From an uncultured Gemmiger sp. (GTDB lineage Bacteria > Bacillota > Clostridia > Oscillospirales > Ruminococcaceae), in the NCBI GenBank assembly GCA_944382785.1, contig CALWNO010000019.1, positions 1-46,668 of the forward strand: a DNA stretch of 46,668 nucleotides. The letters run 5' to 3'. Shown here piece by piece: positions 1-46,668 of this stretch; within the stretch, counting starts at the first letter, position 1, and each line of letters begins with the position of its first letter. A model generated the notes under the pieces. That model made no database searches. It saw nothing but the letters and a program-made list of their open reading frames with translations, and was not told where the DNA came from. The position numbers and the translations under genes are program-made.

Positions 1-813
1 GAGGACGACCCCGTCAAGGCTGCCCGCCACAAGCCGGATTCCAGCCTGGTGAAGGGCCTGACCATGCTCAAGAAGGGCGAGGGCGACGCTTTCGTCTCCG
101 CCGGCTCCACCGGGGCGCTGCACGTGGCCACCAGCCTCATCGTGCGCACCGTCAAGGGGGTCAAGCGTCCTGCCCTGGCCACTCCCATGCCCGGTATCCA
201 GCAGCACTATCTGCTGCTGGACTGCGGCGCCAACGCCGAATGCCGCGCCGACATGCTCAACGCCTTCGGCACCATGGGCAGCGTCTATGCCGAAAAGGTC
301 ATGGGCCGCCAGAACCCCAGCGTGGCCCTGGTCAACAACGGCGCCGAGGACCACAAGGGTACTCCCATGTACCGGGAAGCCCACCAGAAGCTGAAAGCCA
401 ACCCCAGTATCCGGTTCGTGGGCAACATCGAGCCCCGCTACATCCCGGAAGGCAAGGTGGACGTGGTCGTCTGTGACGGCTTTGTGGGCAACGTGGTGCT
501 CAAGCTCACCGAGGGCGTGGCCACCAGCCTGCTGGGCATGCTCAAGCCCATCTTCCTGAAAAACCTGTTCACCAAACTGGCGTATCTGACCATCAAGGAC
601 GGCCTGCGCGGCCTGAAAAAGATGATGGATTCCGAGGAAGTGGGCGGCGCGCCCCTGCTGGGTGCCGCCAAGCCGGTCATCAAGGCCCACGGCTCCAGCA
701 AAGCCCGGGGCATCAAGAACGCCATCCGCCAGGCCAAGACCTGCGTGGAGAATGATCTGTGCGGCACCATGGAGAAGGCTCTGGCCGAGACCATGGCCGC
801 CGCCCAGGACTGA
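1..813 (+). CDS. plsX: Phosphate acyltransferase PlsX (5' end outside window)
   Basis: PlsX makes acyl-phosphate from acyl-ACP and phosphate, the first committed step of membrane phospholipid synthesis in most Firmicutes. The frame is open from the first base (EDDPVKAARHKPDSSL), so the gene starts upstream; 270 residues are present of about 330 usual for the family. Family signatures visible are AFVSAGSTGAL, the segment LLLDCGANAEC, and VVCDGFVGNVVLKLTEG, followed by the usual C-terminal GGAPLLGAAKPVIKAHGSS block. A GTG at 49 is internal and not the true start. The stop lies 19 bp before rnc, in line with the common plsX...rnc-smc-ftsY order; the acpP gene often found between plsX and rnc is absent. 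Identification is secure. Confidence 0.95.
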   Translation, partial: EDDPVKAARHKPDSSLVKGLTMLKKGEGDAFVSAGSTGALHVATSLIVRTVKGVKRPALATPMPGIQQHYLLLDCGANAECRADMLNAFGTMGSVYAEKVMGRQNPSVALVNNGAEDHKGTPMYREAHQKLKANPSIRFVGNIEPRYIPEGKVDVVVCDGFVGNVVLKLTEGVATSLLGMLKPIFLKNLFTKLAYLTIKDGLRGLKKMMDSEEVGGAPLLGAAKPVIKAHGSSKARGIKNAIRQAKTCVENDLCGTMEKALAETMAAAQD

Positions 814-832
814 GTGAAAGGACGAACCCTGT

Positions 833-1504
833 ATGCCGAACCGCTCTTTTGAAAAGCTGGAACAGGTGCTGCATTATCAGTTCAAGAACCCGGCACTGCT
901 GCGCATTGCCATGACCCACACCAGCTTTGCCAATGAGTCCAAGGTGCCCACCCACCACAACGAACGCCTGGAATTCCTGGGCGACAGTGTGCTGTCGGTG
1001 GTGGTGGCGGATTACCTGTTCCACCATTCCTCCCGCCCCGAGGGCGAGCTGACCCGGATGCGGGCGGCTCTCGTTTCGGAGGAAGCTCTCTTCCGCTTTG
1101 CCGCCGAGATCGACCTGGGCAGCTACCTGCGCCTGGGCCACGGCGAGGAACTGGGCGGCGGCCGCACCCGCCCCAGCGTGGTGTCCGACGCCTTCGAGGC
1201 TCTCATCGCCGCTCTGTATCTGGACGGCGGCATGGAGGTGGCCCGCAACTTCATCCTGCCCTTCATCACCGAGGGCAAGACCGCGGACCCCGACTACAAG
1301 ACCAAACTGCAGGAGCTGGTGCAGGAAAAACCCGGCGCCGACCTGCGGTACGCGGTGGTGGGCCAGTCCGGCCCCGACCACGACAAGACCTTTGAGGTGC
1401 AAGTCACCCTGAACGGCAAGGCCCTGGCCACCGGCAAAGGCCGGAGCAAGAAGGCGGCGGAACAGCAGGCCGCCAAGCAGGCCCTTGCCGCGTTGAATCC
1501 CTGA
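833..1504 (+). CDS. rnc: Ribonuclease III
   Basis: Double-strand-specific endoribonuclease that processes rRNA precursors and structured mRNAs in the cytoplasm. The 223-residue protein has the normal length. The RNase III signature NERLEFLGDSVL lies near residues 43-54, with the catalytic Glu and Asp, and a second acidic patch is in DAFEALIAALYLDGG. The C-terminal dsRNA-binding domain (about residues 150-222) ends with the basic helix KGRSKKAAEQQAAKQAL. ATG start with GAAAGGA upstream. It is placed between plsX and smc, probably in one transcript. Nothing unusual. Confidence 0.96.
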   Translation: MPNRSFEKLEQVLHYQFKNPALLRIAMTHTSFANESKVPTHHNERLEFLGDSVLSVVVADYLFHHSSRPEGELTRMRAALVSEEALFRFAAEIDLGSYLRLGHGEELGGGRTRPSVVSDAFEALIAALYLDGGMEVARNFILPFITEGKTADPDYKTKLQELVQEKPGADLRYAVVGQSGPDHDKTFEVQVTLNGKALATGKGRSKKAAEQQAAKQALAALNP

Positions 1505-1522
1505 GGAAAGGAACCCGCCTGC

Positions 1523-4500
1523 ATGCGCTTAAAAGAACTTGAGATCCAGGGCTTCAAGTCCTTCCCGGATCGCACCAAAGTTACCATCGGCGCCGGTATC
1601 ACCGGCGTGGTGGGGCCCAACGGTTCGGGCAAAAGCAATATCTCCGACGCCATCCGCTGGGTCATGGGCGAAACCAGCTCCAAGCAGCTGCGCGGCGCGG
1701 GCAAGATGGAGGATGTGATCTTCGGCGGCACCCAGACCCGCGGGGCTATGGGGTACGCCGCCGTCAGCCTGACCATCGACAACGCCGACCACGGCCTGGC
1801 CATGGACGCGGAGGAAGTGACCATCGGCCGCCGGTATTACCGCAGCGGCGAAAGTGAATACACCATCAACGGGCAGAATGTCCGTCTGAAAGATATCTAC
1901 GAACTGTTACTGGACACGGGTCTGGGCCGGGACGGCTATGCCATCATCGGCCAGGGCCGCGTGGCCGAGATCGTGGGCGCCAAGAGCGCCGAACGCCGGG
2001 AGATCTTTGAGGAAGCCTCCGGCATCGCCCGTTTCCGCTACCGCAAGAACGAGGCCGAGCGCCGCCTGGCCGCCGCCGAGGGCAATCTGGAACGCCTGCG
2101 GGACATCCTGGGCGAACTGGAAAGCCGGGTGGGCCCCCTGAAGCGGGACAGCGAGAAGGCCCAGAAGTTCCTGGAATACTCCGAGACCCGCAAATCCCTG
2201 GAGGTCACCCTGTGGGTGGACTCCATCCGCCGGGCCCAGGACGCCGCCAGGGACCAGCAACGCCGGTACGAGGCTGCCGAGTCCGACTACGCCCGCCTCT
2301 CCCGCCAGCTGGATGAATTTGACCAAAAGACCGAGGCCCTGCGGGAGGAAGCCCAGCAGCTCATGCTCCAGGTGGAGCAGGCCAACGCCGATATCCGCGC
2401 CCTGACCGAAGCCGGGGCGGGCAGTGACAGCCAGATCGCCGTTCTCCACAACGAGAACGAGCACGCCCAGGCCCAGATCAAGGACGCCGAAGCCGAACTG
2501 GCCCGGGCCGGGGAGGGCGCCAAGGGCATCGAGGCCGAGACCAAGGAGCACCAGGACGCCATCGAAGCCCTGCGCGCCCAGCTGGCCCAGGCGGACAAGA
2601 CCATCTCCGACCTGCGGGCCAAGATGAACGCCCTGGAACAGGAAGCACTGCAAAGCGGCGAGCGCCGGGACGTGGTGGAAGCCGCCATTGCCCGCCTGCA
2701 GGACGCCGCCACCGCCATGAAGGTGCGGGCGGCCTCCCTGACTTCCGCCGCCGAAGCCTCCCGCGCCCAGCTGGACGGCCTGCGCAACCAGGCCGCCGCG
2801 GCCGCCGGCGCCGCCGACCGGCTGAACGCCGAGCGGGAACTGGCCGCCCAGGCCCTGCAGCAGGCGGAGGACAACGTCACCCGGTGCGACAACATCAAGG
2901 CCGGGCTCAAGCTCAAACTGGAAAGCCGCCGCCGCCAGCAGGCCGAAGCAGCCGACGCCTTGCAGAAGGCCGACAGGGATCGCTCCAACACCGCCCAGCG
3001 CATCCGCATCCTGGAAGACCTGGAACGGAACATGGACGGTTACCAGCAGAGCGTCAAGACGGTCATGCGGGCTGCCTCGGCCAACCGGCTGCGGGGCATC
3101 ATCGGCCCGGTGGCCGGTATCCTCACGGTGCGCAAGGGCTATGAGACCGCCATTGAGACGGCTCTGGGCTTTGCCTTGCAGAACATCGTGGTGGAGGACG
3201 AGCGCTGCGCCCGGTCCGCCATCGCTTTCCTGAAAGAAGAACGGGCGGGCCGCGCCACTTTCCTGCCCCTGGACACCGTCCAGGGCAACCGGTTCAACGG
3301 CCGCCTCACCGGCACCGCTGAAGTGGCCGCCGACCTGGTGGAAGCGGATGCCCGTTACCGCCATATCATTGACAATCTGCTGGGCCGCATCATCGTGGTG
3401 GAGGACCTGGCAGAGGCGTCCGCCGTGGCCAAGAGCCTGGGCTACCGCAACCGGATCGTCACCCTGGACGGCCAGGTCATCAACGCCGGCGGTTCTTTCA
3501 CCGGCGGTTCCACCGCCCGCAGCGCGGGGGTGTTCAGCCGCAAGCAGGAGCTGGAAGAACTGCGCACCAAGCTGAAAAAGCTGGAACAGCGCCGGGCGGA
3601 TGCCGAGCGGGAAGCCAAGGCCCGCCAGGCGGAAGTGGACACCCTGGCCGCCGAGCTGGCCGGGGCGGAGAGCGAGAGCGTCAATGCCGCTTCCGGACGG
3701 CTGAAGGCCAGCCTGGACCTGGAACGCCTGGACGCTGCCGTGCAGGAGGGCGCCGCCGCGGCCGAACGCCGGGGCGCCGAGATCAAGCAGCTGGAAGACC
3801 AGCTCAAGGAGAACGAGACCGCCCGCGCCCAGGCCGAGACCGGGGCCGCTGCCGCCCAGACCGAACTGGACAAGTACAACGCCGAGCTGTCCCAGCTGGG
3901 CGAGAGCACCGGCGAACTCAGCCGCCGCCGGGAGGCCCTGACCGCCTCCCTCTCCGCGGCCCAGATGAACCGCCTCACCGGGGAGAAGGACATCGGCCTG
4001 CATGAGGCCGCCCTGGAGACCCTGCGGGGCCGCACCGGGGAAGCCGAAGCCCGGGCCCGGGAACTGCAGGCCAACATCGAGGCCGCCAGGCAGACTATCG
4101 CAGCCAACGAACTGCGGGTGGCCGAGATCGAGCGGGCCCGCGCCGAAACCAAGGAAAAGATCGCCGCCGCCGAGGAAACCATCCGCACGGCCAACGCCGC
4201 CCGGATGGAGAAGGAAGCCGCCGTCACCCGCATGGGCCAGGAAAACCGGGCCCTCACCGACGAGCGGGAGCGGATGAGCGGGGAGATGGCCCGCCTGGCC
4301 GAGCGCCGGGCCGCCGCCGAAAACGAGCTGAATACCACCGCCTCCAAGCTGTGGGATGAATACCAGCTCACCGAGGCGGAAGCCAAGGGCCTGTGCGTGG
4401 AATTTACCAACGTCACCGACCTGCGCCGTCAGGTCACCGAGGTCCGGGCCAAGATCCGAGCCCTGGGCAACGTGAACGTGGGCGCCATCGATGAATACAA

Positions 4501-5080
4501 GGAAGTCAAGGAACGGTACGACTTCCTCAAAGCCCAGGTGAACGACGTGGAACGCTCCAAGTCCGAGCTGACCCGGATGATCGGGGAGCTGCGGGGCGAG
4601 ATGGAGGAGATGTTCTCCAAGAGCTTCAAGGAGATCAACCGCAACTTCGGCCATATCTTCCGGGAGCTGTTCGGCGGCGGTTCCGCCCGGCTCTACCTCT
4701 CGGACGAATCCAACGTCCTGGAATCCGGCATCGAGATCGAGGTTTCGCCTCCGGGCAAGGTCATCCGCAACCTGTCCGCCCTTTCGGGCGGCGAGCAGGC
4801 ACTGGTGGCCATCTCCATCTACTTTGCCATCCTGGAAGTCAACCCCTCTCCCTTCTGTATCCTGGACGAGATCGAAGCCGCCCTGGACGATGTGAACGTC
4901 ACCCGGTATGCCCAGTATCTGCGCCGCATGACCGACAAGACCCAGTTCATCGTCATCACCCACCGCCGCGGCACCATGGAAGCCGCCGATGTCCTGTACG
5001 GTGTGACCATGCAGGAGGACGGCGTGTCCAAGCTGCTGCGCCTGGACCTGAACAACGTCAGTGCCGACCTGGTCAACTGA
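1523..5080 (+). CDS. smc: Chromosome segregation protein SMC
   Basis: Structural-maintenance-of-chromosomes ATPase that, with ScpA and ScpB, compacts and separates newly replicated origins. At 1185 residues it has the usual bacterial length. Walker A GPNGSGKS lies at residues 31-38. Two long Ala/Glu/Arg-rich coiled-coil arms flank a hinge (about residues 500-670, beginning RGIIGPVAGILTV and containing the Gly-rich GGSFTGGST). The ABC signature LSALSGGEQAL and Walker B FCILDEIEAALDD are near the C-terminus. RBS GGAAAGG precedes ATG. The very high GC third position and Glu/Ala content create long open antisense frames here that should be ignored. Confidence 0.97.
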   Translation: MRLKELEIQGFKSFPDRTKVTIGAGITGVVGPNGSGKSNISDAIRWVMGETSSKQLRGAGKMEDVIFGGTQTRGAMGYAAVSLTIDNADHGLAMDAEEVTIGRRYYRSGESEYTINGQNVRLKDIYELLLDTGLGRDGYAIIGQGRVAEIVGAKSAERREIFEEASGIARFRYRKNEAERRLAAAEGNLERLRDILGELESRVGPLKRDSEKAQKFLEYSETRKSLEVTLWVDSIRRAQDAARDQQRRYEAAESDYARLSRQLDEFDQKTEALREEAQQLMLQVEQANADIRALTEAGAGSDSQIAVLHNENEHAQAQIKDAEAELARAGEGAKGIEAETKEHQDAIEALRAQLAQADKTISDLRAKMNALEQEALQSGERRDVVEAAIARLQDAATAMKVRAASLTSAAEASRAQLDGLRNQAAAAAGAADRLNAERELAAQALQQAEDNVTRCDNIKAGLKLKLESRRRQQAEAADALQKADRDRSNTAQRIRILEDLERNMDGYQQSVKTVMRAASANRLRGIIGPVAGILTVRKGYETAIETALGFALQNIVVEDERCARSAIAFLKEERAGRATFLPLDTVQGNRFNGRLTGTAEVAADLVEADARYRHIIDNLLGRIIVVEDLAEASAVAKSLGYRNRIVTLDGQVINAGGSFTGGSTARSAGVFSRKQELEELRTKLKKLEQRRADAEREAKARQAEVDTLAAELAGAESESVNAASGRLKASLDLERLDAAVQEGAAAAERRGAEIKQLEDQLKENETARAQAETGAAAAQTELDKYNAELSQLGESTGELSRRREALTASLSAAQMNRLTGEKDIGLHEAALETLRGRTGEAEARARELQANIEAARQTIAANELRVAEIERARAETKEKIAAAEETIRTANAARMEKEAAVTRMGQENRALTDERERMSGEMARLAERRAAAENELNTTASKLWDEYQLTEAEAKGLCVEFTNVTDLRRQVTEVRAKIRALGNVNVGAIDEYKEVKERYDFLKAQVNDVERSKSELTRMIGELRGEMEEMFSKSFKEINRNFGHIFRELFGGGSARLYLSDESNVLESGIEIEVSPPGKVIRNLSALSGGEQALVAISIYFAILEVNPSPFCILDEIEAALDDVNVTRYAQYLRRMTDKTQFIVITHRRGTMEAADVLYGVTMQEDGVSKLLRLDLNNVSADLVN

Positions 5081-5123
5081 CCTTGCCGGTTTTCACCATA
5101 CATATCCCACGGAGGTGTGCCCT

Positions 5124-6068
5124 ATGGGCCTGTTTGACAGTTTTAGAAAGAAAAAGCTGCAGGACGGCCTGGAAAAGACCCGCACCGGCTTTTTCCAGTC
5201 CATCGTCAACACCCTGACCAATTCCCAGATCGACGACGATCTGTACAACGACCTGGAAGAACAGCTGATCCTGGCGGATGTGGGCCCGTCCACCGCCGTG
5301 CGGCTGGTGGATGAGCTGCGGGACGTGGTGGAGCGTGACCACCTCAAGACCGGCGAGCAGGCCCTCAAGGCCCTGCGGGAGATCATCCGCCTGGAAATCT
5401 CCCCCCATGATGAGATGGACCTGACCGGCCACCCGGCGGTGATTCTGGTCATCGGGGTCAACGGGGTGGGCAAAACCACCACCATCGCCAAGCTGGCCTA
5501 CCTGTACAAGGACCTGGGCCACCGGGTCATGCTGGCAGCGGGGGATACCTTCCGCGCCGCGGCCAGCGAGCAGCTGGAAACCTGGGCCGACCGGGCCGGG
5601 GTGCCCCTGGTCAAAGCCGGGGAGGGCGCCGACCCCGCCGCCGTCATCTTCGACGCGGTGCAGAGCGCCAACGCCAAAGGCTATGACATGGTCATTGCCG
5701 ACACCGCCGGACGGCTTCACAACAAGAAGGGCCTGATGGATGAGCTTTCCAAGATCGCCCGCAGCGTCAAGAAGGCCAGCCCCGAAGCCAGCCTGGAAGT
5801 GCTCCTGGTGCTGGATGCCATCACCGGCCAGAACGCCATCAGCCAGGCCCAGGAATTCTGCCGGGCGGCGGGAGCCACCGGTGTGGTGCTCACCAAGCTG
5901 GACGGCACCCCCAAGGGCGGCTGCATCCTGGGCGTGCACGAAAAACTGGGCCTGCCCATCCGCTTTGTGGGGGTGGGGGAGAAGATCGACGATCTGATCT
6001 TCTTCTCGGCCACCGATTTCTCCGAGGCCCTGCTGCCCGAACTGCCCAAGAAGGAGGAACAGGCATGA
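5124..6068 (+). CDS. ftsY: Signal recognition particle receptor FtsY
   Basis: SRP-receptor GTPase that docks ribosome-SRP complexes at the membrane for co-translational insertion. The start is ATG behind GGAGGTG; a longer frame from a GTG inside smc is open but has no matching family sequence. The 314-residue product has the short N-terminal N domain typical of Firmicutes (no acidic A domain), the G1 loop GVNGVGKTTT near residue 110, DTFRAAA, the G3 motif DTAGR and the specificity motif TKLDGTPKGG. The stop codon overlaps the rdgB start (ATGA), so the two are translationally coupled. Confidence 0.96.
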   Translation: MGLFDSFRKKKLQDGLEKTRTGFFQSIVNTLTNSQIDDDLYNDLEEQLILADVGPSTAVRLVDELRDVVERDHLKTGEQALKALREIIRLEISPHDEMDLTGHPAVILVIGVNGVGKTTTIAKLAYLYKDLGHRVMLAAGDTFRAAASEQLETWADRAGVPLVKAGEGADPAAVIFDAVQSANAKGYDMVIADTAGRLHNKKGLMDELSKIARSVKKASPEASLEVLLVLDAITGQNAISQAQEFCRAAGATGVVLTKLDGTPKGGCILGVHEKLGLPIRFVGVGEKIDDLIFFSATDFSEALLPELPKKEEQA

Positions 6069-6700
6069 TCTTCTGCGCTGCCACCAACAACCAGGGTAAG
6101 CTCAAGGAGCTGCGCCGGATCCTGGAACGGGCCGGTCATACGGTAAAAAGCCTGCGGGAGCTGGGGGTCACCCTGGACCCGGAGGAGACCGGCACCACCT
6201 TTGCCGAAAATGCGCATATCAAGGCCCAAGCCTTCTGCAAAGCCACCGGCCTTGCCACCGTGGCGGACGATTCCGGCCTGTGCGTGGACGCGCTGAATGG
6301 CGCTCCCGGGGTGTACAGCGCCCGCTATGCGGGGGTGCACGGGAACGACGATGCCAACAACCAGAAGCTTCTCGATGCCATGAAGGATATTCCCGCGGAC
6401 AAGCGGGCGGCCCGGTTCGTCTCCGCCGTCTGCCTCATGCTGCCCGACGGCCGGGAACTGACGGTGGAGGGGGAATGCCCCGGCACCGTGGCCTTCGGCC
6501 TGACCGGGGAGAACGGATTTGGTTATGACCCGCTTTTCGTGCCCGACTGTGTGGGCCTGCCCGACGGCTCCACCACCCCCAACACCGCCCGGCGGTCCTA
6601 CGCCGAACTGGCGGACGGGGAAAAGGACGCCATCAGCCACCGGGGCCGGGCCATGGAACGCCTGGAACAGGCGCTGCCTGCCTTCCTCGGCCAAGAATAA
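6065..6700 (+). CDS. rdgB: Non-canonical purine NTP pyrophosphatase (RdgB/HAM1 family)
   Basis: Hydrolyses dITP, ITP and XTP to monophosphates plus pyrophosphate, keeping deaminated purines out of DNA and RNA. The 211-residue protein shows the family landmarks: N-terminal CAATNNQGKLKEL, TTFAENAHIKA, DDSGLCVDALNGAPGVYSAR, and GENGFGYDPLF, followed by SYAELADGEKDAISHRGRAM. Length is normal. It overlaps the ftsY stop by 4 bp. Good identification; the symbol is the E. coli one. Confidence 0.94.
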   Translation: MIFCAATNNQGKLKELRRILERAGHTVKSLRELGVTLDPEETGTTFAENAHIKAQAFCKATGLATVADDSGLCVDALNGAPGVYSARYAGVHGNDDANNQKLLDAMKDIPADKRAARFVSAVCLMLPDGRELTVEGECPGTVAFGLTGENGFGYDPLFVPDCVGLPDGSTTPNTARRSYAELADGEKDAISHRGRAMERLEQALPAFLGQE

Positions 6701-6730
6701 AATAACCTAGTACCGAAAGGAATTTATCTT

Positions 6731-7042
6731 ATGACCACTCTGACCAGCAAACAGCGTGCGGCCCTGCGCGGCGCCGCCAACACTCTGGACCCCGTGTTCC
6801 AGGTGGGCAAAGGGGAGATCGGCCCCGCCATGATCGAGGCGGTGAGCAAATGTCTGGCCGCCCGGGAACTCATCAAGGTGAAGGTGCTGGAAAACAGCGA
6901 ATATTCCGCCAAGGAAGCCGCCGCCATCCTGGCCGAGGGCACCGGCGCCCAGTGCGTCCAGGTCATCGGCCGCAAATTCGTGCTTTTCCTGCAGAAGGAC
7001 AAGGATTCCGACTTCGCCGCCCTGCTGGCCGCCGCCCGCTGA
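6731..7042 (+). CDS. yhbY: YhbY family RNA-binding protein (CRM domain)
   Basis: Small CRM/KH-like protein that binds pre-50S ribosomal particles in related bacteria. The 103 residues begin with LTSKQRAALRGAANTLDPVFQVGKGEIGPAMI, which matches the YhbY N-terminus (KQRxxLRxxA, VGKxG), and end with the strand IGRKFVLFL. It has its own good ribosome binding site (GAAAGGA) and sits directly before nadD, the usual arrangement in clostridia. Confidence 0.9.
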   Translation: MTTLTSKQRAALRGAANTLDPVFQVGKGEIGPAMIEAVSKCLAARELIKVKVLENSEYSAKEAAAILAEGTGAQCVQVIGRKFVLFLQKDKDSDFAALLAAAR

Positions 7043-7045
7043 GCG

Positions 7046-7666
7046 ATGGAACCGGTGGGCAAGCTGCTTTTGTACGGCGGTACCTTTGACCCGCCGCACC
7101 AAGGGCATATGAACAATCTGCGCGCAGTGATGGACGCGGTGCACCCGGACAAGGTCCTGGTCATGCCCGCGGGCATTCCGCCTCATAAAGCCGCCAGCGC
7201 CACCCCCGCCGAACTCCGCCTGGCCATGTGCCGCTGTTTCACCGAAGTGGACCCCCGGGTGGAGGTCAGCCGGTGGGAGATCGACCACGAAGGCCGCAGC
7301 TACACCGTGCACACTTTGCAGATGCTGCGGGATACCTGCCCCGGGACGGCTCTGTACCTGGCCATGGGCAGTGACATGCTGCTCAGCTTTACAAAGTGGC
7401 ACCGGTGGCAGGCCATCCTGGCCCTGGCCACCCTGGTGGTACAGAGCCGGGCGGACGGAGACAGTACCGATCTGCACGCGGCCGCCGACGCTCTGCACCC
7501 TTACGGCGGGCGGGTGCTCTTTGCCCACGCCGTGCCGGTGCCCTGCGCCTCCAGCCAGATCCGCGCCGGTACCCTGGATGCCGACACCCTGCGGCAGGTT
7601 CTGCCCGCATCCGTGCGGGCTGTCATCCGGAAAAACGGGCTGTACGGCCTGGGGGACCGGGTGTAA
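7046..7666 (+). CDS. nadD: Nicotinate-nucleotide adenylyltransferase NadD
   Basis: Adenylates nicotinate mononucleotide to deamido-NAD in NAD synthesis. The nucleotidyltransferase motif YGGTFDPPHQGHM (residues 10-22, with the HxGH-type H18 and H21) and the C-terminal ASSQIRAG (family ISSTxIR) are present, along with MGSDMLLSFTKW. Length (206 aa) is normal. It starts 3 bp after yhbY, so it is co-transcribed. In many Firmicutes yqeK follows immediately; here a 307-bp hairpin-rich element intervenes. Confidence 0.94.
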   Translation: MEPVGKLLLYGGTFDPPHQGHMNNLRAVMDAVHPDKVLVMPAGIPPHKAASATPAELRLAMCRCFTEVDPRVEVSRWEIDHEGRSYTVHTLQMLRDTCPGTALYLAMGSDMLLSFTKWHRWQAILALATLVVQSRADGDSTDLHAAADALHPYGGRVLFAHAVPVPCASSQIRAGTLDADTLRQVLPASVRAVIRKNGLYGLGDRV

Positions 7667-7973
7667 AGCGGTGCAGCCTGCCTGCCGCCACAGCGTGTCG
7701 AGAGACTCGACACGCTGCAAAAAGGGGAACAGTCCCGCACGGCAATTGCCTGACGGGCCTATTCCCCCTTTTGAAATCCCCCTCGACAAAATTCAACGGC
7801 AAATCGCGCACTCGTCTCTTTGCTCCTCGCACACAATTTGCCGCTGAATTTCCCTGTCGGTGTCTCCATCGTCGGCGCTGGTCCGCCGATGGAGACGAAT
7901 TTTGATTTCTTTGACAGCCTTAGGCCCCCTGCCTGCCGCCAACCGATCTTTTTTGACAAAGAGGGAAGTATAC
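7667..7973. repeat. Hairpin-rich intergenic element between nadD and yqeK
   Basis: This 307-bp stretch has no credible gene but four successive inverted repeats. H1 (7691-7717) has perfect 12-bp arms CAGCGTGTCGAG and CTCGACACGCTG around a 3-nt loop. H2 (7718-7773) pairs CAAAAAGGGGAA with TTCCCCCTTTTG and holds the palindrome GGCAATTGCC. H3 (7789-7851) pairs AAATTCAACGGCAAAT with ATTTGCCGCTGAATTT (one wobble). H4 (7862-7896) pairs GTCTCCATC with GATGGAGAC. A 14-bp direct repeat CCTGCCTGCCGCCA occurs near both ends (about 7678 and 7929). The placement inside a normally tight gene pair suggests an inserted MITE-like or structured-RNA element. Function unknown; H1 or H2 could also terminate transcription, though neither has a good T-run. 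Confidence 0.6.
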
Positions 7974-8549
7974 ATGACCTGTGAAGAAGCCCAGGAACTG
8001 GTAAAAGGCCGCTTGTCCCACAAGCGGTACAAGCACACCGTAAATGTAAAAAATAAGGCGGTGGAACTGGCCCGCCGCTATGGAGCGGACGAGGAAAAGG
8101 CCGCTCTGGCGGCACTTTTGCATGACAGTGCGAAAGAGTTGCCCCAAGAGGAAATGTTGCAGATTTTTTCCGACAATGCTATAATGGCTAAAAATGCCGC
8201 GTCCCGGCCCACCCCGGTCTGGCACGGCATTGCCGCCGCCATTCTGTGCGCCACCCAATGGGGCGTCACCGACCCGGAGATTCTTTCCGCCATTGAGTGC
8301 CATACCACCGGCAAAGCCAACATGACCCTGCTGGAAAAGATCATCTATATGGCGGACGCCACCAGTGCCGAGCGGGATTACCCCGGCGTGGAGCGGCTGC
8401 GGCAGGAAGAGATGCAGGACCTGGACCTGGCTTTGCTGCACAGCTTGCAGCAGAGCATCGCCTTTGTAAAAAAGAAGGGCGGAAAACTGGACCCCCAGAC
8501 CGTGGCGGCCTGTGAGGATCTGCAGGCACGCATCGCCCAAAAAGGATAA
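7974..8549 (+). CDS. yqeK: YqeK family HD-domain phosphohydrolase
   Basis: HD-superfamily hydrolase; YqeK proteins are symmetrical Ap4A hydrolases that degrade the alarmone diadenosine tetraphosphate to ADP. The 191-residue product from ATG has the metal-binding pattern of the family: H21 in KRYKHTVNV, H50-D51 in ALLHDSAKELP, WHG, and CHTTG followed by KIIYMADATS. The ATG start has GAGGGAAG upstream; a longer open frame from 7860 runs through hairpin H4 and is not conserved-looking, so it is not used. It normally sits directly after nadD and before the LCP gene. Confidence 0.92.
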   Translation: MTCEEAQELVKGRLSHKRYKHTVNVKNKAVELARRYGADEEKAALAALLHDSAKELPQEEMLQIFSDNAIMAKNAASRPTPVWHGIAAAILCATQWGVTDPEILSAIECHTTGKANMTLLEKIIYMADATSAERDYPGVERLRQEEMQDLDLALLHSLQQSIAFVKKKGGKLDPQTVAACEDLQARIAQKG

Positions 8550-8621
8550 ACATACCATATTCCCAAAAGGGATGCCCGGGCCCTGTCCGCCGCACCCCGC
8601 CACCAAAAAGGGAGGACGCCC

Positions 8622-10655
8622 ATGAGCGAACCACGCAAACTGAACACCGGTGACGCCCAGCGCACGGTGTATCATGCCGGCGACGCACAGCGGACCATCC
8701 GCACCTCCGGCGCCGCCGCCTCTTCCAGCCAGCTGGAGGAAGCCCGCCGCCGTGCCCGCATGGCCGCTGCCGAAAGCAGCCGCCGCAGCCGCCAGTTTAC
8801 GCCGGTACAGCCGGCCGATGTGCAGCGGTATCAGGCTGCCCGTCAGGCACAAAATGCGCAAACGGCCCCGCGCACCATCCATCAGCCGGTGCAGCATACG
8901 GCGGGGTCTGCCCAGCAGGCTGCACCCCGGCAGCAGGCGGCTCCGCAGCAGCGGACCATCCACCGTTCGCAGACGGCGCAGCCCGCTCAGCAGGCTGCGC
9001 CCCAGCAGCGCACCGTGCACCGGACCCAGCCTGCCCAGCAGCCGGTGCAGCGTTCCGCACCCCGGCCGGTTCAGCCCCAGCCCGGGGAGGAAAACCTGAC
9101 CATGGCCCAGCGCCAGGCGCTGGCTCTGCGCCGTCAGGCCGCCGCCAAGCAGGCCGCGTCCGGTGCCCGCGCCCGGGTGCAGCGTCTGGACCTGCGCAGC
9201 GCCCAGGGGGAACGAGCCGCCTACAACATTGACGGCGACGCCGAGTACGAGGCCCGCCAGGCCGCCCGCGCCGCCAAAGCTGCCGCTGCCCAGCAGCCGG
9301 TGGCCGAGGCCGCTCGTTCGGGGGAAAGTTCCGCCCGCAGCGGCTCCACTTCCACCGCCGCCGGACGCCGCAGCAGCGGTGCTTCCGCCGGAGGTCAGCC
9401 TCCCAAGGGCCCCGGCAAGGGCCGCAAAGGCCGCGGTGACGACGGCAGCGGCAAAAAGGGCGGCAAGAAAAAGAAAAAAGGCACCTGGTGGAAGGTGCTG
9501 CTGGCCACTTTGCTGGTGCTGGTTCTCATCTTTGGCGTCACCCTGGCCCTGATCATGAACGCCCTACGCCCCGAAACCGGCGGCAACATCACCTTCAACC
9601 AGCTGCTGAACACCCCCAAGGAATTCGCCGGCAAGGAGATCAACATCCTGCTGGTGGGCATCGACCGCTCCACCGAGGACGGCTCCGGGGAAGATTCCCA
9701 GAGCAATGACGGCATGACCGACATGATCATGTGGATGCACTTCAATAACGAGACCGGCGAAGTGAAGATGCTGCAGATTCCCCGCAACATCTTCGTCACC
9801 ACCGACGCCAGCTATTCCGGCAACTACCAGATCAACGCCATCGCCAAGACCCAGGGCTCCAATGGCTACAACAACCTCAACGCTTTGTGCGAGGAGGTCA
9901 GCAAGGAGCTCCAGGTCCCCATCGACGGCTATGTGAGTATCCGGCTGGAAAAACTGGTGGAACTGGTGGATATTCTGGGCGGCGTGTATTGCTACATCCC
10001 CCAGGATATGTCCTACAAGGGAAGTGCTCTGGAACAGGGTTACCGTAACCTGGACGGCGCCGCGGCGGAATTCCTGCTGCGCAACCGTCACAGCTACGCC
10101 AACAGTGACCTGGGCCGTCTGAACACCCAGCGGTACTTCTACGCTGCCATGTTCGCCAAACTGCGCTCCATGACCGCCTGGGATATCGCCAAGAATCTGC
10201 CCTTCTACCTGAGCATGGTGGACACCAGCCTGAGCATCTCCGATCTGATCAGCGTGGCGGTCAGCCTGATGAGCGTCTCCAGTGACAAGATCATGCTGGC
10301 CCAGGTGCCGGTGTATATGGGCGGCATCACCTACAACAACAACGACGTGGTCGTGGTGGCCCGCCAGGAAACCGCCGACCTGCTCAACACCTATTATCGT
10401 GAAAACACCGGCCCTGTGGATGCCAGCGAGCTGCAGGTGGTGGACAACGTGCTGGATATCAGCGGTGTGGGAGCTTCCGATCCCAACGTGCAGTTCATGG
10501 CTGCCATCAACGAGCAGGTCAACGACGCCATTGCGGAATCCGGCGAGGATACCAGCAGCGAGTATGTCTATGACACCCCGACGGCAGCCCCTGAAAGCGA
10601 TGCTACCTCCACCGAGGACGGCGGCGATGCTTCCAGTGAGGACCAGGCCGCCTGA
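8622..10655 (+). CDS. LytR-CpsA-Psr (LCP) family protein with long disordered cytoplasmic tail
   Basis: LCP proteins transfer polyprenyl-linked glycopolymers (teichoic acid, capsule) onto peptidoglycan outside the membrane. Of 677 residues, the first 288 are a low-complexity Gln/Ala/Pro/Arg-rich region with imperfect repeats built on QQAAPQQRTIHR, ending in a Lys run just before a single membrane segment (about 290-312). The extracellular LCP domain (about 340-570) shows LLVGIDRS, MLQIPRNIFV, RNRHSYANSDLGRLNTQR with the substrate-binding Arg residues. The C-terminus (640-677) is acidic and Ser/Thr-rich. Usual LCP proteins have only a short cytoplasmic tail, so the N-terminus is unusual. It lies between yqeK and rsfS, a common clostridial order. 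Confidence 0.9.
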   Translation: MSEPRKLNTGDAQRTVYHAGDAQRTIRTSGAAASSSQLEEARRRARMAAAESSRRSRQFTPVQPADVQRYQAARQAQNAQTAPRTIHQPVQHTAGSAQQAAPRQQAAPQQRTIHRSQTAQPAQQAAPQQRTVHRTQPAQQPVQRSAPRPVQPQPGEENLTMAQRQALALRRQAAAKQAASGARARVQRLDLRSAQGERAAYNIDGDAEYEARQAARAAKAAAAQQPVAEAARSGESSARSGSTSTAAGRRSSGASAGGQPPKGPGKGRKGRGDDGSGKKGGKKKKKGTWWKVLLATLLVLVLIFGVTLALIMNALRPETGGNITFNQLLNTPKEFAGKEINILLVGIDRSTEDGSGEDSQSNDGMTDMIMWMHFNNETGEVKMLQIPRNIFVTTDASYSGNYQINAIAKTQGSNGYNNLNALCEEVSKELQVPIDGYVSIRLEKLVELVDILGGVYCYIPQDMSYKGSALEQGYRNLDGAAAEFLLRNRHSYANSDLGRLNTQRYFYAAMFAKLRSMTAWDIAKNLPFYLSMVDTSLSISDLISVAVSLMSVSSDKIMLAQVPVYMGGITYNNNDVVVVARQETADLLNTYYRENTGPVDASELQVVDNVLDISGVGASDPNVQFMAAINEQVNDAIAESGEDTSSEYVYDTPTAAPESDATSTEDGGDASSEDQAA

Positions 10656-10690
10656 GCGCCTGTGCTGTAAAACAAAAGGAGAACGAATCT

Positions 10691-11053
10691 ATGGATAGCA
10701 AGACCCTGGCCATTGAACTGGCCCGCGCCCTGGACGCCAAAAAGGCGCTGAATATCCGGGTGCTCAAGGTCGAGGACCTGACCACCGTCACTGATTACTT
10801 TGTCATTGCCACCGGCACCTCCACCACCCATGTGGGCGCTCTGGCGGACGAGGCGGACTTCGCTCTGTCCCAGCAGGGGGTACACCCGCTTCGCAGCGAA
10901 GGCCATGACGGCAAGCGCTGGGTGCTGCTGGACTACGGCACCGTGATTGTGCATGTGTTCACCAAGGAAGCCCATGATTATTACGACCTGGAACACCTTT
11001 GGGCCGACGCCGCCGAAATGCCCGCCGCCGAATGGATGAAACCGGCCGAATAA
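10691..11053 (+). CDS. rsfS: Ribosomal silencing factor RsfS
   Basis: Binds uL14 on the 50S subunit and blocks subunit joining when nutrients are short. The 120-residue protein shows the RsfS pattern: ALDAKKALNIRVLKVEDLTTVTDYFVIATGTS in several short conserved pieces, W in GKRWVLLDYGTVIVHVF, and the ending YYDLEHLWADA. AAAAGGAG precedes the ATG. It lies between the LCP gene and leuS, as in many Firmicutes. Confidence 0.95.
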   Translation: MDSKTLAIELARALDAKKALNIRVLKVEDLTTVTDYFVIATGTSTTHVGALADEADFALSQQGVHPLRSEGHDGKRWVLLDYGTVIVHVFTKEAHDYYDLEHLWADAAEMPAAEWMKPAE

Positions 11054-11088
11054 ATACCATTTTGTAAAATAGTGGGGAGAGATCAATA

Positions 11089-13626
11089 GTGAAGTATGAC
11101 TTCAAAGCAGTGGAAGCCAAATGGCAGAAGGTGTGGCAGGACGAACACACCTTCCACGCCGAGATCGACCATTCCAAGCCGAAATTCTATGCCCTGGTAG
11201 AGTTCCCGTATCCGTCCGCTGCCGGTCTGCATGTGGGGCATCCCCGCAGCTACACCGCCCTGGACATTGTGGCCCGCAAAAAGCGTCAGTGCGGCTACAA
11301 CGTGCTGTATCCCATGGGCTGGGACGCTTTCGGCCTGCCCACCGAGAATTATGCCCTGAAGAATCACATCAACCCCGAGATCGTCACCGCCAAGAACGTG
11401 GCCCGGTTCAAGAGCCAGCTCCAGGCCCTGGGTCTGTCCTTTGACTGGGACCGTGAGATCAACACCACCGACCCCGAGTACTACAAGTGGACCCAGTGGA
11501 TCTTCCTGCAGCTGTACAAGAAGGGCCTGGCCTACAAGAAGGAGACCACCGTCAACTTCTGCACCGGCTGCAAGGTTGTTCTGGCCAATGAGGAAGTGGT
11601 CAACGGTGTGTGCGAGCGCTGCGGCAGCCCCGTGGTCCACAAGGTCAAGAGCCAGTGGATGCTGAAGATCACCGCCTATGCCGACCGCCTCATCGACGAT
11701 CTGGACGGCCTGGACTTCATCGAGCGTGTCTCCACCCAGCAGAAGAACTGGATCGGCCGCAGCCACGGCGCCGAGATCAACTTCGACACCACTGCCGGGG
11801 ATGTGCTCACCGTCTACACCACCCGCGCCGACACCCTGTTCGGCTGCACCTATATGGTTGTCTCTCCCGAGCACGCTTACCTGAAGAAGTGGATGGATGC
11901 GGACCTCATCAAGAACCCCGATGAGATCACCGCTTACCAGCAGGAAGCCGCCCGCAAGTCCGAGTTCGAGCGCACCGAGCTGAACAAGGAAAAGACCGGT
12001 GTGCGCATCCAGGGCGTGGAGGCCGTCAACCCGGTGAACGGCCAGACCGTGCCCATCTTTATCTCTGACTACGTCCTGGCCACCTACGGCACCGGCGCCA
12101 TCATGGCTGTGCCTGCCCATGATACCCGTGACTGGGAGTTCGCCAAGAAGTTCAACCTGCCCATCGTGGAGGTCGTCCGCGGCACCACCCCGGCCAACCT
12201 GGACGAGGGTGCCTTCACCGACGTGGCCACCGGCACCCTGGTCAACTCCGGCTTCCTCACCGGCCTGTCGGTGGAGGATGCCAAGAACAAGATGTACGCC
12301 TGGCTGGAAGAGAACGGCAAAGGCTGCAAGAAGGTCAACTTCAAGCTCCGGGACTGGGTGTTCAGCCGTCAGCGGTACTGGGGCGAACCCATCCCCATGG
12401 TCTACTGTGAAAAGTGCGGCTGGCAGCCTCTGCCCGAAAGCGAGCTGCCCCTGCGCCTGCCCGAGATCAAGGACTTTGAGCCCGGCGAAAACGGCGAAAG
12501 CCCCCTGGCCCGCCACACCGAATGGGTGAACACCACCTGCCCGTGCTGCGGCGGCCCGGCCAAGCGGGAGACCGATACCATGCCCCAGTGGGCCGGTTCC
12601 AGCTGGTACTTCCTGCGGTATATGGACCCCCACAACAAGGATGCCATTGCCAGCAAGGAAGCCCTGGAATACTGGAGCCCGGTGGACTGGTACAACGGCG
12701 GCATGGAGCACACCACCCTGCACCTGCTGTACAGCCGTTTCTGGCACAAGTTCCTGTATGATATCGGCGTGGTCCCCACCAAGGAGCCCTACGCCAAGCG
12801 CACCTCCCACGGCATGATCCTGGGTCTCAACCCCCACAGCTTTGTGAATATGCCTGCCGAAAAGCAGCGCGAGCTGTTGGAGGAGTTTGGCTCCGAGAAG
12901 GCTGTCAGAGCCCATCTGGTGGAAGAGTACGGCGAGATGGCCGAACACCCGGTGGTCAAGATGTCCAAGAGTCTGGGCAACGTGGTGAACCCCGATGATG
13001 TGGTGGACGAGTACGGTGCCGACACCCTGCGCCTGTACGAGATGTTCATCGGCGACTTTGAGAAGGCTGCGCCCTGGAACACCTCCTCCATCAAGGGCTG
13101 CAAGCGGTTCCTGGACCGCATCTGGTCCATGGGGGATAAGCTGGTGGAGGGCGGCGTGCGCCCCGAGCTGGAATCCCTGATGCACCGTACCATCAAGAAG
13201 GTGGGCGAAGACATCGACAGCCTGAAGGCCAACACCGCCATCGCTCAGCTGATGATCTACGTCAACGCCCTGTCTGATGCCGGCGGCGCCACCCGTCCCG
13301 AGTACGAGGTGCTGCTGCAGCTGCTCAACCCCTTTGCTCCCCATATGACCGAAGAACTGTGGGAGCAGATGGGTCACGAGGACCGTCTGGCCTATCATCC
13401 CTGGCCGAAGTACGATGAGGCCAAGTGCACCGAGCAGACCATCGAGATCGCGGTGCAGGTCAACGGCAAGATCAAGGCCCGCATCAAGGTTCCTGCCGAT
13501 GTGGAAGCCGCCGATGCCATCGCCGCCGCCAAGGCGGAGCCCGCTGTGACCGAAGCCCTGGCCGGCAAGACGCTGGTCAAGGAGATCTACGTCAAGGGCA
13601 AGCTGGTCAATCTGGCCGCAAAATAA
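11089..13626 (+). CDS. leuS: Leucine--tRNA ligase
   Basis: Class I aminoacyl-tRNA synthetase that charges tRNA-Leu. The 845-residue protein has the HIGH-type motif HVGH at residues 48-51, a CxxC...CxxC zinc-like element ([22 protein letters not shown]), the CP1 editing domain (including [19 protein letters not shown]), and KMSKS at 624-628. The C-terminal anticodon-binding and LeuS-specific domains end with [14 protein letters not shown]. The start is GTG with GGGGAGAG upstream. A rho-independent terminator follows, closing the block that starts with yqeK. Confidence 0.97.
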
Positions 13627-13632
13627 AACACG

Positions 13633-13661
13633 GAGCCCCCGCAGCCACGGGGGCTCTTTTT
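13633..13661 (+). terminator. Rho-independent terminator after leuS
   Basis: Perfect 8-bp stem GAGCCCCC / GGGGGCTC with an 8-nt loop followed by TTTTT, 6 bp downstream of the leuS stop. Confidence 0.92.
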
Positions 13662-13702
13662 CGCATATCAAGGCAAATACCCAGTGAAGGAGATATACAG
13701 TT

Positions 13703-16006
13703 ATGCGGCAAAACCTGTGCGCAGCCCTGCAAAAGCGGCTGCCCCGCCATTGGTTGGTGTGGGTGGTCATCCTTCTCGAAGCGGTCTTTCTGGTGGGCGG
13801 CTTCGTGCAGGACCGGGCGGTGCGGGGCACCACCACCCTGCTCAGCGACAGCATGGGGGACATGCTGGACCACGGCATCACCCATACCACCCAGGGTACC
13901 GAGGTGGAGGCGGGCCTTTCCGGCGAGGTGCTGGCCACCCGCTGGCTGAAACTGGAACCCGGCATCTACAACGTTACCGTGGCCTACCTGGGCGGCGGGG
14001 ACGATGTGACCTGCTACTTTTACAAATCCACCGCCCAGGCGGACACCGTTACCCTGCGGGATGGTATGCGGGCGGTGACCTTCCAGGTTCTGGTGCCCAG
14101 CGACCAGGAACAGGCCACCCTGCGCATTGCCACCGAAGGCAGCGGCTTTACCCTGGAAAGCATCGTCATCTCCTACAGTCAGGCCTACTCCTGGTACAAC
14201 CTGCTCTGCCGGCTTTTGTTCTTTGTGGCGGCAGACCTGATCTGGCTGCTGTGGTCCGGGCGCCTGGTGCTGCCCGGCGGCCCCCGGACTTCGGTCACTG
14301 CTCTGGGCCTGGGCGGGGCGGTGCTCATCGCCTCCCTGCCCTTGCTCACCGGCGGGCTCATCCCCGGGCATGACCTGCAGTTCCACCTCAACCGCATTGA
14401 GGGGCTGGCCCAGGGCATCGCCGCCGGGCAGCTGCCGGTGCGCATCCAGCCCTTCTGGCTGGATGGCCGGGGCTATGCGGTGTCGGTGTTTTACGGGGAC
14501 ATTCTGCTCTACTTCCCGGCGCTGCTGCGCTTCTTCGGGGTGACGGTGCAGGGGGCCTACAAGGTGTATGTGGTGGCGGTGAACATCGGCACCGCCCTGG
14601 TCAGCTGGTTCTGCCTGTGCCGGATGCTCAAAAACCACTGGGCGGCCCTTTTCGGCAGCGTACTGTATACCCTGTCCATCTACCGCATCATCAACGTCTA
14701 TCTGCGGGGAGCGGTGGGGGAATACACCGCCATGCTCTTCCTGCCGCTGGTGTTCTACGGACTGTGGAAGATCTTCATCCAGCCGGACGGCGCCAAAGCC
14801 GCGCCCCTTGTCTGGCTGCCCGCTGTCATCGGCTTTACCGGCCTGATCCAGACCCATCTGCTCAGCTGCGAGATCGTGGGCATGCTCACCCTGGGCAGCT
14901 GTGTGGTGCTGCTGCGCCGCACCCTGCGCAAAAACACCTTTTTCCCCCTGTGCAAGGTGGTGGGCGTCACCGCTCTGCTCAACCTGTGGTTCCTGCTGCC
15001 CCTCTTTGATTCCCTGCGGGATGACCTGGTCATCACCACCCAGGAAAGCTCCGGCCCCCACAATACCGCCGCTTATCTGGGCCAGATGCTGGGCCTTTCC
15101 TTCAGCGGTGTGGCCGACCGGTACAACCTGGGTCTGGACCAGGGCACCTATGAGGAAATGGCCATCGGCCTGGGCCTGACCCTGCTGCTGGCGGCGGGGC
15201 TGTTCGTGCTGGTCACCGCCATGGGCCGGGGAGATCGGAAAAATTCCGTCTGGCGTCTGGGAAACTTCGGCCTGTGGGCGGGGCTTGTCTGCCTGGTCCT
15301 TGCCAGCGACGTTTTCCCCTGGGACAACCTGTACAATCTGAACCCGGTGCTGGGCAAGCTGGTGGCCATGGTCCAGTATGTCTGGCGGTTCCTCAGCCCG
15401 GCCACCTGGTTCTGGGCTCTGGCGGGGGGCTGTGCCCTCTGCCTGTTGGCGAACCGGCCGGATCTGCGCAATCTGGCCGCGGGGGTGCTGCTGGTGCTCA
15501 CCCTCTTCAGCTGGGGCGGCTTTGTGCAGACTGCCCTCACTGACAACGAGACCATGTTCTGCTACAGCGCCGCCGGGCTGGATTCCTGTGACGCCGGGGC
15601 AGGGGAGTACCTGCCCGCCGGCACCGAAAAAACCGATTTCGGCGGCCCCCGCGCGGTGGAATCCGACGGGGTGGAGGTGTCCGACTCCGCCCTTGCCGGT
15701 CTGACCGCCACCGTCACCTGTCAGACCACCGACGGCGGCACCGTCACCGTGCCCATCTTGTACTATCCCTACTACCAGGCCCGGGATGAGGCAGGCAATG
15801 CCCTGGCCGTGACCCGTGACCCGGACAGCAAGATGGTGCAGGTGACAGTTCCGGCAGGGTACAGCGGTACCGTCCGGGTGTTCTACGCCGAACCCTGGTT
15901 CTGGCGCGGCGCCGAAGCCGTCAGCCTGCTGACCCTGGCAGGCCTGATCGCTCTGGGGGTATACCGCCGGAAAAATGGCCGGAAGGCTGTTCCGGCTGAG
16001 GGATGA
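13703..16006 (+). CDS. Multi-spanning membrane protein with PTPS-related (GT-C-like) domain
   Basis: Large integral membrane protein (767 aa). Residues 17-36 form the first membrane helix, followed by an extracytoplasmic beta-rich segment (about 38-160) and then a dozen or so hydrophobic helices. The segment GHDLQFHLNRIEGLAQGI (222 on) and YGDILLYFPALLRFFG match the '6-pyruvoyl-tetrahydropterin synthase related' membrane family, which is related to GT-C glycosyltransferases that use polyprenyl-linked sugar donors. An extracytoplasmic domain (about 600-735) precedes the last helix. ATG start with AAGGAGA. Four bases separate it from the next GtrII-like gene, suggesting joint work in envelope polysaccharide decoration. 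The exact substrate cannot be read from sequence. Confidence 0.75.
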   Translation: MRQNLCAALQKRLPRHWLVWVVILLEAVFLVGGFVQDRAVRGTTTLLSDSMGDMLDHGITHTTQGTEVEAGLSGEVLATRWLKLEPGIYNVTVAYLGGGDDVTCYFYKSTAQADTVTLRDGMRAVTFQVLVPSDQEQATLRIATEGSGFTLESIVISYSQAYSWYNLLCRLLFFVAADLIWLLWSGRLVLPGGPRTSVTALGLGGAVLIASLPLLTGGLIPGHDLQFHLNRIEGLAQGIAAGQLPVRIQPFWLDGRGYAVSVFYGDILLYFPALLRFFGVTVQGAYKVYVVAVNIGTALVSWFCLCRMLKNHWAALFGSVLYTLSIYRIINVYLRGAVGEYTAMLFLPLVFYGLWKIFIQPDGAKAAPLVWLPAVIGFTGLIQTHLLSCEIVGMLTLGSCVVLLRRTLRKNTFFPLCKVVGVTALLNLWFLLPLFDSLRDDLVITTQESSGPHNTAAYLGQMLGLSFSGVADRYNLGLDQGTYEEMAIGLGLTLLLAAGLFVLVTAMGRGDRKNSVWRLGNFGLWAGLVCLVLASDVFPWDNLYNLNPVLGKLVAMVQYVWRFLSPATWFWALAGGCALCLLANRPDLRNLAAGVLLVLTLFSWGGFVQTALTDNETMFCYSAAGLDSCDAGAGEYLPAGTEKTDFGGPRAVESDGVEVSDSALAGLTATVTCQTTDGGTVTVPILYYPYYQARDEAGNALAVTRDPDSKMVQVTVPAGYSGTVRVFYAEPWFWRGAEAVSLLTLAGLIALGVYRRKNGRKAVPAEG

Positions 16007-16010
16007 GACC

Positions 16011-17588
16011 ATGAAACAGACACAACACAATCCGGTCTGGCCCAATCTGGCTGTCCTGGCCCGCCGCCCCCTTTTGTGGGTGGGGCTGGCGGCGCTGGCT
16101 GCCCTGGGCTACGGTTACGCCATGGCAGTGCCCGCCGTGGATATGGATGATCTGGCCATTGCCACCTACCAGCAGGGCGGGGAGTTCCTGCGCCAGGGCC
16201 GGTTCACCGTCTGGCTGCTCCAGGCGGCCACCGGGATCATGACCTATCAGCGGTTCTGGCCGGAATTCTTCTTTGCTCTTTGCCTGGTGCTGGCCGGGGT
16301 GCTGCTGGCGGCCCTGGTGTACACCGCCGCCGGGCGGCAACCCTCCCTGCCCGGGGCACTGCTGCTGGGTGGCGGACTGCTCCTCTGGCCCTACCATGGG
16401 GAAATCCTCATGTACTCCAACCAGTGCGGGGTGGGGCTGGGATATCTGCTCTGCGTGCTGGGGGCCTGCCTGGTCTGGCCCGGCATGGCCGAAGGCTGGC
16501 GCCGCAGCCTGCCAGGCGGGGCGGGAGCTGCTGTATGCCTGATGTTCGCTTTAGGACTGTATGAATCCTTTGCCCCGGTCTGGCTGACTCTGGTGTTCCT
16601 GTTGCTGCTGGCTGCCCCGCCCAAAGGCCTTCAGGCCGGGCTGGGCATGGCCCTGCGGGGGTTGTGGCCCCTGGCGGCAGGGCTTGTGCTGCGCAGCGGG
16701 GCCACCGCGGCCCTGCGGGCCCTGATGGGGGTGAGCGGGGAAAACGGCAGTGCCGCCAAGACCATCTTCTGGTTCCGGCGGGACAGTGTCCGGGATGCCA
16801 TCCTCATCCCTCTGCGGGAATTCCTGACCAAATACGGGGCCGAGGCCCTGGCCGTCCCGGCCCTTGGTTTGCTGCTGCTGGCCTGCCTGGCCCTGGTGGT
16901 GTGGGCCCTGCCCCGCCGGGGCTGCCGGCTGTGGGCGCTGTGCCTGCTGCTCTCCCAGTTTTCCCTGGGACTTTTGCAGGGCACCGGCTCCCAGATGGCC
17001 CGGGCCTGCCAGTGTTTTGGGGTGTTTGTGCCCTTTGTGGCCTGGCTGTGGCTGGGCAAAGTTCTGGACAGCCGCCGCAGCCTGCCTCTGACTGCCCTTT
17101 GCTCTCTGCTGGCCGTGGCTTTGCTGGGGGTGGAGGCCTGGGCTCTCACCGACGACCTGCGCTTTGACCGGGACCGCTGGCAGTATGAGAAGTCCATCCT
17201 GGAACAGACCGCCGCCGATCTTGCGGCTCTGGACCCGGCGGGCACTCTGCCGGTGGTCTTTACGGGGGAGGTGGAACTCTCCCCCGAACTGGAAGCCCGG
17301 GCGGCCATCCCGGAAGGAAACCCTGCCTACACCGCCGCCTGGGTCATCGCCACAGCCCTGGATGGCCCCCAGGGCACCCTCTACCGGTATGAAAACCCCC
17401 AGACCCTGGTCATCAACTGGGCCCAGACGGCCTTCGGCAGCCATGAGCAGCTGTATCTGCTCATGGAGGAGCTGGGCCATACCTACACCCGTCCCACCGC
17501 CGAACAGCAGGCGGCGGGAGATGCTCTGGCCGAAACCCTGCCCGCCGGTGTGTCCCGGCAGGACGGGTATCTGCTGGTCTGCTTCTGA
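16011..17588 (+). CDS. GtrII-like glucosyltransferase, membrane protein
   Basis: 525-residue integral membrane protein with around ten hydrophobic helices and a soluble C-terminal tail of about 130 residues. The N-terminal pattern (VDMDDLAIATYQQGGEFL with an acidic DMDD after the first helix, then a conserved GRFTVWLL) resembles GtrII-type glucosyltransferases, which move glucose from polyprenyl-phosphate-glucose onto surface polymers. Start chosen at ATG with GAGGGA 8 nt upstream; an earlier in-frame ATG at 15975 would overlap the preceding gene and lacks an RBS. A bactoprenol glucosyltransferase, the expected partner that makes the donor, is encoded next. Confidence 0.75.
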   Translation: MKQTQHNPVWPNLAVLARRPLLWVGLAALAALGYGYAMAVPAVDMDDLAIATYQQGGEFLRQGRFTVWLLQAATGIMTYQRFWPEFFFALCLVLAGVLLAALVYTAAGRQPSLPGALLLGGGLLLWPYHGEILMYSNQCGVGLGYLLCVLGACLVWPGMAEGWRRSLPGGAGAAVCLMFALGLYESFAPVWLTLVFLLLLAAPPKGLQAGLGMALRGLWPLAAGLVLRSGATAALRALMGVSGENGSAAKTIFWFRRDSVRDAILIPLREFLTKYGAEALAVPALGLLLLACLALVVWALPRRGCRLWALCLLLSQFSLGLLQGTGSQMARACQCFGVFVPFVAWLWLGKVLDSRRSLPLTALCSLLAVALLGVEAWALTDDLRFDRDRWQYEKSILEQTAADLAALDPAGTLPVVFTGEVELSPELEARAAIPEGNPAYTAAWVIATALDGPQGTLYRYENPQTLVINWAQTAFGSHEQLYLLMEELGHTYTRPTAEQQAAGDALAETLPAGVSRQDGYLLVCF

Positions 17589-17593
17589 CCCCG

Positions 17594-17622
17594 TTGCACC
17601 CCGGAAAGGTCTGCGGTATAAT
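17594..17622 (+). promoter_or_regulatory. Sigma-A-type promoter for the glycosyltransferase gene
   Basis: TTGCAC, 17-bp spacer, TATAAT, followed by an AT-rich initiation region, 37 bp before the start of the downstream gene. This separates the GT2-MATE pair from the upstream membrane-protein pair. Confidence 0.8.
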
Positions 17623-17658
17623 AAAAAGAAAGTTTCACCCGAAAGGTGGTTTCCCCCT

Positions 17659-18618
17659 ATGCTGATCTCCCTCGTTGTGCCCAGTTACAATGAAGAGGAA
17701 GCCATGCCGCTGTTTTATCAGGAGGCGTCCCGCGTGGCGGCCGAAATGAAAACCAGCCACGGCGCCGATTTTGAATTTATCTTTGTGGATGACGGTTCCA
17801 AGGACGGCACCCTGCGGGTGGCCCGGGAACTCCATGACCGGGACCCCCGGGTGCGGTATGTTTCCTTCAGCCGCAACTTCGGCAAGGAATCCGCCATCTA
17901 TGCGGGCCTGAAAGCGGCCAGAGGCGACTATGTGGCCACCCTGGACGCCGACCTGCAGGACCCGCCCGCCCTGCTGCCCCAGATGTTGGACGCCCTGCTC
18001 ACCGGGGACTTTGATTGTGCCGCCACCCGCCGCACCACCCGCAAGGGAGAGCCGCCGGTGCGCAGCTGGTTTGCCCGCAAGTTCTACCAGATCATCAACC
18101 GCCTCAGCGATACTGAGATCGTGGACGGTGCCCGGGATTACCGGCTCATGAGCCGCAAGATGGTGAACGCGGTGCTCTCCATGGCGGAGTACAACCGGTT
18201 CAGCAAAGGCATCTTCAGCTGGGTTGGCTTCAAGACCCGGTGGTTTGACTATGAGAACATCGAGCGTGTGGCCGGCCAGACCAAGTGGAATTTCTGGGGG
18301 CTGTTCAAGTATTCTATTGAGGGCATCGTGGGCTTTTCCACCGCGCCCCTGGTCATGGCGGCGGGGGCCGGCGTGATCTTCTGTCTGGCGGCCTTCATCG
18401 GCATCATTTTTGTAGTGGTGCGGGCGCTGGTCTTTGGTGACCCCACCTCCGGCTGGCCCAGCATGGTCTGCATCATGCTGCTGTGCAGCGGCGTGCAGCT
18501 GTTCTGCGTGGGCATTGTGGGGGAATACCTGGCCAAGACCTACCTGGAAGTCAAGCACCGTCCCATCTACATTGAGCGGGAGACCGAAGCGGACCGCGAC
18601 GCCCGCAGCTCCCGATAA
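17659..18618 (+). CDS. GT2 family polyprenyl-phosphate glycosyltransferase (GtrB/DPM1-like)
   Basis: Transfers a sugar from a nucleotide donor to polyprenyl phosphate at the inner face of the membrane. The 319-residue protein starts with SLVVPSYNEEEAMP and has FVDDGSKDGT (about 42-51), FSRNFGKESAIYAGL, and TLDADLQDPP (about 96-105), all typical of the DPM1/GtrB branch. Two C-terminal membrane helices (about 230-255 and 265-290) anchor it. ATG with GAAAGGTGG upstream. With the upstream GtrII-like protein it forms a plausible donor-maker and donor-user pair; no GtrA-type flippase gene is adjacent. Confidence 0.92.
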   Translation: MLISLVVPSYNEEEAMPLFYQEASRVAAEMKTSHGADFEFIFVDDGSKDGTLRVARELHDRDPRVRYVSFSRNFGKESAIYAGLKAARGDYVATLDADLQDPPALLPQMLDALLTGDFDCAATRRTTRKGEPPVRSWFARKFYQIINRLSDTEIVDGARDYRLMSRKMVNAVLSMAEYNRFSKGIFSWVGFKTRWFDYENIERVAGQTKWNFWGLFKYSIEGIVGFSTAPLVMAAGAGVIFCLAAFIGIIFVVVRALVFGDPTSGWPSMVCIMLLCSGVQLFCVGIVGEYLAKTYLEVKHRPIYIERETEADRDARSSR

Positions 18619-18639
18619 AAGGGGACAGGGGGGCTTTTC

Positions 18640-19980
18640 ATGAATGATATGACCCGGGGCAGTGCGTACCGTCATCTGTGGCGGTATGCACTGCCCTTGG
18701 TGTTGGGCAACTGGTTTCAGCTGGCGTATAATGCGGCGGATTCGGTCATTGTAGGACGGTTTATCGGTCGGGATGCCCTGGCGGCGGAGGGGGCCGCTGC
18801 GCCGGTGATGAATCTGATGATCCTGGCCATCTCCGGGGTGACCATTGGAGCCGGGGTGCTCATGAGTGAGTTCTTCGGTGCCCGGGACCGGGAACAGCTG
18901 CGCCGGGAACTGGCCACCACCCTCCTGGCCGGCGCCTGGTTTTCCCTGGGGGTGGCGGTGCTGGGCATCCTGCTCACCCCGCAGATCCTGCGCTGGCAGG
19001 CGGTGCCGGAAGATATCTTTTCTGCCACGGTGATGTATCTGCGCATCACCTTTGTGGGCGTTCCCTTCACCTGCTTTTACAACGCCCTGGCCGCCGGACT
19101 CAAAAGTGTGGGGGATGCCAGAACGCCGCTGCGGTTCCTGATCTTCTCTTCGGTGCTGAATGTGGTGCTGGACCTGGTGCTCATCGGGGCGCTGGGTCTG
19201 GGCATTGCCTGCTCGGCGGCCACCACCGTCTTTGCCCAGGGGATCAGCGCCCTGCTGGCGGCGGTGTACCTGGTCCGTCGTCTGCCGGACCTGTGCCCTT
19301 CGCGGGGGGAATGGCAGATCGACCGTGCCCTGCTGGGCAGGACCATGCGCTATGGCAGCGTTACCGCCCTGCAGCAGGCCTGCCAGCCCATCGGCAAGGT
19401 GCTCATCCAGGGCCAGGTGAATCTGCTGGGGGTGGATGTGATGGCCGCCTTCAACGCCGTCACCCGGGTGGACGATTTCGCCTGCATTCCGGAGCAGAGC
19501 GTGGCCCAGGGGATCACCACCTTCCTGGCCCAGAACCGGGGTGCCAAGCGGTATGACCGCATCCGGGCGGGATTCCGGGCAGGCCTGCTCATGGAATTCG
19601 GCTACTGGATCCTCATTGGAACCGTCACGGCGGTGTTCCGTACCTCTCTTGTGGCGCTTTTTGTGTCGGGGGAGGGAGCACAGCGGGTCACGGCGTTGGG
19701 CAGCCAGTACCTGGGGGCTATGGCGGTGTTTTACATCCTGCCCGCCTTCACCAACGGATTCCAGGGATACTACCGGGGTATGGGGCGCATGGGCGTCACC
19801 CTGGCGGGTACCCTGATCCAGACAACGCTGCGGGTGGTGTTTACCATTCTGCTGGCTCCCCGGGTGGGCATCTACGGCATCGCCTTTGCCTGCGCCGGCG
19901 GCTGGATCGTCATGCTGCTCTTTGAAGTGCCCCTGTATTTACTGCGCATGCGCGGGCGGGAAGAACAGATCTCAACCTGA
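18640..19980 (+). CDS. MATE family efflux transporter
   Basis: Twelve-helix MatE-type antiporter of 446 residues. It begins YRHLWRYALPLVLGNWFQLAYNAADSVIVGRFIG, typical of the NorM/DinF-like branch, and shows the internal duplication with the second half starting near residue 230 (LGRTMRYGSVTALQQACQPIG). MATE proteins export cationic drugs or organic solutes using ion gradients; the superfamily also contains lipid-linked sugar flippases. It is 21 bp behind the glycosyltransferase gene and probably co-transcribed, so a role in moving an envelope intermediate is possible but unproven. Confidence 0.9.
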   Translation: MNDMTRGSAYRHLWRYALPLVLGNWFQLAYNAADSVIVGRFIGRDALAAEGAAAPVMNLMILAISGVTIGAGVLMSEFFGARDREQLRRELATTLLAGAWFSLGVAVLGILLTPQILRWQAVPEDIFSATVMYLRITFVGVPFTCFYNALAAGLKSVGDARTPLRFLIFSSVLNVVLDLVLIGALGLGIACSAATTVFAQGISALLAAVYLVRRLPDLCPSRGEWQIDRALLGRTMRYGSVTALQQACQPIGKVLIQGQVNLLGVDVMAAFNAVTRVDDFACIPEQSVAQGITTFLAQNRGAKRYDRIRAGFRAGLLMEFGYWILIGTVTAVFRTSLVALFVSGEGAQRVTALGSQYLGAMAVFYILPAFTNGFQGYYRGMGRMGVTLAGTLIQTTLRVVFTILLAPRVGIYGIAFACAGGWIVMLLFEVPLYLLRMRGREEQIST

Positions 19981-19990
19981 CAGAAGAAAA

Positions 19991-20022
19991 CAAGGCCGGA
20001 AGGAATGTTCCTTCCGGCCTTG
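19991..20022. terminator. Strong hairpin between convergent MATE gene and fba
   Basis: Arms CAAGGCCGGAAGGAA and TTCCTTCCGGCCTTG pair perfectly around a 2-base centre. A T-rich run (GTTTTCTTC) follows on the - strand only, so it may back up the fba terminator; on + it would end the MATE transcript without a clear U-run. Confidence 0.7.
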
Positions 20023-20028
20023 CCGCAT

Positions 20029-20066
20029 AAAAAGGAGCGGGCCCGCCGCTGGGACGGACCCGCTCC
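20029..20066 (-). terminator. Rho-independent terminator of fba
   Basis: Read on the - strand, GGAGCGGG pairs with CCCGCTCC around a GC-rich loop and is followed by TTTTT. It is 25 bp past the fba stop. Confidence 0.8.
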
Positions 20067-20091
20067 GAATATTTGGGGGTACAGGGAAAAA

Positions 20092-20955
20092 TCAGGCCTT
20101 GTTGGCAGAGCCGAACAGCTCGATCTTCTCGCGCACGGTGGCCTTGATGGCCTCGGCGCCGGGAGCCAGCAGCTTGCGGGGGTCGAAGCCCTTGCCCTGC
20201 AGATCCTTGCCCGCTTCGATGTACTTGCGGGTGGCATCGGCAAAGCTCAGCTGGCATTCGGTGTTGACGTTGATCTTGGAAACGCCCAGGGTGATGGCCT
20301 TGCGGATCATGTCGGCCGGGATGCCCGTGCCGCCGTGCAGGACCAGAGGAATGTTATCGGTGGCCTGATGGATCTTGTCCAGAGCCTCGAAGTCCAGGCC
20401 CTTCCAGTTGGCGGGATACTTGCCGTGGATGTTGCCGATGCCGGCAGCCAGGAAGTCGATGCCCAGGGCAGCGATCTTGGCGCACTCAGCGGGATCGGCC
20501 ACTTCGCCGGCGCCGATGACGCCGTCTTCCTCGCCGCCGATGGAGCCGACCTCGGCCTCGATGGACAGGCCGTGGTCATGAGCCAGAGCCACCAGCTCGG
20601 TGGTCTTGGCAACGTTCTCGTCGATGGGATAATGGCTGCCGTCGAACATGATGGAGGTGAAGCCGGCGGCCACGCAGGCCTTGGCGCCCTCGTAGGTGCC
20701 GTGGTCCAGGTGCAGGGCCACAGGCACGGTGATGCCCAGGCTTTCATCCATGGCACGGACCATGGCGGCCACGGTCTTGAAACCGGTCATATACTTGCCG
20801 GCGCCCTCGGAAACGCCGAGGATGACGGGGCTGTTCATCTCCTGCGCAGTCAGCAGGATGCTCTTGGTCCATTCCAGGTTGTTGATGTTGAACTGACCGA
20901 CGGCGTAATGACCGTCACGTGCTTTCAGCAGCATATTGGTTGCGTTTACCAGCAT
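20092..20955 (-). CDS. fba: Class II fructose-1,6-bisphosphate aldolase
   Basis: Zinc-dependent aldolase of glycolysis and gluconeogenesis that splits fructose 1,6-bisphosphate into dihydroxyacetone phosphate and glyceraldehyde 3-phosphate. The 287-residue product begins MLVNATNMLLKARDGHYAVG. Zinc ligands are visible: H85 in HLDHGTYEG, H177 in GNIHGKY and H207 in VLHGGTGIP. EAEVGSIGGEEDG and KINVNTE complete the active site. Length and motifs fit the class IIA/B FbaA-GatY family; tagatose or ketose-bisphosphate specificity cannot be excluded. Start is ATG with GGGAGG upstream on the - strand. Monocistronic, with its own promoter and terminator. Confidence 0.94.
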   Translation of the reverse strand: MLVNATNMLLKARDGHYAVGQFNINNLEWTKSILLTAQEMNSPVILGVSEGAGKYMTGFKTVAAMVRAMDESLGITVPVALHLDHGTYEGAKACVAAGFTSIMFDGSHYPIDENVAKTTELVALAHDHGLSIEAEVGSIGGEEDGVIGAGEVADPAECAKIAALGIDFLAAGIGNIHGKYPANWKGLDFEALDKIHQATDNIPLVLHGGTGIPADMIRKAITLGVSKINVNTECQLSFADATRKYIEAGKDLQGKGFDPRKLLAPGAEAIKATVREKIELFGSANKA

Positions 20956-21046
20956 AGTGAAGATACCTCCCAATGTTCTTCTGTTTCCGTTGCAGGAAAA
21001 ACCCGCGCGGAGCCGTGCGCCCCACGCGTAACCAGGGTATAGCTTC

Positions 21047-21075
21047 ATTATAGCCTGACATTGACAAAAAAGCAA
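21047..21075 (-). promoter_or_regulatory. Probable fba promoter
   Basis: On the - strand a perfect TATAAT (21047-21052) lies 17 bp from a weak -35, TTGCTT (21070-21075). It is 92 bp upstream of the fba start codon, giving an mRNA leader of about 80-90 nt. Confidence 0.6.
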
Positions 21076-21371
21076 CAAAAATATTTTCTCCATCGGGAAA
21101 AGCTGATTTTTGTCGATAAAAAGTAAAAATATACTGTCGTGACCACCTGCTGCAGGCAGATGTTGCGCCCAGAAAAACGCTCTGACACCCACGCTGGAAC
21201 GTCAAAAAAATCTTCCCTGTCAAAAGGTTGTGCGGGCATGACGGGGCCGGTATGAACTTTTCACCCGAAGGGGCGGGACAAAAAGAGCGTTTGGAAATCC
21301 TTGGGCATTTTGTGCGAAATTTCAGGGCAATTGGCAGTAAAATCAGAAGTTTGCCAACTTGACACGAGGGT

Positions 21372-21510
21372 TTATCCGAACTGTTATGTGGAAAAATTTT
21401 CAACAGGCTGTGGAAAACTGTCTGCGGTTTGGTGGAAAAATCGCATGGTGGGCGGGTTTTCCACACTTTCAACAGAGTTTTCAACAATGAACTCGGCGGG
21501 CTGTGGAATT
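21372..21510. promoter_or_regulatory. Cluster of DnaA-box-like sequences
   Basis: Nine 9-mers close to the DnaA box TTATCCACA lie within 139 bp. Three are TTTTCCACA or its complement, one mismatch each (21387-21395, 21409-21417 reverse; 21457-21465 forward). Others are TTATCCGAA (21372), TTTTCAACA (21397 and 21478), GGTGGAAAA (21431), CTTTCAACA (21466) and TGTGGAATT (21502). The spacing and density resemble a replication-origin or DnaA-titration cluster, but dnaA and dnaN are not beside it. Confidence 0.5.
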
Positions 21511-21592
21511 ACGGTTTGTATAAAGCGCGGTTCAGCGCAAAACCGGACCGGCGAAAAAGCAAAAAATCTGCACTTTTGACGCGGGTTTGCAG

Positions 21593-21622
21593 GTGACAAA
21601 GGCTCCCGGTTTGTGGTATACT
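21593..21622 (+). promoter_or_regulatory. Probable rlmB promoter
   Basis: GTGACA (one mismatch to TTGACA), 18-bp spacer, TATACT; an overlapping TATAAT follows at 21622-21627. It lies 90 bp before the rlmB start. Confidence 0.55.
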
Positions 21623-21711
21623 ATAATCCGTATATTTATCGCCGGGCGCAGGAGCCCGGCGGCACAGAATTTTCACGGGGCCGGCACCGCCGCCCCGCCG
21701 GAGGAACCAGA

Positions 21712-22503
21712 ATGAACAAACCGGAACGCCCGGATACCCGGACCCCCCAGTCCGAAGCCCCCGATACCCTTGTATGGGGCAAGAATCCCGTCACCGAACT
21801 GCTGCGCGCCGGCAAAGGGGTGGACACCCTGCTGCTGGCCGACAGCCTGGACCCGCGTACGGTGTCCTATTTCACCGCCCTGGGCAAGCAGGCGGGGGCC
21901 GTCATCAAGCGGGTGCCCTCGGGCAAGCTGCAGAAACTTTGCGGCACCCCTGACCACCAGGGCATCGCGGCCTGGGCCGCCCGCATCCAGTATGCGGAGC
22001 TGGAGGATCTTTTGAATATCGCTGCCGAAAAGGGAGAACCGCCTTTCCTGGTGCTGTGCGACGGCATCGAGGACCCCCACAACCTGGGCGCCATCCTGCG
22101 CTCGGCCCTGCTGTGCGGGGCCCACGGGGTGATCATTCCCCGCCGGGGCAGCGTGAGCGTCACCGGTACGGTGATGAAGTCCAGCGCCGGTGCAGCAGCC
22201 CGCATCCCGGTGGCCCGGGTGGCCAATCTGGCCCAGGCCATCCGCACCTTGAAGGAGCGGGGCGTCTTTGTCTACTGTGCCGACCTGGGGGGCGAATCCC
22301 CCGCCCGCACCGACCTGACCGGTTCGGTGGGGCTGGTTCTGGGCAGTGAAGGCAGCGGCCCCTCGGCTCTGACTCGAAAATTGTGTGACGGTGTCGTCAC
22401 ATTGGATATGGCCGCCGAAGACTGCGGCGTGGACAGCTACAATGTGTCGGTGGCTGCCGGAATCCTTTTGTATCACATTATGCAGTGCCGTCGCGGGCAC
22501 TGA
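21712..22503 (+). CDS. rlmB: 23S rRNA (guanosine-2'-O-)-methyltransferase, SpoU/RlmB family
   Basis: SPOUT-class enzyme that 2'-O-methylates a guanosine in 23S rRNA using S-adenosylmethionine. The 263-residue protein has an N-terminal substrate-binding domain (LVWGKNPVTELLRAG) and the three SpoU motifs: DPHNLGAILRSA, LVLGSEGSGPS, and NVSVAAGILLY at the C-terminus, which form the SAM-binding knot. Start is ATG with GGAGGAA; the earlier in-frame start at 21613 lies upstream of the -10 box. RlmB and the YacO branch cannot be separated by eye. Confidence 0.88.
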   Translation: MNKPERPDTRTPQSEAPDTLVWGKNPVTELLRAGKGVDTLLLADSLDPRTVSYFTALGKQAGAVIKRVPSGKLQKLCGTPDHQGIAAWAARIQYAELEDLLNIAAEKGEPPFLVLCDGIEDPHNLGAILRSALLCGAHGVIIPRRGSVSVTGTVMKSSAGAAARIPVARVANLAQAIRTLKERGVFVYCADLGGESPARTDLTGSVGLVLGSEGSGPSALTRKLCDGVVTLDMAAEDCGVDSYNVSVAAGILLYHIMQCRRGH

Positions 22504-22557
22504 TCGCCGGACTCCGGCGCCGCCGCCCGCGCAGCGGCCAGGGAAGGGGAGAGGGAT

Positions 22558-25500
22558 ATGCCAAGCAAACGCACCAATGATTCGGTGGAACAGATCCTGC
22601 AGGAGCTGAGTCATCAGCAGGCCCGGGATGGTGTGCGTGACAGTGTGAATGAAAGAAAAGTGGACGAGATCCTCAAAAGTGTGGGCATCGACACGGACGT
22701 TCCCGGGGCTTCCCAGGACTCGCTGGGGCCCATCGGCAGGGAGGACATGCCCCAGGTGGAGATCAGCGGCGGCGTGGCCGAGGACCGGTTTTCCACCACC
22801 GTGCTGGATGATTTGCTGGGGGACCTGCCCAGCATGAAACTGCTGAAAAAGCGCTCCCAGGGAACCTCCCGGCCCAAGTCTGCCGCTCCTGCGGGGGGAC
22901 GCACGGCCCCGGCCTCCACGCCGGTGCGCGGCGGCCGCCAGGCCACAGCCAAAGCGGCTTCCGGCGGGGCAGCACCCGTACAGCGCACGCAGCCCGCAGA
23001 ACCGCAGACACCGCAGCAGCCGGAAGAAGAGGTTTCGGCTGCGCCCCGGCAGAGCCGCCGCCCGCAGTCCGATTCCGGCCGGGCGCAGCCTTCTCCTGCC
23101 GCGGCCCGGACCCGGCAGCCGGCAGGCAATACCCCGGCCTCCCCGTCGACCCCGGAACCGCAGCCGACCCGCAAAGCGGAGCCCCGGCAGCCCCAGAGAG
23201 GGGAAGGTGAAGGGGGCAACATTACAAAGGACACCACCAACACCAGCGTCATCAAGGATTTCCTCCGCAAGATGGCGCCGGGCTCCGACCATGCCAGCAC
23301 CCATGTGCTGAACCAGGGCAAGGAGCAGTTCCAGCAGTTTTTCGGCAAATCGGCCGCAGTGGTCCCCGGCGCGGACGGCAAGCTCCGTGACCCCTCCCGC
23401 CACAAGCGTGGGCTGTTCGGGTTGGGCCGGGCTGAGGAGACCGGCCAGTTTGTGCCTATCAACGTCTCCCTGGGCGGGCGTCGGGAAGAACCTGCCCCTG
23501 AGCCGGACCCGGAACCGGAAGAGGAACCTTCCGCGGAGCCGCAGACCCTGCCGGAAGAAACGTACATCGACGACGCCGACGAGGTGGATGACGGGGAGGC
23601 TGTGACCACACCCGAACCGGCACCCGCCGTGAACCCAGAACCCCAGGCTCCGGCCCGGACGGCACAGACCCCGGGCAAGAAAACGGTGTATCATTCCCAC
23701 CATGAAACAACGGCACCGGCTTCCCGCCATATGGGACTGGGCGGCAACACGGTGAGCGTCACCTTCAACGGCATCAAGGAAGTGCTGCGCGGCGGTTCTT
23801 CCTCCGGCGCCACCGGCACCGTCTACCGCAAAAAGCGCAACACCATTGAGTTCACCCCCGGCCAGAAGCTGGCCCGCACGCCTGAAACCCCGACTCCGGA
23901 GGAAAACCGGGGCGAACCGGTGGGCGAACCGGTCATGACCTCCACCATGGATGTGGTGCCCACCGCCACCGCCGGGTTCAATGTCTCTCTGGACCGCGGC
24001 GAGGAAGCAGAGGACACCAAGGACTTCCTCCGGGATCTGGAAGCGGCGTCGGAGTCTGCGGCCAAGCTGGCAGCACGGGCGTCCCGGGCGGCCCCCCGGC
24101 CTCAGCCGGAAGCGCAGCCGCGGACCACCCGCTCTCAGCCTGCGGCCGAAACAAAACCCGCCGCAACACAGCCGGCCGTGACCCGGCCGGAACCGGAGCA
24201 GTCGCAGACTGCTTCCGCACGGGAGGATACCTTTGAGGAGATCTCCCGGGATGAAGCGGTCTCCATGACCGGTGAGGTGCGCCTGGCCGATATTGCGGCC
24301 GGCCGTACCGAAGCCCAGGAAAACACCGACGACTTTGCGGCGGATCTGGCCCACGCGGGCACCCATGAAGTCAGCCCGGATACGGCGGACTTCATGGCCC
24401 AGCTGGACGCCCAGCCCCGGCCGCGTCCGGACACCGGTGCCTTTGTGAAGGGCATCGAGCAGTCCATCAACGAGGAGGAGGACGGCTCTGCCGTACCCGA
24501 CGACCGTTTTGTACAGGCCGCCGGCATCCTCACCGATACCTCCGAAACAGACGAACCCACCGCCCGCCACACCAAGGCCGGGATCCGGCTGACCGGCAGG
24601 GCGGAGGACGAGAGTCCCGACGGAGAAAAGGCGGAGGCTCCCTTTGAGGAGGAGACGGCCGCTCCCTCCCGCCGCCGGGAATATGAACACGCGGAAGATG
24701 CCCCGGCAGTGCGCCGGGACCTGAACAACCAGATCCTGCTGCTGACCACCGCTGCCATCGTATCCGGCGCCGCCGCCCTGGTCATGCTGTATCTGGGGGT
24801 GGCGGCTGTGGGCGGACTGCCCATGCCCGGCGCCCTGAATCCCCAGGCCGGGGCCACGCCCCTGCTGGCCACCATGCTGGTTCTGCTGCTGTTCTGCTGC
24901 GGGCTGAACTGGCATACCATGCTGGATGGGCTCAAGGGCCTGGTCAAAGGCCCCACCGCCGATACCCTGCCCGCCCTGGCGGCCCTGGGCTCGGCGGTGC
25001 AGCTGCTGGTCTTTCTGATCCAGCCGGACTGGTACAATCCCGAAAAACTCTGCCTGCTGGCCGGGCCTGCGGCGCTGGTGCTCTGCTTCAACGCGCTGGG
25101 CAAACGGCTGGATGCTCTCACCACGCGGGAAAACTTCCAGCTGGTCAGTGCCAAGGTGGACCATGCAGTGGCCTATCGCCTGAAAGATACCGGGATTCTC
25201 CGGGCTGTCACCCGCGGTCTGGACCAGCCCCGTCCCAGCGTACTGGTCAGCCGCCCCACCCTGCTGATGAAGGACTTCCTGGCCTCCAGCAGCGCCCACC
25301 GCACTTCGGACAAAAACCAGCAGCAGCTGGGCCGTCTGGTGGGCGGCGTGGCTGTGGCGGCGCTGCTCTTCACCCTGTTGTACCGTCAGGACGCCGGTCT
25401 GGCCTTCACCGCCATGGCGGCGGTGCTCTGCCTGGGAGCGCCCCTGGCGGGTACCCTGCTCAGCGCCCTGCCTGCCCGTCTGATGCAGCGCAGCGCCGCT

Positions 25501-26400
25501 CAGGTGGGGGCGGTCATCCCGGGCTGGCGGGATATCCGGCAGCTTGGCCGCATCAATGTCATCCAGGTTTCCACCCAGGACCTGTTCCCCAAGGGCTGCG
25601 TCAAACTCTGCGGCATCAAGCCGGTGAATAAGGAAACCATTGATCTGGCCATTATCTATGCGGCCTCCATGATGGCGCAGGGCGCCCCCACCCTGCGGGA
25701 TGTGTTCCTGGGCATGATCGGGGACAACCGCAAGCTGCTGGACAAGGTGGACGACTTCGAGACGGTGTACGGCATGGGCTATGTAGGCTGGATAAAAGGA
25801 CAGCGGGTGCTGGCCGGCAACCGCCGCCTGATGGAAAAGTTCGACGTGGCGGTGCCCAGCCTGGAATATGAAAAGCGCCACACCGTGAACCAGCGCCGGG
25901 TCATCTACCTGGCGGTGTCCGGCAAGCTGTACAGCATGTTCCAGGTGGTGTATCAGGCGGAGTCTGATACCGCCGCCGTCCTGGACGGTCTGCGCCGCAG
26001 CGGCATGTCCCTGATTGTGGACTGTGACGACTTCAACTGTGACGAAGCCCTGCTGGAAGCCGCCTACACCCTGCCCACCGGCACGGTGCGGGTGCTGGAT
26101 GCCACGGCCCGCAAAGCCCTGGAACCGGCCATTGCCTGGCTGCCCGAAAGCGAGGGCAACATGCTGCATCTGGGCAGCTTCGTGAGCTATGTAGGCGGCC
26201 TGGAAGCCGCCGCCGGCGCCGCCGAAGGGGAACGCAAGGCCGCCATGATCCTGTCGGTATCGGTGCTGCTGTCCTGTGTGCTGGCCGTCATCATGGTGCT
26301 GGCCGGTGGCATTGCGGCGCTGCCGCTGCCCGCCCTGGTGCTGTATCAGGCTGCCTGGGCCGTGCTGGCGCTGATCTTCCCGCTGCTGCAGCGGTATTAA
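22558..26400 (+). CDS. Membrane protein: long disordered N-terminus fused to a degenerate P1B-type ATPase
   Basis: 1280 residues. Residues 1-720 are low-complexity, rich in Pro, Arg, Gln, Glu and Ala, with a few short ordered patches (1-100, 225-262, 390-435). The rest has eight hydrophobic helices (about 725-747, 768-786, 803-822, 829-848, 926-943, 947-970, 1227-1250, 1255-1277) in the 4+2+2 arrangement of heavy-metal P1B ATPases. ADTLPALAALGSA resembles the region before P1B helix M2, and GQRVLAGNRRLMEK resembles the nucleotide-domain GxxVxxGNxxLM motif. The phosphorylation motif DKTGT is replaced by STQDL (S1005 at the Asp position), the CPx motif by CLGAPLAG, TGD by DCDD, and no TGE or GDGxND is present. 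It should neither pump nor hydrolyse ATP; a scaffold or sensor role is inference. Confidence 0.72.
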   Translation: MPSKRTNDSVEQILQELSHQQARDGVRDSVNERKVDEILKSVGIDTDVPGASQDSLGPIGREDMPQVEISGGVAEDRFSTTVLDDLLGDLPSMKLLKKRSQGTSRPKSAAPAGGRTAPASTPVRGGRQATAKAASGGAAPVQRTQPAEPQTPQQPEEEVSAAPRQSRRPQSDSGRAQPSPAAARTRQPAGNTPASPSTPEPQPTRKAEPRQPQRGEGEGGNITKDTTNTSVIKDFLRKMAPGSDHASTHVLNQGKEQFQQFFGKSAAVVPGADGKLRDPSRHKRGLFGLGRAEETGQFVPINVSLGGRREEPAPEPDPEPEEEPSAEPQTLPEETYIDDADEVDDGEAVTTPEPAPAVNPEPQAPARTAQTPGKKTVYHSHHETTAPASRHMGLGGNTVSVTFNGIKEVLRGGSSSGATGTVYRKKRNTIEFTPGQKLARTPETPTPEENRGEPVGEPVMTSTMDVVPTATAGFNVSLDRGEEAEDTKDFLRDLEAASESAAKLAARASRAAPRPQPEAQPRTTRSQPAAETKPAATQPAVTRPEPEQSQTASAREDTFEEISRDEAVSMTGEVRLADIAAGRTEAQENTDDFAADLAHAGTHEVSPDTADFMAQLDAQPRPRPDTGAFVKGIEQSINEEEDGSAVPDDRFVQAAGILTDTSETDEPTARHTKAGIRLTGRAEDESPDGEKAEAPFEEETAAPSRRREYEHAEDAPAVRRDLNNQILLLTTAAIVSGAAALVMLYLGVAAVGGLPMPGALNPQAGATPLLATMLVLLLFCCGLNWHTMLDGLKGLVKGPTADTLPALAALGSAVQLLVFLIQPDWYNPEKLCLLAGPAALVLCFNALGKRLDALTTRENFQLVSAKVDHAVAYRLKDTGILRAVTRGLDQPRPSVLVSRPTLLMKDFLASSSAHRTSDKNQQQLGRLVGGVAVAALLFTLLYRQDAGLAFTAMAAVLCLGAPLAGTLLSALPARLMQRSAAQVGAVIPGWRDIRQLGRINVIQVSTQDLFPKGCVKLCGIKPVNKETIDLAIIYAASMMAQGAPTLRDVFLGMIGDNRKLLDKVDDFETVYGMGYVGWIKGQRVLAGNRRLMEKFDVAVPSLEYEKRHTVNQRRVIYLAVSGKLYSMFQVVYQAESDTAAVLDGLRRSGMSLIVDCDDFNCDEALLEAAYTLPTGTVRVLDATARKALEPAIAWLPESEGNMLHLGSFVSYVGGLEAAAGAAEGERKAAMILSVSVLLSCVLAVIMVLAGGIAALPLPALVLYQAAWAVLALIFPLLQRY

Positions 26401-26421
26401 ACAAATAAGGAGGCATGGTTC

Positions 26422-26826
26422 TTGTACCGCACAAGCGAACAGCAGATGAGCATTTACGATTATCTGCCGCCTTACCACGGGGAACTGGCCGAGCGCAACC
26501 GCTGGGTCCGCCTGGCCGATGCCATTGACTGGGATGCCTTTGAAAAAGAATACAGTGGTCATTTCGGCCATGTGGGCAAGGTGGCGGTCCCCGCCCGGGT
26601 GGCCTACGGCTGCCTGATCATCCGGGCTGCCTGCGGCGTGTCCGACCGGGAGACGGTGGCCCTGATCCGGGAAAGCCCCTATCTGCAATACTTTCTGGGG
26701 TTTGACGCTTTCACCGACACGGTGCCCTTCTCCTCCCGCAGTATGGAACGCTTCCGCACCCGCATTCCGGAGGACAAGGTCCGGGCGGCGGTGCGGCTGC
26801 TGCGCCGGTTTGAAGCCGAAGACTGA
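26422..26826 (+). CDS. Free-standing transposase N-terminal (DUF772/InsH-type) domain protein
   Basis: 134 residues that match only the N-terminal DNA-binding domain of IS1182/IS5-type transposases: MSIYDYLPPYHGEL, NRWVRLADAIDWDAFEKEY, ARVAYGCLIIRAACGVSDRETV, ESPYLQYFLGFDAF and the RFRTRI helix. A full transposase is about 400-500 aa with a DDE catalytic domain, which is missing here. The TTG start has GGAGG 8 nt upstream, the frame ends cleanly and a terminator follows; no remnant of the catalytic part or inverted repeats were seen. It begins 21 bp after the preceding gene, with similar codon use, so domestication as a DNA-binding protein is plausible; a simple truncated relic is the alternative. 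Confidence 0.75.
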   Translation: MYRTSEQQMSIYDYLPPYHGELAERNRWVRLADAIDWDAFEKEYSGHFGHVGKVAVPARVAYGCLIIRAACGVSDRETVALIRESPYLQYFLGFDAFTDTVPFSSRSMERFRTRIPEDKVRAAVRLLRRFEAED

Positions 26827-26841
26827 ATCTGCCTCTCCTGA

Positions 26842-26872
26842 CCAGGGACGCTCGCCACGCCCCTGGCTTTTT
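26842..26872 (+). terminator. Terminator after the transposase-domain gene
   Basis: CCAGGG pairs with CCCTGG (extended by a partly paired CG-rich inner stem), followed by CTTTTT, 15 bp after the stop codon. Confidence 0.8.
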
Positions 26873-26933
26873 GTGCCCGGTTTGTGCCGGACCATTTTTC
26901 CGCCTCTGATCCTGTAACCGTAAAGGAACACAC

Positions 26934-27803
26934 ATGGAACACATCATTCTGCACACCATCGAACATGCTCTGGAGGACAGCGTCAAGATGCTGCCCTTCC
27001 TGTTCCTGGCGTATCTGCTCATCGAATGGCTGGAACGCCACCACGGTGAGCGCATCGAAAACGCCCTGGCCGGGGGCGGGCGCTGGGGCTTTGTGCCCGG
27101 CGCCCTGCTGGGCTGCGTGCCCCAGTGCGGGTTCTCCGCCCTGGCCGCCAACCTGTATGCCAGCCGGGTCATCACCCCCGGGGCACTGCTGGCCGTCTTT
27201 GTGGCCACCAGCGATGAGGCCGTGCCCCTGCTGGCCGCCGAGCCCAGCCTGTGGGGCACCCTGCCCCTGCTGCTCATCGGCAAGGTGATCGCCGGTGTGG
27301 CGGGGGGCTTCCTGTTGGATGTGCCCCTGCGCAGGGTGCTGCCTGCCGGTTTGTACGGCGGCTATGCCGGCCATGCCGATGACATCGACTGCCATGAGGA
27401 GCACGAGGAACACAGCGGTGTCCTGCTGGCGGCCCTGCGCCACACGGTGGAGATCTTCCTCTTCATCCTGCTGTTCAGCTTCCTCATTGGTTTTGCCTTC
27501 GAGCTCATCGGGGAGGACACCATCACCGCCTTCCTCACCGGCATGGGCATCTTCCAGCCCATGGCGGCGGCCCTGGTGGGTCTGGTGCCCAACTGCGCCG
27601 CCAGTGTGCTGCTGGCCCAGCTCTACGCCCAGGGGGCCATCAGCTTCGGCAGCCTGTTCGCCGGGCTCTGCGCCGGGGCGGGCATCGGCCTGGCCGTGCT
27701 CTGGCGGGTCAACCCCAGCTGGAAGCAGAACCTGTTCATGACCGGCATTCTGTGGGGCGGTGGCTCTCTGTGCGGCATCGTGCTGCAGTTCCTGCCCCTG
27801 TAA
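26934..27803 (+). CDS. Putative metal exporter permease (ArsP_2 / putative manganese transporter family)
   Basis: 289-residue membrane protein with about eight to ten helices in two homologous halves. Each half carries a Cys-containing turn: CVPQCGFS (61-68) and LVPNCAAS (217-224). The central cytoplasmic loop is rich in possible metal ligands (GHADDIDCHEEHEEH, 146-160). This pattern fits the '10TM heavy-metal exporter' (ArsP_2) family annotated as arsenic efflux or manganese transport protein. Substrate cannot be decided from sequence; no manganese riboswitch was recognised upstream. Start ATG with AAAGGA. A terminator-like hairpin separates it from the convergent peptidase gene. Confidence 0.8.
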   Translation: MEHIILHTIEHALEDSVKMLPFLFLAYLLIEWLERHHGERIENALAGGGRWGFVPGALLGCVPQCGFSALAANLYASRVITPGALLAVFVATSDEAVPLLAAEPSLWGTLPLLLIGKVIAGVAGGFLLDVPLRRVLPAGLYGGYAGHADDIDCHEEHEEHSGVLLAALRHTVEIFLFILLFSFLIGFAFELIGEDTITAFLTGMGIFQPMAAALVGLVPNCAASVLLAQLYAQGAISFGSLFAGLCAGAGIGLAVLWRVNPSWKQNLFMTGILWGGGSLCGIVLQFLPL

Positions 27804-27821
27804 AACTTCCATACAACAAGA

Positions 27822-27870
27822 ATACCCCGCCCGCCGTAAAAACCTTGCAGTTTTACGGCGGGCGGGGTAT
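27822..27870. terminator. Long perfect inverted repeat between convergent genes
   Basis: 20-bp perfect arms beginning ATACCCCGCC and ending GGCGGGGTAT, with a 9-nt loop ACCTTGCAG. AT pairs lie at the base of the loop (TAAAA/TTTTA). It probably ends both the exporter transcript (+) and the peptidase transcript (-), although neither side has a strong T-run outside the stem. Confidence 0.75.
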
Positions 27871-27891
27871 GATTATATCGTGTTTTGCGCT

Positions 27892-28512
27892 TTACAGTGC
27901 TTCGCCTTCCCTGACGAACACCACCGCACGGCTCCCCAGCTGGCGGTATACCCGCATGAAACGGTCCCGGGGAACGGTGCGGTTGAAGTCCAGAGGGTCC
28001 GCTACCGTGAAGTGGCTGTCACTGGCCCCGCACAGCACCATGCAGTGCAGGGTGTGAAACACCCGGTGTACCCCGCCCTTTGCCAGGGGATAGGGGGCTA
28101 CGTCGGCAAAGCGGATGTCGTCAAAATGCAGCGACGCCCAGAAAATCACCGGCCGCCCCTTTTCCAGCTGGGCCACCAGGTCGGCTTCCTCCGCCCCGGT
28201 CAGGTCGCGGGCAGTATAGCCGCCGCCGTGGCGTGCCAGATAGGTGTTGGCCGCCTGCACGATAGGCCCCGCAAAGCAGTAGTACCCCTCCTCGGGGGTG
28301 CCGTCGTCCTTGTGGGGGTCCCCCATGTACACCTCGTCCGGGTCGGCGCCGTACCAGCGCTCACTGCGGGGCAGGTAATGGTCGGCCAGGTCGCACTTGT
28401 CGGCGTCAAAGCCCAGATAGCGCAGCACCTCGCAGCAGCTGGTGATCTCACACCCGTTGGGCAGCTCCGGGTTCTGCAACACCTGGGGCACATTCAGCAA
28501 AATTTCGGTCAT
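27892..28512 (-). CDS. C39-like cysteine peptidase family protein
   Basis: 206-residue papain-fold protein of the peptidase C39_2 type. The likely catalytic residues are C21 in LPNGCEITS, H156 in FHTLHCMVLCG and D172 in VADPLDF, in the order expected for the family. No signal peptide or membrane segment is visible, so it may be cytoplasmic or released otherwise; proven substrates for this subfamily are few. ATG start with GGAGG on the - strand. It is divergent from the peptidase/epimerase operon with 95 bp between start codons, hinting at shared regulation. Confidence 0.8.
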   Translation of the reverse strand: MTEILLNVPQVLQNPELPNGCEITSCCEVLRYLGFDADKCDLADHYLPRSERWYGADPDEVYMGDPHKDDGTPEEGYYCFAGPIVQAANTYLARHGGGYTARDLTGAEEADLVAQLEKGRPVIFWASLHFDDIRFADVAPYPLAKGGVHRVFHTLHCMVLCGASDSHFTVADPLDFNRTVPRDRFMRVYRQLGSRAVVFVREGEAL

Positions 28513-28607
28513 GGGTTCCTCCCCGCCCGGCGGGGCCGGGACTTGTGATGGTTTCTTTTACATTGACTGTATTGTATCATATCCCTTTTTGGAAAGGAAG
28601 TGTATCC

Positions 28608-29648
28608 ATGCCTACCATCCGTGACTACGGCCTGGTTCCCGGGCATCTGCCCGCCGGTCCCCGCAACGCCATCACCGATGTGCCCGGGGTCCGGGTGGGC
28701 CATACCACCGTCAGCACCGGCAACCACCATACCGGCGTCACCGTCATCCTCCCCCGGGAGGACGTATATACCCACCGCTGCACTGCCGCCGCCCATGTGA
28801 TCAACGGCTTCGGCAAGACGGTGGGCCTGGTCCAGATCCAGGAGCTGGGCCAGCTGGAAAGCCCCATCGCCCTGACCAACACCTTGAACGTGGGGCTGGT
28901 GTATGATGCTCTGGTGCAGTACACCGCCGACGCCTGTGCCGCGAAAGGGGACAAGCTGCGCAGCTTCAACCCGGTGGTGGGGGAATGCAACGACGGCACC
29001 CTCAACGATATCACCGAGCGGGTCATCGGCCGCCGGGAAGTCTGCCATGCCATCGAGATCGCCGGCGCCGATTTTGCCCAAGGCTGTGTAGGCGCCGGAA
29101 CCGGCATGATCTGCCATGAACTCAAGGGCGGCATCGGTTCCGCCAGCCGCCTGGTCAAGGTGGCCGGGCGGGATTTTCACATCGGGGTGCTGGCTCTGTG
29201 CAACCACGGCCAGCTTTCGGAGCTGAACATTCTGGGCCGCCGTGTGGGGGCAGAGATCCGCCGCCGCATCCAGGGCGAACCCCGCCCGGAGGACAAGGGC
29301 AGCTGCATTCTGGTGCTGGCCACCGACCTGCCCCTCTCCAGCCGCCAGCTGGGCCGGGTCTGCCGCCGGTGTGCCGCCGGTCTGGCCCGGGTGGGCAGCT
29401 ACTGGGGCCACGGCAGCGGGGATATCACCATCGGCTTCACCACTGCCCACGATATCCACCGGGGGGACACTGCCGAAATCTCCACCCACACCATCTTCAA
29501 TGAGGACAAGATGGATCCCCTCTTCCTGGCCGCCGCCGAAGCCGCCGAGGAATCGGTGCTCAACGCTCTGGCCGCCGCCATTCCCATGGTGGGGTATGAC
29601 GGCACCGTTTGCCATGCTCTTTCCGAATTTGCCGATCTGTTGGGCTGA
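28608..29648 (+). CDS. P1 family aminopeptidase (DmpA/BapA type, S58)
   Basis: N-terminal-nucleophile aminopeptidase that self-cleaves into two subunits and removes N-terminal residues, including D-Ala or beta-amino acids in characterised members. In this 346-residue protein the expected cleavage is between G231 and S232 in KGSCILVLATDLPL, leaving S232 as nucleophile. Other conserved pieces are ITDVPGVRVGHTTV, LTNTLNVGLVYDAL, VVGECNDG, GAGTGM, KGGIGSASR and GSGDITIGFTTAH. The start ATG has GGAAAGGAAG upstream; an earlier in-frame start at 28545 adds sequence unlike the family. First gene of a probable peptide-degradation operon. Confidence 0.92.
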   Translation: MPTIRDYGLVPGHLPAGPRNAITDVPGVRVGHTTVSTGNHHTGVTVILPREDVYTHRCTAAAHVINGFGKTVGLVQIQELGQLESPIALTNTLNVGLVYDALVQYTADACAAKGDKLRSFNPVVGECNDGTLNDITERVIGRREVCHAIEIAGADFAQGCVGAGTGMICHELKGGIGSASRLVKVAGRDFHIGVLALCNHGQLSELNILGRRVGAEIRRRIQGEPRPEDKGSCILVLATDLPLSSRQLGRVCRRCAAGLARVGSYWGHGSGDITIGFTTAHDIHRGDTAEISTHTIFNEDKMDPLFLAAAEAAEESVLNALAAAIPMVGYDGTVCHALSEFADLLG

Positions 29649-29688
29649 GTTGGCCCGTTATTCTTACTAAAAAAGCAGGTGCATCCTT

Positions 29689-30777
29689 ATGAAAATCACC
29701 AAAATCACCACCACTGAATGTCAGATCCCCCTGCGCACCCCTTTCAAGACAGCTCTGCGCACGGTGGACAGCGTCCATGACCTTCTGGTCAAGGTAGAGA
29801 CCGACACCGACGCTGTGGGCTACGGCGAAGCGCCCCCCACCGCCGTCATCACCGGCGAGACCCTGGGCTCCCTGCACACCGCCGTGGAGGAGTTCATCGC
29901 CCCCGCCCTTGTCGGTATGGAAGTGGAGGACCTGGACACAGTCATGACCAGACTGGAGCACTGCATGGTGCACAACACCAGCGCTAAGGCGGCCGTGGAT
30001 ATGGCCATCTATGACCTTTATGCCAAAAGCTGCGGCAAACCTTTGTATAAAGTGCTGGGCGGTGCCCGGAACACCCTGGAAACTGACCTGACCATTTCGG
30101 TGAATCCGGTGCCGGAAATGGTGGCGGATGCCAGATCTGCGGTGGCCGAGGGCTTCCGTGTGCTCAAGGTCAAGGTGGGCAAGGAAGGCCTGGACGATAT
30201 TCCCCGTCTGAAAGCCATCCGGGAGGCCGTGGGCCCCGATGTGGCCCTGCGGGTGGACGCCAACCAGGGCTGGACCGCCAAGCAGGCGGTGCGGATCATC
30301 ACCGCCCTGGAGGACGCCGGGGTGAACCCGGAACTGGTGGAGCAGCCGGTGCCCGCCCATGATATCGACGGCCTGGAATACATCACCAGCCGGGTGGCCA
30401 CCCCCATCCTGGCGGATGAGTGTGTCTTTTCCCCGGCGGATGCGCTGAAGGTATTGCAGCGCCATGCCGCCGATATGATCAACATCAAGCTGATGAAGAC
30501 CGGCGGCATCTGGCAGGCCCAGAAAATCTGCGCCGCGGCGGAGATCTACGGCGTGCAGTGCATGATGGGCTGCATGCTGGAAAGCAAGCTGGCTGTCTCG
30601 GCGGCGGCTCACCTGGCGGCGGCCCGGTCGGTCATCACCTGCGTGGATCTGGACGGTCCCAGCCTGTGCAGCGTGGACCCCTACACCGGCGGCCCGCTGT
30701 ACGAAGGCCCCCGCATTGTGATGAACGAGACCCCGGGCATCGGCATCACCGGTGTGCCCGGTTTTGAGGAGGTGTGA
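29689..30777 (+). CDS. Dipeptide epimerase (enolase superfamily, L-Ala-D/L-Glu epimerase-like)
   Basis: Epimerises one residue of a dipeptide, classically L-Ala-D-Glu from murein to L-Ala-L-Glu. The 362-residue protein has the muconate-lactonizing-enzyme subgroup layout: the KxK base at K160/K162 (VLKVKVGK), metal ligands D190 (RVDANQGW), E218 (VEQPV) and D243 (LADEC), and the opposite base K267 (NIKLMKTGG). Exact dipeptide specificity is not readable. It is followed 3 bp later by a membrane dipeptidase gene, which would cleave the epimerised product, so murein-peptide recycling is a reasonable inference. Confidence 0.88.
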   Translation: MKITKITTTECQIPLRTPFKTALRTVDSVHDLLVKVETDTDAVGYGEAPPTAVITGETLGSLHTAVEEFIAPALVGMEVEDLDTVMTRLEHCMVHNTSAKAAVDMAIYDLYAKSCGKPLYKVLGGARNTLETDLTISVNPVPEMVADARSAVAEGFRVLKVKVGKEGLDDIPRLKAIREAVGPDVALRVDANQGWTAKQAVRIITALEDAGVNPELVEQPVPAHDIDGLEYITSRVATPILADECVFSPADALKVLQRHAADMINIKLMKTGGIWQAQKICAAAEIYGVQCMMGCMLESKLAVSAAAHLAAARSVITCVDLDGPSLCSVDPYTGGPLYEGPRIVMNETPGIGITGVPGFEEV

Positions 30778-30780
30778 GCC

Positions 30781-31773
30781 GTGAAAGTCTGGGACCTGCA
30801 CTGTGATACCCTGTCCGAACTGCGCCATGCCCAGCTGAAGGGCACCCCCAAGAGCTTTGCACACAATGACCTGATGATCGACCTGCAGCGGCTGAAAAAG
30901 TCCGGCTACGGGCTGCAGTGCTTTGCCTGCTTTGTGGACCTGGCCGATGCCCAGGACCCCCTGCGCACCGCCTTGCAGGAGATGGACATCTTCCACACCC
31001 TGCTGGCCCAATACCCCGACGACCTGGTCTGGGTGCGCACCAGGGAGGATGTACAGAACCTGGCCCAACAAAAGCGCATCGGCGCCATGCTCACAGTGGA
31101 AGAAGGGGGCACCTGCCACGGGGACCCGGCCATCCTGCGGGACTTTTACCGCCTGGGTGTGCGGATGATGACCCTGACCTGGAACCACAAGAACGAGCTG
31201 GCCGAACCCAACGTGGCCCCCGATTACAACGAGGACACCTGGCCGGTGGCCCCCAACACCACCGGCGGCCTGACCGACCGGGGTGTGGAGTTCGTGCGGG
31301 AGATGGAGCGGCTGCACATGCTGGTGGACGTGGCCCATCTGTCGGATGCGGGCATCCGGGATGTGCTGCGGTACAGTACCCGGCCTTTCGTGGCCAGCCA
31401 CTCCAACGCCCGGGCCTGCTGCCCCCATGTGCGCAACCTGCCCGACGACCTGCTGAAAGCCATGGGGGAGAAGGGCTGCCTCATCGGACTGAACTTCTGC
31501 CCGGCCTTCCTGGACGACAGCCCCGTGCGCCACAACCTGAAAAGCCGGGTGACCGATATGGCCCGCCATGCAAAATACATCCTCAACCTGGTGGGGGAGG
31601 ACTGCCTGGCTCTGGGCAGTGACTTCGACGGCATCGGCGGCGAGCTGGAGATCGCCGGTGCCCAGGATATGCCCCGCCTGGCCGAAGGTCTGTGCCAGGC
31701 GGGCCTCACCGAGACCCAGGTGGAAAAGATCTTCTGGGACAACGCCGCCCGCTTCTTTGCCGAAAACCTCTGA
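30781..31773 (+). CDS. Membrane-dipeptidase-like peptidase M19
   Basis: Zinc dipeptidase of the renal dipeptidase family (330 aa), which hydrolyses dipeptides including L-D forms. Metal-site motifs: H7 and D9 in WDLHCDTLSEL, E in LTVEEGGT, and the two later His in VAHLSD and ASHSNARA; LGSDFDGIGG closes the barrel. No signal peptide, so cytoplasmic, as is usual in bacteria. The start is GTG directly after the epimerase stop (GAGGAGGTG overlaps the end of that gene). Confidence 0.93.
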   Translation: MKVWDLHCDTLSELRHAQLKGTPKSFAHNDLMIDLQRLKKSGYGLQCFACFVDLADAQDPLRTALQEMDIFHTLLAQYPDDLVWVRTREDVQNLAQQKRIGAMLTVEEGGTCHGDPAILRDFYRLGVRMMTLTWNHKNELAEPNVAPDYNEDTWPVAPNTTGGLTDRGVEFVREMERLHMLVDVAHLSDAGIRDVLRYSTRPFVASHSNARACCPHVRNLPDDLLKAMGEKGCLIGLNFCPAFLDDSPVRHNLKSRVTDMARHAKYILNLVGEDCLALGSDFDGIGGELEIAGAQDMPRLAEGLCQAGLTETQVEKIFWDNAARFFAENL

Positions 31774-31797
31774 CCCATACTGTAAAGGAGAACCCTC

Positions 31798-32661
31798 ATG
31801 CCTCATCCTTCCCTGACGCTTGAAAAACGCATCGACGCCGAACTCTGCGGCCTGGACGCCACCCTGTGCGTCTACGCCGACGACCTGCGCGGCCATGTGG
31901 TGGAGCGCGGCGCCGACGAACCCTTTGAATCCGCCTCCACCATCAAGATCTTTGTGCTGGGCTGCCTGTATGACCAGGTGGAAAAGGGCAAGGCCCGCCT
32001 GGACGAAGTGCTGACCTACCATCAGGAAACCCAGTTTGTGGACGGCTCCGGTATGATCCGCTCCTTAGGCCCCGGGGCACAGCTGCGGGCGGCCGATGTG
32101 GCCACCCTCATGATCATCTGCAGCGACAACATCGCCACCAACATGCTCATCGACTACCTGGGCCTGGACACCATCAACGCCTTCATCCGGTCCATCGGCT
32201 GCAGTGCCACCACGCTGCACCGCCGTCTGGCTTCGGACAACTGGGGGGAGCCCCTGGGCACCATCACTCCCCGGGATATGGGGCATTTCTTTGCCCTGCT
32301 GGCCAAAGGCGAGCTGGTCAGCCCCGCGGCCAGTGCCGCCATGCGCGCCATCCTGCGCCAGCAGCACTACAACACCATGCTGGCAGGCAACCTGCCCCCC
32401 TATTACACCGACGCCGAGGAATCCGGCGCCGACCCGGACCTGATCTACACCGCCAGCAAGAGCGGCAGCATGGACGCCTGCCGCAACGACGGCGGTCTGG
32501 TCCACACCCCCTACGGCGACTATGTGGTGGTGCTCATGTGTAAGGACTTTGCCAACAAGCTGGAAGTCAACGACCACCCCGCCTTTTTGTACGGCGGGCG
32601 TGTGAGCCGCCTGCTGTTCGACCAGTATCTGGCGCTGGAAGGCAGCTTTGCCCTGAACTGA
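31798..32661 (+). CDS. Serine hydrolase, class A beta-lactamase-like
   Basis: 287-residue penicillin-recognising fold protein (beta-lactamase2 family). The three active-site elements are present: S47-x-x-K50 (SASTIK), SDN at 109-111, and KSG in TASKSGSMD. A Glu166-type omega loop as in true class A enzymes is not evident. It lacks a signal peptide, so it is more likely an intracellular or atypically located D-amino-acid peptidase/esterase than a secreted lactamase. AAAGGAG precedes the ATG. Context with epimerase and dipeptidases suggests peptidoglycan fragment processing. Confidence 0.82.
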   Translation: MPHPSLTLEKRIDAELCGLDATLCVYADDLRGHVVERGADEPFESASTIKIFVLGCLYDQVEKGKARLDEVLTYHQETQFVDGSGMIRSLGPGAQLRAADVATLMIICSDNIATNMLIDYLGLDTINAFIRSIGCSATTLHRRLASDNWGEPLGTITPRDMGHFFALLAKGELVSPAASAAMRAILRQQHYNTMLAGNLPPYYTDAEESGADPDLIYTASKSGSMDACRNDGGLVHTPYGDYVVVLMCKDFANKLEVNDHPAFLYGGRVSRLLFDQYLALEGSFALN

Positions 32662-32677
32662 GCGGGAGGTGCCTGCT

Positions 32678-33073
32678 ATGACTGTGCTGAATTTTGTGTA
32701 CTGTGTGCTGGGAGCAGTGTTCATTGTGCTGGGCGCTTCCTGCCTGTGGGAAAAATACCGCATTGTCCGGGGCGGCATGTGCCTGCCTGCCCGGGTGCTG
32801 GAATGCCGCCGTCAGGGTGCCCCCAACCGCAAGCGGGGCGGGGGATACTGCTATATCGTGGAGTTCACCTCCCCCGACGGCATCCGCCATGTGGCCCCCA
32901 CCAACGATTCCTTCTGGGCCGACCGCCCCAACAGCGTGGGCACGGTGGTGGAGATCTGGTACAACCCCGCTAACCCCGAGATCGTGGAGCGCCGCAGTGT
33001 GGAAGCCGAGCTGCTGGGGGCGCTGTTCATCGCCATGGGCTTTGCGGTGATCTTCTGGCTGGGTCTGCGCTGA
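32678..33073 (+). CDS. DUF3592-like two-helix membrane protein
   Basis: 131-residue protein with a hydrophobic helix at each end (about 3-22 and 108-128) and a soluble middle containing GGYCYIVEFTSPDGIRH and VEIWYNPANPEIVE. This layout matches DUF3592 proteins of unknown function. ATG chosen with GGGAGG 9 nt upstream; a GTG three codons earlier is also open. Last gene of the operon. Confidence 0.7.
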   Translation: MTVLNFVYCVLGAVFIVLGASCLWEKYRIVRGGMCLPARVLECRRQGAPNRKRGGGYCYIVEFTSPDGIRHVAPTNDSFWADRPNSVGTVVEIWYNPANPEIVERRSVEAELLGALFIAMGFAVIFWLGLR

Positions 33074-33093
33074 GAAAGATGAACAACAAATGG

Positions 33094-33122
33094 TTGTAAA
33101 CAGCGGGCCCCTGTGGTATACT
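33094..33122 (+). promoter_or_regulatory. Promoter of rmuC
   Basis: TTGTAA, 17-bp spacer, TATACT, 32 bp before the rmuC start. Confidence 0.7.
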
Positions 33123-33154
33123 GAACCCATCAAACAAGAGGAGAAACAACACAT

Positions 33155-34567
33155 ATGGAACCGCTGATCTATCTGTTGCTGGTGCTGGCCCTGGTGGGGG
33201 ATGTGCTGCTGGGGGCCGTGCTGGTCCTGACGGTGCGGCGCAGCCGGGAGGAAGGGGACGACGGACAGCTGGTCCGCGCCCTGCAAAAGGTCATTGAATC
33301 CGAGACCGATCTGCTGGCCGACCAGCTGCGCACCACCCAGGCCGAGACCGCCCGCGCCACCCAGGCGTCGGTGCGGGACCTGGGCAGCATTCTGGCCGAA
33401 AGCCAGCGCCAGAGTGCTGCTGCCGCCACCGCCCGGCTGGAAGCCATCGACAAGGCGGGGGCTGCCCGCCAGAAAGCCGCCGGGGATGCCACTGCCGCCC
33501 AGCTGGCGTTGCTGGAGACCCGCCTCAAAGGGCTGGAGGACTCCAACGCCGCCCGCCTGGACGGCATGCGGGGAGCGCTGGTCCAGGGGCTGAACACCAT
33601 CCGGGCGGACAACAACCGCAAGCTGGATGAGATCCGGGGTACGGTGGACGAAAAGCTGCAGGATACCCTGCAAAAGCGCATCTCCGAATCCTTCCGCACA
33701 GTCAGCGCCCAGCTGGAACAGGTGTACAAGGGCCTGGGCGAGATGCAGTCGCTGGCCGCCGATGTGGGCGGGCTCAAGCGGGTGCTCTCCGGCGTCAAGA
33801 CCCGGGGCATTCTGGGCGAAGTGCAGCTGGGGGCCATCCTGCAGGAGATCCTGGCTCCCGGTCAGTATGCCGAGAACGTGGCCACCGTGCCGGGCAGTGC
33901 CAACCGGGTGGAATTTGCGGTGAAGCTGCCGGGGCAGGGGGGCACCGTCTGGATGCCCATTGACGCCAAGTTCCCCGGCGATACCTATGCCAGGCTGATG
34001 CAGGCCCGGGAATCCGGGGATGCCGCGGCCGTGGCTGCCGCCCGCAAGCAGTTGGACACGGTGCTGCGCCAGGAGGCCAAGGACATCCACGACAAGTATA
34101 TCGAGGTACCCTACACCACCGCTTTCGGCGTCCTCTTCCTGCCCTTTGAAGGGCTGTATGCGGAGGTGGTCTCCTCCGGCATGACCGAGACGTTGCAGCG
34201 GGAATTCCAGATCAGCGTGGCGGGCCCCTCCACCATGGCGGCCCTGCTCAACGCTTTGCAGATGGGCTTCCGCACTCTGGCCATCCAGAAGCGCTCCGGC
34301 GAGGTATGGCAGGTGCTGGCAGCGGTCAAGACGGAATTTGAAAAGTTCGGTACCGGCCTGCAGGCCATGCAGCGGCACCTGAACCAGACCGGCAACGATC
34401 TGGAGGAGCTCATCGGTACCCGCAGCCGGGCCATCACCCGCAAGCTGGAATCGGTCCAGCAGCTGGAACCCACCGAGGCCGCCGACCTGTTGGGTCTGGA
34501 TGCTCTGGACCCTGCGCACGGTGGAACGCCCCGTCTGCGCCGCCGGGACAGCGATTCCCAATCCTGA
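33155..34567 (+). CDS. rmuC: DNA recombination protein RmuC
   Basis: RmuC proteins limit inversions and other recombination at short inverted repeats; the fold relates to nucleases. Of 470 residues, the first helix (about 3-23) is a membrane anchor, followed by an Ala/Arg/Glu coiled coil to about 180, then the RmuC domain: VKTRGILGEVQLGAILQEIL, VEFAVKLPG, PIDAKFPGDTY, IEVPYTTAFGVLFLPFEGLYAEV and GPSTMAALLNALQMGF. AGGAG precedes ATG. Typical length and layout. Confidence 0.94.
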   Translation: MEPLIYLLLVLALVGDVLLGAVLVLTVRRSREEGDDGQLVRALQKVIESETDLLADQLRTTQAETARATQASVRDLGSILAESQRQSAAAATARLEAIDKAGAARQKAAGDATAAQLALLETRLKGLEDSNAARLDGMRGALVQGLNTIRADNNRKLDEIRGTVDEKLQDTLQKRISESFRTVSAQLEQVYKGLGEMQSLAADVGGLKRVLSGVKTRGILGEVQLGAILQEILAPGQYAENVATVPGSANRVEFAVKLPGQGGTVWMPIDAKFPGDTYARLMQARESGDAAAVAAARKQLDTVLRQEAKDIHDKYIEVPYTTAFGVLFLPFEGLYAEVVSSGMTETLQREFQISVAGPSTMAALLNALQMGFRTLAIQKRSGEVWQVLAAVKTEFEKFGTGLQAMQRHLNQTGNDLEELIGTRSRAITRKLESVQQLEPTEAADLLGLDALDPAHGGTPRLRRRDSDSQS

Positions 34568-34626
34568 AGTCCGTACCAAAATGAACGCCCGGCCCTGACC
34601 GGGAAAAACAAAGGAGGCAATCTGCC

Positions 34627-35145
34627 ATGAAACATCTGCAATGGGATCGTCTTGTTATGCCTGTGGCCGGGGTGGTGCTGGGCCTGTTCCTCATCGCCCG
34701 CCCCTGGAACGCCACCGCTGCCCTGTGCAGCTTTATCGGTTGGCTGATTCTGCTGGCCGGGATCAGCGGTATCGTCAACGCCCTGGCTTTCCAGCGCGCC
34801 ACCTTCATCTCCAGTCCGCTGCTCCCTCTCAGCGTGGGCGCGGCGGTCATCGGGTTCTTCTTCATCCTCAGCCCCGGCGTTCTGGTCAGCCTGGTGGGAA
34901 CCATCGTCTGCGTCTTCCTACTGGTCACCGGCCTGAGCAACATCCAGGCCGCCATGGCCCGCCGCGCCTGGGGAGACCGGGCCTGGTGGGTGCCTCTGGC
35001 CGTGGGCGTGATCTGCGTGCTGCTGGGGCTGTACGCATTGTTTGCCCCCGGGGCTTCTGCTGCCATGGTCATGCGGCTGGTGGGCATCATGATCCTGTGC
35101 TCCAGCGCGGTGAACCTGTTCTCGGTGCTGACCTGGCGGGATTGA
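34627..35145 (+). CDS. HdeD-like (DUF308) membrane protein
   Basis: 172-residue protein made almost wholly of six hydrophobic helices in three pairs, with the DUF308 pattern (VLGLFLIARPW..., SFIGWLILLAGISGIVNAL, SPGVLVSLVGTIVCVFLLVTGLSNI). HdeD family members are linked to acid or general stress; function here unknown. AAAGGAGG RBS. It may be co-transcribed with rmuC (59 bp gap). Confidence 0.85.
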   Translation: MKHLQWDRLVMPVAGVVLGLFLIARPWNATAALCSFIGWLILLAGISGIVNALAFQRATFISSPLLPLSVGAAVIGFFFILSPGVLVSLVGTIVCVFLLVTGLSNIQAAMARRAWGDRAWWVPLAVGVICVLLGLYALFAPGASAAMVMRLVGIMILCSSAVNLFSVLTWRD

Positions 35146-35175
35146 ACCAAAAAACTTTGCACAGCAGTATAATTT

Positions 35176-35203
35176 TTGACATCCCGTAAAAATATGGTAC
35201 AAT
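35176..35203 (+). promoter_or_regulatory. Promoter of the degV gene
   Basis: Consensus TTGACA, 16-bp spacer, TACAAT, in an AT-rich stretch, 66 bp before the start codon. Confidence 0.8.
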
Positions 35204-35268
35204 AAAAAGAAACAAACGGTGGACCTTTTGCAGTCTGCACGGTTGCGCCGAGAAATGAGGCTTGCTGT

Positions 35269-36126
35269 ATGATCCGCATCCTGACCGACTCTGCTGCCGA
35301 CCTGACCCCCGCCGATGCCAACCGTCCCGGGGTGACCATTGTACCGCTGCATGTGCTTTTTGCCGACGGCGAGACCATCCTGGACGGGGTGGACATGACC
35401 GGCGACGAGTACTATGCCCGGCTGAGCGTGGAAAGCAAACTGCCCCGCACCAGCCAGCCCTCGCCGGACACCTTCATCCAGTTCTTTGAGGAGGCCGCCG
35501 CGGCAGGGGATGAAGTCCTGGCCGTGCTCATCTCCTCCAATCTGTCCGGCACCTACCAGTGTGCCCGCCTGGCCGCCGAGACCTGCGAGTTTGTCAACGT
35601 CCGCTTTGTGGATTCCCGCACGGCCTCCCAGGGCGAAGCCATCCTCATCCGGGAGGCTCTGCGCCTGCGGGAGGAGGGCAAGACCCTGGACGAAATCGCC
35701 GACACCCTGGAATTGCTCAAGAGCCGCATCCGCATTCTGGGCATTGTGGACAGCCTGAAGCACCTGCACAAAGGCGGCCGACTGCCTGCCGCCGTGGCTC
35801 TGGTGGGGGGCGCTCTGGGGATCAAACCTGTGCTGTCGGTCATTGACGGTGAGATCAAGCTGGCCGATACCGCCCGGGGCCGTCCCGGTGCTTTTGTGGC
35901 CCTGTTCAAGCAGATCGACAAGCTGGGCGGCGTGGACGAGGGCTACGGTTATGTGTTGCTCTACTCCGACCAGAAGACCATCACCGCCCCCATCCACCGC
36001 TATATGCACGAAAATCTGCACCTCACCGGCGGCCGTGTGGCCCGCCTGGGTGCTGCTATCGGCACCCACATCGGCCCCGGCTGCGCTGCTCTGGTCTTTG
36101 TAGCCAAGGAGACCGACGCCGACTGA
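35269..36126 (+). CDS. DegV family fatty-acid-binding protein
   Basis: DegV/FakB-type proteins bind a fatty acid and present it to the FakA kinase for incorporation into phospholipid. The 285-residue protein starts IRILTDSAADL and has TSQPSPDTF and SSNLSGTYQCA, the loops whose Ser/Thr contact the carboxylate, then FVDSRTASQGEAILI and LKHLHKGGRLP. Length is normal. Monocistronic between its own promoter and terminator. Confidence 0.93.
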   Translation: MIRILTDSAADLTPADANRPGVTIVPLHVLFADGETILDGVDMTGDEYYARLSVESKLPRTSQPSPDTFIQFFEEAAAAGDEVLAVLISSNLSGTYQCARLAAETCEFVNVRFVDSRTASQGEAILIREALRLREEGKTLDEIADTLELLKSRIRILGIVDSLKHLHKGGRLPAAVALVGGALGIKPVLSVIDGEIKLADTARGRPGAFVALFKQIDKLGGVDEGYGYVLLYSDQKTITAPIHRYMHENLHLTGGRVARLGAAIGTHIGPGCAALVFVAKETDAD

Positions 36127-36149
36127 TCCTGCAAACCTGTGCACAACCA

Positions 36150-36187
36150 AACGCTGTCCCGGTACATTCCGGGGCGGCGTTTTTTTT
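36150..36187 (+). terminator. Terminator after the degV gene
   Basis: 13-bp stem AACGCTGTCCCGG / CCGGGGCGGCGTT (two G-U pairs), 6-nt loop, then an eight-T run. Confidence 0.92.
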
Positions 36188-36394
36188 GGGAGCAAAGCTT
36201 GTACGCAATTTAAGGAAGAAAAGTACAAATATTGTCACAAAAAGCCAAAAATGCCGATTTTTTTTGTCAGTCTGTAACATCTTCGATACATGGCTCGTTA
36301 TATAGTATAGGTGAGGAAATTTTTGCGGCAGAAAATTGGTACCCGCGGCGGCGGGCGACTTGCGGAATTTTGAAAGATAAGAGGCTGTTGAAGT

Positions 36395-37057
36395 ATGGCA
36401 ACGATCCTGATTGCTGAAAATGAACGCGCCATCGCACAGCGCATGGCGGTGAATCTGCATCTGGTGGGGCACAGCTGTGACCAGGCCGATACGGTGCAGG
36501 AGGCGGTGGAACTGGACCGCCGCAATGCCTATGATCTGGTGCTGCTGGATCTGGATATGCCCGGTTCCGGCGGATTTGAAGGGGCGCGAACCTGGGAAAA
36601 CGGGCATCCGGTGCTGCTGCTGACGTCCGGGTCCCGCCTGGCCGCCTGCCCGGAGGAACTGCGGTCCCGGTGCCTGCCAAAACCCTTTGAGATCATGGAA
36701 CTGGTGGGAGCCGTGCAGCAGATCCTGGCCGCGGTGGCATCCTCCGGGCGGGAATTCCGCTTCCATGACATTGAGGTGGACATGGCCGGCCGGCAGGTGC
36801 TGCGGGGCGGGCATACCGTGGCCCTGACCCCCCAGGAATATTCCCTGCTGGAAACCCTGGTCCTCAACCGGAATCTGGCCCTCAGCCGGACCAAGCTGCT
36901 GGAGATCGCCTGGGGATACGGCTACCAGGGCGCCACCCGCACGGTGGATGTACATATCCAGCGCCTGCGCCGCAAACTGGGCCTGGAAAAGGAAATTCAG
37001 ACCGTTTACAAGATCGGGTATCGCCTGAACACCCGGGGGGAGGCCGGCCCTGTCTGA
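36395..37057 (+). CDS. OmpR/PhoB-type response regulator (orphan)
   Basis: 220-residue regulator: receiver domain (1-110) and winged-helix DNA-binding domain (about 122-215, with LTPQEYSLLETLVLN, RTVDVHIQRLRRKLG and VYKIGYRL). The phosphoacceptor D52 (LLDLDMPG), T77 and K96 (LPKPF) are retained. The acidic pocket reads AENE at 7-10, so the Asp usually next to the first Glu is Asn, which may change Mg2+ binding. No histidine kinase gene is adjacent. Upstream is an AT-rich leader of over 200 bp with a T8 run and a small GC hairpin around 36342-36355; no firm promoter could be assigned. Confidence 0.92.
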   Translation: MATILIAENERAIAQRMAVNLHLVGHSCDQADTVQEAVELDRRNAYDLVLLDLDMPGSGGFEGARTWENGHPVLLLTSGSRLAACPEELRSRCLPKPFEIMELVGAVQQILAAVASSGREFRFHDIEVDMAGRQVLRGGHTVALTPQEYSLLETLVLNRNLALSRTKLLEIAWGYGYQGATRTVDVHIQRLRRKLGLEKEIQTVYKIGYRLNTRGEAGPV

Positions 37058-37082
37058 CCCGCCCCTGCAAAAACGCTGCCCG

Positions 37083-37117
37083 CCGCTTCGCCCCATTCGG
37101 GGGCGGGGCGGTTTTTT
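37083..37117 (+). terminator. Terminator after the response regulator
   Basis: CCGCTTCGCCCC pairs with the GGGGCGGGGCGG arm (G-U pairs at the two T positions), 4-nt loop, then TTTTTT. Confidence 0.85.
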
Positions 37118-37194
37118 CGTGCCAAAACTGCCCAAAAAGGCTCCGGGGCGGCCGAAGCCTTTTGCACGAACTGCCGAAAATAATGACAGGTTAT

Positions 37195-37232
37195 ATTTAT
37201 TCATTGACAATGAATAAATACAAATCTATACT
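37195..37232 (+). promoter_or_regulatory. Promoter with ArgR-like double operator for the amino-acid ABC operon
   Basis: Consensus promoter: TTGACA (37204-37209), 17-bp spacer, TATACT (37227-37232). Its -35 lies at the centre of a perfect inverted repeat, arms ATTTATTCATT (37195-37205) and AATGAATAAAT (37209-37219), separated by GAC. The half-sites ATTCA and TGAAT are 7 bp apart, as at the junction of two tandem 18-bp ARG boxes 3 bp apart, so an ArgR-type repressor is a fair guess; another dimeric repressor is possible. Confidence 0.65.
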
Positions 37233-37310
37233 AAAGGATATCCCGGTGGGGCTTCCCCGCCGGTCAAGAGGGAAAAGAACAGAACACTGTACAAAAAAGA
37301 GGGTTATCAC

Positions 37311-38159
37311 ATGAAAAAGCTTCTTTCCGTTTTGCTGGCTGCCGGCATGGTGCTCAGCGTGACCGCCTGCGGCGCTTCTTCCGAGAGCACGGCCCTGTCC
37401 GATGATGCTACCTCCGAGACCAGCACCCAGTCCGAGGCCGCCACTTCCGAGGCTGCTTCCGGCGACTTCACCACCGTCACCGACGGCGTGCTGACCATGT
37501 CCACCAACGCCGCCTTCCCTCCGTACGAAATGACCACCGATACCGGTGACTTCGAGGGCATCGACGTGGAGATCGCCGGCGCCATCGCCGACAAGCTGGG
37601 CCTGGAGCTCCAGATCGACGACATGGACTTTGACGCCGCGCTGCTGGCTGTGCAGCAGGGCAAGAGCGACATGGTCATGGCCGGCGTCACCGTCACCGAC
37701 GACCGTCTGCTGGTCATGAACTTTACCGATTCCTACGCCAGCGGTATCCAGTCCGTCATCGTGCCGGAGGATTCCGACATCGCTTCCATCGATGACATGC
37801 AGGGCAAGCTCATCGGCACCCAGCGCGGCACCACCGGCAACATCTACTGCACTGACGACTTCGGCGAAGAAAATGTTGTTGCTTACGACAACGGCCTGAC
37901 CGCCGTGCAGGCTCTGATGAACGGCCAGGTGGACTGCGTGGTCATCGACAATGCTCCCGCCCAGGAATTCGTCGCGGCCAACCCCGGTCTGAAGATCCTG
38001 GACACCGAGTACGCCAATGAGGACTATGCCATCGGCGTCAACAAGGACAACACCGCTCTGCTGGATGCCATCAACGGCGCCCTGGCCGAACTGAAGGCCG
38101 ACGGCACTGTGGACTCCATCATTGCCAAGTACATCAGCGCCGACAGCACTGCTGAATAA
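37311..38159 (+). CDS. Polar amino-acid ABC transporter substrate-binding lipoprotein
   Basis: Family 3 solute-binding protein (282 aa). Lipoprotein signal MKKLLSVLLAAGMVLSVTAC with the modified Cys at 20, then an acidic Ser/Thr linker (21-60) and the binding domain: LTMSTNAAFPPYEM, DFEGIDVEIAGAIADKLG, DFDAALLAVQQGKSDMVMAGVTVTDDR, and GTQRGTTGN. It hands amino acids to the permease encoded next. Specificity (Arg, His, Gln or Cys type) cannot be fixed by eye; the ArgR-like operator favours a basic amino acid. Confidence 0.93.
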   Translation: MKKLLSVLLAAGMVLSVTACGASSESTALSDDATSETSTQSEAATSEAASGDFTTVTDGVLTMSTNAAFPPYEMTTDTGDFEGIDVEIAGAIADKLGLELQIDDMDFDAALLAVQQGKSDMVMAGVTVTDDRLLVMNFTDSYASGIQSVIVPEDSDIASIDDMQGKLIGTQRGTTGNIYCTDDFGEENVVAYDNGLTAVQALMNGQVDCVVIDNAPAQEFVAANPGLKILDTEYANEDYAIGVNKDNTALLDAINGALAELKADGTVDSIIAKYISADSTAE

Positions 38160-38187
38160 ACACACAACGGCGCGAACAGCGCTCCGG

Positions 38188-38217
38188 GGCGGCCCTTTTG
38201 CCGGGCCGCCTCTTTTG
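38188..38217 (+). terminator. Attenuating hairpin between binding protein and permease genes
   Basis: 8-bp stem GGCGGCCC / GGGCCGCC, 7-nt loop, then TCTTTTGT. It lies inside the operon, so it probably lowers permease and ATPase expression relative to the binding protein, a common arrangement. Confidence 0.8.
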
Positions 38218-38245
38218 TGATTGTATACGAAAGGTGGTTACCCCC

Positions 38246-39022
38246 ATGGCATCCCTGGCCCAACAGTACGAAGTCTGGTCCGCTTTGATGAAAAGCGGGG
38301 GAGATGTATCTCTCTGGCAGCAGACCTTCGTCAAATTCTACCAGGCTTTTCTGGAAAAGAATCGCTGGCTGCAGTATATCGAAGGTGTGGGCACCACCCT
38401 TCTGGTCACGGCCATTGCGCTGGCCCTCGGCGTTGTTCTGGGGGCGCTGGTGGCCATGGTCCGTGTCGCCCACGATCAGCAGAGCCCCCGGCACCGCAAT
38501 CCGCTGCTGGGCTTTGTGAACTTCCTCTTCAAAATTTATGTCACGGTCATCCGCGGCACCCCCATGATGGTGCAGCTGCTCATTATGGGCATGGTGATCT
38601 TTGCCTCCAGCCGCAACTTCACCATGGTGGGTGCCCTGACCCTGGGCATCAACTCCGGTGCCTATGTGTCCGAGATCATCCGCGGCGGCCTGATGGCCGT
38701 GGACCCCGGCCAGATGGAAGCCGGCCGCAGCCTGGGTCTGAACTACCTGACCACCATGGTCAAGATCGTCATCCCCCAGGCCATCCGCTCGGTGCTGCCG
38801 GCCCTGGGCAATGAGTTTATCATCCTGCTCAAGGATACCTCCCTGATCACCGTCATCGGCGGCAAGGAGCTGCTGTATGCGGCCCAGGGGGTCATGAACC
38901 GGACCTATGAGTCCATGTTCCCCCTGCTGGGCACCGCGGCCATTTACCTGTGCCTGGTGCTGATCTTTACCTGGCTGCAGGGCAAATTGGAAAGGAGGAT
39001 GGCGCAGAGTGATCGTCGTTAA
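38246..39022 (+). CDS. Amino-acid ABC transporter permease (HisMQ type)
   Basis: 258-residue inner membrane subunit with five or six helices and the HisM-family signature [12 protein letters not shown]; the EAA loop reads [19 protein letters not shown], followed by [27 protein letters not shown]. Start chosen at ATG with AAAGGTGG; an earlier in-frame codon at 38198 lies within the attenuator stem. Its 3' end overlaps the ATPase gene by 14 bp. Confidence 0.94.
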
Positions 39023-39725
39023 GGGACTGAAGAAAAGCTACAATGGGCTGCAGGTCCTCAAGGGTGTGGACCTGACCATCAACAAAGGCGATGTGGTGGT
39101 GCTGGTAGGGCCTTCCGGCTGCGGCAAGTCCACCTTCCTGCGCTGCCTCAACCGGCTGGAAGAGCCGGACGAAGGCACCGTCCTGCTGGACGGCCAGGAA
39201 GTCACCGAGAAGGGCATCGACGCCATGCGCGCCCGGATGGGCATGGTGTTCCAGCACTTCAACCTCTTTCCTCATCTGACGGTGAAAAAGAACATCACCC
39301 TGGCTCCGGTGCACCTGCGCCTGATGGACCAGAAAACCGCCGACGCCAAGGCCATGGAACTGCTGGAACGCATCGGCCTGGCAGACAAGGCGGACGCCTA
39401 CCCCAACATGCTGTCCGGTGGTCAGAAACAGCGCATCGCCATTGTGCGGGCCCTGGCCATGAACCCGGAAGTGTTGCTCTTTGACGAGCCGACCAGCGCT
39501 CTGGACCCCGAGATGGTGGGCGAAGTGCTGGAACTGATGAAGGAGCTGGCCCGGGGCGGCATGACCATGGTGGTGGTCACCCACGAGATGGGCTTTGCCC
39601 GGGAGGTGGCCAACCGGGTCATCTTCATTGATGACGGCGTCATCAAGGTGGACAAGCCTCCCCAGGAATTTTTCAGCAATATCGAAAACGAACGCCTCAA
39701 GTCCTTCTTGTCCAAGGTCCTGTAA
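39009..39725 (+). CDS. Amino-acid ABC transporter ATP-binding protein
   Basis: 238-residue ATPase (GlnQ/HisP type) that powers the importer. Walker [11 protein letters not shown]-loop [14 protein letters not shown], signature LSGGQKQR, Walker [15 protein letters not shown] and the switch His in VVTHEMGFA are intact. GTG start with GAAAGGAGG inside the permease gene, so translation is coupled. Confidence 0.96.
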
Positions 39726-39734
39726 GCGTTCCGG

Positions 39735-39765
39735 CAGCCCCGCGGCCTGGCGGGGCTGTTTTTTT
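39735..39765 (+). terminator. Terminator of the ABC transporter operon
   Basis: 9-bp perfect stem CAGCCCCGC / GCGGGGCTG, 6-nt loop, then seven T. Confidence 0.94.
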
Positions 39766-39779
39766 GTTCGGAATCGTCA

Positions 39780-39808
39780 TTTACAAAGCAAACCCGGGGC
39801 AGTATAAT
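39780..39808 (+). promoter_or_regulatory. Promoter of the macro-domain gene
   Basis: TTTACA, 17-bp spacer, TATAAT; 33 bp before the start codon. Confidence 0.8.
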
Positions 39809-39841
39809 GGGACCATACATATACAGGAGGTGTTACTGCTT

Positions 39842-40840
39842 ATGCCGCTGCAGATTGTTGAAAAAGATATCACCACCATGCAGGTGGATGCCATTGTCAA
39901 TGCTGCCAACAATTCCCTGCTGGGCGGGGGCGGAGTGGACGGCTGTATCCATCGGGCCGCCGGCCCCGAACTCCTGGCTGAATGCCGTACGCTGGGAGGC
40001 TGCAAGACCGGGGAGGCCAAAATCACCGGCGGGTATCGGCTTCCCTGCCGGTACATCATCCACACGGTGGGCCCCATCTGGTGTGGCGGCGACCAGGGGG
40101 AGCAGGAGCTGCTGACCTCCTGCTACCGCAACTCTCTGGAGCTGGCCCTGGCCCATGACTGCGAGACGGTGGCCTTCCCCCTGATCTCCTCCGGGATATA
40201 TGGGTATCCCAAGGACCAGGCCCTGCAGGTGGCTGTGGAAACCATCCGGAACTTTCTTCAGGACCATGAGATGACGGTGTATCTGGCTCTGTTTGGCCGG
40301 GGGCCCAGCCGGATCGGAAGAGGCCTGTATGATGAGATCCGGGTCTATCTGGGAAACCGGTATGTGGATTCTGACGCTGTCATGTCGGATCGGGCGGAAG
40401 CATCCCCTGATCTGATGGCGGCGCCGTGCGAGGCCAGCTTCGCACAACCCACATACGGAAAAACCGGGGTTGCCTCCCTGCAGGAAGCGCTGGCCGGCAT
40501 GGAGGAGAGCTTTTCTCAGATGCTCCTGCGCAAGATCGACGAAAAGGGCATGACCGACGTGCAGTGCTACAAAAAAGCCAACATCAGCCGCAAGCTCTTT
40601 TCCAAGATCCGGAGCGATGCCCTGTACCGCCCCAGCAAGGCCACGGCCCTGGCTTTTGCCATCGCTCTGGAACTGCCTTTGTCCGAAACAAAGGAACTGC
40701 TGGAGAAGGCAGGCTTTGCACTGTCCCACAGCAACAAGGCGGACATCATTGTGGAGTATTTCATCCAGCAGCACAATTACGATGTTCTGGTGATCAACGA
40801 AGCCCTCTTTGCTTTTGGCCAGGCGCTGCTGGGCGGGTAA
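39842..40840 (+). CDS. Macro-domain protein with C-terminal helical domain
   Basis: 332 residues. The N-terminal macro domain (about 1-165) has [41 protein letters not shown] and [12 protein letters not shown], the ADP-ribose-binding loops of the YmdB/ADP-ribosyl-hydrolase group. The C-terminal part (about 215-332) is helical: [58 protein letters not shown], and [19 protein letters not shown] (short pieces quoted); I recall similar domains in Firmicutes, alone or fused, but no assigned function. The protein may remove ADP-ribose from targets or sense NAD metabolites. Start ATG with CAGGAGGTG. A VWA-domain gene follows. Confidence 0.85.
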
Positions 40841-40930
40841 ATGTCGCCCGGCAGGCGACCTGTGTTCCTCCTGTACAGGGTATGATAGAGCTGTAAGAAG
40901 CCATCAACCATACCCACAAGGAGGAAAACA

Positions 40931-41584
40931 ATGAAAAAAGATCTCACCGAACTGGTATTTATCCTGGACCGCAGCGGGTCCATGGGCGGGCTGGAGGCCG
41001 ATACTATCGGCGGCTTCAATTCCATGATCGAAAAGCAGAAGAAGGAGGAGGGCACTGCTCTGGTGTCCACCGTCCTCTTCGATGATCTGAGTGAGGTGCT
41101 CCACGACCGGGTGCCTCTGGACAAGATCCATCCCATGACCGAGCGGGAGTACACCGTGCGGGGGTTCACCGCGCTGCTGGACGCCATCGGCGGGGCCATC
41201 CACCACATCAGCCAGGTCCACAAGTACATCCGGCAGGAGGATGTGCCCGAGCATACCCTCTTCGTCATCATCACCGACGGCATGGAAAATGCCAGCCGCC
41301 GCTACAATGTGGGGCAGGTCCGCAACATGATCCGACTCCAGAAAGAGGAATACGGCTGGGAGTTTCTCTTCCTGGGGGCCAACATCGATGCGGTGGGCAC
41401 GGCCCGGCAGTTCGGCATCGGGGCGGACCGGGCGGTCCGGTATCAGCCGGACTCTGCCGGTACCCGTCTGAACTATGAGGTCCTCAGCGATGCCGTCAGC
41501 GCGGTGCGGTGCGATGCACCGCTGGGGGCGGCGTGGAAGGAACGGGTGGAGGAGGATTTCGCCCGGCGGGGCCACAACCACTGA
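40931..41584 (+). CDS. VWA-domain protein (TerY-like)
   Basis: 217-residue cytosolic von Willebrand factor A domain. The MIDAS metal site is intact: D13, S15, S17 in ILDRSGSMGG, a Thr in GFTALLDAIGG and the Asp in IITDGMENAS. TerY-type VWA proteins occur in tellurite/stress and other conflict-related clusters, often beside macro-domain proteins as here. No kinase or phosphatase partner is adjacent. AAGGAGG RBS; a hairpin follows the stop. Confidence 0.88.
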   Translation: MKKDLTELVFILDRSGSMGGLEADTIGGFNSMIEKQKKEEGTALVSTVLFDDLSEVLHDRVPLDKIHPMTEREYTVRGFTALLDAIGGAIHHISQVHKYIRQEDVPEHTLFVIITDGMENASRRYNVGQVRNMIRLQKEEYGWEFLFLGANIDAVGTARQFGIGADRAVRYQPDSAGTRLNYEVLSDAVSAVRCDAPLGAAWKERVEEDFARRGHNH

Positions 41585-41592
41585 ATCTACGG

Positions 41593-41634
41593 CGGCAGGG
41601 CCGGGGCAAAAGCCCCGGCCCTGCCGTTCTCCAT
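41593..41634 (+). terminator. Terminator after the VWA gene
   Basis: Perfect 15-bp stem CGGCAGGGCCGGGGC / GCCCCGGCCCTGCCG with AAAA loop; the following tract is TTCTCCATTCCT, so the U-run is weak. Confidence 0.75.
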
Positions 41635-41651
41635 TCCTCTGCGGGGCACTC

Positions 41652-41681
41652 TTTACACGGTATGGCCGGGTATTGTATCAT
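41652..41681 (+). promoter_or_regulatory. Promoter of the gamma carbonic anhydrase gene
   Basis: TTTACA, 18-bp spacer, TATCAT, 22 bp before the start codon. Confidence 0.6.
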
Positions 41682-41703
41682 AGAAAACAAGGGGGAATGG
41701 GAT

Positions 41704-42243
41704 ATGCCCAAGATTGAATACAACGGCCACAGGCCCCAGGATACACAGGCGGCGTTTGTGGCGCCCACAGCGGTGCTGGCGGGGGATGTCACCCTGGAAA
41801 AGGGCAGCAGTGTCTGGTATGGAGCGGTGCTCCGGGCGGACACCGGCCGAATCCGGGTGGGCAAGGACTCCAATGTGCAGGATAACGCCGTGCTGCACAC
41901 CGGCCCGGATCTGGATGTGGTCATCGGGGAACGGGTGAGCATCGGCCACAGTGCCGTGGTCCACGGCTGTACCGTGGGGGACGACTGCCTCATCGGCATG
42001 CACGCCACCGTCCTCAACGGGGCGGTGTTGGGGCAGGGCTGCCTGATTGCCGCCGGTGCCCTGGTCACCGAAAATACGGTTATCCCGCCCCACAGTCTGG
42101 TCATGGGGGTGCCCGGCAAGGTGCGGGGCACCGTCACCCCGGAAAAGGCGGTGGAACTGGCCCACAATGTGGAGGAATACTGCGGCCTGGCCCGTGAACA
42201 TGCCCGGGCGTGCGGGAACGGGGAAGAGAAAAGAGGAGAGTAA
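41704..42243 (+). CDS. Gamma carbonic anhydrase family protein
   Basis: 179-residue left-handed beta-helix protein built of hexapeptide repeats. The three zinc-binding His of the family are at H65 (NAVLHTG), H82 and H87 (IGHSAVVHG), with GMHATVLNGAVLG after them. YrdA-like members bind metal and may act as carbonic anhydrase, though activity of this branch is often untested. ATG start with GGGGGAATGGG; a longer frame from 41509 runs through the terminator stem and is not real. The next gene starts one base after its stop. Confidence 0.92.
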   Translation: MPKIEYNGHRPQDTQAAFVAPTAVLAGDVTLEKGSSVWYGAVLRADTGRIRVGKDSNVQDNAVLHTGPDLDVVIGERVSIGHSAVVHGCTVGDDCLIGMHATVLNGAVLGQGCLIAAGALVTENTVIPPHSLVMGVPGKVRGTVTPEKAVELAHNVEEYCGLAREHARACGNGEEKRGE

Positions 42244-42244
42244 A

Positions 42245-43021
42245 ATGGCAGTGAAGATGATCTGCAGCGACCTGGACGGTACGCTGCTGCCCTATGGCCG
42301 GAGCGAAATCAGCACCGAAATCTGTGAGGAAATCCGGGAACTGTCCCGCCACGGCATTCTGTTCTGCCCGGCCAGCGGCCGGCAGTATACCAGTCTGCGG
42401 AAGCTCTTTGCCCCGGTGGCGGAACACTGCGTCTTTCTGTGCGAGAACGGAGGCATTGTCTTCCGGGACGGCAAGGCTATCGCCAAGACCCCCATGCCCC
42501 GGGACCTGGCTGAAGCCATTGCCTGGGACATGTGGAACAACTCCGACGGCCGAGGCGAGGTGATGCTCTCAGGGGAGAATATGAGTTACCTCATGGAGCG
42601 GGGCAACGGGATGCACCGCCGCATCCATGAGATCGGCAACAACCACACCCTCATCACCGACCCTGCCCAGATCCCGGAAGAGATCATCAAGGTCAGCGTC
42701 TATCTGCCCGACGGGGTGGGCGCCTACGCCGACCGGTTTGTGCCCAAGTGGAAGCAGGCCAACGCCGCGGTGGCAGGGCCCTACTGGATCGATACCACCC
42801 TGGCCAACAAGGGGGTGGGGGTGCAGGGTCTGTGCGACGCGCTGGGCTTTTCTCCCGCTGAGGTCATGGCCTTCGGGGACAACTACAACGATGTGGCCAT
42901 GCTGGACCTGGTAGGATTCCCTTACATCATGGAAACTGCCGCCGAACCCCTGCGGCAGCGCTATGCCCGGCACACCCCCCGGCCGGAAGATACCATTCGT
43001 GTCTTTCTGCAAAAGCTGTGA
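42245..43021 (+). CDS. Cof-type HAD-IIB phosphatase
   Basis: 258-residue haloacid-dehalogenase phosphatase of the Cof/YidA group, which dephosphorylates sugar phosphates or nucleotides. Motif I is CSDLDGTLLP (nucleophile D9, general acid D11), motif II lies in LFCPASGRQY, motif III is a Lys near KVSVYLP or later, and motif IV is FGDNYNDVAML. The large cap of the IIB class is between. AGAGGAG RBS overlaps the end of the carbonic anhydrase gene, indicating one transcript. Confidence 0.92.
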   Translation: MAVKMICSDLDGTLLPYGRSEISTEICEEIRELSRHGILFCPASGRQYTSLRKLFAPVAEHCVFLCENGGIVFRDGKAIAKTPMPRDLAEAIAWDMWNNSDGRGEVMLSGENMSYLMERGNGMHRRIHEIGNNHTLITDPAQIPEEIIKVSVYLPDGVGAYADRFVPKWKQANAAVAGPYWIDTTLANKGVGVQGLCDALGFSPAEVMAFGDNYNDVAMLDLVGFPYIMETAAEPLRQRYARHTPRPEDTIRVFLQKL

Positions 43022-43025
43022 TCAA

Positions 43026-43058
43026 TTTGAACAAATCCCGTTTGCAATTTTGTTCAAA
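43026..43058. repeat. Inverted repeat just upstream of the licT promoter
   Basis: Perfect 10-bp arms TTTGAACAAA and TTTGTTCAAA, 13 bp apart, ending 7 bp before the licT -35 box. It could be an operator or an end-of-transcript hairpin for the HAD gene, although no T-run follows on +. Confidence 0.55.
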
Positions 43059-43065
43059 AAAGTTA

Positions 43066-43094
43066 TGGACAAATTTTGAATAAACGGGTATCAT
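43066..43094 (+). promoter_or_regulatory. Promoter of the licT-PTS-GH1 operon
   Basis: TGGACA, 17-bp spacer, TATCAT; transcription would begin just before the antiterminator RNA element. Confidence 0.7.
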
Positions 43095-43107
43095 ATGTAC
43101 AAAATAA

Positions 43108-43206
43108 GGTTGTTACTCACCTCTGAGGCATTACTTGTACCCAGCGACCCAGACCCATGCAATAGGATGTGTCAGCTGACGTATATGCCTTTGGGGTTAT
43201 TTTTTT
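43108..43206 (+). promoter_or_regulatory. Ribonucleic antiterminator (RAT) overlapping a terminator
   Basis: 43108-43136 begins GGTTGTTACT and contains TCTGAGGCATTACT, close to the RAT bound by BglG/LicT proteins (GGATTGTTACT...GGCA). Its 3' part, AGGCATTAC (43126-43134), can instead pair with GTATATGCCT (43181-43190), a stem followed by TTGGGGTTA and seven T. The two folds exclude each other, so LicT binding should allow read-through into licT and the PTS gene. Confidence 0.75.
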
Positions 43207-43250
43207 GTCAAAAAAGCTTGCAGCCTACATTTTGACCAGGGTGGGATCGA

Positions 43251-43937
43251 ATGGAAATCATCAAAAAGATCAACAACAACTGTGCCCTGGCCCGGGACGC
43301 CAAAGGGCGGGAGATGGTTGTTTTCGGCAAGGGAATCGGGTTCCCCGCCACCCCTTACACGCTGGAAGACCTGAGCAAGGTGCAGCGTACCTTCTATGAT
43401 GTGAGCGACAAGTACTTTGCCCTGCTGCAGGAGGTGCCGGAGGAGATCTTTCTGGCTGCCGACGACATCGCCGAAGATGCCAATGAGGAACTGGACTGTC
43501 CTCTGAACCCCAACCTGGCCTTTAACCTGGCCGATCACCTGAACTTTGCCATCGAGCGCACCCGCGGGGGAATGACCCTGCGCACGCCGCTTGCCTATGA
43601 TATCAAGCATCTGTACCCCAATGAGTACAAGCTGGGGCGCAGTGCCCTGCACATGCTGCGGGACCGCCTGAAGGTGGACCTTCCGGAACAGGAGGCCGTC
43701 AGCATTGCCTTGCACATCATCAACGCCGAAGCCGAGACCAGTGATATGCACGCCACTTTGCAGAGCGCGCAGATCATCTCGGAACTGACCGAGATCGTGG
43801 AGCAGGCTTTCGGCATCACCCTGGACCGGGACAGCTTCAACTATTCCCGTTTTGCCATGCACCTGCGGTATCTGGTGCAGCGGATATGCAGGGCAACCCC
43901 CTTCCCGCCGATGCCGGCAGCCGGGACCTGTTCCTGA
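43251..43937 (+). CDS. licT: BglG/LicT family antiterminator, frameshifted in PRD2
   Basis: RNA-binding antiterminator controlled by PTS phosphorylation. Residues 1-56 are the CAT RNA-binding domain (MEIIKKINNNCALARD, GKGIGF); PRD1 (about 65-170) holds H96 (LADHLNF) and H155 (ALHIINAE); PRD2 begins near 171 with H204 (FAMHLRYLVQR). After R211 the reading frame leaves the family and stops at 228, while PRD2 continues in the -1 frame from 43886. An extra AT in CGGATATGCAG (43881-43891) would explain this. Either a real mutation or a sequencing error; as written, PRD2 control is lost. Confidence 0.8.
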   Translation: MEIIKKINNNCALARDAKGREMVVFGKGIGFPATPYTLEDLSKVQRTFYDVSDKYFALLQEVPEEIFLAADDIAEDANEELDCPLNPNLAFNLADHLNFAIERTRGGMTLRTPLAYDIKHLYPNEYKLGRSALHMLRDRLKVDLPEQEAVSIALHIINAEAETSDMHATLQSAQIISELTEIVEQAFGITLDRDSFNYSRFAMHLRYLVQRICRATPFPPMPAAGTCS

Positions 43938-44179
43938 CGGTGCGGCGCCAGTATCCTGAAATTTACGCCTGCACCCGGCAGATATCCCGCTTCCTCCAGG
44001 AACGCTACGGCTGGACCTGCACCGAGGAAGAGGAACTGTACCTGACCATGCATATCCATCGCGTCAAATCGGAGCAGAAGCCCGGTGAGGACGCTGAACA
44101 ATTCAAGGACAATCCAAGGATCGTTACCCGTACCCAGTTTGCGGGGCGTCACCCAGAACACTGTCCCGCAGCCCTGTGA
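43886..44179 (+). pseudogene. licT: 3' part of the antiterminator gene in the shifted frame
   Basis: This frame reads MQGNPLPADAGSRDLF, then RRQYPEIYACTRQISRFLQERYGW and EEELYLTMHIHRVKSE (pieces), which is the C-terminal half of a LicT PRD2 including its second His region. It joins the upstream frame exactly at YLVQR if two bases are removed. About 30 extra residues after HIHRVKSE do not match the usual family end. Independent translation from the ATG at 43886 is unlikely, since no RBS is evident. Confidence 0.75.
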
Positions 44180-44180
44180 C

Positions 44181-44229
44181 CCTTTTGGCCGTATTCGGGG
44201 GCGGAAGTTGTGTTTTGGGTTCTTTTTTT
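44181..44229 (+). terminator. Possible terminator between licT and the PTS gene
   Basis: CTTTTGGCC can pair with GGGCGGAAG (two G-U pairs, one mismatch), and an outer GACCC with GGGTTC, followed by a seven-T run. Imperfect; no second RAT was recognised beside it. Confidence 0.35.
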
Positions 44230-44343
44230 GCCGGATTTCCTCCATTTTTTCCGTTGGTATGTCTACGCCCGGCGCGCGAGGGCGGTGCATATACATTTTC
44301 CGCGGTCACGCGGCAACCCCTGATCTTTCCCATTGCGAGGTGA

Positions 44344-46056
<1,713 letters not shown>

Positions 46057-46079
46057 GCATCTTTCCCTGAATCTGTTCT

Positions 46080-46116
46080 GACCGCAGCGCTGCCCCGGCG
46101 GCACCCTGGTGCGGTC
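46080..46116 (+). other. Hairpin in the EIIBC-GH1 gap
   Basis: Arms GACCGCA and TGCGGTC flank a GC-rich interior that can pair partly; no T-run follows. Likely an mRNA stability or processing stem within the operon. Confidence 0.45.
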
Positions 46117-46120
46117 CTGA

Positions 46121-46668
<548 letters not shown>

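Follow-up and report, generated by a model that had tools for sequence, protein, structure and literature searches.

A conserved group of P1B-type pseudo-ATPases encoded behind rlmB across a bacterial order

Pseudoenzymes are well known among kinases and proteases. In a literature search, we found no conserved, order-wide pseudoenzyme of the P-type ATPases. A degenerate plant P-type ATPase gene has been described as unlikely to encode an ATPase, its TGES, DKTGT, TGDN, and GDGTND segments being either changed or absent (note 12, PMC3355532). The case described in that note is a single gene, whereas the pseudo-P1B group that we report here is a clade kept across an order. When compared with the P1B copper ATPases (CopA; Legionella 3rfu and 4bbj, and the Archaeoglobus CopA domains), the proteins of this group lack DKTGT, TGES, GDGxND, CPC, and SEHP, retain only a remnant of ~43 residues of the actuator region, and carry a tail that is variable in length and bears short motifs.

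The window, by which we mean the whole stretch of 46,668 nucleotides that was analysed, is one contig of a 2.68 Mb assembly in 111 contigs. Its best segment is 94% identical to an uncultured Gemmiger MAG, and its closest named relatives are Gemmiger, whose family in the NCBI taxonomy is Oscillospiraceae. Below, “order” and “family”, where taxonomic, are the ranks used by our genome search, and we take the order to be the one that GTDB names Oscillospirales. The gene under study (22558..26400, +) encodes a P1B-type pseudo-ATPase of 1280 aa with a cytosolic tail, which has the strong profile match, the loss of motifs, and the position behind rlmB by which we recognise members of the group.

Pfam, NCBIfam, and PHROGs gave no family name to the tail or to the whole window protein, which fell below every NCBIfam cut-off. 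A Pfam match to Trypan_PARP (0.0042, 17.5 bits, cut-off 100) was dropped as low-complexity. The P1B ancestry is nevertheless recognisable, because the heavy-metal ATPase model of NCBIfam recovers 32 of 43 diverse members of the group at E <= 0.001. Weak Pfam matches among the 43 were to Hydrolase in four members (best 4.4e-5) and to DUF6750, E1-E2_ATPase, and MerC in one each. A sequence-only reading of the window had proposed a possible new family. This holds insofar as the protein belongs to no Pfam family and scores under the cut-off of every NCBIfam model, but it must be qualified by the heavy-metal ATPase ancestry of the group.

Fold, lost motifs, and origin

Structure prediction and structure comparison, in which the fold assignment rests on the best 50 matches listed per search, indicate that the window protein has an eight-helix P1B fold with soluble P and N domains. 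The first four membrane helices (residues 724-849; 24727..25104, +) include G791, which is invariant in profile A1 and at least 90% conserved in profile A3. They are followed by a remnant at the position of the actuator domain (residues 869-911; 25162..25290, +), from which the TGES segment is deleted, and by helices five and six (residues 923-973; 25324..25476, +), which have APL in the CPC column. The nucleotide-binding-domain fold comprises residues ~1013-1133 (25594..25956, +), and the final two helices comprise residues 1226-1278 (26233..26391, +). Between these lies D1158 (26029..26031, +), which aligns to the Asp of the TGD motif and is likewise invariant in A1 and at least 90% conserved in A3.

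We constructed a joint alignment of 57 rows from the taxonomic family, 24 rows from other families of the order, and 26 true pumps. The pumps keep DKTGT, TGES, GDGxND, CPC, and SEHP; the order rows are without them, and none of the 81 aligned order rows has DKTGT at its place. In the window protein that position is occupied by STQDLFP (residues 1005-1011 by alignment; 25570..25590, +), with S1005 in the Asp column. The position has its own approximate consensus, [DST][AD]x[DE]LFP, in which F is present in 96% of the 57 family rows and 88% of the 24 others, and the P that follows in 89% and 83%. Gaps are found at TGES in 57/57 family rows and in 92-100% of the 24 other-family rows, and at GDGxND in 57/57 and 24/24 rows. 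The CPx metal site is lost as well, in that its Pro is kept in 88% (family) and 79% (other families) of rows and its flanking Cys are not, and neither order group retains a SEHP consensus.

Two claims of the sequence-only reading, a P-type fold and the disappearance of its catalytic motifs, are thus borne out: the predicted fold is that of the P1B ATPases rather than an unrelated one, and every member read has lost motifs. No orthologue read keeps DKTGT at its place, and so we found no sign of a mutation local to the window copy. Because the phospho-aspartate motif, TGES, and GDGxND are lost or deleted, the phosphorylation cycle of P-type pumping should not run. Alignment and predicted structure come close to demonstrating that pumping has been lost.

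In a phylogenetic tree of 41 rows, the 15 pseudo-P1B members form one clade (100/100) on a long stem, apart from the copper-type and the small CPC-type pumps. Profile scores make CopA the favoured candidate for the parent subtype of this clade. A second P1B pseudoenzyme, P0001, was encountered at L182:3541-5385 (-), with NKTGT, SEAGHD, and YCGQAG and a start that reads DLDDILREY. P0001 resembles the pseudo-P1B group in that both are tailed and without the pump motifs, but in the tree it joins small CPC-type pumps of 570-743 aa (100/98) on a long branch and falls outside the pseudo-P1B clade. Because of this placement, P0001 is probably an independent case of a P1B pseudoenzyme. We rejected it as a second widespread family, since a whole-length match was present in just 1 of 98 order genomes.

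Distribution across the order

With profile A1, a match at E 4.0e-42 or better was obtained in 183 of 197 order genomes, a count in which, as in those that follow, related rows are not independent events. Among the A1 matches listed, most span nearly the whole model and some are partial (e.g. positions 192-570). A single-sequence search of the family sample matched 196 of 197 genomes, which in some cases includes true pumps. Outside the order, the best match was 7.8e-32 in 143 class genomes (A1) and 8.3e-38 in 247 phylum genomes (A3). Those listed are partial, mostly covering positions 176-501, and all 25 class matches read carry DKTGT, one being a fragment without the other motifs.

The 27 poor cases (14 from the order and 13 from the family sample) were searched a second time with the wider profile A3. 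Full-length members without DKTGT were recovered in ten of them, five of which come from genomes of 0.7, 0.8, 0.8, 0.9, and 1.0 Mb. On this second search a full-length member was not found in the other 17 cases, where the 15 best matches read (all but those of G318 and G365) were 14 true pumps with DKTGT and one pump fragment. In one genome, G194, the beginning of the gene is present behind rlmB, at the end of a contig; G223 has an N-terminal piece only, and G125 keeps rlmB, with the pseudo-P1B gene absent from the 1.5 kb behind it. Five genomes with no full-length pseudoenzyme (G257, G323, G282, G295, and G365) are without a strong rlmB match too. They represent either a joint loss of rlmB and the pseudoenzyme or a shared assembly gap, which are indistinguishable here because the rlmB match is itself missing.

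The N-terminal tail and its motifs

The tail of the window protein (residues 1-705; 22558..24672, +) is of low complexity and faster evolving. A huge tail had been described as part of this protein and is indeed present in it, but the feature is not general to the group, in which tail length ranges from ~0 to 750 residues, make-up varies too, and one family among those read (L110) is without a tail. Because of this range, and because recurrence is limited to short motifs, a huge tail does not define the family.

Near the start of the tail is VEQILQEL (residues 10-17; 22585..22608, +), the window's form of a DDILxE-like N-motif, which fits the loose pattern of this motif and not the strict one. 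A second motif-like copy, VDEILKSV, is found at residues 35-42 (22660..22683, +), and a second tail motif, FQQFF (F..FF), at residues 258-262 (23329..23343, +). The loose N-motif is present in 25/26 Gemmiger tails, 35/56 other family rows, and 13/22 other-family tails (and thus missing in 9/22), with shuffle means of 0.0-0.1. The corresponding counts are 0/26 (window included), 17/56, and 9/22 for the strict N-motif, and 26/26, 28/56, and 0/22 for F..FF; the set of 56 includes rows truncated by the edge of the locus, as well as two Gemmiger genomes already counted among the 26. On tails of ~120-150 residues, SVD[ED]IL.E is retained at the start in four reduced genomes (0.7-0.9 Mb), e.g. as KFSVDEILEEV.

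A motif profile, A2 (31 members, 22 columns), was run over 98 order genomes. In 63 of them it had matches at E <= 1, mainly to the pseudo-P1B group, and in the other 35 nothing reached that threshold. Seventeen of the 20 matches below 1e-3 lie just before the pseudo-P1B gene on the same contig; the remaining three are two N-terminal pieces at contig ends (L155, L166) and one unrelated HTH-type frame (L183). The weaker matches that we read, namely those with fetched stretches other than group members, P0001, and VanW proteins, are almost entirely unrelated frames or chance matches at internal or C-terminal positions. The motif was rejected as a widespread code.

Besides the pseudo-P1B group, the motif stands at the start of P0001, in its DLDDILREY. 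A similar motif, [VL][DE]DILxE, starts membrane proteins of the VanW/PG_binding_4/G5 type in family f13 (L186:1132-3003 (-) and L188:1514-3541 (-), both domain-checked, and a third at L273). It is found on VanW proteins in 2 of 23 loci read, both from f13, and another f13 locus is without it. The sharing of the motif by so few proteins could reflect convergence of short acidic helices, and its presence on other proteins lends slender support to the idea that cytosolic tails carry a docking motif.

Neighbouring genes and possible roles

The constant upstream neighbour of the pseudo-P1B gene is rlmB, which encodes a 23S rRNA 2'-O-methyltransferase (21613..22503, + in the window). Of 64 family loci, 63 have it, in every case in the orientation of the pseudo-P1B gene and with a median gap of 35 bases; gaps exceed 400 bases in two loci (L087, 638; L076, 2671), and the sole family locus without rlmB, L039, starts inside the gene. 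It is also upstream in 20 of 20 loci picked as good matches from 19 other families. In 14 of 38 non-Gemmiger family loci, a gene of an EF-G-like cluster is found downstream of the pseudo-P1B gene and in its orientation, and the domain check, made on L067 alone, identified an EF-G-like GTPase gene at L067:7910-9979 (+). These neighbours could point to a translation-linked membrane protein that is coupled to rlmB and the GTPase. We regard this as unlikely, in that the neighbourhood is all that speaks for it and the EF-G-like gene is inconstant, being on the opposite strand in both Gemmiger loci that have it. Other neighbours in the window are a class II fructose-bisphosphate aldolase (20092-21192, -), of which a frame without a Pfam match (20005-21042, +) is probably an opposite-strand shadow, and, directly behind the gene, a 134-aa frame with a DUF772 transposase domain (26422-26826, +), whose cluster is confined to 26 Gemmiger loci. 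Beyond it is a protein that NCBIfam assigns to the 10TM heavy-metal (arsenic efflux) exporter family (26934-27803, +). The adjoining exporter, whose cluster occurs in 25/26 Gemmiger loci, and the kept membrane helices would suit a passive role with metals or other ions, as a channel or a subunit that perhaps acts with the exporter. However, the CPC metal site is lost and the exporter cluster is found in just 2/38 other family loci, which makes this reading quite improbable.

The loss of motifs, and nothing else, would also be explained by a decaying pseudogene or an artefact. Against this, frames are open in nearly all rows listed (two listed A1 rows have one stop), invariant columns exist, the gene is kept in reduced genomes, and dN/dS is well below 1. 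In six pairs with the window, dN/dS was 0.08-0.37 for the C-terminal part, 0.09-0.33 for rlmB, and 0.25-0.48 for the tail, and four further pairs gave 0.09-0.19 for the C-terminus and 0.22-0.38 for the tail; the tail ratios are rough because synonymous change is high in tails. We therefore consider decay hardly credible, and the earlier proposal that selection maintains the gene is supported by the low dN/dS, the wide distribution, and the constant place behind rlmB. Of the two roles suggested by the sequence-only reading, a membrane scaffold or a ligand sensor, both of which are conjectural, the sensor, in which the N domain would bind nucleotide or something similar and the membrane part or tail would relay the signal, is a possibility that we entertain tentatively. 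The N domain is the best-fitting of all domains (2voy_J, rmsd 2.1 over 115 residues), and G1074 and G1087, which belong to the GxG and VxxGN motifs, do not vary in the 57 + 24 order rows, as in the 26 true pumps. Yet the SEHP consensus is gone, the first Gly of GxG, unlike the invariant second, is kept in only 79% of family rows and 38% of other-family rows, and the invariant glycines may be structural.

The explanation that we favour, with confidence somewhat above even, is that the group consists of order-wide membrane pseudoenzymes of a single P1B origin. One heavy-metal ATPase ancestor would have given rise to the group. Sequence and model show that the nucleotide-domain fold and a membrane part of eight helices remain, and that the phospho-aspartate motif, TGES, and GDGxND are lost or deleted. 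The membrane part may now act as a platform, and the retained N domain may offer a surface, perhaps responsive to nucleotide, to which a ligand or a protein would bind. The cytosolic tail would recruit putative partners via short linear motifs, foremost the DDILxE-like N-motif, a docking role that we infer from anatomy. Even without its engine, such a pump could in principle serve as a passive path. A more ambitious version is doubtful: here the group would be an order-specific core membrane receptor or scaffold, derived from a dead copper pump and gathering cytosolic partners, its docking motif would have been acquired independently by other membrane proteins, and the N domain would make docking responsive to a nucleotide or another small ligand.

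The retention of the gene at a genome size of 0.7-1.0 Mb makes it probable that the protein serves a core process, with envelope growth or division, or a translation-tied process, as candidates. The pumping parts are lost and the protein is still conserved, which suggests that this dead pump probably has a basic non-pumping role, so far undescribed. The pseudo-P1B gene is thus a candidate core gene, present in most genomes examined of a large order to which many gut bacteria belong, and the short motif in its tail gives a direct way to test for a partner.
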